Positions 1 to 64,000 of a stretch of DNA of 64,000 nucleotides are shown here, piece after piece. Origin of the DNA: Xestospongia bergquistia (lineage: Eukaryota; Porifera; Demospongiae; Haplosclerida; Petrosiidae); the NCBI GenBank assembly GCA_963965975.1, contig OZ014414.1, forward strand, positions 7,816,230-7,880,229, in the 5' to 3' direction. The notes beneath the pieces are model-generated. The model was not told the origin of the DNA. It searched no databases and was given only the letters and a program-made list of their open reading frames with translations. How positions within the stretch are numbered: the stretch's first letter is position 1; every line of letters starts with the position of its first letter. A program made the translations under genes and the position numbers.

Positions 1-3000
1 TTACATCGACGTCAGCTCCAGTTTGTATGAGAAGATCAACTACATCAACATGTCCACATGACAAGGCTACCATTAACGGAGTCAGACCACATACTAGAGG
101 TGTATTTGGATCAACTTGACACTCTATTACTTGATTCACAACAGACCCAATATCTCCTTCGTTACATGCAAATAGCAGTTCCTTCCGAATGTTAGTTAAC
201 TGTGGTAGTTGTTTTGCAAGGAAACTAATCATATTTGGATGACCTTTAAAACAAGCTTGTATGAAACCCTTCTCAATTTCATTTTGACTAGGTTGAGTTT
301 TGTGAAGGAGCATTTTAACAAGATCAATGTTACCACTACATGCAGCTAGTGTAAAAGCTGTCTGGCTGTTATTGTTTAGAATTTTGGAATCAGCTTGGAA
401 ATTTAGTAGAGTTTCTGATAACTGATTGTGTCCATAAGTGCATGCAATCATCAAACAAGTTGTTCCATGTTTGTTTTTAATGTTAAGCTCAGCCTTGCCC
501 TTGATTAATAACTCAGCAACTTTGCTATTACCAATTGTACTAGCTATCATTAGGGGAGTCCACTCATCAACAAGAACATTGACATCAGCATTTGATTGAA
601 TAAGTAATTGTATTATTTTCAGGTAGTTTTCTTTGTTGCTTGTAGAAGCAGAGCATACAGCTATATGAATTGCCCTGCCACCTTTTTGGTTAGAGATGTT
701 AGGATTTGCTCCATTTTTAAGCAGCTCTTGAACAATATCAGTGTATCCACACTTGACTGCCCACATTAATGCAGTATCTCCACTAACTTCATGCTGTAAG
801 TTAGGATTAGCTTTGGCTTGAAGTAATTCCTTCACAATTTGTAGTCGACCCATAAGACAACCAGCCATCAATGCAGTAAATCCATTAATTGATAAATTTT
901 GAGAACTATCAAGCTTTTGCAACCTGGATCTATATTTACCATCTTTATCCATGGTCTCAATATATTCCCTGATGTTGACTTTTGAGTCAACTTGGATGTT
1001 TGGATTGGCACCTTTTTGGAGTAACAATTTAACCAACTCCATTGAGTTACCAGTATCTTCAATCAGACAAGCAGACATTAGACATGTGAATCCAAATTCA
1101 TTTGTCACATTAAGATTTATGGATGGTTGTAATGATAGCAACTGTATGATCTCTAGATACTTTTCAAAGTGATCTGTGCTGTAACACTGTTGTACAGCTA
1201 TATAAATTGCCGTGAACCCATTTTGTTCAATGATATTAGGATCAGCACCATATTGCAACAACTGCTGCACAATATCTGGTGACCCTCCATCTATTGCATA
1301 CATAAGAGCTGTTTCTCCATTGACTTCACGTTTAATGTTAGGATTAGCTTTAGCCTGAAGCAATAATCGTGCAATTTCTAAATCCCCTCTATCACAAGCA
1401 TACATTAAAGCAGTAAATCCTATCAATGAATTATTTGAAGCTACAGTGCTACACTGCTGAATGTCAAGGTTAGCTTCCTTAAAGAGAAGTAATTTAACTG
1501 CCTCACTGTTACCAGTCATACTGGCAAGCATTAGACCTGTCATTCCACCTTTATCCATAACATTTATCACACTTGGCTTTGCCACTAGATCCACAATTTT
1601 GAGATGATTTCTAGATCTGGAACAAGGTCCACATAAAGAATAATGAAACGCTGAGTCACCATATATGTCACAGATAGAAGCATCAGCACCATTTTCCAAT
1701 AATTCTTGAACAATCTGAAGATTCCCCTCATTTACTGCATCCATTAAAGCTGTTTGCCCATTGATATGCAACAAGTTAGGATTTGCATTGGCTTTAAGCA
1801 GTAACTGTACTATTTCAAGATAACCATGTTGACAGGCAAGCATTAATGCAGTAAATCCATTTAAATCAGTTGCTGATGTATTATTACATTGGATGTCTGG
1901 ATTAGCACCATTTTGTAGCAACAGTCTAACTACCGAGGTCAAACAAAATTGACTAGCATTCATTAGACAAGTTAGGCCATTATTGCTCATTACGTTTAAA
2001 TCAATATTTGGATGAGATACAAGCAACTGTAGAATTTCCTCAGAACTCTTGGATTTACTTTGAACATCTTTGTCAGAACGTAGTGAATTTAAATCGATAT
2101 TTGGCATTAGTAACTGTAAAATTCCTTCACTTGAGATTCCCAAACAATTAAAAACAGCCACATGGATTGCTGTCCCACCATCTATTTTAGCAATATTAAG
2201 GTCAGCACCATTTTCTAGTAGTAGCTGTACAATCTGTATTTCTCGTCTACATATTGCTAACATCAAAGCAGTCTGACCATTATTGGTTATCTGTAAATTG
2301 GGATTAGCTTTTGCCTGAAGTAACATACATACAACTTCTAACTGACCATTCACACAAGCAAACATTAAAGCCGTATATCCATTTAGTTCATTTTGAGAAA
2401 TTATTAAAGGCTTACATTGAACATCTACATCTGCACCACCATTTAATAGTAGTGTAACTGCTGAAATCAAACCATACTGACTAGCCATCATAAGGCTGGT
2501 CATGCCCATATTGTTCATTTTGTTTAAACTTGCATTCGGTTGTAGTGTTAGTAACTGTAGAACTTCTAAGTAGTCTTTAGAGCCAGAAGAAATTGCTTTG
2601 GAAATGGTCAAATGAATTGCTGTGTTGCCATTGTTGTCAACAATTGTAGGATCAGTGCCATTTTCAAGTAACACTTGAATAATGTCTACATTTTCAGTGG
2701 CCATTAATGGTGTCTCTCCGCTTGCTTTGAATTGTAAATTAGGATTGGCTTTGGCTTGAAGAAGTATTTTAACTATGTCCAAATGATTACTAACAGTGGC
2801 AAATAGCAGTGCAGTGAATCCTGTTAATGCATTTTCAGTGATATTTGATGGATTACATTGGATATTTGGATCAGCACCATGTTCTAGAAGCAGTTTAACT
2901 GCTTCAGTTAACCCAAATTGACTAGCCCTCATTAGAGTAGTCATACCATCATTGTTCATAGCATTTTTATCCACATATGGCTGTGTTATTAGCATTTGTA

Positions 3001-6000
3001 AAGTTTCTATATAATCTTCAGAATTGCCAGCTGAAGCCACTACCGTATAAATTGCTGGATGACCATTATTGTCAACAATATTAAGATCAGCACCATTTTC
3101 CACTAGTTCTCTTATTATTGTAAAGTGGTTTTCTTTGCATGCCGCCATAAGTGCTGTACAGCCATAGTTATCTTGAAGGTTGACATCAGCTCCAGATGAC
3201 ACAAGTGTATGTACAGTAGACTGGTGACCAAGGAAACAAGCAAGAATCAACAATGATTTTCCTTCCTCGTTCAAATAATTAACATCAGCATTTTGATGGT
3301 ATAAAAGTAAATGAATTGAAATGTCATCTCCTTCTTTGACCGCTTTTGTCAATGAAGCCATTGGATTGAAATCCCCTACAAGATTACCAAACTGCATTTC
3401 CAGTACAAAATCAATAAAAGAATTCTTGCCCCTTTTAAGCATACATTTAGGAAGAGTCTGTAGATCAAAGGTGAAATTCTCATTTTGATTTTTGAGAAGA
3501 GTTTGTTTACCATCAATTAACACTTCATAACAGCCTGCAAAGTATTGATACTCATGATGTTCAATTGCCATTGTCATCATTCTGTCAACTAGAGATTTTG
3601 GAATCAGGAATATGCACACACATGCTAGTCCTTCATCCTCCATTTTATTGAGGCTTAAAAAACTGCTTGATCTGGAGAATGAGCACATTAGAAATTTTCG
3701 CAAGCTACTCATTTTCTTGTCTTTCCATTCTTTGTTAACTTTGATAACAACTTGAGCCATATCTGTTCTCACATCAAGGTGTAAAGGCAATAGTCCTGAC
3801 TTCATTGCTGATTTGAAGTGCTCAAGAGGAGTTTTGTCCTCAAATGCTTTTAGATCTGTCCTGTAATTTTTTAGCTCCTCTTGTAGTAATTCATTGCCAG
3901 AACAAATTGCAATTTGTTCTAAAATGTCAACATTCAGGATGTAGTAGTAACTTTGAAGATTAAGAAAGAGTTCTTCAACACTTTCAGTGCATTTAAAATC
4001 ATTCATATCATAGTGTGTTTGTAAGTGTTCGATGATCTCCACTACAGATATAGCTCTTGCTGATAAAGCACTTTCAAGAACCAGTTTCATATTACAAGTT
4101 AAGCTTTCAAATTTTTGCAGCAAATTTTGGAAATCTTTGATGGCATCTAGAACTTTCTTCTTTATCTCAAATAGTTCAAATATATGATATCTTCGCAATG
4201 TAGTAAGTGTTTTAAAATTGCCAGTGCCACCAAAAAATACTTCTCCTCCAGCCAGGGTAAGTTTTCCAAATGCTTCAATTGATTTTTCACCTAAACCTGC
4301 ATAAACTAAAGCTGTGAGACCTTCATTGTCTGTACTGTTTACATTAGCTCCGTGTTGAAGTAGTACATCTACTGTTCCTGTATGTCCACAAGCTGATGCA
4401 ATCATGAGGGGTGTAATACCTTTTACTAGTGTGCAATTAACATTGATATTGTATGAAGATATGTGGTTGTCAACAGATGTTTGGTTACCATCTGTACATA
4501 AGATAAAAAGTTGCAACTTTTCTGGTGGCAAGGTGGGTGGTAATTTTATTATTAAAGCAAGAATAATTCCAGAGTGACCATACCGACAAGCAGTTAGCAA
4601 AAGTGTTTCATAGTCATAACTGTTAGGGAAGGAGTCCAGTAAAGTATCAACAATCTTCCCACAATTCTGTTGTATAGCCAATGAGATGGCTGTGTCTTCA
4701 TTCTCTGAAACTATAAATGGATCAGCTCTGAATTCAAGAAGCAACTTAACTACTTCAACATGACCTCTACAACAAGCTAACATTAGAGGAGTCTCTCCAT
4801 TATCTCTTTGCTTATTAATGTCTGCTTGAGCTAGAAGTAGCTCATTAACTATGGCAATGAAATTCATTTGACTAGCTATCAATAGTGCTGTCCAGCCATT
4901 TTGGCTTTGAATATTAACATTAGCTCCAGCTGATACTAATGTATGTACAACTTCTTTGTGTCCACCTTCACTAGACAATATTAATGCTGTGCATTGACTT
5001 CCATCATCTTGGTAATCGATATTGATTTTCAATTCCAATAGAAGTTTAATTAGTTCATTATTGCCAGTTTTTGCAGCTTGTAAAAGCGATGTGTCAAAAG
5101 AAAAGTCTTCGTTCTCATTTTGTATGATGATTGGCTGGTTATCAATGTACATCTCAAATATACCAAGTAGTTCCATCAAGTCAACTTTTTCCATTGCCAT
5201 GGCAACAAGAGTATTTGAATGTGAGCGAGGCACAAGAAATCTAGCACAAATTGATCCTTCTTCAATACGAATGTGATTTATAAGTTTTCTCTTTCCAGAA
5301 AACAAGTATTCGATAAGTTTATTAAAATCATTCATTGTTTTTTGTCCCCATTTACCATTTAATTTAATAATAACTTCACAAGATGATTCCGTAGCCTCTT
5401 TCTTTGGTAGTAACGCTTCCTCTATAGCCATCTTAATATGTTGTAACTCAGCAGATGTTTCAAATTTTTTAAGTTCTTTAGCATAGTCATTAAGTTCACT
5501 TTGCACAGGACTACCAGAGAGAAATTGATCAACGATTTCAACAATAACTTCACAGTTAAGGAAACAATACTGAATTTCATTAAATAACTCATCAACATTT
5601 GTTAATTTAGTCAATCCTTTTATTTCATTGTTCTCTTCAATGAATCGTGCAATGTTTACCAATTTAACAGTACCAGCTTCAACTAAGCCAACAATGTTTT
5701 CTCTAACATTTAGTACTAACGATGCAAAGGTTTCGTGAAGTTGTTGAATATTTATTACCAGTTGGTTTTTTGAACTAAGTCTTATTTCTTTAGTGATGTA
5801 CTTTTGACTCACGCCAAGGTATTTCTGTACTAAAATGACTAATCTGTTGTCTCTTAGCTTTTTCAGTGCATCAATTACATCCTCCCAAGAAGCATTTGGA
5901 TAAACTTTTAACCATTCTGAAAAGAGAGCTAACTTTTGCCGGTCCGTACGCTTATAATCATTCTCAATAGTTTCAATGATGTCATCAGTCATATTGGGTA

Positions 6001-7006
6001 GAAACATGCCAAAATTCTGCCATTTGGTTAATGAACATAGCAGCTCTGCTAGTTCAGGTATAGTTGGTGTGAAGATTGTGTGGTCTGGGGAAGTGTGATA
6101 CACAACAGTCTCAATTGTATCTGATTCAATCTCAACATATTCTATAGGTAGCGATAAATCAAGCTCCTTTTCAAGTTCTTCTTTCCATTCTACTGCTAGA
6201 CTCTTAACAACTTCCTGACCTTGAATAGTTTTAAGTTCAGATGAAAGGCAGTTTAAAAATGATTGGCATTGTTCCACTAACCCTGATACATCCTTCGACA
6301 GCTTCATTCTAATTTGAAAATCACTGGCAATTGTTTCAAAACTAGGTGAATTTTTAACAGTTTCTGAGATCAATTGTTTTGAAAACAATACTTGGGCAAT
6401 TTCTGTTGGACAATCACTTAACATCTGTGTCATTAAGGAACAATGCTTTTCAAGTACTCTCTCCAATATTTTGCAAACACTGCTGACATTGACATTTACT
6501 AAAACAGACTCTAAAAAGGAGATAAGTATATTACCAGTAATATATATATATATAATATACTCTCTCTTAAATAAGCTCACCTTCAATAGTAGCAGTAAGA
6601 TGTGATTGGGTAGTGATATCAACACATTTTTGTAGTCTCAAGGTTGCTGTATTTACACATTTGACAAGAGCAACTACAAATTGTTTCCATGATGCTTCCT
6701 CTGTTTGAAGCCATTTTGAAATTAGAACGCTCTTTTGACTCTCAATATCTGTTTTCTCCTTGATTTGGTCAATTTCAATTTCTGTTATGCCTGACAGGCA
6801 ACAAGCTAAGGATTCCCAGTCAATCAATGGTTCAAGTAACTCAAGTATCTCTGACAGAGTTGGTTTTTCAAGCAAATAGTGAGACTTTACTTCTTTGAGG
6901 CATTGTTCTAACAATTCATGACTTAAAAGAGCATAGTCTTCTTGAATCTTAAGTAATTTCTGTAATTTTACAGGGACAGTCTCTTTGACAGCAACTTCTA
7001 TAAAAA

Positions 7007-7040
<34 letters not shown>

Positions 7041-9183
7041 TTGTAAAACAAACTTATTTATTACCAGTTAAGGTTTGATTATATGGCTGATCAGCTACAG
7101 TAACATATTGTACAACATCATGTACTAGATCAGTTTCATTTGCCTTCAGTAGTGCAATCACCAACTCTTTCCATGATGGCTGAGGCATTTGTACCCACTT
7201 TGATATCAGACCACTTTTTTGACTACTAATATCTTGTTCTTGGTTTAATTGTTCAATAAATGATTCTGTTATACCAGGTAAATGACGAGCAAGTGTCTTC
7301 CAGTCGACTAAAGGTTCCAGTAACTTCAGCAACTCTGACTCAGTGGGTCGATCTGTAAAATTGATAACAAAATTACATATAAAGACTGTCACTGTACTGT
7401 CACTGTATGTGTTCTGTGATAACTTTGCTGTATTATGTGTAAAGGCTGTCACTATATATATTCTGTGGTAGTTTTGATGAGTATTATGTGTAAAGACTGT
7501 CATTGTATGTGTTCTGTGGTGACTCTGCTGTGTATTATGTGTGAGGGATGTCACTGTGGAATTTATATAAGGAAATCTCAATAATACTAATATACTATAC
7601 AAATTTCCCTTTTTAAGTATGAAAACTGTGTAGTTCCATAGAAATTAGTAATCAAAACTGTACATGTTGTTAATACATTTCAATGTATATTAATGGTGGG
7701 TGCACATAACCCAAGTGACATTAAGTAGTAAGTGACCATTAAGTAGTAGTGTATATATATATATAAGCAACATAAAATATTAGTATGAGGTACATGCACA
7801 ACATGATACACCGCAAATATGGTGGTATGTCATTTTAACATATCAATTAGTTATTCCAGATTCATATCACTCATTAGTTTTGTAGTTATAAATATGATAC
7901 CTAAACAGACCTACAATATACATACACATATAATAGTTTTCTCATATAATTAGTTCATTAGTTGTTTAGACTAATAACTCTAATTGTTTATAACACTGTA
8001 CAATTAAGCATCCATAACATAAATCCTAATTAATTTGATTCCAATTAATTAAGGCTATATACTAGATTGTTAATTTATGCTAGTATATTAATTGTATAAA
8101 CATTAATCTGATGGTGTTTCTAAGTACGTAAGCACTTGCATAAGCTAGTTTTAGTGTGTCACAAGTCTATGTACACACGTCTAGTAAGCCCGTGTTTCAA
8201 AACTCAGAATATATACTCAACAACGTTAACTTGCTAATATACTTATGTACAAAACTCACAAGTCTATGTACACACATGTCTAGTAAGCCTGTGTTTCAAA
8301 ACTCAGAATATATACTCAACAACGTTAACCTGCTAATATACTTATGTACAAAACTCACATGTACAGTTTTGATTACTAATTTCTATGGAACTACACAGTT
8401 TTAATTTCATAAGGGAAATTTGTATAGTATATTAGTATTATTGAGATTTCCTTATATAAATTCCACAGTGATATCCCTTACACATAATTGTTTATAACAT
8501 TGTACAGTTAAGCATCCATAACAAAAATCCTAATTATTCCAATTAATTAAGGCTATATACTAGATTGTTAATTTATGCTAGTATATTAATTGTATAAACA
8601 TTAATCTGATGGTGTTTCTAAGTACGTAAGCACTTGCATATAGCTAGTTTTAGTGTGTCACAAGTCTATGTACACACATGTCTAGTAAGCCCGTGTTTTA
8701 AAACTCAGAATATATACTCAACAACGTTAACCTGCTAATATACTTATGTACAAAACTCACATAACAAATTATGATATTAAATAAATATGTGACTTTTATC
8801 AATGTAGTCATCAAAACAGCATATGTTGTTAATATTTTTCAATGTATATTAATTCAAGTGACTACTAAGCAGTTAAAACAACCAATTAACAATATCATAT
8901 ATAATGCAAACATAATATGCAACATCAAATATTAGTATGAGCTCCATAGTAACATCCTTCTTATTCTGACACTATTTTTACCTAATAATGATTTTGGTCC
9001 TGGATTCAGCTCTACATCTCCTGATAATACGAGAAGAAATGAGATGAAAACAGCTAAAGTAAAGGTCAACCCCGATGTTGACAGCAAGTTTGCACCACAG
9101 CTCTTGCTCAAATTCTTCGTTTGAGTTGGTTGGTGACAACTCCACAACCCAATACGAGCTCTCCACTGACAAAGATCAATCAT
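1..9183 (-). CDS. 2A-tagged triple Death-domain / ankyrin-repeat protein (3' end beyond window)
   Basis: Four exons read: 8982-9183, 7065-7352, 6581-6997 and 1-6510, all introns phase 1 with GT-AG ends; about 2472 residues before the left edge with no stop. Residues 1-63 carry a hydrophobic stretch ending in DVELNPGP. Death-fold domains lie at about residues 68-150, 211-282 and 449-536, each with a W..LA/F..L core and a downstream SW; a helical, possibly CARD-like segment lies between the second and third. Two copies of an unrecognised domain follow (about 529-776 and 1076-1326), separated by ankyrin repeats, then a long ankyrin array. The Death/ankyrin make-up suggests an intracellular immune or cell-death adaptor, like an NLR without a NACHT domain; that role is inferred. 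The 1.6-kb first intron is unusually long for this window, so linking exon 1 to the rest is the weakest join, though phase fits. The start at 9183 is the first ATG of the open frame; an upstream exon is possible. Confidence 0.8.
500..2960 (-). repeat. Higher-order repeat of four ankyrin repeats (~440-530 bp unit, five units)
   Basis: The C-terminal ankyrin array has a period of four repeats. Each unit runs: GMTxLM..AS plus a longer linker; GFTALM..A ending AKANPNLQ; GETALM ending ENGADP; and an expanded G.TAIH repeat ending LQLL..QP...LN. Units begin near 2960, 2520, 1995, 1560 and 1110 (minus strand). This implies growth by duplication of a four-repeat block. Confidence 0.75.
3440..4190 (-). 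other. Unrecognised ~245-residue domain, copy 2
   Basis: Same order as copy 1: KFESLTCNM, VEELFLNLQ, LKNYRTDLKAFED, VVIKVNKEWKDKKM, ACVCIFLIPKS, YEVLIDGKQTL, FTFD, then ankyrin repeats again. Each copy is therefore followed by its own ankyrin block, so the protein looks like a duplicated [domain + ankyrin] module. Confidence 0.6.
5090..5830 (-). other. Unrecognised ~245-residue domain, copy 1
   Basis: Within the large exon, directly after the third Death domain. It starts with a helical segment containing L..F.SL..N, continues through VDELFNEIQ, LNDYAKELKKFET, VIIKLNGKWGQKTM and CARFLVPRS, and ends at MYIDNQPI followed by FSFD, where ankyrin repeats begin. The same order of motifs recurs at 3440-4190. 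I do not recognise the family. It looks mixed helical then sheet-like. Confidence 0.6.
7380..7560. repeat. ~55-bp tandem repeat, about three degenerate copies
   Basis: A unit containing ACTGTCA..GTATGTGTTCTGTG and TATTATGTGTAAAG recurs about three times. It lies in the first intron of the 2A/Death/ankyrin gene, just upstream of the exon 2 acceptor. It keeps a minus-strand frame open by chance and is not treated as coding. Confidence 0.7.
7540..8485. repeat. Inverted-repeat structure in intron 1
   Basis: About 125 bp at 7540-7668 reappear as a near-exact reverse complement at 8358-8485 (shared features: CACTGTGGAATTTATATAAG, the GAAATTTGTATAGTATATTAG stretch, and the AAAACTGTACATG end). The loop of ~690 bp holds direct repeats described separately. 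It could be a folded-back transposon relic. No coding content is seen. Confidence 0.75.
7980..8765. repeat. Direct duplication (~280-380 bp units) in intron 1
   Basis: The segment starting TTGTTTATAACACTGTACA at 7985-8360 is repeated at 8488-8765. The first copy also has an internal ~110-bp duplication (8158-8260 and 8260-8360) around CAAGTCTATGTACACAC. The + strand ORF in this stretch is formed by these repeats and does not look like a gene. Confidence 0.75.
8995..9018 (-). other. 2A-type ribosome-skipping motif (DVELNPGP)
   Basis: The minus strand reads Asp-Val-Glu-Leu-Asn-Pro-Gly-Pro, an exact match to the 2A consensus D-(V/I)-E-x-N-P-G-P. In known 2A peptides the ribosome fails to join the final Gly and Pro (here residues 62 and 63) and continues, giving two products. 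A hydrophobic, signal-like stretch (LTFTLAVFISFLLVLSG) precedes it directly. N-terminal 2A sequences doubling as signal peptides are known from sea urchin NLR genes; the same arrangement is seen here on a Death/ankyrin protein. An alternative is that the exon is a relic of a non-LTR retrotransposon, some of which also carry 2A sequences. Confidence 0.85.
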
Positions 9184-9329
9184 TGTTAGCGAGAAACAAT
9201 AGGAAAATAGCGTTTACTATAATATAATAGACTCTTTTATTTGTAAGTTTATGGGGTGTGTAACTTGCCTATGATGACATCATGTCGTTACTGCAATTTA
9301 ATACTGTAATTTAATATTAGATGTTGTAA

Positions 9330-9550
9330 TACTGGTATTGTAGGTAATACTAGGATTGTAGGTAATATTGGTATTGTGGGTAATACTGTTATTGTGGGTA
9401 ATAGTGGTATTGTGAGTAATACTAGGATTGTGGTATTGTGAGTAATACTAGGATTGTAGGTAATACTGGTATTGTGGGTAATACTGGTATTGTAGATAAT
9501 ATTGGTAGTGTAGGTAATACTGGTATTGTAAGTAATATTGGTATTGTAAG
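9330..9550. repeat. Minisatellite, ~17-18-bp unit
   Basis: Imperfect tandem copies of GGTATTGTGGGTAATACT, about a dozen, lie 150-370 bp upstream of the predicted start of the 2A/Death/ankyrin gene. Variants alternate GGTATTG and AGGATTG. Confidence 0.85.
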
Positions 9551-10660
9551 TTACACTAAGAAGGACCCAGTTTATGATCCAAAAGTTGCTCTGCCCCTAA
9601 CAATCCTGATAGTCTAATGTGTATTCTGCAGTTTTCCTGGTTTTCCCCCACTTAGCAATACATCTTGTTCTGAAACTATTGTAGGAACATTTTATAAGCA
9701 ACGAATATGAACCTTTGGTGGAGAAACTAACAGGTTCTTACAAGTATGTTACAAACAAATTAATAAACAAAATTAAGTTCAATCAAATTAAATTAAAAGA
9801 TGCATACAAATAAATCTAGAAAAAAACAAAGTAAACAAAACAATGAATATAAGCAAATAAATATTCAAGTTCAAAGTTCATAAATTCTTTTGAAATCTAC
9901 TTTGTAATATAATAAGACACTCTAATGTTCTTTTTACTCTGTAAGAATTAAAAATGAAGTTAACCAAAATACATCAAACATTTACTGCCATTCAAATTAT
10001 ATGAAATTAAAAGAACATGTACATGTACAAGTTTATTAGAGGATAGAAGTATGTACTCATTTACTGACAGGTCTACTACATCCTCCTGCCATAAATGAAT
10101 ATATGGTATGTTAATGAACATAGGCTATGAGGTGTGTGTATATATGTGTGTGTGAGTGTATCAAAAAGTACAAATGTCCTGTTTTATAAACATATATAAG
10201 CTTTATTAAATGGATCATTGCTAGAATATAAAAGTGTGCTAAATACAGAGGTAGATGAGTAGTACAGAAAAGTAATAAAATTTCCCGTTAAATAGAAAAC
10301 AAAAAATCTACTAATAAATGGTTGTTTACATAATTATATAGCAGCTATAAAAGTATTAATTTAAAAAAAGTTTTCCAAATATTTACATCAAATTTCTTAC
10401 AGTTATTAGATCACAACATTTTCAGAATACACACTAATTTCTTATGCAACCAATAATGGACTAGTTATACTAGCTATATATACAAATCCTATTGGTTGTC
10501 ATCATACATGTAGGTATATGATAAGATAACATCATGATATTTAAGATATTTAAGGATACTGCAAGTTGGGAGGCTTTTCAAAATAATATACACAAAATAA
10601 TATAATGAAGGGAGAGTACATTTTATGGTCAATAGTAATAGAATTGATATACTGACATAC
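9551..10660. other. Intergenic, no gene seen
   Basis: AT-rich sequence with short AT runs and no convincing ORF or splice-bounded exon. The terminal exon of the AlaX gene should lie here, because its last recognised exon ends in a GT donor at 10660, but I could not place it. Confidence 0.5.
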
Positions 10661-13459
10661 CTTTTTCATCTTAGTGACTACTATACCACCTATTTCTTGA
10701 GTGTTCTTAACATGAGTTCCTCCACACATACATGATGTACCACCTACATTAACCTCTCTCTCATCTAAATAAAAGATGAAAGTTATTATAAGTCAATAAA
10801 AAAAACTGATGTGACATTTGATGTTATAATATAGCACATTGAGAAGCTATTTATTAAATCATATCAGAGGTGTTGAACTAATGTATAGTACTTTTAAAAA
10901 TGCTCATATTGATTGCAAAGTCTTCATGCAAATTTATAAAACTTATTAAGAACTAATAAACAACAAAGCTACTAGACTCATGTGAAGACAACAAGACCCT
11001 TGGGGACACAAGACAATAGATGATTGCAATATACAAGTAGGTTTGAGAAAACTTCTTTAAATTAAACATGTACGTATATATTATTGTTCTATTTGTTAAT
11101 GAGAGTTTTATTTTTGTGTTATTTTAAATTAAACATGTATGTATATATTATTGTTCTAGTTGTTAATGAGAGTTTTATCTTTGTGTTATACATGAAAGAA
11201 TACATTAACAACTTACTGTTGTCATTTGTGTCCACAATAACAGGTATAGCATCCTATAAATAAATTATAAAAACATTAAAGATAAATAAAATTATTCATT
11301 AACTCACTTTTACTAATTTATTAGCTTCATTATTTAACAATGTAATGACTTCTTCTCTTTTTTCAGCTGGTACATTTCCAATATATTCTAAAGACAAAAA
11401 TATTATAAACATTTTAATAAAAGATACACAGACATAATCATCAGAGTCTATTTAATATACATTAGAATAATAGAATAGATTATATGCATATTAGAATGCT
11501 GTGTTAGGTTGTAGTTGAATAATACATTAAACATTTTGAAAACAAGTACGATAAGAACATCCTCACTCTAAGTTCCTTTAACAACTAGGTCTACTATATA
11601 TATCATACTATGTATAATCTAAGAGATTAAGTTAGTACAGACTTACCTACATAAGGACCATCTGGAAAGTGATAACCCTATAAAAAAAGAACAGATATAA
11701 CAGTTACAATTTTGAATAATTTTTAAACTATTCTAAATTTTAAATGGTAATAATTATATCTGGTGAAGAACCATACACTCCCACAGCTGTATGTATACAT
11801 GTAATAATTGTTAATTAAACATTAATTAACTGTTCATTAACTATTTATAATTATAATAGTTATCTATCAATCTCTTTGGCATCCTGGATTTACCTCAATA
11901 GACTAGTAGTGTGATATATACTAGTACCTTTGAGGGTATGAGGTCTGTTATACCAAGATTAATAAATGCTGAGTCCAACAAATGTCCAGCACTATGGAGT
12001 CTTGCATGATATCTTCTTTTATCAGCGTCAACCTCAACGCTCACTTCTTGACCCTGAGAAAACCTGTTTTAAGAATAAAAGATAATATACAAAATCAGGC
12101 TCTTTCTCTCTCATGGTGGACATTTTAAGATCAAGGAGAGTACATGTATTAAGGTACAACATGCTTTGCATAGTGCATAGTTTAATACATCTAGAAATTT
12201 AAAGTACTCTATTATCATTAATAAACTTCCATGTTATAGTGGACACTGGAAACAGTCTTTAGTTACTAGTTAGTATTATAGATACATCTATGTTAGTATA
12301 GAGGTGTAATAATACACTAAAGTATTAGTATGGCTACAGCATGTGTTCTCAATGTAGAGGTTAAATAATACATTAAAGTATTAGTATGGCTACAACATGT
12401 GTTCTCAATGTAGAGGTTAAATAATACACTAAAGTATTAGTATGGCTACAACATGTGTTCTCAATGTAGAGGTTAAATAATACACTAAAGTATTAGTATG
12501 GCTACAACAAGTAAAGAGGTGTACTTTAATAGAGCGAATGAATAATATAGTCAGTAATGAAAATAGAACAATTTCTGTGTCAAGTCAAAAAAGTCCTTTT
12601 TATTGTGCTAGTTCTATTGTAGCATATTGATTACTAATAACTACCAAACCATTCATTGACTTGTTGTACCACGCTCACTTTAATAATGATTATTTACAAA
12701 TACAATTCTCATTGGTACATAATTATTATAAAAATCATCACTTCAGTTGTTAACTTAAAACTGCTATAGTTATTTATAACATACTACTAAATTACAAAGT
12801 ATCCTATACAACACTTATATACATGTACATGTACATGTACCTCTGATCTGTTGTAAATGTTCCCAAGTGCTCAATATAATTTGCTTCCTTTGGTTTCTGG
12901 ACATGATTGACCTACAAATTATCACGTGATATAATTAGGGGTGTGTCTAATAGATCCTTTAACATACCGTAAACTTGACGTTACCATCAGAACTGATAAT
13001 ATATCCTACATCAGTAGGTTGACCTCCTTGAGAAAGACAAATGTCGTATAAAATATTATCATTGTCATCTTGAAATAGTTATATCAATAAATAGGAATCT
13101 ATCGGCTAGGTACATATACAGCTAGACTGGTCTATTATGGAAACCTTAAGTATTTACATCAGATTTCTTGTTATAAATATCATTACCTCCTTGTGGGTGC
13201 ATAACAGTCTGGTCCAATATAACAGTAGTGTACGTGGTGTCATTAAATATAGTCTCCTGAACAGCTAGAACTTTAGCTGTACACGAGAAGAGATAGGTGT
13301 CTGTATAGTAGAGATGAGAAGTAGATAAAAGAGGATTGTGTTTAGCGGCTGATGGTGATTGGTGCTCTGACTCACTGAGACAAGACAGAAGATGACAATG
13401 GATTTATAAATGAGTGCTTACTTTGTAGAATCACTGACAATGACGTCTGCAGTCGCCAT
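10661..13459 (-). CDS. AlaX-type alanyl-tRNA editing protein (tRNA_SAD domain)
   Basis: Nine exons: 13422-13459, 13187-13374, 12968-13026, 12841-12911, 11928-12063, 11647-11677, 11308-11387, 11217-11253, 10661-10764; 248 codons in frame, last exon(s) not found. Splicing at 13026 creates HPQGGGQPTD, the GGGQPxD signature of AlaX/AlaRS editing domains. Zinc ligands are visible as HSAGH (HxxxH) and CGGTH (CxxxH). These proteins hydrolyse mischarged Ser- or Gly-tRNA(Ala) in trans. It is closer to the short fungal/bacterial AlaX type than to AARSD1, whose second motif differs (CCGTH). Start ATG at 13459 lies 153 bp from the divergent GMCL1 start. Confidence 0.85.
12195..12510. repeat. 57-bp minisatellite plus flanking dispersed repeat
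   Basis: In an AlaX intron, four near-identical 57-bp copies (containing CACTAAAGTATTAGTATGGC) occupy about 12295-12510. They are preceded by ~100 bp containing CACTCTATTATC-type and TATAGTGGACACTG sequence. The same combination occurs once at 13905-14090 in GMCL1 intron 1. Confidence 0.8.
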
Positions 13460-13612
13460 TATTAGTTAGAATGAAAGGGACGACAATGAAAATAGGCTTT
13501 GATTTTATCAGTGTCTCTGCAGAAATAAATAGGTGTGGCTCAATTATCAAACAGGTGTGGCTTGTTGTATTAGTATGGGCGTTACCCGGCAACGTGTTCT
13601 TGAATCCAAAAC
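13460..13612. promoter_or_regulatory. Divergent promoter between AlaX and GMCL1
   Basis: Only 153 bp separate the two predicted start codons, so both promoters must lie here or overlap the first exons. No TATA box or known site is obvious. Assignment rests on the head-to-head layout. Confidence 0.5.
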
Positions 13613-14609
13613 ATGGGAAACAATTCTTCAAGGAGAGGTTCTTCTCCTGAGGAAGTCTCTGAGCGTCGTCCCAAGCGACGCAGGCGTTTAAGAGACGTCG
13701 GAGGTGGAGTGGATGATGTTGCATCAGACGAGGAGAGCGAGGAAGGAGCAATTTCACCCAAAAGGTGCACAAATTATGACTGAACTGTTAACACATCACA
13801 ATTAGCATGTTAGCAATCTGCTTGGTAACCTGGCCTACAAAAGTACAATCTGCATAATTTGCAGAGTATGTTAATGGTCATAGTTTATAAAGTAGTTGAT
13901 CTCCAAACTTAAAGCACTCTATTATCATTAATAAACCTCCAAATTATAGTGGACACTGAAAATAGTCCTTAGAGGCTAGTTAGTATCATAAATATATCTA
14001 TGTTAGTATAGAGGTGTCCTCAATGTAAAGGTTAGATGATACACTAAAGTATTAGTATGGCTACAACATGTGTTCTCAATGTAGAGTGTAGAGTTAAACT
14101 AAAATTATTAGTATTGGACTATATCAAATATCAAAAGGATGTCCAATTCAGTGCCTCCTCTTTGACTTTGTTATCATCATTAATTCAATATTTATTTGTC
14201 ATTTAGGGCACGCATTCAAGCTACATCTACTTATATTTATGAAACTCTCTATCAACAAGGCATTGGTACTGATATCACTTTAATAGCTCTAGGTAAAGTA
14301 ATATTGTAATACAGTAAAGCATGTCTTCTTTAAATAAATTATATTGTACTCTATACTAAAGTAGTTTATCCTTTGAAAATAGATGTCTTAGGACATGAAT
14401 GCTTTGCAATAAATTAATACATCTTTATGTATAGTAACATTTGAGTCCATTATTACTGCCTAAAATACTAATCTGCTTTCATATCTACAGTGTAATAGTG
14501 TCTGAATGTTCACTTTGTATTGTACATGTGTATGTTTCCTTGTTCTGTGTGAGTCTTGTCTTTTGCTTGCACTAAATATTACTTATAGTTAGAGGAAAAG
14601 AATAGATGT

Positions 14610-14678
<69 letters not shown>

Positions 14679-17600
14679 CTTTCTTCACTCTCTCTCACAC
14701 ACACATCACAGAGAAGGAATGGAAACTTCATAAAGTATACTTATGTCAGGTAAATTACAATATATTGTAAAGCTGTAGCAATTAACTACTCTATCTTTCC
14801 TCTTCTTTTTGTAGTCTCGTTATTTTGCTAGTATGTTTAGTGGAAACTGGAAGGAATCTGATCAATCTATTATACACTTAGATATTCCAGATCCTAATAT
14901 TACTGAAGAATGTATGTACACTATAACAACACTAGGTCATAACTCATAAGGTTTACTCTCTTTCTCCCACACACACATGTGAACACACACAGGTCTTAAC
15001 ATAGCTTTCACTTCACTCTACAAAGACTCTATTCACTTAAGCTCATCACTCATACCTGGTATTGTTGCCGCAGCAACCATGTTTCAACTGGTATCTCATT
15101 TAACACACATTAACTATCTACTAGAGTGTAAAGGAATGTTGACTTGTTATAAGAGTTATTTGTTAAAGAAACCTTAGACCAAATTTTACTTAACTAATCA
15201 CAACACCACAAAATACTTTCCATTGAATTGAAATTTTTAGTACATATATATGTATTTATGTACATGTATTAAGTTCAAACCTTAGTACATGTACATGTAT
15301 TTTAGTCATATAATATAGCTATCATAGACATATACACTATTGTAATGCCTATACTTTACCTTATACCTCTGTTATATTATTAGAAATACCATAATGTGTA
15401 TTAATGTCACTTCTATAGTTATAACAATGATAGTAGAATATAGTACATTTCTCTTCCAATTAAGTTAAGCAGTTACTACCTTTCTTCCATATGTATTATA
15501 ATACATTAATATTGGTTTATATTATATATAATAAGTATGTATTGTTGTAGTATTAATTATGTATGTAACAGTTATGACATGACTATAATTATACTGCTGC
15601 CAATATTTTGGTGTTATTATCTTGGCTACATACACATATATGGTACATGTATAATCCTTTATATTGGAATTATGTGACTTTATTTAGGATGGGTTACTAC
15701 AGCATTGTATAGAGTATATGAAGGAAACTTTGTGGTATGTAGAAATAACACTAATAATTACTAGTTTACATACATGTCTGGTACTATATTGATGAGAACA
15801 TTCCTTAGACAAAATTATCTTTAGAGTATTAAATATATTTATATAGCTGTGTGGCAAATTTTTAACCCTTTTAATTACAACATTTTAATCAAGTTATAAG
15901 TTACATGTAGTAGAGCTAGCAAATTACATGGAAGGAGCTAGTTATGTGATAGTACATTGAATTGTTGTTTCTTCTCTTTACCTATAGTAGTGCTCACATG
16001 TTGAAATACTTGAATACAGCTAGTCAATATGGTCTCCGTGATATAGAAAAAAAGTAAACAGATTTTCTAGTAATAGTAATATTGTACTTATAATGTATTA
16101 TGTACCATGATTTCTTTCTTAATTTAGATGTCAGGATTGGTTGCAAACTCGTCTACTCACTGATTTCACAATACCTTTGCTTTTAGACATGAGGTACACA
16201 TAAACATGTACATTGATATTTGGTGATCATGTGATAGTCATGTGCCCACTAATGATCTCTTGTCCTATATTTAGTTTGGAATTACTGACTGAATTGATAA
16301 AGAGTCCAGATTTGTTTGTATTACAAGTTGAAACAGATGTCTACTCACTAGCTAAAAAAGTACTTACACAACAAGTTAATTTCATATTATCATATCTCTA
16401 CATGTGATAAATGGATCAATGGATGGATGAATGGAAGGATAGACAGATCAATGAACAATAATGCAATTTATTTTTAAGTTACTTTTCTGATTTAGTGGTT
16501 ATTTCTACATCTTAATCCAACATGGGATGGTAGCCTTTCCAAACTCACTTCATCAGCTGAGGCCTTCTTTAGAGAGAAAAGTAAGGAACACATTATATGT
16601 ACATGTACACTTTAACATAGTACATGTACATGTAAAATATATGTACATGTATATTACATACTGTTATTATTGAGTTTATATTTATAGACCTGTACTATTT
16701 TTATATTGCCTATAGTTATATATGTAAATGCATCTCAATTTTAATCATAAGGTGAAGGAGTTTACCTAGAGACAGAGGAAGGTCGTCAATATCAGGAACT
16801 ATTTCGTTCCATTCGCCTTCGTCATATCATTAATGACTCTGCCTCTGTAGCTGTCTTAGAAAATGACAAAATTATACCACAAGGTAATAATAAGACTTTC
16901 AGCTGTACTATGAATAAAATCAATACTATTAAACTCTTGGTGTTAATTTAGTTAACTTTATTGGTTACCATAATGTGCATTAGTTTCCTGTTATGAGTAC
17001 TATTAGAACTATAATATTATATGTATCGTTAGTATTACATCATATTGTTATTAGATTGGCTGTTACCATTATATCGTCATCAGTGGCTTAAAATGGTCAC
17101 AGTTGATCAGAGACTGGACCATGGGTTAGTTTATAATTTGGCAGCTGAAATTTAGTCTTCTCTTGTTCTTATTTCAGACCTGTATCATTAACTAAAGATG
17201 ATTTTAATGATAATGCTATTAGATGTGGTCGTATATTACAGAAATCAGATGAGGTAAATTGTCATATATATTTTGATAAATTTAAGGAAGGATGTGTGGA
17301 CCAGTAGATGGACAAATATATATATACTAATATACTAATAAATAAAGAGATGATATTCTTATTAACTAAAACTTTAATTTTATTTAGTATTGTTGGCGTT
17401 GGACAGGGTTTTTATTTGGTGTTGATATTCTCCTCGTATACAAGGATGGGTTAGTAAAATAATAATAGCCATTCTATTATTTGATTATTATTGTTTAATA
17501 TTTGTATATATTGCCATTAATATTTGTATTATTAATTAGTTTGATCTCTGTGAAGAGAAACACACGAAGTCAACCTTGTTTAGCAGCTGTCAGTCTACAA

Positions 17601-17902
17601 AATGAACGATCATTAACCTTTAGGTTAATTAAAATTAATAAATTAACATAATTATGTCCTTAACAATAGTATATTGTTCTCAACATAAGTTTACACTAGG
17701 AAATCCTCTTATCACTGTAATATTTTCCTACTGTTAGACTTAGAGTAGTATCCTTCAGTAAGAATGAGGAAGTTTGTAGTTCTCAAGACACAGGTATTGT
17801 TCATTTGACTCTAGCTCCAGATGAGGTAAGAAATAAAATGATAAAACAGTAATAAAACATTAACCCTCTCTCTGTCTCTGTCTCTCTGTCTCTCTCTCTC
17901 TG

Positions 17903-17935
<33 letters not shown>

Positions 17936-17950
17936 GTGTCTCTCTCTGTC

Positions 17951-17985
<35 letters not shown>

Positions 17986-18083
17986 AGACAGCATATATAT
18001 TAACTGTTGACAAACAAGTCAAGTTTCCATTATACATTAGCTTTAACTTTTCTTTAACTTCATCTAATATAAATCTTACTTGA
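13613..18083 (+). CDS. GMCL1: Germ cell-less protein (BTB/POZ substrate adaptor)
   Basis: Seventeen exons, 474 residues: 13613-13764, 14207-14292, 14712-14749, 14815-14911, 14993-15090, 15688-15734, 15991-16053, 16128-16193, 16275-16359, 16496-16580, 16752-16883, 17055-17124, 17178-17253, 17388-17449, 17540-17623, 17738-17825, 17988-18083 (TGA). The N-terminus is basic (RRPKRRRRLRD) like the nuclear-targeting start of family members. A BTB domain follows (EWKLHKVYLCQSRYF, MFSGNWKES), then a BACK-like region (LFVLQVETDVYSLAKKW) and the family's C-terminal domain (CWRWTGFLFGVDILL). Germ cell-less acts as a CUL3 ligase adaptor at the nuclear envelope. Length is close to the ~515 residues of vertebrate GMCL1. 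Its 3' half has been copied elsewhere in the window. Confidence 0.95.
13905..14090. repeat. Dispersed repeat copy in GMCL1 intron 1
   Basis: Matches the AlaX-intron repeat at 12195-12440: the CTCTATTATCATTAATAAAC segment, TATAGTGGACACTG, and one copy of the 57-bp minisatellite unit. The two copies lie on either side of the shared promoter in the same orientation. Confidence 0.75.
14614..14672. repeat. (CT)n microsatellite
   Basis: About 30 CT dinucleotides upstream of the acceptor of GMCL1 exon 3; part of the intron's pyrimidine tract. Confidence 0.95.
17870..17986. repeat. CT-rich (TCTCTG)n microsatellite
   Basis: Interrupted CT/GTCTCT run filling most of the last GMCL1 intron up to the acceptor of exon 17. 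The shorter equivalent in the GMCL1 duplicate is at 21272-21308. Confidence 0.95.
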
Positions 18084-18617
18084 TGATTGCTATTTCCTTA
18101 TCCTTTATTTGTAATCAATAATTATAGTTAATGTATTATGAAATATACCTTAATAATGTAGAACCACTGTAATATTATTCCTACTTAAATATGAGCATTG
18201 TGTATTATATTTAGTACTAGTATGCCTCACCCTGGTGCAAAATGAGTCTAATAAGTAATCTTGATTGCCATAAAAAGTATAGGATACTCCAATTTATCTT
18301 TTAAAGAAGCAATGTTCAGTAGCAGTATAAAGCTGTTGATCATATACTTAATAATAAGCCAGAGTCACTAATAGCAATTAAATTATATGTCAATAAAATA
18401 AATATATACTATAGTCCTCTTGCCAGTCTTCAGCACTTAAAGTATCACTACCTCTGTGTACTTCATCTGTCCTTTAATAACCCTTTCCCCTACTCTTTAT
18501 AAGTTGTCTACATCCTAGTATCGTCATAGTTACACAATAGCAAATTATTTTAAATAGAGTTAATAAACAAGAAAAGACATGCAATATTAAGATAGTTACA
18601 AAGTGTCTGAAAAATTG
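18084..18617. other. Convergent intergenic region
   Basis: AT-rich sequence between the converging GMCL1 and TRAF-like genes; presumably both 3' ends. No other feature seen. The first ~190 bp are shared with the GMCL1 duplicate downstream of its stop. Confidence 0.5.
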
Positions 18618-19967
18618 TTATGAAGATGTTGTGATGGTAGCTAGCCATGGTTTAACAAAAGTAGTAGTCACACTTACTCTAAAGTAGAGGGCATCATCTT
18701 TCAAATATTGACAATTTAGAAAGGAGGAGAAAGAAAGATCAAAATGAGAAATAAACTTTGAATAACCTCGTCCTTTTCCATATCGTTTTCCCACTACTTT
18801 CTGTGTGGACGATAGAGGTGTAGTTTCATTCAACGTAGTGACACGCTTCTTGTGGTTTTCATCTTCTAGTTGGTTAAGAAGCTCCATAGTGATCTCTCCT
18901 TGGAATGGCCACTCCAGTGCATCATTATACTTTCCTGACATTAAACACACATACAAAGAAACATGAGTATCTTCACCATCACCACTGCCATTAGGATAAA
19001 TGTGTAAACACATTTTATAGCCTCCAGGAGAAGTATAGAAGCCAGGGCTTCGCCAACTAATGTTCTTATCTTTATGATCTTTAAATTCAGTAAACTTAAT
19101 AACTCTACATGATGTATAGTTAGATGAACCAATACGTTCAATAAGGTGTGATACTGCGGCTTGTAATAGTTCTATTGATTCTTTATTGTCAGCATTTTCT
19201 TCTTGAAGATCTTCAATTTCGTTTTGTGCTTCTTTAGTCATTTGTACTGACATTTCAAGGTGTTTCTTCATGTCCTGTTCTTCATGTTTTTCTTGGTCTT
19301 CTCGTTTCATCTTTACATTACATCCAATATTATTATATTGACATGATATGACTTGTTTAGGACAGATATTATAATGGTCCTCCATAAGATGACGTTTTGT
19401 GACTTCATTACATCCTCCATTATTACAGATAATAGGATAATTAAGGCACTTCTCAATATGATTACCAAAAACCTCCTCAAGTGTATCCACTTCTTTGCAA
19501 TATTGACATTTGACTTGACGTTTTAAACATTCATTATCAAGATGATGTTGAAGTATTTGACGTTGGAGTTGTTCACCACACTCGTTGCTACAGTCTACCA
19601 GCTGGTAAAGACAGACTTTACAATGATCTTCAATATCTTTTAGCTTACCCATCCATTGACAAATAATGGCATCATTGGATTCTTTCTTGTTAGTACAGTA
19701 TACTTGTAGAGTATTTATTTCTAGGTTAGCTCTACGATCATTGAAGTAATTGTTCGTAAGATCAAGACGACAGATAGGACAAATAAACTGTTGACCTTTA
19801 GACTTTAACTCCTCAAGACAACTCTTACAGAAGACATTACCACAACAGCTAACTTGTTGAGGTGTATGAGCAACAAAGGTACAAATATGACATATATATT
19901 TTGTAGGAGGGTCACCATCAACAAATCTATAGTTATAACCACCACTTTCAATAATGTTAGAGGCCAT
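18618..19967 (-). CDS. TRAF-family protein (RING, TRAF zinc fingers, coiled coil, MATH)
   Basis: Intronless coding region of 449 residues. The longer frame starts at 20015, but an acceptor-like TTTTTATATACATATAG lies just before the ATG at 19967, giving a natural start (MASNIIESGG) after a probable 5' UTR intron. Domains in order: RING-type C..C...C..C...CPIC in the first ~70 residues; several TRAF-type Cys/His fingers (CEKP-free, patterns such as CQYCKEV and CPKQVISCQY); a Glu-rich coiled coil with EDLQEENADNKES; and a C-terminal MATH/TRAF-C domain (SPGFYTSPGGYKMCLHIYPN). TRAFs couple receptors to ubiquitin signalling and NF-kappaB. Which vertebrate TRAF it is closest to cannot be said from sequence alone. 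Confidence 0.9.
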   Translation of the reverse strand: MASNIIESGGYNYRFVDGDPPTKYICHICTFVAHTPQQVSCCGNVFCKSCLEELKSKGQQFICPICRLDLTNNYFNDRRANLEINTLQVYCTNKKESNDAIICQWMGKLKDIEDHCKVCLYQLVDCSNECGEQLQRQILQHHLDNECLKRQVKCQYCKEVDTLEEVFGNHIEKCLNYPIICNNGGCNEVTKRHLMEDHYNICPKQVISCQYNNIGCNVKMKREDQEKHEEQDMKKHLEMSVQMTKEAQNEIEDLQEENADNKESIELLQAAVSHLIERIGSSNYTSCRVIKFTEFKDHKDKNISWRSPGFYTSPGGYKMCLHIYPNGSGDGEDTHVSLYVCLMSGKYNDALEWPFQGEITMELLNQLEDENHKKRVTTLNETTPLSSTQKVVGKRYGKGRGYSKFISHFDLSFSSFLNCQYLKDDALYFRVSVTTTFVKPWLATITTSS

Positions 19968-20194
19968 TAGATCTATATGTATATAAAAAGAGAGATAGTA
20001 TGATATTTGATACAATATTTCAATTAACTTAACTTACATTTACTTTATAAATCCTAGTCTATGACGGCTAAGGAGAGGATGACATTAAAACATGTGACTT
20101 TACCAAAATGCTACTATCACAACTATTGTAGGTCATGTGAGCTCTTATGAAAGCTAGTGTAGTTAATAACATCTAGTTATGAAATATTGTATGA

Positions 20195-21403
20195 AGTTAC
20201 TCTTCTTATTTAGTGGTTATTTCTACATCTTAAAAAGTGAAGGAGTTTACCTAGAGACAGAGGAAGGCCGTCAATATCAGGAACTATTTCGTTCCATTCG
20301 CCTTCGTCATATCATTAATGACTCTGCCTCTATAGCTGTCTTAGAAAATGACAAAATTATACCACAAGGTAATAATAAGACTTTCAGCTGTACTATGAAT
20401 AAAAAAATCAATACTATTAAACTCTTGGTGTTAATTTAGTTAACTTTATTAGTTACCATATGTGTATTAGTTTCCTGTTATGAGTACTTTTAGAACTATA
20501 ATATTGTATGTATTGTTAGTATTACATCATATTGTTATTAGATTGGCTGTTACCATTATATCGTCATCAGTGGCTTAAAATGGTCACAGTTGATCAGAGA
20601 CTGGACCATGGGTAAGTGAAATGTTTATAATTTGGCAGCTGAAATTTAGTCTTCTCTTGTTCTTATTTCAGACCTGTATTATTAACTAAAGATGATTTTA
20701 ATGATAATGCTATTAGATGTGGTCGTTATGATACTAATATACTAATAAACAAACAGATAATATTGTTATTAAGTAAAACTTTCATTTTATTTAGTACTGT
20801 TGGCGTTGGACAGGATTTTTATTTGGTGTTGATATTCTCCTCATATACAAGGATGGGTTAGTATAATAATAATAGCCATTCTATTATTTGATTATTGTTG
20901 TTTAAAATTTTTATATATTACTGTTAATATTTCTATTATTAATTAGTTTGATCTCTGTGAAGAGAAACACACGAAGTCAACCTTGTTTAGCAGCTGTTAG
21001 TCTACAAAATGAACGATCATTAACCTTTAGGTTAATTAAAATTAATAAATTAGCATAATTATGTCCTTAACAATAATATATTGTTCTCAACATAAGTTTA
21101 CACTAGGAAATCCTCTTATCACTGTAATATTTTCCTACTGTTAGACTTAGAGTGATATCCTTCAGTAAGAATGAGGAAGTGTGTAGTTCTCAAGACACAG
21201 GTATTGTTCATTTGACTCTAGCTCCAGATGAGGTAAGAGATAAAAGGATAAAACAGCAATAAAACATTAACTCTCTCTTTCTCTCTCTCTCTCTCTTTCT
21301 CTCTCTAGACAGCATATATATTAACTGTTGACAAACAAGTCAAGTTTCCATTATATATTAGCTTTAACTTTTCGTTAACTTCATCTAATATAAATCTTAC
21401 TTG
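20195..21403 (+). pseudogene. Truncated duplicate of GMCL1 exons 10-17
   Basis: Near-identical to 16475-18083, with homology continuing to about 21610. The first 19 nt of exon 10 are fused directly to exon 11 by deletion of the rest of exon 10 and intron 10, bringing an early TAA into the frame. Exon 13 is cut after AGATGTGGTCG, losing its 3' part and the donor site. Exons 14-17 remain intact to the TGA at 21401-21403. No BTB domain is present. A separate short transcript cannot be excluded, but function looks unlikely. Confidence 0.85.
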
Positions 21404-21610
21404 ATGATTGCTATTTCCTTATTCTTTATATTGTAATCAATATAGTTAATAATTATGTTATGAAATATACCTTAATAAAATAGAAACCACTGTTATAATA
21501 TTATTCCTACTTTGTATGTATCAATATGAGCATTGTGTATTAATTAATGCACTAATATGCCTCACTCTTGTGTAAAATGAGTGTAATAAGTAATACTGAT
21601 GATAATTAAT

Positions 21611-22395
21611 TGCTATAATAGTAGGATAGTCCAAATGGCATGTAGTAATAAGATTCAAAAGCTGTGGAGCCTATATTTGATAGTATCAATAGTAGCAATA
21701 ATAGTCAATAGTAGCAATTCGATATTAAGTTAGTAAATCCTCTTGCCAATGAGTAATTAGTAATCAGCTGTTCTTGCCAATTTACTTTCTCAATAGCTGG
21801 TCAACTAATCAGCCATATTACTTACTACATGCAGTCACACACATGAAGCATTATTGTGGTTGCAGGTTCTCCTCTCCTATATTGTATATGTGCAGGTAGT
21901 AGGTATTGCCTGATGTTTAGGGTATTTTCATCATGCACAAAATAATATATCCATATATGGTCATAATATCACTTCACACTGTATATCCTGTTTCTAATTT
22001 TAGAAATTTCTTTGTCATTGTAGGGATGGTCTTTGTTAGTACATGAGACAAAGCTACATTGAAGTTTGGCAAAGGCTCTTTGTATAGCTGGATCATTTGC
22101 TATTATATTGATAGTAGAAGAAAACCTTTATGAAGTCCTGAAAAGTATATATTTTTTGTATTCTGTAAAATTGATACCTATTATCATCTACTAGTATAAA
22201 TTTTACTGTTGTTGACTAATTGTTGTTTTTCATTGCTTGCAATAAAAAGTATAATTGGAATAGGATACCCTAAAAGTGGAAAGCTTTATTCTGCTTTACC
22301 TCATGAAATATTTACCACTTTCAGAAACAACATAATTTTCCTGGATTTCATGCTATTATCTATAATTATTAATCAAATATTAGTCCCTTACTTTG
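21611..22395. other. Intergenic, no gene seen
   Basis: AT-rich, no splice-bounded exon or convincing ORF. The right edge at about 22396 is where homology to the AIG1 units starts abruptly. Confidence 0.5.
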
Positions 22396-22895
22396 TTAGT
22401 AATAATCTTTTATTATTTCTTCCCTACTTTCTTCATTATCAGTTTCACGATGGGTGATGATTAAAGCCGATATACTTTGAATATCTCTACCAAACCGACT
22501 ACTTATAAAATTAAAAATATCTCTTTCTTCTGGAGTGTACCTCCCCTTTCTAAACAGGAACAGTACAATATTGATACCTTCACGTACATGCTGATTGACA
22601 TAAGATTTTATAGCCTTCATGCATTTTTTGTTTGAAAGCTGACTAGTATCAAACAATCCCACAGTATCGATGACTTTAACTTTAAGACATACGTTTCCCG
22701 GAATCTTTACCTGAGCTTCTCCGTGATCAATATCACGGTAGTGCTTTCTACAGAGCTCCTAACAGGGAATCTGTTACTTGTAAGAATGTGGTTGCCAAGA
22801 GTCGATTTGCCTGTTCCTGTCTTTCCTACCACAAGTACGTTTCGATGTTTGACTTCTTCTGAGACCCACGATACGTCATTCAGTCCAACAGCCAT
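22396..22895 (-). pseudogene. AIG1-family GTPase, unit 1 left copy (A1), broken
   Basis: Near-identical to the intact gene at 29658-30380. A one-base loss in the GATATCACGGG stretch (near 22737) shifts the frame after residue ~53, and the 3' end is cut at the duplication edge near 22400, removing the last ~75 residues. The Walker A GKTGTGKST is retained. The start codon matches that of the intact copy. Confidence 0.85.
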
Positions 22896-22981
22896 AAGTA
22901 AGATCTTGCTGTTTTATAATATTAGATACTGAGACGTGTTTACGTAAAAATAATAACACATACGCTACTATAGTGGGAAAA

Positions 22982-22992
22982 GGGAATTTCCC
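22982..22992. promoter_or_regulatory. kappaB-type palindrome, unit 1
   Basis: GGGAATTTCCC, a perfect palindrome matching the NF-kappaB consensus GGGRNNYYCC, 87 bp upstream of the A1 start and within the A1/B1 divergent promoter. The same site occurs in all three units. Confidence 0.65.
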
Positions 22993-23280
22993 TTGTATCT
23001 TCCTACTCTATTTATAATGTAGACATAATTATAATATACATACAATAATAATATTATATAAAACTACAGAAATTAAGAAATGTGCTAATAACCCAAATGC
23101 CAAAACTACTAGTATTAATTATATATCTTGAAAAAATAAAGTTGTGCCACCGTCACTAAATTGTCACAAATTTGCGAAGGAGGCAAAATAACGTTATCAC
23201 CTAGCCTCGTACCCAAAACGAAAGCCTGGGATGAGGCTAATGTATCGCCTCGACGCCATCTTCTTGAGCAGGCATATAAT

Positions 23281-24040
23281 ATGGCACATGCCTACCACTT
23301 TCACCCTTATTGTTACAGATCGTTTACATACAATAGCGAATACAACGAAAAAGACTCAGAAAGGGACACAGAGACACCAGACAAACGTACCATACTTATC
23401 TTAGGTAAAGTTGGTGTTGGTAAAGCAACTATTGCTAATCATATAATGGAAAAAGAAGTCTTCGAAGTAAAAGGACCAGTTGAGAGTGTTACACGTCCCC
23501 CAAGCCAGCTACATTTTCGCGGGTTGCCCGTGAGAAAGTACACAGCCATAAAAGTGTTTATTATTGATACAATTGCACAATCTGAGAAAAAGAGTCATGA
23601 ATATGGCTCTGTATATGAAGCAATAAAAATACCAGAAAAGGTAAACTTGATCCTTTTTGTCATTCAGATAGGTTTTCCATGGCTTACCAAAGGAGAAAGA
23701 GACCAACTGCACAATTTCATGACGCAAAATGCTAAATTATCCAAAATATCAGCTTTGATTATAACATTTTGTGAGGTGCTGGATCAAGCAGCTCGAGAAG
23801 GAGTTGTTACAGACTTTAGAAAAGATAAATGTGTACAAAAAAATTGCAGATTTCATGAAAAAGGGCATATTTGCAGTTGGCTTTCCTAATCCTAAGGCAA
23901 TGGATGAAACAATGTATCAGCTGTTGTTAGAAAATATAAGAGAGGACGAAAAGAAATTATACGAGCTAGTAGATACATGTGATTACTCATATAAGCTTTC
24001 TGTGAATCAAAGTAGCTCACCCAATGCAAATGTACTTTAA
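23281..24040 (+). pseudogene. AIG1-like protein, unit 1 right copy (B1), frameshifted
   Basis: ATG at 23281 begins the same protein as the intact 30765-31523 copy. Near 23838 the A-run is altered (seven A where the sister has AAGAAA), shifting the frame; the original frame resumes as 23771-24040 with the normal C-terminus. Walker A-like GKVGVGKAT is present. The frame is also open upstream of the ATG from 23161 but has no ATG there. Confidence 0.8.
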
Positions 24041-24657
24041 TCTAAAGTGATTTTACCTATATAATATATATACTGATATATATACTAGCACAATTCAAAT
24101 GTGATTAGTTGACTAATAATTAATATTTAAGTTATATGTTTATACCTATTTACAAAAAGTTTTGTGTTTATTTAAATTATAATTTTAAAAGGACTAAGGT
24201 CTTGATTTCATCTTCTTAGTTTTTCACTCTTGGTATTTTGTAAACAAAACATTCATAGTATGGTGAACCAGTAACATTTGTGATGTAGGATTTAACCAAA
24301 TCACATATATATAGGTGATGGATTTGAGTGGCTAAGCAGATTATTAGTGCAGAACACTAGTAGATGTAGTAGAAATTGAATACTATGATTAAGTATAATA
24401 ATTTTTGCAATGGCTGTAGAACAACAGAAAATATTTAAGAGTTCTTTCATGAGCATGGGAATAGGCTACACAGCGTTCTCATCATATTAAGTCAAATTGT
24501 CATATAAAATAGTAGTTTCTTGCAAGCTATAGCTCAGTACATGATTGAAGTAAGATATGTAGATGCTGGAAGCAAGCTGCTTTAGATCAGAGCCTTTCTC
24601 TCATAAGGCAGGAATGGTCTGGCTATACATGAGTCTTGACTAAGCTAAGTATATATA
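24041..24657. repeat. 3' flank of unit 1, duplicated in unit 2
   Basis: About 600 bp matching 31524-32115 with small indels. No gene is seen. It ends in AAGTATATATA, where the gypsy element is inserted. Confidence 0.8.
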
Positions 24658-24839
24658 TGTAGTAACTTCATCTAGCACGACTATCTTCACTGAATTGAAT
24701 ATCTTTAATCTCTCTCTGAACAACAATGGCAGAATACAAAATATATAATATATACAGAAATGTATCAATGACGTCACAAATCATTACAAATAATTACAAT
24801 GCATAGATAACACAACATAATAAGTCTCAATATACTACA
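24658..24839 (-). repeat. 3' LTR of the gypsy element
   Basis: 182 bp, TGTAGTA...TACTACA ends. It differs from the other LTR by an 11-bp gap near CTATCTT and several substitutions, so the insertion is not recent. Confidence 0.9.
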
Positions 24840-24855
24840 CTCCTTCCGACTAAGT

Positions 24856-26349
24856 TCAAACATACTTGACAACTCTAACATATGGACCATACCGATCTGG
24901 AGATCGACGATCACGTCTTGGATATCTGGGAGTCTCGGGGACAATATCTTGGTTCCTGTTCTGACCAGGGGGCTCAGGTGGAGTAATAATTTCTTCACGA
25001 GGTGTACCCATGGGAGTGGTATCACCTAAAGGAATATCCAAATCTGAAGGGTCTGATTCTGTAGACTGTGGAGTCTCTGTTTGACTGTCCATCTTCAGCT
25101 CACGCAAGAGATCAACATGTCTTTTCCATAATAAATGATCAGCTGTTTCGACTAGATATGTTAGAGGTCCTAGTCTTTCAATGACAACAGCAGGAACCCA
25201 ATCAGGACCAGGACGCATATTACGAGCCATGACTGATTGTCCTACAAAGAATTCTCGTTCCTGAGCTCTTCGATCATGCTGAGCCTTCTGCTGAGCTTGT
25301 TTTGCTAAGACTCCAGAGGGATAGTCTGGACGGATTAAATCTAGTCTAGTTCGAATCTGACGATGCAAAAACAATGATGAAGGAGATACACCAGTAGTAG
25401 CATGTGGAGTACTACGGTAGTTTAACAGAAAATTTGAGAGACAATGTTGAAGAGATAGTCCACTGTTAACAGTTGATTTAAGTGCCATCTTGAGAGACTG
25501 AACAAATTGTTCTGCCAACCCATTTGAAGCTGGGTGATAGGGAGCACAATGAATGTGTTTAATCCCATTGGATTTCAGAAAGTGGGAGAAATCTTCTGAT
25601 ACAAATTGTGGACCATTGTCTGTAACAACTTGCTCCGGTAGTCCGAATCTACCAAAAATGACACGCAAAATTTCAATGGTTTTTGTGGCTGTAGTTTCCT
25701 TCATAACAAACACTTCTGGCCACTTAGAATGAGCATCAACAGCAATAGAGAACATTGAACCTTGGAAGGGACCAGCAAAATCCAAATGTATTCTCTTCCA
25801 GGGCTGATTTGGCCATGTCCATGGCTGTACTGGAGCAACAGCTGGAGAATGTTTTACAGCTTGACAGGAAGTACAGCTTTTGACCACTTCCTCTATTGCT
25901 TTATCAAGACCAGGCCACCAGATGTAGCTTCTTGCAACAGATTTCATATGACTAATGCCTGGGTGGTCTTTATGTAGCTCTTCCAACAATTTCTTTTGGA
26001 GTTTCTTTGGAACAATGACTCGTATGCCCCATAATAGACATTCTCCCTCGACTGTTAATTCAAACCTACGGGACCAATAAGGACGTAAAGTAGGTGTACA
26101 ATTTTGTGGCCATCCTGATCGAACATAACTTACAACCTTACTTAAAACAGGATCTGTTCTAGTAGCTGTTCTAAGTTGTTGTGAAGTGACAGGAAGGCTC
26201 TCTAGTTGTGATACATTGAAGATGGCCGGTTCATCAGACGTGATAGGGGCTCCCTGTGATTTCAAAGGTAATCTGGACAAACTGTCCGCGTTAGCATGAG
26301 CTTCTGTTGGGCGATACTCTATGTTGTAGTTGTATGCTGACAAGATCAA
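24856..26349 (-). pseudogene. Retrotransposon integrase fragment
   Basis: 497 residues. The HHCC zinc-binding domain (HPGISHMK..., CTSCQ) is followed by the D,D-35-E core (LDFAGPF, VTDNGPQF, NGLAEQFV) and a C-terminal GPLTYLVE region. It is the longest intact frame of the element. Confidence 0.9.
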
Positions 26350-26394
26350 TGACCAATGCTGTAGACGAGCAGCAGCTAAGGAAGGAGTTCCTGT

Positions 26395-26784
26395 CTATGC
26401 TCCAAAAATTGTTGTCAGCGGCTTGTGGTCAGTCACTAAAGTAAATGTCCGCCCACACAGATACATATGGAACTTCTTTACACCAAAAATGAGTGCCAGA
26501 GCTTCTTTCTCTATTTGAGAGTAGTTCTGTTCACTCTTAGACAATGTACGTGATGCAAAGGCAATAGGTTGTTCCTGTCCATCCTCCATCACATGAGATA
26601 TTACAGCTCCGAGGCCGTAAGGAGAAGCATCAGCTGCTAACCTAAGAGGTAGACTAGGATCATAATGGGTAACAAAAGTGGAAGATACCAGAACATCCTT
26701 GATGTGTTGGAAGGCTTTTGTACAGTCTTTAGTCCATTTCCAACGAGCATCTTTACACAGTAAACTGTTCAATGGCCAAGTCAA
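26395..26784 (-). pseudogene. Retrotransposon RNase H fragment
   Basis: 129 residues in the same frame as RT and integrase, with LAADASPYGLGAV and TDHKPL motifs of Ty3/gypsy RNase H. Separated from the integrase frame by one in-frame stop at 26395. Confidence 0.85.
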
Positions 26785-26925
26785 ACTAGCTCGATTTGGG
26801 ATAAATTGACCATAGTAGTTAAGGAGTCCTAGAAATGCTCAAAGTTCCTGTGCATTCATAGGTGGAGGTGCATCAACAATAGCTTACAAATTGCTATCTG
26901 TTGTATGAAGTTCTTTTGAGTCCAC

Positions 26926-27846
26926 TCAGTGACCCAAATATTCAACACTGTCCTCCATAAAGCAACACTTGTCTAACTTGAGACGTACTCCATGATTCTG
27001 AAGTCTCCGTAGTACTTCTGACAAATTCTTTAGTAGGTGTTCCTTATCCAAATTACCTGTAATCAGAATATCATCTAAATAACATGTTACCTTCTCCATT
27101 CCTTGGAGGATTTGGTCCATGACACGTTGAAATAGGGCTGGAGCAGAAGCTATACCAAATGGAAGTCTGGTATAACGGTAGAGACCACGATGAGTGTTCA
27201 CAACAACATACTTCCCGGACTCTTCATCCAAGATCAGTTGATTGTAAGCATGAGACAAATCAAGTGTAGTGAACCTCTTGCCACCAGCGAGAGTAGCAAA
27301 AATATCCCCTGGTCGAGGTAGTGGGTACTTATCCACATCTAGCACTGGATTAACAGTGACTTTATAGTCTCCGCATACTCTGATACTACCATCTCTTTTG
27401 GGAACAGTCACAATCGGTGCTGCCCAATCGCTGTGAGTAACTTTTTCCAGAACACCATCTGCTTCTAATTGGTCGAGTGCTTCCTCTACGCGACTCTTCA
27501 AGGCGAAAGGAACAGGTCGAACCCTATGGAACCGAGGTTTGGCATCTTTGACAACAAACAATGTTGCTTTAAAGGGGTAAATAGTTCCTAACCCGCCGGT
27601 GAAGACATCTTGGAAATTGTCTAGGACAGCCTGTACTGCCCTAGTTGAAGCTCCTTGTGATACAACAGCAATTGATGACCAGTCTAAATGAATGACCTGT
27701 AACCAGTCTCTGCCCATGAGGCAAGGACCATCACCAGAAACAACTACCAGTTCCAGGTCAAATGGGCCTTGTGACAGATAACACACTTTAACAGCCAGTG
27801 TTCCCAATACCTTTATGCATTCTCCTGTATACGTTTTCAGTAGCAA
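26926..27846 (-). pseudogene. Retrotransposon reverse transcriptase fragment
   Basis: 306 residues: end of protease region, then RT palm and fingers with the catalytic YLDD box (CYLDDILITG). In-frame stops follow at about 26926, 26882 and 26838 before the RNase H frame resumes. Confidence 0.9.
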
Positions 27847-28202
27847 TGAAGAAGGCTTAAAAGCTTAACTCCTGAGAACGACTGTTGAAAAATCTTCTCT
27901 GATAAGATAGATACAGCTGCCCCAGTGTCTATATCCAAGGTCAGCTTCCTACCAGAGACCTCTAGATCTACTCGAATAGGTTTAACAGAGGGCTTGCCTA
28001 TGGTAAGTGCATGCATTGCTAACTCACCATCAGTGTTAGCAACCCTTAAGTCTTCATTCACCACATTTCCACTTCTATAATCTGGAGTTTTCTTTGTTGA
28101 ACCTCTTCTACAGACAGGTGAGATGTGGCCAATTTTACCACAAAGCCGACACTTGGCTTGCCGTACTTGTATGTCCGTCCCTTGTGGTCGTGGCGCCCAC
28201 AT
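27837..28202 (-). pseudogene. Retrotransposon zinc knuckle and aspartic protease fragment
   Basis: Same frame as gag, directly after its stop. CxxCxxxxHxxxxC zinc knuckle (CRLCGKIGHISPVC) followed by the protease active-site DTGA. The frame shifts at its end before the RT frame begins. Confidence 0.85.
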
Positions 28203-28859
28203 CTATGACAAGAAGATCCGCCCGATAGGCCGGATTTTTGGCCCGACGACGGCGGCGGCGGCTCCTCCAATATTGAGGACTTTGCATGAGGTGCCTGCAA
28301 TGCTGCTTGGGTCTTTGAATCCCTTTGTCTCTGATGCAGCAGCTTCAATAGTCCGAGCAAGCTCCAGAGCTCGAGCAATATTGAGATCAGGTTCGGTTAA
28401 CAATCTCTTCTGCATACTCTCAGCTCTCAACCCACACACAAAGCGGTCGCGAAGGGCTTGATCGAGAAAATGTTCAAATTCACAAGTGATAGCTAGACGT
28501 CTTAAGTCTGCTAGAAAATCATGTACTGACTCACCATCTGCTTGGTTGCGCTGATAGAAACGGAATCGCTCCGCGATCAATAGAGGTTTAGGTCGGAAGT
28601 GAGCCAGCAACACAGCCTTGAGATCCTCATAAGACTTTTCCTGTGGCAAGGTAGGTGCTGTGAGACTCTTAATCAGAGCGTAGTTCCTGCTCCCTGCAAC
28701 AGTTAAGAACACTGAGACTTGCTTGTCAGGTCCTATATCGTTTGCGGTGAAGAAAAGGTCCACCCGCTCAAGGTAAGCCACGACGTTATCTGACTCTGGG
28801 TCAAATGCACCCAACTGTCCGAACACTACAGGTTTGTAGCCGTGCTGAGGTTGAGCCAT
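28203..28859 (-). pseudogene. Retrotransposon gag (capsid) fragment
   Basis: 218 residues from ATG to an in-frame stop, with the retrotransposon gag pattern of helices (LLAHFRPKPLLIAERFRFY). The zinc-knuckle region continues in a neighbouring frame (28058-28378) and then the original one, showing a frameshift near 28170. Confidence 0.85.
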
Positions 28860-28885
28860 CTTAGTATCCTACCCTCGTCGCCAGT

Positions 28886-29078
28886 TGTAGTAACTCCGTC
28901 TAGCACGACTATCTTAGGTATTTTACTGAATTGAATATCTTTAATCTCTCTCTGAACAACAATGGCAGAATACAAAATATATATATATACATACAGGAAT
29001 GTATCAATGACGTCACAAATCATTACAACTAATTACAATGCATAGATAACACAACATAATAAGTCTCAATATACTACA
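28886..29078 (-). repeat. 5' LTR of the gypsy element
   Basis: 193 bp, same ends as its partner. The gag start codon at 28859 lies 27 bp inside it. Confidence 0.9.
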
Positions 29079-29188
29079 ATATACTGGTAGACATATACTA
29101 TATTTTATTATAAGAACATAAAAGTGCTGACATACATGTACACAAGTAATAACACTGATATGTATATTTTGTGTATATACCCAGAATA

Positions 29189-29607
29189 CACTGAAAAAAA
29201 CATAATGTCATTTTAACTAAGGTCTTCGTTACTACAGTTACATTAATACGATGTAAGCCCAATTCTAAGTTGCTACAAGGCCAATAATAGTGTAACTCAA
29301 TATGCATATATCCAACTAGTTGCATTACACCCATTTTGTTATAATAATCGAATCATAGCTTCATCTGAAGCTATAAGTAAAGAACTAATCCAGTTAAGTT
29401 GAAATAGTATCTACCTCTCCCTCATAGTTTCAGTTATTGCATTGGATAATAAACTACAAAGAGTAGTTTTTGGCTTCTAATTCACTTTATACATACTGAG
29501 TAAACAAGTTTTTGGCTTTGTGGTAACGCAATAATGGCCTTACATCAACTTGATGAGATTCTGGTAACAAAGACAATTGTTGAAATGACAAAATACTATT
29601 TTAAGTG
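29189..29607. mobile_element. Short TA-flanked inverted-repeat element (MITE-like)
   Basis: 419 bp whose ends, CACTGAAAA... and ...TTTTAAGTG, form imperfect inverted repeats of ~70 bp (GTCATTT.AAC and GATGTAAG shared), flanked by TA on both sides. The equivalent place in unit 3 (~32215) lacks it. TA target and CACT ends fit Tc1/mariner-type mobilisation. No transposase is encoded. Confidence 0.65.
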
Positions 29608-29657
29608 TAGCAACTATAAAATTCAAAGTTCACTTGGTACTACAGGTATCATTATGG

Positions 29658-30380
29658 TTAAAGAAGCCAACATTTTTCCCAAAATGATTCAAGCAACAAT
29701 TCATTGGCAAGATACTTTTTCTCACAACCAATAATAAGTTTCTTCAACACAGCTTCATCTCTTGCCATTGTATCTTCAAGAGCTTGTCTAAACGCTATAG
29801 ATACCTTATCCATCTGTGGAAATCCCACTGTATAAATGCCCTTGCCCATGAAATCAGCAATATGTTTAGTAATTGGGTTTTCACGAAAATCTTTTATTAT
29901 TTCTTCCCTACTTTCTTCATTATCAGTTTCACAATGGGTGATGATTAAAGCCGATATACTTTGAATATCTCTACCAAACCGACTACTTATAAAATTAAAA
30001 GTATCTCTTTCTTCTGGAGTGTACCTCCCTTTTCTAAACAGGAACAGTACAATATTGATACCTTCACGTACATGTTGATTGACATAAGATTTTATAGCCT
30101 TCATGCATTTTTTGTTTGAAAGCTGACTAGTATCAAACAATCCCACAGTATCGACGACTTTAACTTTGAGACATACGTTTCCCGGAATCTTTACCTGAGC
30201 TTCTCCGTGATCAATATCACGGGTAGTGCTTTCTACAGAGCTCCTAACAGGGAATCTGTTACTTGTAAGAATGTGGTTGCCAAGAGTCGATTTGCCTGTT
30301 CCTGTCTTTCCTACCACAAGTACGTTTCGATGTTTGACTTCTTCTGAGACCCACGATACGTCATTCAGTCCAACAGCCAT
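29658..30380 (-). CDS. AIG1/GIMAP-family GTPase, unit 2 left copy (A2), intact
   Basis: Single-exon 240-residue protein. G1 P-loop GKTGTGKST at ~25-33, a G3-like DTVGLFD near 77, the AIG1 conserved box region (NIVLFLFRKGRYTPEERDTF), and a G4-like ITHCE. AIG1/GIMAP GTPases act in immune and cell-survival responses and often oligomerise on membranes. No transmembrane segment is seen. Its start lies 384 bp from that of the divergent B2 gene, with a kappaB palindrome between them. It is the only intact A copy; A1 and A3 carry frameshifts. Confidence 0.9.
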   Translation of the reverse strand: MAVGLNDVSWVSEEVKHRNVLVVGKTGTGKSTLGNHILTSNRFPVRSSVESTTRDIDHGEAQVKIPGNVCLKVKVVDTVGLFDTSQLSNKKCMKAIKSYVNQHVREGINIVLFLFRKGRYTPEERDTFNFISSRFGRDIQSISALIITHCETDNEESREEIIKDFRENPITKHIADFMGKGIYTVGFPQMDKVSIAFRQALEDTMARDEAVLKKLIIGCEKKYLANELLLESFWEKCWLL

Positions 30381-30466
30381 AAGTAAGATCTTGCTGTTTT
30401 ATAATATTAGATACTGGGACGTGTTTACGTAAAAATAATAACACATACGCTACTATAGTGGGACAA

Positions 30467-30477
30467 GGGAATTTCCC
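30467..30477. promoter_or_regulatory. kappaB-type palindrome, unit 2
   Basis: GGGAATTTCCC inside the longer palindrome CAAGGGAATTTCCCTTG, between the divergent A2 and B2 genes, 87 bp from the A2 start. A TTTACGTAAA bZIP-like site lies about 40 bp closer to A2. Confidence 0.7.
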
Positions 30478-30764
30478 TTGTATCTTCCTACTCTATTTAT
30501 AATGTAGACATAATTATAATTACATACAATAATAATATTATATAAAACTACAGAAATTAAGAAATGTGCTAATAACCCAAATGCCAAAACTACTAGTATT
30601 AATTATATATCTTGAAAAAATAAAGTTGTGCCACCGTCACTAAATTGTCACAAATTTGCGTAGGCGGCAAAATAACATTATCACCTAGCCTCGTACCCAA
30701 AACGAAAGCCTGGGATGAGGCTAATGTATCGCCTCGACGCCATCTTCTTGAGCAGGCATATAAT

Positions 30765-31523
30765 ATGGCACATGCCTACCACTTTCACCCTTATTGTTAC
30801 AGATCGCTTACACACAATAGCGAATACAACAAAAAAGACTCAGAAAGGGACACAGAGACACCAGACAAACGTACCATACTTATCTTAGGTAAGGTTGGTG
30901 TTGGTAAAGCAACTATTGCTAATCATATAATGGAAAAAGAAGTCTTCGAAGTAAAAGGACCAGTTGAGAGTGTTACACGTCCCCCAAACCAGCTACGTTT
31001 TCACGAGTTGCCCGTGAGAAAGTACACAGCCATAAAAGTGTTTATTATTGATACAATTGCACAATCTGAGAAAAAGAGTCATGAATATGGCTCTGTATAT
31101 GAAGCAATAAAAATACCAGAAAAGGTAAACTTGATCCTTTTTGTCATTCAGAAAGGTTTTCCATGGCTTACCAAAGGAGAAAGAGACCAACTGCACAATT
31201 TCATGATACAAAATGCTAAATTATCCAAAATATCAGCTTTGATTATAACATTTTGTGAGGTGCTGGATCAAGCAGCTCGAGAAGAAGTTGTTACAGACTT
31301 TAGAAAAGATAAATGTGTACAAGAAATTGCAGATTTCATGAAAAAGGGCATACTTGCAGTCGGCTTTCCTAATCCTAAGGCAATGGATGAAACAATGTAT
31401 CAGCTGTTGTTAGAAAATATAAGAGAGGACGAGAAGAAGTTATACGAGCTAGTAGATACATGTGATTACTCATATAAGCTTTCTGTGAATCAAGGTAGCT
31501 CACCCAAATGTACTTTAATCTAA
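30765..31523 (+). CDS. AIG1-like protein with altered GTPase motifs, unit 2 right copy (B2), intact
   Basis: 252 residues from the ATG at 30765 (the frame is open further upstream but only from a non-ATG codon). P-loop GKVGVGKAT at ~44-52. Where family members have DTxG the sequence has DTIA, losing the G3 glycine. The conserved-box region NLILFVIQKGFPWLTKGERDQL follows, and ALIITFCE occupies the G4 place. It shares 3' features with A2 (IADFM.KGI..VGFP), so A and B are ancient paralogues. The lost glycine suggests weak or no hydrolysis; this is an inference. Confidence 0.85.
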   Translation: MAHAYHFHPYCYRSLTHNSEYNKKDSERDTETPDKRTILILGKVGVGKATIANHIMEKEVFEVKGPVESVTRPPNQLRFHELPVRKYTAIKVFIIDTIAQSEKKSHEYGSVYEAIKIPEKVNLILFVIQKGFPWLTKGERDQLHNFMIQNAKLSKISALIITFCEVLDQAAREEVVTDFRKDKCVQEIADFMKKGILAVGFPNPKAMDETMYQLLLENIREDEKKLYELVDTCDYSYKLSVNQGSSPKCTLI

Positions 31524-32115
31524 AGTGATTTTACCTATATAATATATATACTGATATATATACTAGCACAATTCAAATGTGATTAGTTGACTAATAATTA
31601 ATATTTAAGTTATATGTTTATACCTATTTACAAAAAGTTTTGTGTTTATTTAAATTATAATTTTAAAAGGACTAAGGTCTTGATTTCATCTTCTTAGTTT
31701 TTCACTCTTGGTATTTTGTAAACAAAACATTCATAGTATGGTGAACCAGTAACATTTGTGATGTAGGATTTAACCAAATCACATATATATAGGTGATAGA
31801 TCTGAGTGGCTAAGCAGATTATTAGTGCAGAACACTAGTAGATGTAGTAGAAATTGAATACTATGATTAAATATAATAATTTTTGCAACGGCTGTAGAAC
31901 AACAGAAAATATTTAAGAGTTCTTTCATGAGCATGGGAATAGGCTACACAGCGTAATTGTCATATAAAACAGTAGTTTCTTAATTGCAAGCTATAGCTCA
32001 GTACATGATTAAGATATGTAGATGCTGGAAGCAAGCTGCTTTAGATCAGAGCCTTTCTCTCATAAGGTGGGAATGGTCTGGCTATACATGAGGCTCGACT
32101 AAGCTAAGTATATAT
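31524..32115. repeat. 3' flank of unit 2 (matches 24041-24657)
   Basis: Noncoding flank repeated from unit 1. Its end, AAGCTAAGTATATATATACTGG, is the uninterrupted form of the gypsy insertion site. Confidence 0.8.
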
Positions 32116-32267
32116 ATACTGGTAGACATATACTATATTTTATTATAAGAACATAAAAGTGCTGACATACATGTATATAACACTGATATGTATATTTTGT
32201 GTATATACCCAGAACTATAGCAACTATAAAATTCAAAGTTTACTTGGTACTACAGGTATCATTATGG

Positions 32268-32997
32268 TTAAAGAAGCCAACATTTTTCCCAAAATGATTC
32301 AAGCAAAAATTCATTGGCAAGATACTTTTTCTCACAACCAATAATAAGTTTCTTCAACACAGCTTCATCTCTTGCCATTGTATCTTCAAGAGCTTGTCTA
32401 AACGCTATAGATACCTTATCCATCTGTGGAAATCCCACTGTATAAATGCCCTTGCCCATGAAATCAGCAATATGTTTAGTAATTGGGTTTTCACGAAAAT
32501 CTTTTATTATTTCTTCCCTACTTTCTTCATTATCAGTTTCACAATGAGTGATGATTAAAGCCGATATACTTTGAATATCTCTACCAAACCGACTACTTAT
32601 AAAATTAAAAGTATCTCTTTCTTCTGGAGTGTACCTCCCCCTTTCTAAACAGGAACAGTACAATATTGATACCTTCACGTACATGCTGATTGACATAAGA
32701 TTTTATAGCCTTCATGCATTTTTTGTTTAATTTGAAAGCTGACTAGTATCAAACAATCCCACAGTATCGACGACTTTAACTTTGAGACATACGTTTCCCG
32801 GAATCTTTACCTGAGCTTCTCCGTGATCAATATCACGGGTAGTGCTTTCTACAGAGCTCCTTACAGGGAATCTGTTACTTGTAAGAATGTGGTTGCCCAA
32901 GAGTCGATTTGCCTGTTCCTGTCTTTCCTACCACAAGTACGTTTCGATGTTTGACTTCTTCTGAGACCCACGATACGTCATTCAGTCCAACAGCCAT
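32268..32997 (-). pseudogene. AIG1-family GTPase, unit 3 left copy (A3), broken
   Basis: Matches 29658-30380 but with an extra C in the P-loop region (GGTTGCCCAAGAG), a 5-bp insertion at ~32730 (TTTGTTTAATTTG) and an extra C near 32640. Only the last ~140 codons stay open. Confidence 0.85.
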
Positions 32998-33084
32998 AAG
33001 TAAGATCTTGCTGTTTTATAATATTAGATACTGGGACGTGTTTACAAGTAAAAATAATAACACATACGTTACTATATTGGGGAA

Positions 33085-33095
33085 GGGAATTTCCC
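33085..33095. promoter_or_regulatory. kappaB-type palindrome, unit 3
   Basis: GGGAATTTCCC again, between A3 and B3, although surrounding bases have diverged and the bZIP-like site is broken by an AA insertion. Confidence 0.6.
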
Positions 33096-33367
33096 TTGTA
33101 TCTTCCCTACTCTATTTATAATGTAGACATAATTATAATATACATACATATATAAAACTACAGAAATTAAGAAATGTGCTAATAACCCAAATGCCAAAAC
33201 TACTAGTATTATTAATTATAATATTATATCTTGAAAAAATAAAGTTGTGCCACCGTCACAAATTTACGTAGGCGGCAAAATAACGTTATCACCTAGCCTC
33301 GTACCCAAAACGAAAGCCTGGGGATGAGGCTAATGTATCGCCTCGACGGCCATCTTAGGCATATAAT

Positions 33368-34126
33368 ATGGCACATGCCTACTACTTTGACCCTTATTGT
33401 TACAGATCGTTTACATACAATAGCGAATACAACGAAAAAGACTCAGAAAGGGACACAGAGACACCAGACAAACGTACCATACTTATCTTAGGTAAGGTTG
33501 GTGTTGGTAAAGCAACTATTGCTAATCATATAATGGAAAAAGAAGTCTTCGAAGTAAAAGGACCAGTTGAGAGTGTTACACGTCCCCCAAACCAGCTACG
33601 TTTTCACGAGTTGCCCGTGAGAAAGTACACAGCCATAAAAGTGTTTATTATTGATACAATTGCACAATCTGAGAAAAAGAGTCATGAATATGGCTCTGTA
33701 TATGAATCAATAAAAATACCAGAAAAGGTAAACTTGATCCTTTTTGTCATTCAGAAAGGTTTTCCATGGCTTACCAAAGGAGAAAGAGACCAACTGCACA
33801 ATTTCATGATGCAAAATGCTAAATTATCCAAAATATCAGCTTTGATTATAACATTTTGTGAGGTGCTGGATCAAGCAGCTCGAGAAGAAGTTGTTACAGA
33901 CTTTAGAAAAGATAAATGTGTACAAGAAATTGCAGATTTCATGAAAAAGGGCATACTTGCAGTCGGCTTTCCTAATCCTAAGACAATGGATGAAACAATG
34001 TATCAGCTGTTGTTAGAAAATATAAGAGAGGACGAGAAGAAATTATATGAGCTAGTAGATACATGTGATAACTCATATAAGCTTTCTGTGAATCAAGGTA
34101 ACTTACAAAAGTGTACTTTAATCTAA
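33368..34126 (+). CDS. AIG1-like protein with altered GTPase motifs, unit 3 right copy (B3), intact
   Basis: 252 residues, ~96% identical by eye to B2, with the same GKVGVGKAT P-loop and DTIA in place of DTxG. The frame upstream of the ATG is broken in this unit, supporting the ATG at 33368 as the real start for all B genes. Homology to the other units ends shortly after the stop. Its A partner is a pseudogene, so B3 is an orphan of the pair. Confidence 0.85.
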   Translation: MAHAYYFDPYCYRSFTYNSEYNEKDSERDTETPDKRTILILGKVGVGKATIANHIMEKEVFEVKGPVESVTRPPNQLRFHELPVRKYTAIKVFIIDTIAQSEKKSHEYGSVYESIKIPEKVNLILFVIQKGFPWLTKGERDQLHNFMMQNAKLSKISALIITFCEVLDQAAREEVVTDFRKDKCVQEIADFMKKGILAVGFPNPKTMDETMYQLLLENIREDEKKLYELVDTCDNSYKLSVNQGNLQKCTLI

Positions 34127-34254
34127 AGAGATGTTACCTATTATTTATATATATATATATATATTATATTAGCACAAATCATCATTTTGATGCATGGATG
34201 TATGTATACATATATACAATGTTGCATTATAGTTGTTTAATTCAAATTTGTATA

Positions 34255-34561
34255 ATTTTGATTTTGTCATATTTTTAGTTTAATCTCTGTAAAAAGAATC
34301 ACATGAAATCAACCTTGTTTAAGAGTTGTTACTCTATAAAATGAATGAATCTTAGGTCAGTAAATTACAAATTTTAACAACAATAGACCCTTGTATTTGT
34401 ACATGTTCACAATAAAATATCATCTTATCACTGTAATACTTTCCTACTATTAGGCTTAGAGTGGTATCACATGATAAGAATGAGGAAGTGCATAGTTCTT
34501 GATGTTGTCATTTATCTGTAGCACTAAGCTCCAGATAACATAAGAGATAAAAGAGTAATAA

Positions 34562-34608
<47 letters not shown>

Positions 34609-34690
34609 TCTCCCTCCCTCCCTCCGTTATACATTAGCTTTGACTTTTCATTGACTTCATCTAATATAAATTTACTTAATTATACCTCTT
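34255..34690 (+). pseudogene. GMCL1 3' remnant (exons 15-17), block A
   Basis: Diverged remains of GMCL1 exon 15 (TTTAATCTCTGTAAAAAGAA), exon 16 start (GGCTTAGAGTGGTATCAC) and the end of exon 17 (ACATTAGCTTTGACTTTTCA) in the original order, with a CT run between. No open frame. Confidence 0.75.
34561..34624. repeat. CT-rich microsatellite
   Basis: Expanded equivalent of the CT tract in the last GMCL1 intron. Confidence 0.9.
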
Positions 34691-34891
34691 TCTTATCATT
34701 AATGTAATGTACTCTCACAATGTGAGCAAAACCTGTCATATATTAACAACGGTTCTGTCAGTATGTGTCAGTGACATTCAAATGACTATATATAGTCTAT
34801 ACACCTAACTATATTTATTTCAATCTACTTGTAGTCATTTTTAAACAACAACAACAACAGCTACAATAAGAGTTATGGTATTACTTTATTG

Positions 34892-35027
34892 AAGTAGGAA
34901 TTTCACGTTATTCATATTTTAAATATAGAAATTAAATATAGAAATTAATTGAGCTATATAACGTTCTGTTAACTTTTTTCAGAATTCCACCACATTCATA
35001 TAGCTCAATTAATTTCTATATTTAAAA
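34892..35027. mobile_element. Small palindromic insertion
   Basis: The ends contain AATATAGAAATTAATTGAGC and its reverse complement (GCTCAATTAATTTCTATATT), and TATTACTTTATTG flanks both sides. Block B at ~40300 lacks it. Looks like a non-autonomous insertion; family unknown. Confidence 0.55.
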
Positions 35028-36908
35028 TATTACTTTATTGTTCATTGTATTTATGACAAGCCACTATAATTGATGTAGTACAGTACCAGTCTGTACAAAT
35101 GGATATGTATGCAAACCTATAACAGATGCAACACTACAAACAAAAAGGAGATCCTTCCTGCAATAATTATTTCTCTTGTCAGAAGTAGTTATGCAACATG
35201 ACTTGCTCTACATACCCTACCTGTCAACATTAAAACAATAATTCTAACCAAATATACCAGAGCTTTGTTAGCTTCAAGAAGCTAGAGTAGTAAAGTACTA
35301 TGCATGTCAGAAAAATGTTTCATCACTTTTTGAATGTAGCTCGTCTCACTGGCTAGGTATCTGCTATGCACTCTGGGGACCAAGAATTATTGATGGTGCC
35401 TATAAGTCCAGCAAAGTCTAGGATTCAGGGGGTGGGGATCTGTTTAATATAATTATAACGAAGTATGCACTTCCTGCCGGACAAGCTTTAATTATTAGTC
35501 ATGGGCATTTACTATTATAGACTTAAAATTATAAATTAATTTTTATTTTATAATTTTTGCAATTTTAAGTTCTCGCGTGATTGAACTGAGTTTCGGGTAA
35601 ACAAGGTAAGCTATTTATTAATGCACTAATTCATTTGGTTATGAGCTGGTTTAATCTCTTTTTTAAAGAAACCAATTTTGTTAAAGTAGTAAAGACAGTC
35701 TGGGTAATTCTAGAAGATAGCATAAGTGCATAATATTATAGTATACATATACATGCATTTGATTAGCAGCAAACACACTGTGTTAGGAATTATAACAACA
35801 ATAATAGTGATTTTATTGTTAATATTTAACATACACTCGTTGGCTTTGATTGCCTGTAGCCTCAACATGGATGAAATTAAACTTCTACTATGCTTGTAGA
35901 AAGCTGACAAATGAAATTGCTTGAAAAATGATTTCCTTTTTATAAATATCTTAGCAAATCTCTGATAAGTAACCTTGGAGGTTTTATAAATGCTTATAGA
36001 CACCTAAACCTCTCAGGAATAGTCAATAACCTTGCACACATTACATGGTAGATGTCATAGGCTTATATAGAAATCATAGGCTTATATCTGCATGTTCTAT
36101 GAATGACTTGATATGAGGCTAGGTGTAATAAGTATACATCTTACTACTCTTTCTACGTATACTGACTTATTAAATCTCTCATCTGTGGTGCTTGGTTCAA
36201 TATATTCAGTAGAAACTTTACCTCTATGTATAGCCTCAAAGGAGAAGGTAAGTATAAACAATATATGTGCATCATGTTGCATTTTATACCCAACCTCATT
36301 GTTTAAGCTCTTTACAATGTGGTTGTAACGTTTATTTGTACTGCAGTAAGTAGTAAATGTTTAGGTTGAGTGGGTGTGGATCATTATCATAATAACAATA
36401 AAGTATTAAATTGCTACAATACAAATATACTTTTATTACTTCTGAGGAATAAAGTTATGAATATATTAAGTATTCCTAGAAGTGTGTTTCTCTAAGAGGG
36501 AGAGACAGACAACTGTGACTCTGCACAAAAAAGCTTAGATAGTATGCCTACAGTTTTGATAGCAGGGGCTTTACCTCCTTAAAATTACTAAGCAACCACT
36601 ATAACAATGTCTAGTTGTTAATAAAAACAAGTTTGTCTAACAAAATTCTAGCAATATATTCCAAAGAAAAAGAATTAAATATTACATACAAGTCATTAAG
36701 CAATGTTGCCAACAGCTTTAATGATATTGAAAAATAATCACAGTTATAATATTTACATATGATCTGCATGCAAATTTTGTGTCATCTTAAGGTGGCGGTA
36801 CAGTGGAAGTCAGAAGCCAAATAAATTTTATTATAGTAATATTTATACTATATTCATAACATTTATAACACACTCATTAACACATATTTGTGGTTGGTTT
36901 GCATTTTA

Positions 36909-38490
36909 AGCCATATTGCCTAACTGATGGTGATGACAACAAATCAAAAACAACTGCTTTTGAAGTTGCTACTCTACTTCAAGTAATTTATGGTCTAATA
37001 TATCCTATAAATAATTCCTTTCATATTATAGTCAAAGGGCATCATTGTTGATTCTGTCTTAATAACAGGACCAAAAGGAAATGACACTCAAAAAGCTATA
37101 TGTCATGCTACAGGTAAATAGTGAATTCATTAGTTGTTTGTTTAGGTTTCTTGGTCTATTTAGGTGGTTGGTGTTTTCTACCTACAACTTGTAGTGAGGG
37201 AACAAGATTGTTTGAAATGGAAGTTCTTCTCTCAGTTGAACATAGAGATAAAGTTACAAAGCCACATGTCACTACACAAGTAATGCTGTCATACATGTTT
37301 GTCATAAAACTGTTCTTGTTAGGCTGATTTTAGACAGCTGAAATCTGGTAGTTATAATTCTACTGATCCCTATTCATTTAAAAGTGTCTTTTCATGGAAC
37401 TTGATGAGACTACTACTTGCTCTGTTAAATGGTAACATCGCTGTTACTATTGTTTCATAATGTACTTTTAATTCTATTTTCTTAAGTATGGTGTTATTAG
37501 CTTCCTTTGTGAGTGGTGAACAAACTAGCTCTTCTACTCAGAAACCACATGTTAAGCATATTTTGCAGGAAATGAGAAAGTACCAAAAAAATCCTCATGA
37601 ACATTTTGCAATATTTCCAAATGAAAGCAAGTGAGTCCTTCTTCTCATATAGTATGTATGTGAATGTCATATGATTTAATAGCATTTGCCACTGGAAAAT
37701 ACTTATGAGAGGAGATGAAAGCACACCCTATGGAGGTTTCTAATCAGATTTATGGTTTTTATAGCTATATTTCCACTTAGGAATTTACCTACTTTTTGCC
37801 AAGTTTCCAGATAACTACCCATACAAGCCTCCTGAAATCAGATTTGTGACACCAGTCAGGCAATAGTTTGTAGTTTTCACATAATAAAACATTCTTCCAA
37901 ACAGATCTATCATTGTAATATTAACTCTATAGGACGTATATGTCACCCCATATTGGGAAGAAATTACATACCTAGTTTAACAATCAGAGAGATTTTTGAC
38001 CAAATTTTTGGTCTTTTGATGGCACCTGAGCCTGATGATCAGGTGATAATCACATTACGTTAATTAACGTATCAATTGTTACTATTTGCAGTGTATTGGC
38101 AGAAGAATTTCATACTAACAGAGATGAATATATGAGGAAAGCAAGACAATTGGATAGAGAAAAAGCACGTCAAATATCATGGGAAGATTATATGAAGGTA
38201 TAACATTCAAATACTGAAATCTAATACAATTGTTTAAATAGGCACTAACTGAAGAAACTGCTGATGTTGATGATGAGCTCAAGTGTCCTCTGACAGGCAA
38301 GCTCTTTGAAGATCCTGTTTCCACTCCATATGGCCATACTTATGAACGGAAGGCTCTACTTGAATACATGAAGCGCAATGGCAACATTGATCCAAAAGCT
38401 AAAAAGCCTCTTCATCGAGACCAACTAACACCCCAGAAAGTCATTAAAGCCTTTGTTGACAAGTTTCGAAAAGCCAATTTACTTAACTAA
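36909..38490 (+). pseudogene. Truncated vWA-E2-U-box gene, block A
   Basis: Matches only the 3' part of the gene at 42874-48231, starting in the middle of the vWA domain (CLTDGDDNKSKTTA). The SAM, ubiquitin-like and MIDAS-bearing exons are absent. A one-base shift near 37389 breaks the frame before ELDET..CSVKW, and the exon that follows the E2 core has lost its donor side (no PLD). The E2 cysteine (GRICHPIL) and a complete U-box exon ending at 38490 survive. A short E2-U-box transcript remains conceivable, but the break argues for a pseudogene. Confidence 0.75.
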
Positions 38491-39599
38491 AAATTGATTG
38501 TGTGTGAGCTCTTTATAAACAACTAGTAGTTATTTTTCTGTATTTAGTTCTGAGAGTGTTTCCTATAAAGGATTTTGTTGAATTATATCAATTTTAACAA
38601 AGATATTACTTTCCAGCTTTCTAAATAATAGTTTCACATAGATGACACACATACAAACATATATAATATTTATTTTAAAAATATAGTAGATATATACAGT
38701 TGATTCCAACTGCTGTGGAAGTGATTGCTACAGGCATTCAAGAGAAATTGCCATAAATCAGCTTCAATGGATGGTATGTACATGTCTTATTTGCATACAA
38801 TTGGTGGATGTGATTCAGATAAAATCATAATATGTCATGTTAAATGGACTTATGGTAGATAACTTCGTGTATAATTGTCTGAGTTATTTCCATTATAAAT
38901 AACATGAGCAACAAAATAGTATCCTTCCAATTAGATTTATATGACTTAATTGAAAAGATTATTACATAGCATACTGTAGAAAATTCTTAATGCAAGTTGT
39001 AGACATGTGATTACCACCATTAATGATATCACATTGATATAGCAATTCATAATGAATAAGATTCAGCTACATTTAAAATTGACAAAAGTAACTACACGCA
39101 TAATATATTAAGAATCTTAAAGTCATGCATAGAAAGTTATTTTACAATAGATCACACTTGTGTCTTCCTCAACTTATAGTCTAATATCCTTTTAAGGTAC
39201 ACAGTATCATATTAATGAAAATAGAAGAATAATACTCTTCTCCATTTTTAATTTGTTCAGCAATATATATCATGTATATATGTTACTTTACACTATATTA
39301 ATTTATATATTGTTGTGTATAATGATGTATTAATATATTTGATGAGTGGATAAGTGGATGAATAGATGGATAAACAGGTGGACAGATGGATGCTGGGATG
39401 GATAGATGATAGCTTGTCTTCCATATATGGTCATGCTTAGTAGAGTTTGTTATGCAATAGTTGTTTTGTTGAATAGCATACGAGATTACAATGGAAACCT
39501 CAATTCACTCTATTGTTGGTTTAACATGAGTTTAACAATTATGATCTCACAATGGTATGCTGTGTTGTAACATCTATATGCATAGTTGATTTTGAATTC
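38491..39599. other. Intergenic with a GGAT-rich stretch
   Basis: No gene seen. About 39345-39410 is a degenerate (GATG/GGAT)n simple repeat. Confidence 0.6.
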
Positions 39600-40080
39600 T
39601 TTGCAGTTGTATCTTACAGAAATCAGATGAGGTAGATTGTCATATACATTTCATAAACAGAAGGAAAGATGAATTGACTGGTAGAGTCATGTGACAAATA
39701 AATAGACTAATACATCAGTATTAGTAAACAGTCAAATGACAAACAGATGATAGTCTTACTGACTATGACATTATTTTGGTTTAGTACTGGACAGTGTTTT
39801 TGTTTGGTATTGATATCCTCTTTATATACAATGATGGGCTAGTACATTTATGCATATATGTAGGTATGACATTTAGCTAAAACAATAATTACTATACTAT
39901 TGTTTGTTGTAGTTGTTTAAAATTTGTATAATTATATTTTTCATTAATTTTTGAAAGAATAATAGAACATCAACTCTCTTTCTCTCTCTCTCTAGACTGC
40001 TTATATATTAAGTGCTAAACAAACAAGTCAAGTTTCCATTATATATTAGCTTTAACTTTTCATTAACTTCATCTAATATA
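39600..40080 (+). pseudogene. GMCL1 3' remnant (exons 13, 14 and 17), block B
   Basis: Fragments TATCTTACAGAAATCAGATG (exon 13), TACTGGACAGTGTTTTTGTT (exon 14) and ACAAGTCAAGTTTCCATTAT (exon 17) occur in order, without an open frame; exons 15-16 have been deleted. Confidence 0.75.
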
Positions 40081-42873
40081 AATCTTACTTGATAATGATA
40101 CCACTCTTCTTATCATCAATGTAATGTAGTCTCACAATCTGAGCAAAACCCATCATATATTAACAATGGTTCTGTCAGTGTCAGTGACATTCAAGTGACT
40201 ATATATAGACCATGTATATACCTAGCTATAAAAATAATGCTGCTTTTATTTCAATCTACTTGTAGTCATTTCTAAACAACAACAACAATAGCTATAGTAC
40301 ATGAATTATTGTTGACTATAATATTGTTCATTGTATATGACAAGCCACTATATTTCACATAGTAATAATCTGTACAAATGGTTATATTGTATTGATCCCT
40401 ATTATCGGAAGCAACATTACAAACAACAATTTAAGTAGATCCTTTCTGTAAGAACTATTTCTCATGTGATAAGTAGCTATATATGCAACATAAAGTTGTT
40501 CTACATACCTGATAATTCAACATTAAAACAATAGTGTTAACTAAATATACCAGAGCCATATGCATGTCAGAAAATATTTCATCACATTTTGAATGTAATT
40601 CCTCTCACTGGCTAGGTATCTGTTATGCACTCTGGTAGTGCCTGTAAGTCCAGCAGAAAGCCAGCACCAATTTTGGTATTTAGGATTAGGCGGCGGGGAT
40701 CAGTTTAATATATATGCAATAAATAAAATATACACTTCTAATAGGCACTACAACAATTATTGTAAATTTAAAATTATAAATTTTATTTTATAATTCAATC
40801 AGTTCACGTGATTGAACTAAACTTTTGGTAGGCGAGGTGAGTCATTTATAATACAGTAACTCTGTTAGAGATGAACTGTTTAACTGATTTACTCTTTTTT
40901 TAGGAAACCAAGTAGTTGCTAAAGTGGTAAAGAGAGGCTGGGTAATTCCAGAAGATAACGTTAGTGTATAATATTATTAGAGTATAATACTATTGTTGAT
41001 ATTTAACATGTCTTCTATAATTGGCTTTAACTGCCTGTAGCCTCAATGTGGATGAAGATTAACTTTTACTATGTTTATAGAAAACTGACCAATGAAATTG
41101 CTTAATGATTAATTTCATTTTTATAAATATCATAGGAAATCTTGATAAGTAGCCTGGAAGTTTTCCAAACATTTAAAAACCTCCCAGGAACAGTTGTTAA
41201 CCTTGCACGCATTACATGATAGAAGTCATAGGCTTATATCTGCATGTTCAATGAATGCATTGAAATGAGGCTATATAGTTATAATAAGGACACACCTCAA
41301 TATAGTCTCTACTGACATATTAAATCACACACCTTTGGTACTTGGTTTAATACATTCAAAAGAAACCATTGCTTCTATATATAACCTATATATATCCTCT
41401 TTACAAAATGGTTATAATGTGTAATTTGTTTTTGTAATTATTCCTATATATAGTTAATGTAATGTTAATGTTTAGGTTTAGTGGGTGGGAAACAACATCA
41501 TAATACACAATACATAATAAAATATTAAATTACTTTCATACAAATAGCCTCTACATACTTTTTGTTACTTCAAGTTATGAATATATTAAGTATTCCTAGA
41601 AGTGAGGAGGAGAGACAGGCAATGTGACCCTGCAAAAAGAGAAGCTTAGATAATCTGCCCACAGCTTTGATAGCAGGGATTTTACCTCTTTAAAATTAAT
41701 AAGCAACCACTGTAACACAACACTGTCTAGTTGTTAAGAAAATAACTTTTCTAATAAAAATCTAATGATACACTCCAAAGAAAAGAATTGAATGTTAGAA
41801 GCAAGTCATTTTAAACAACATTGCCAACAGCTTATTAGTGATATTGAAATTATTCACTGATATAATACTTACATAGATGTGCTATCTTTAAAGATTGTAG
41901 TGCTTAATATATAAGGATAGGCCTGGAAAATGGCTCTAGCCAGTATCTCATGCAAATTATACATGTAATTGAGACTTTTAAAAAGCTCTATGTAGGAATG
42001 ATGTTATTATATTAATATTGCAAACAAGCCCAAAGTAATTGAATACCTATGTAGTAACTACAATATCAAGGGCATAATGCATATTTGTTGTAATCAAAAT
42101 GTTTAGGCAATAGTCCCATAACTGAGGAGAAGGTTGTTAAGTTAGATCAAAAATAGAATTTTGTTTCAGAAATGAGGATACAGCTATATGTATTAAAATA
42201 TATATTTTGGTACTCTTGTGTATGTGGTTACTGTTACTTTTGGTTTGTTTGCCACAACCTCTGTTTAATTTCTTCATGATTTAATTGCAAGAGAGCATGC
42301 TTGGTATATAGTATTGTTACTTTCTTCTTAAAACACTTAAAATACGACCTTTAAAAGTGGATATCTTCTTTAAAATCATAAAATTATGATGCAGAAAATC
42401 TTTAATGGTTTTGGAGTTATCATGGTTTAAACAGAATAAGCTTTGTTGTAACAACAGCATACATAAGCAGAAATCACAAATGTATTTAAAGAACTTCAAA
42501 TCAGTAACATTTAGACAAAGCACCATACACTTATTAGAATCAATCTCTGTGGTATACAAAAATGACATCCATGCAGAACTAAGCTAGGGGTATGAGGACT
42601 TTCTACGTTTATGTTATCATAACACTATGTTGCCACTATCTTAGTATGTATATGCTTTTTTGGCATTGTCATTCCTACAATTTTTATTACTTGTGAGCTT
42701 AAGTATTATCTTTAATGAATGATGCATGTGTCCAAATTCTTCAAAGCAATAATGATATGATAATCTACTATCACACATTGCAAGTGTGAAAAATAAGTTA
42801 TAACAATAAGAGATTGTCATGATATGATTCCAAATACATATTTACTTTATACATTTCAATTCCAGATGTTAAC
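40081..42873. repeat. Segmental duplication block B, noncoding part, and upstream region of the full gene
   Basis: Collinear with block A to about 41880. The rest (41880-42873) is AT-rich and should hold the promoter of the gene starting at 42874. No other gene seen. Confidence 0.65.
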
Positions 42874-45800
42874 ATGTCGGGTGGTGCTGTTATAAAGGAA
42901 TTCCTTCAAGAACAAGGAATTGAAGTAACTGAGAATTTATTAAAGACATTAGAAGAATTTGGAGTAAAGAAGATTTCAGATTTAAATTTTTTGCATGAGG
43001 ATGACTTTAAAAATGCTGGTACGTCAATATTAGTACCTGACTATAGCTGTGTTTATAAATGTCTTACACACTTATATATTTAGAAGTATGGTTCCAGTCA
43101 TTGGTTGGGTATTTTATTTAACCTGTTCAACTAGCATATTATTTAAAAATGCATTTTAAGGGAAAATAATATGTATGTGTTGTTACTTTGTTTTGTACAG
43201 GTCTCAAATTAGTTGAAATTAGGCGAATGTTGCAAGCCTGTAAAACCCAGTACAACCCCCACAAGCCAATGATATCCAAGCCAAAAGATGATTCAGAGCC
43301 TGCGATCAAAATTGGATATATTCTACTACAGGAATTATTTACACGCAATCAAGAGGTGTCATATATTACCCTTGACTCAGAGAAAGACACAATGGAGTTC
43401 CTTATTGGACAAATCTGTGGCAGGAGTAACATATCTGAGACAAGATTTACACTGGAGTTATTTAGTCAAAAAGGTTCTGCTCTTAACGTAAACAATTTCA
43501 CAATGAAATGTAAGTTACATCTCTTGTAAGTAAAGTATATTAAACATTAAATCACATACAGTATCTTTGAAACAATGGAAAATCAATAATGGTGATATCT
43601 TTTACGCCTTTATACGTTTAAAAGAGCAGTCACATCATCTGTGGGCATTTGATGAGCTAAAAGACATTGATCTCATCGACTCAAGTGAAGGTATTGTCAA
43701 TTAAGTTGCTATCAATTAATTATAAATATACGTCAGGGCAAAACAGTTTAAAGATCATCAGTGAAGCATTTGGTACTTTTACCATCAATTTTGACCCTCA
43801 AAGACTACAAGTTAATACTCTTCTTAGAAAAGCAGCACACGTTATTAGAGTACCACCACAATATCTTTTACTATATAAAAGGTACTTTAAAATATGAGGC
43901 ACTGTTTGTATCAAAATTGAATGCATTCATTGGTACAGTTAACAAGTTGTGATTTACTTTTTAATGCTCCTTATCTGTTAAATAACTTGTGATTTACTAA
44001 ATAATGCATGATTTATTATATAATGTATGATTTAGTAAATCATACATGATTTATTAAATAAATAGGAAGCAAATCAAGAGTTATTCAATAAATAATGACT
44101 TATTTAATATATAATGATAATTTTCCAATTTTGATACAAACAGTGCCCCATATTTAAAATGACATATGTAGTCATTTCATTGTTATTTATAGCATCAAAT
44201 TTGTTAATATTTTTTGATTATCAAAGTTACCCACAATATCTGTTAATCACTCCACTCTATTTTTCAAATGCACAATAACAATAATAACAATTATAACAAC
44301 ATAACTACCAAAAGAACATCATGATGACATTTTATTTTTACTGCAGTGTAACTGAACATCATGCTCTTAAAGCTGAAGACATGATTGATGTTCAAAATGG
44401 TGACACGTTATTCCTAAGACTGAAAACTGTACATAACTTTCTCAGAAATTATGGGAAACAATTCTATAAACCATTTTATGAACAAACAGACAAAGGATTG
44501 TCTAAGTTCTATTCAATTTTACGATACTTGGTAACTTAAAGTTTTTAAAATTAACTCACTATGTTTATTTACTGATACCTTATTTATAGCATTCTATTTG
44601 TGATAAAAATGCTATCACTTCAGCTATTATGAAGCTAACTGACTGTCCACCTGTAGCTATAGCATTTTATCACTTTTTCCACCTTGGAATTTCACATATT
44701 TCATATCTGGTAAGAATTTAGTTAAATGTAATTCTGAAGTATATATTTGTAATTTTTTAGACTGCTCTTGTTGAAGGTTTTTACTTCCTGTCTCGTGCTA
44801 TTTTAGAATGTTTTTGTGACACAGGTTTCATTCTTTTTTTAAAAAAATAAATTACTTTATTTTATAGTACCACTGGAACAGACATTTGAATTTAGTGACT
44901 ACATACTTGGATTTATTCTCAAAATGTCGAAGGTATGTCTTACTTTCATTTGTAAATCATATAAACGCATACTTGTAGAGTACACAACATGATGACTGCA
45001 ACAATTTTAAAAGCATTTCTTTGACATGTCCAATCACTGGATTGAAAATGTTAGAACCAGCATATGTACAGAGCAAGTGGTATGAGTATGTAGCAGCAAA
45101 AGATAAAATTGAAAGTTAGCCAATTCTATTATTAAATTTTTGTTTTTATTTATTTATTTTTATTTACTAACATTACATGTGGTAATGACTTCAGATAATG
45201 AAGCTCTTCCTGGATGTCAGGCAGTGAACATTAGAGATTTACAACCTGATGAACAATTGGAACATCATCTCATAACTACTGCATTTAGTCCAGCATATGA
45301 AATACATCTCTTTGAAAGCTCAAAATTGCAAGTTTTTTTGAAAACATAATTACTGTTACTCAATGTTTTCTTTCTAAAGGTTCATTCCACCGTTAATTGT
45401 TCCCTGTGACTGGAAAGAACTAAAAGATAGTACAGCACTTTTAGAAGTAATACCACCTGATAGTGAAGATCTTGGAAGCTATGCAAATGTACTGACTTAT
45501 ATTTCTGGAGGTTAAGTCATTGTTGTGATACTTAGTACTTGTTACTTGGAGTATATAGGTCAAGTTGTAGTGTTTACTGATGCTACCAAACGTAAAGACT
45601 TTGAGGCCTGCATCTATAATCCATTAACTTGTGAAATTGAGAGATATAGTAGTCATAAAATGAAGAGTTTTAAGTGGTAAGTCTATTACTTTAAAACAAA
45701 CAAACTCTCATAGTAGCTTGCTACTAAAATAAACTGATAATGAAAGTACCACATAAAGACTAGGATGGATTAAATCATTGATGTTTAATAAAATTCATTG

Positions 45801-48231
45801 AATAAGACATTTAAATGTTGTTTTAAAACCTATGTTAGAGATGTTTATGTTGCATTTGTTTTAACACATCAGCTCTGATGAAAGAATGATAACACACAAT
45901 ATTGTTGACTTCCTTCGTCCAAAACTAAGAAGCATACTACCAAATGATACACTGTCATTACCAAGGTATGAACTAAATGAATTCTATTGTTGTCATAATG
46001 ACATCATATTAAATTTCCTTAGTGTTGTCAGGCAACCAAAAGATCCCTACAAGATTACTAAGGAACCAAAAGAAGCAATTATGGTAAATTTCTTATAAAA
46101 TGGATTGTTTTAATAAGTATGATCAATGAATAATATAGGTTCTTCTTGACACAAGTGGATCAATGATGGAACCAATTTTCAATGACCAGTATGTACCATT
46201 ATAGATACAAGTACAATCATTTCACTCCCTCTATAGGAATGCTAAATACAAGAAAATAATAGCTGGTTGGAATTTTTTTACTTCTTTTGCTGATCGAACA
46301 GAAGCATATAGCTTTGATCATGTCATTGGTGTCATGCATTTTAACACTGAAGTCATTCAATCATTACCATTGTGCCAGAGTTGGACCAAATTTAAGGTAT
46401 CTAACAACTGAATTTAATTACTTAATAATTGATATCTTGCTCAAAAGTCTGCTATTAGAAGACCAAATGTTCTATTACCTACTGGCCAAACTGCTTTATA
46501 TGATGCATTAGTAAAAGCATCAGAGGTATTGTGTGAATTTGGTTTGCGATATCAATCATGTCGGAAGTGAAGTTTTATATCTATTTTGCATTTACCATTT
46601 CATAAGTGCATTACAGGAGGATATTATGTCTAACAGATGGTGAAGATAATCAATCCAAAACAACTGCTCTTGAAGCTATTAATCTCCTTAGAGTAATGAA
46701 ACTTTTATATTCTAAATATATCATTAAATTTATACATTATAGTCCAAGAATATCATCGTTGATACAATTTTGATAACACCAAAGGGAAACAACACCCAAA
46801 AAGCAATATGCCATGCTACAGGTTATGATAATAGTTATAATAAAATACACCAATTTAAATGTATACTATATAGGTGGTTGGTGTTTCTTACCAACAAATC
46901 TTAGTGAAGGAACAAGATTGTTTGAAATGGAAGTTCTTCTTTCTGCCAGACAGAGAACAGAGATTACAAAGCCACCTTTAAATGATTTGGTACATTATTT
47001 ATACATTAATTTATTAGTTTATTGCTTTTGTTTTTAGGCTGATTTGAAGCAATTAAAACATGGCAAATATGATTCTAATGATCCATATTCATTTCGAAAT
47101 AAATTTGTTAAAGAGCTTGACGAAGTTAGGACATGCACTGCCAAACAGTAAATGAAACTAAGTGTTTATTTGTACTTGTGAACAACTTTTTTTTATTTAG
47201 AATGGTGTTGTTAGCTTCCTTTATGAGCAGTGAACAAACTAGCTCTTTTGGCCAGAAACACCACATTAAACGTCTTATTCAAGAATTGAGAAATTATGAA
47301 AAGAACCCTCATGATCATTTTTCAATATTTCCGAGTGAAAGCAAGTAAGTTCCATCATAAGTGAAATGACTTGTATGAAATTAATTAATAGTGTATGTAT
47401 TTGGAAAATACTTATGAAAGGAGATGAAAGTACAAATTATAAAGGTTTGAAACTAAAACTAATTTTCCTTGTAATATTTATATTATTTTCACTATTAATT
47501 TTAGGAGTTTACTTACTTTTTGCTAAGTTTCCTGACAATTATCCATACAAACCTCCAGAAATTAGATTTGTGACAAAGGTCAGACAATTTTATTAAATCA
47601 TTCATTATAAATCATTTCATTAGATCTATCATTGCAACATTAATTCCATTGGACGTATATGTCATCCTATATTAGGAAGAAATTATGTACCTAGTTTGTC
47701 AATAAGAGAAATTTTTGACCAAATATTTGGTCTTTTATTGTCACCAGAACCTGATGATCCATTGGACAGGTATAATATAAACTAAATAATCAATGACATT
47801 ACTAGAGGATAACCCTCATTTTTAGTGTATTGGCTGAGGAATTTCACACTAATAAAGCTGAGTACATGAGGAAAGCACGAGAATTAGATCAAAAAGAAGC
47901 ATGTGAAATAACATGGAATGACTACACACTTGTAAGTCACTAGGAAACAGAAATTTAGCTATACAGTTAACTCTCAAAATTATAGGAACTGACTAAAGAA
48001 TCAATTGATGTTATGGATATAATCAAATGCCCTCTGTCGGGTAAGATCTTTATGGATCCTGTCACAACTCAATATGGCCACACATATGAACGAGATGCTC
48101 TACTGAAGTATATGGAACGCAATAACAATCTTGACCCAAAGGCTAAATTACCTGTTGATCCTGATAAGTTGGTGCCTCAAAAAGCAATTCGAGAAATGGC
48201 TGAAAATTTTCGAAAATCTAATTTACTTTAA
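42874..48231 (+). CDS. SAM - ubiquitin-like - vWA - E2 (UBC) - U-box multidomain protein
   Basis: Twenty-seven exons: 42874-43018, 43201-43509, 43562-43690, 43737-43881, 44347-44530, 44590-44709, 44761-44824, 44868-44932, 44979-45114, 45195-45327, 45380-45510, 45559-45676, 45873-45965, 46023-46083, 46139-46188, 46237-46396, 46448-46566, 46617-46692, 46743-46821, 46874-46989, 47038-47147, 47201-47344, 47392-47444, 47505-47578, 47624-47769, 47826-47931, 47986-48231; 1103 residues, one frame. SAM at ~1-75; ubiquitin-like fold ~196-275 (FGTFTINFD); unknown middle; vWA from ~605 with MIDAS DTSGSM at 615-620 and LTDGEDN; E2 ~850-1010 with PDNYPYKPPEIRF and catalytic Cys951 in GRICHPIL; U-box ~1034-1100 (CPLSGKIFMDPVTTQYGHTYER). 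It carries both ubiquitin-conjugating and ligase modules. Substrate unknown. Confidence 0.88.
45328..45379 (+). other. GC-AG intron
   Basis: The donor reads GCAAGT and the acceptor CTAAAG. Only this GC donor keeps phase (TT|G) into the next exon, FIPPLIVPCDW; the neighbouring GT (45332) would force a stop after nine codons. Confidence 0.75.
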
Positions 48232-48795
48232 AATATTGTTTAGTGTTAGTTTTGTATTAAAATTTTAGTTCAACATAGACTTTGATAGTAAATATCTAGT
48301 AGTTTAGTTCATTGTTGATATCCAGTTATTATTTTAAACAAGTTTGAATTAAATATTTTATCAGAAAAAATCAAATTTTAACAATAAGTGACCAATTTCA
48401 ATCACCTCTCCTGTAGCGTTTGATTATTATTGTTGAGTCAAACAATAGAACCAATGTCCTCTGTGTACATGTTCAATTTGTGAATTAGACCTTTCATAGT
48501 TCAGTTTAATTAACTAGCATAGGTAATAGAATTAATTACCAAATTTAAATCATTGACAAATCAAATTCAGCTCTGAGTCCTGTCACCAGAACATTGACAG
48601 GTAGTTTAGCTCACCATTTCATAACATTGACCAAATAATTCAAACCATATAATTATTTTGATATAAGTATTCATCAAGGAAATGCAATATACAAAAAATC
48701 ACCAATTTTCCTTTAATAGCAAAAAATTATTGTTAACATTATAATCATTATAACATGATTATAATCATTGTAGTTGGTCCTCATCACCTCTTTAA
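48232..48795. other. Convergent intergenic region
   Basis: AT-rich 3' flanks of two converging genes; nothing else seen. Confidence 0.5.
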
Positions 48796-49794
48796 TTAAT
48801 TATAGTAAACCACACCCACTTGCTTCATCACTTCCTCCATGATATCAGCAACTAACTGCGTCTCATTTAAGGGAAGTATGGCACTCTCTTTCCTTCCTTC
48901 TTGTAGACACTTACGTACTTCTTCAGCTTCATAACCCATACCCTCACTATTAGCAAACTTGGTAGGTAAATATGGCTTTGGAAGTGGGAACTCCTTAACA
49001 CCATCTGGTGTCTCAAGCTTCGTAGGACACCAGAATCGCTTAGGAACTTTTAAATCACCTTTCGTACCAGAAACAAGTGCTTCACAAGGTAAGTCTACAA
49101 TAACACTGCATGTAAGCTGAGCAATACGACCACCTGAATAAGTCATAGTTATGGCCACTAGATCATCAGTTCCTTTATCCGATAGAATTCCTTTAGCATG
49201 GATTTTTTCAGGTTTTTCACCACCAAAAATCATAGAAGCAAAGTTGATGACATAGACTCCAACATCAAGGACAGCACTAGCACCTAACTCAGGTTCGGTC
49301 AATCTCTTAATCTCTGTATGCATACGAAAGCCAAAGGTCACATTGACATATCTGACCTCTCCAATAGCTCCTTCGGCAATCAATCGTCGAAGCTCAAACA
49401 TTACAGGAAAGTACCTCATCCAAACAGCTTCCATAAGAAAAAGGTTCTTCTCTTTTGCTAGTGCAATCATAGCTTTTGTCTCCTCAGCATTCATCGTCAA
49501 TGGTTTCTCACACAATACTGGTTTCCCAGCTTCCAACATTTTCTTTGCACAGCTAAGATGGGTGGGATGTATAGTACCAATGTAGACTACATCCACATCA
49601 GGATCTGCTGCTAACTCATCATAAGAACCATATGATCGTGGGATGGAGTGAGTAGCTGCAAAGGATTGAGCTGAGTCCAGTGATCTAGCTGCTACTGCTA
49701 CCACCTTATGAGATGTCTCAGGTAATGTCTTGACACCTACAACAAAGTCATGTGATATTTTGCCTGCACTACATATTCCCCAACGAAGAGCCAT
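48796..49794 (-). CDS. DHDH: Trans-1,2-dihydrobenzene-1,2-diol dehydrogenase (Gfo/Idh/MocA family)
   Basis: Intronless, 332 residues, the usual length of DHDH. The N-terminus MALRWGICSAGKISHDF matches the family's Rossmann start, followed by VVAVAARS, YGSYDELAADPDVDVVYIG and the catalytic-lysine motif CEKPLT (near residue 97). The C-terminal domain has VLDVGVY, FGGEKPEKI and VSGTKGDL. The enzyme oxidises dihydrodiols (and D-xylose) with NADP+ in the cytosol. Lack of introns among intron-rich neighbours could reflect retroposition or intron loss; base composition is similar to other exons. Confidence 0.93.
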   Translation of the reverse strand: MALRWGICSAGKISHDFVVGVKTLPETSHKVVAVAARSLDSAQSFAATHSIPRSYGSYDELAADPDVDVVYIGTIHPTHLSCAKKMLEAGKPVLCEKPLTMNAEETKAMIALAKEKNLFLMEAVWMRYFPVMFELRRLIAEGAIGEVRYVNVTFGFRMHTEIKRLTEPELGASAVLDVGVYVINFASMIFGGEKPEKIHAKGILSDKGTDDLVAITMTYSGGRIAQLTCSVIVDLPCEALVSGTKGDLKVPKRFWCPTKLETPDGVKEFPLPKPYLPTKFANSEGMGYEAEEVRKCLQEGRKESAILPLNETQLVADIMEEVMKQVGVVYYN

Positions 49795-50088
49795 TTTTTG
49801 TACACGTGATATAGCTAACGCCCACTCAATTCACCTTTTAACGATTGCACTAAGGCCATGGAAAATGCCACTATCTTAATTACAGTGCATATGATTACTT
49901 ATGAGCATAAACTTTTAATTTCAGACGTGTATTTATTACGACTGTTATCAATTCCACTTTCCATGAACATAAAAAATTGTGTAAAATGAAAAACTGCATA
50001 CTATATAAGCAGCTGTTAGAGGATAGGAACTGTCAGTATATATAACAATGAACTGAGAGATTAAATGTAGAATGTACTACAGTCAGGT
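49795..50088. other. Intergenic between DHDH and ferlin
   Basis: Promoter side of DHDH and 3' end of the ferlin gene, both minus strand. No motif singled out. Confidence 0.5.
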
Positions 50089-63565
<13,477 letters not shown>

Positions 63566-64000
63566 CTAAAATCATATAATTATGATGACTATGTACATAT
63601 GCAATAGACTCTAACAAGTTTATAACATTCTTATTATTATATTATACAATAATGATTTAGAACAAATTATCTCTATACTGTACTTAGCTTAGAATTACTG
63701 CAAAATGTCTAATAATAAATTTCCTTTTTCATTTCTAAATGTTATTGGTAGGTATGCTGTGCACCAATGTTTATTATTTTTTAGATAATCTATACATAAC
63801 ATAAGATGTAGTAAGTGTTTATAGCTGGGCCCTACCTTAATCATCAAAATAGCATATTATTTTATATTATATTACAAGTTAGGGCAGTTAACTGGCCAGT
63901 CAGTCAAAAGGTAGGGCAAGTTAATAGTCAAATGTATTTAGTTAGTCAGCAAATTAGTCTGTCAGTCACTTATAAAGTAGTAATTTAATCTAGTGAGGTA
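63566..64000. other. Ferlin intron running off the window
   Basis: Noncoding, with a short imperfect repeat of AGTCAGTC/AGGGCAAGTTAA near 63880-63970. The next upstream exon should complete C2B but is not in the window. Confidence 0.6.

Follow-up and report, generated by a model that had tools for sequence, protein, structure and literature searches.

What does a short exon carrying a 2A (StopGo) core do at the head of a gene for Death domains and ankyrin repeats? The window, the whole 64,000-nucleotide stretch analysed here (Xestospongia bergquistia, contig OZ014414.1, positions 7,816,230 to 7,880,229), has such an exon on its reverse strand, and to our knowledge ribosome skipping is rare outside viruses and jumping genes. 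We consider it likely that the exon is a translated StopGo leader and one copy of a phase-1 first-exon module found in front of numerous immune-type genes. What can be read directly from the sequence is the exon and its family, the conservation of core and phase, and the selection acting on the leader; the leader is real and conserved, and its StopGo is probably active.

The leader exon and the gene behind it

The predicted features, all on the reverse strand, are as follows.

8982..9183, reverse strand: leader exon 1, 67 codons plus one base, ending in phase 1 at the donor GT 8981-8980
9136..9183, reverse strand: N-terminal block (N-block) MIDLCQWRARIGLWSC, 16 residues, family consensus MIDxxQWRxSIGLWxC
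9073..9135, reverse strand: variable linker of the leader, near-neutral (dN/dS 0.87)
9022..9072, reverse strand: hydrophobic stretch, residues 38-54, including the L-rich 2A context LLVLSG
8995..9021, reverse strand: 2A/StopGo core GDVELNPG/P, with the skip predicted between 8998 and 8997
7353..8981, reverse strand: intron 1, GT...AG, phase 1, acceptor AG 7354-7353 (predicted sites)
7065..7352, reverse strand: exon 2, Death domain 1 (Pfam), phase 1-1
6581..6997, reverse strand: exon 3, Death domain 2 (Pfam), phase 1-1
1..6510, reverse strand: exon 4, Death domain 3, a conserved module and a giant ankyrin array, passing the window edge

Read from 9183 to 8982, the leader exon translates as MIDLCQWRARIGLWSCHQPTQTKNLSKSCGANLLSTSGLTFTLAVFISFLLVLSGDVELNPGPKSLL plus one base, followed by GT; its 3' end is LSGDVELNPGP-KSLL/g with GTAAAA on the donor side. 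An earlier note on this DNA, made from the letters alone, had described an exact 2A core after a signal-like hydrophobic stretch, and this is present as GDVELNPGP at 9021-8995, behind an L-rich stretch. Within it DVELNPGP (9018-8995) conforms to the StopGo core definition (D/G/C/N)(V/I)ExNPGP, and the hexapeptide upstream, LLVLSG, is LLLLSG-like with G at p11 as judged by eye. The hydrophobic stretch has a mean Kyte-Doolittle value of 2.28 and lies eight residues from the C-terminal Gly of the predicted leader product. The same note had used exon phase to link this exon with three Death domains and a giant ankyrin array, and the gene model bears this out: all three predicted introns are phase 1, exon 2 continues the leader in phase as DRPTESELLKLLEP, and Pfam gives three significant Death stretches and ankyrin families in model residues 1-933, the part scanned, in which there is no NACHT match. 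The model is stop-free to the window edge (2472 aa) and through the 2 kb past it, and the open frame of the last exon amounts to 3925 aa.

A short tandem array of ACCAATATTACC-like units was seen by eye just upstream of the leader exon, at about 9310-9560, and there is no match to Rfam families in the window. Elsewhere in the window four ORFs match AIG1/GIMAP-type GTPases (23140-23889, 29658-30398, 30624-31523 and 33359-34126), with an LTR-type retroelement lying between them (24856-28868; gag, reverse transcriptase, RNase H and integrase frames), and a 471-aa ORF at 18618-20033 carries TRAF zinc finger and MATH domains.

A genome-wide family of leaders

The leader exon is a member of a genome-wide family. 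The same first exon, which the earlier note had suggested looking for in related genes, does recur: a search of the genome with the exon peptide returned 156 matches, mostly full length and at about 45-63% identity, and the matches listed give 149 leader-like places, half of an already counted place being omitted. The motif D[VI]ExNPGP is kept at 140 of the 149, or at 137 of 146 without three LINE-type places (C4:8.63, 8.82 and 8.83 Mb; judged from L049 and an identical motif string). As DNA patterns, DVExNPGP occurs at 66 and DIExNPGP at 95 places in the 146-Mb genome, 161 in total, and the reversed patterns at none. Twenty-one motif places fall outside the leader matches, and the 12 that were read (L006, L007 and L050-L059) consist of LINE-type copies, incomplete or decayed leaders and unclear cases. 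The window copy has at most 66.5% DNA identity to any of 118 other labelled leaders and reads as an old single copy.

Five of the nine leader places lacking the motif are broken by stops or frame shifts and one holds nothing recognisable, while the remaining three are open with one core change, two of them D to G (GGVELNPGP, in L040 and L042) and one N to K (LKPGP, in L041). L040 and L042 may still be active, because G in the D position fits the StopGo core as passages of PMC12846837 define it. Two public protein predictions, P0054 and P0091, likewise carry core variants in an open frame (GNVELNPGP, NPGL).

The N-block, searched for as a DNA pattern, occurs at 123 places, with none in the control. 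Among the 100 of these listed, a motif lies within 400 nt of 91 and is in frame at 90, the pairing having used 124 of the 161 motif places (the remainder are LINE-type, isolated or situated beyond the final listed N-block place). Seven of the nine N-block places without a motif are truncated or broken and two are open single-substitution copies, and no intact N-block leader without a 2A-like core was found among those 100. Conversely, nine of 131 leaders fetched fail a strict N-block reading (six have W7 or R8 changed and in three the N-terminal part is lost or interrupted), and GD[VI]ELNPGP is kept in all nine. The core thus survives changes to the N-block, a pattern that favours skipping as the main function and counts somewhat against the N-terminus being essential. 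The splice phase is also shared: the first GT after the core is at +7, in phase 1, in 112 of 122 leaders, and a permissive acceptor scan found a phase-1 acceptor with an open continuation at 13 of 13 loci tried, with leader introns of only 53-57 nt in the five shortest.

The same leader is predicted to stand ahead of about ninety defence-type genes of the genome. At 47 of the 149 leader places a NACHT match follows on the same strand within 12 kb and ahead of any further leader, and at none is there one on the opposite strand; the Death-ankyrin module lies behind 32, and a GTPase-like domain with a DTGGQ motif, named by eye and silent in Pfam, behind 12. The other 58 places, including all nine without the motif, have no assigned gene type. 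All 95 NACHT places were compared with the leaders, as were 50 of 142 ankyrin-module and 31 of 158 GTPase matches chosen near leaders, and since the latter two lists are partial, only the NACHT count (47 against 0) has an unbiased control; one architecture-marker query was inexact in its first residues, most of its matches starting at residue 6 or later. The earlier note had set the window gene apart as an architecture without NACHT. The absence stands for residues 1-933, but the separateness does not, as the same leader heads NACHT, Death-ankyrin and GTPase genes alike.

Counted from the NACHT side, 48 of the 95 matches lie within 8 kb of a listed leader or motif place and the other 47 do not. 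Of these 47, 29 form a cluster at G000:C2:8.83-9.15 Mb, which we regard as a second NLR family with another kind of start. The locus of L038 on C8 gives a weak ZU5 match, below the cut-off. Two leaders, L101 (C14:655379) and L033 (C14:956479), share 99.1% DNA identity, and the nearest marker behind one is the GTPase and behind the other the ankyrin module; the remainder of the gene may have been exchanged recently. Retroelement-like ORFs were seen by eye on the opposite strand within about 1.5 kb of leaders L002 and L010.

A profile of the leader finds 526 proteins at E<=0.001 in public protein predictions, and 116 of the 120 listed contain D[VI]ExNPGP. Twenty of these 120 are at least 95% identical, in their best local match, to leaders of the genome and so probably come from the same species. 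P0001 is an NLR with the leader that is 60-68% identical to its eight best genome matches, which points to another species, and P0003 matches the genome only at its C-terminal end (E<=1e-6). The 12 proteins P0002-P0013 are relatives absent from the genome; in the six of them that were examined the leader has the usual two ends, with a repetitive stretch of roughly 250-330 residues made of GQKPVALSN-like units between them, and the predicted released peptide of this type exceeds 300 residues. Scans of IMG/VR and GTDB contigs with the leader alignment gave 55 and 57 pattern stretches, among which no relative was confirmed. A search for a silicatein-like pattern found nothing.

Selection, the proposed working of the leader and its alternatives

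The 131 leader exons yielded 129 that were parsed and 122 unique sequences for dN/dS; a strict parse, which required WR close to the N-terminus and a terminal [NK]PGP, had dropped nine of the 131; seven of these were restored, and the two left out are interrupted by a stop in their N-terminal half. In the 122-leader set dN/dS is 0.21 for the hydrophobic stretch, 0.24 for the N-block, 0.87 for the linker and 0.09 for the core, this last being biased downward because leaders were mostly picked by the motif (three of 131 were not) and the parse demanded [NK]PGP, so that the 140 of 149 places keeping the motif is the less conditioned figure. A stricter set of 116 leaders, with ranges from 40 resamplings, gives 0.09 (0.07-0.12) for the core under the same conditioning, 0.18-0.21 for the hydrophobic stretch (0.18 in its first half), 0.23 (0.20-0.26) for the N-block and 0.86 (0.75-0.94) for the linker. 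The long repeat middles found in other proteins fit this near-neutral linker, in that the two ends matter and the distance between them does not.

E58 never varies among the 122 leaders, position 56 holds D in 120 and position 60 holds N in 121, and the three leaders that differ are copies added for lacking the motif; W7 is present in 118, R8 in 119 and W14 in 121. Invariance of the final P-G-P, and of W7-R8 in the stricter set, is uninformative because the parsing required it. Compared with the 121 other unique leaders, the window copy has pN 0.032 and pS 0.843 in the core and pN 0.685 and pS 0.827 in the linker. It keeps its core residues at near-saturated synonymous divergence, the silent sites having turned over. 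Selection on the leader is mosaic, and the 2A residues are its most constrained part.

If the core is active, a ribosome at NPG/P would release a nascent leader of 62 residues (residues 1-62) and then continue, and the Death/ankyrin protein would be made free, presumably in the cytosol, starting Pro-Lys-Ser at Pro63. In all 122 leaders measured the most hydrophobic 17-residue segment ends 3-12 residues before the C-terminal Gly and is preceded by 35-54 residues (median 47), including the conserved 16-residue N-block. At release this stretch would span positions some 8-25 residues away from the peptidyl transferase centre and so remain within the exit tunnel, which is long enough to enclose it; SRP could thus not have bound a skipped leader. 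Such a leader would emerge as a small protein of its own, ending in a hydrophobic tail, and, if it enters a membrane at all, would insert afterwards in the manner of a tail-anchored protein. In the unskipped minority the hydrophobic segment would be internal and could attach the protein to a membrane. The N-block is under selection of its own, which suggests that the released peptide does something and is functional, not a spent signal. We tentatively offer the scenario that StopGo here creates a tail-anchored micro-protein, so that NLR, Death-ankyrin and GTPase receptors would each be made one-to-one with a common membrane-tail peptide bearing the WRxSIG block, which would serve them all as partner, sensor or guard, the receptor itself being cytosolic. 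If so, some of the NLRs of early-branching animals that seem to have an N-terminal transmembrane segment would be StopGo products that have gone unrecognised. Passages of PMC12846837 state that full StopGo activity can require more than 30 aa of native sequence, and of PMC2978324 that certain translocated upstream sequences inhibit 2A.

An active 2A is also compatible with dual targeting as in sea urchin NLRs, in which skipping is deliberately partial, the unskipped fraction goes to the ER or membrane, and one gene thereby yields a cytosolic and a membrane or secreted receptor. This is possible, if doubtful. It has a measured precedent in SpNLR2A6, for which passages of PMC4981915 report about 80% recoding, a P3A mutant directed mainly to the Golgi and a fused minority that is membrane-attached, and the hydrophobic stretch is longer than the six-residue StopGo context and conserved in its first half. 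Set against it are the long N-terminal parts described above, the conserved N-block, which is needless for targeting, and the flank charges, which give no clear orientation (the N flank is more positive than the C flank in 76 of 122 leaders); Death and ankyrin domains would moreover have no obvious use in the ER lumen. The hydrophobic stretch of a cleavable signal peptide is not known to follow so long an N-terminal part. The earlier note's likening of the leader to a signal of the sea urchin type is not supported, given the 35-54 residues ahead of the stretch here and the 26 aa at the N-terminus in passages of PMC4981915. That the core no longer skips, and that the leader is simply the N-terminal anchor of membrane-bound receptors, is improbable. 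Passages of PMC12909245 and PMC5094078 do propose, on the strength of predicted transmembrane segments, that sponges and sea anemones have membrane-bound NLRs, although those of sea anemones have three to five such segments, unlike the single stretch of the leader; moreover, the 2A residues are constrained beyond the need of an anchor, and the window copy has retained all of them despite its near-saturated silent sites.

Two other explanations would detach the exon from the gene. Intron 1 is long (1.6 kb), has repeated stretches as seen by eye and rests on predicted splice sites, so the exon might be foreign to a gene that starts elsewhere, the intron never being spliced; we think this very unlikely, as phase and sites are consistent and paralogous loci have the same arrangement with short introns. 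The exon might instead be a stray piece of a 2A-bearing non-LTR retrotransposon, an origin that the earlier note had itself raised against its reading and that now seems barely credible. The genome does hold 2A-bearing LINE-like copies (L006, L007, L049, L053, L054 and L059), with PHD-like sequence after the 2A in L006 (Pfam, below cut-off) and, by eye, in L049, L053 and L059, and RT-like sequence by eye in L054. These copies lack the MIDxxQWRxSIGLW block, whereas the window exon ends at a phase-1 donor and continues in phase into Death exons, leader copies sit in gene arrays, and the NACHT matches behind them keep to one strand. Such an origin was rejected for the window exon, since the leader ends at its donor and joins Death exons with no continuous RT; the RT in the window (26926-27864) is about 18 kb from the exon and lies in a group with gag, RNase H and integrase frames.

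Returning to the reading as an active StopGo leader, about 137 cellular copies under selection constitute a first-exon module common to several receptor architectures, and the family raises the question of what the conserved leader peptide does. If the leader is active, N-terminal membrane segments of invertebrate immune receptors will need another reading by annotators. The natural core variants (G for D in L040 and L042, K for N in L041) provide tests of how skipping efficiency partitions receptor pools.

Comparison with known StopGo systems

A search of titles and abstract openings found no literature on sponge or cellular 2A beyond the sea urchin NLRs; Rao et al. 2025, which reportedly treats eukaryotic and viral 2A sequences and lies outside the literature covered, may already hold part of the family. 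In passages of a 2026 study (PMC12846837) StopGo in cells is called rare and absent in mammals, with the sea urchin proteins cited as a likely example of useful partial separation; the passages of PMC5890393, PMC5009743 and PMC9646362 that contain the terms do not bear on cellular 2A.

The leader resembles the L-rich motif 2/6 class of viral StopGo, as presented in passages of PMC12846837, in its core octapeptide and LLLLSG-like upstream hexapeptide, but it is cellular, spliced and N-terminal and has no confirmed relative in IMG/VR. The 2A non-LTR retrotransposons of the same genome share the L-rich stretch and GD(V/I)ExNPGP, but theirs is followed by PHD-like and RT-like sequence, and neither an N-block nor a splice into Death exons was seen in them. 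Tail-anchored membrane proteins are similar in that a single hydrophobic stretch would lie 3-12 residues from the C-terminus after skipping, although the C-terminus of the leader would come from skipping and not from a stop codon, and the likeness is one of predicted geometry, with the hydrophobic segment within about 30 residues of that C-terminus in the 122 leaders measured.

The closest comparison is with the NLRs of Strongylocentrotus purpuratus (Roulston et al. 2016, PMC4981915), which likewise have a D(V/I)ExNPGP core after an N-terminal hydrophobic stretch on innate-immune receptors; passages of that paper describe a 2A-like sequence of 26 aa at the N-terminus in 14 of 87 NLR entries. 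That build, of about 26 aa with the stretch at the extreme N-terminus, is found in none of the 122 leaders measured here, which instead have 62-78 residues to the last Pro, a conserved N-block and a separate phase-1 exon. Such leaders stand at about 137 places, in front of genes of the NACHT, Death-ankyrin and GTPase types and of unassigned ones, and the window gene itself is of the Death/ankyrin kind, without NACHT in the 933 residues scanned. The sponge leader, as predicted, is thus both wider in its gene family than the sea urchin case and different in build.
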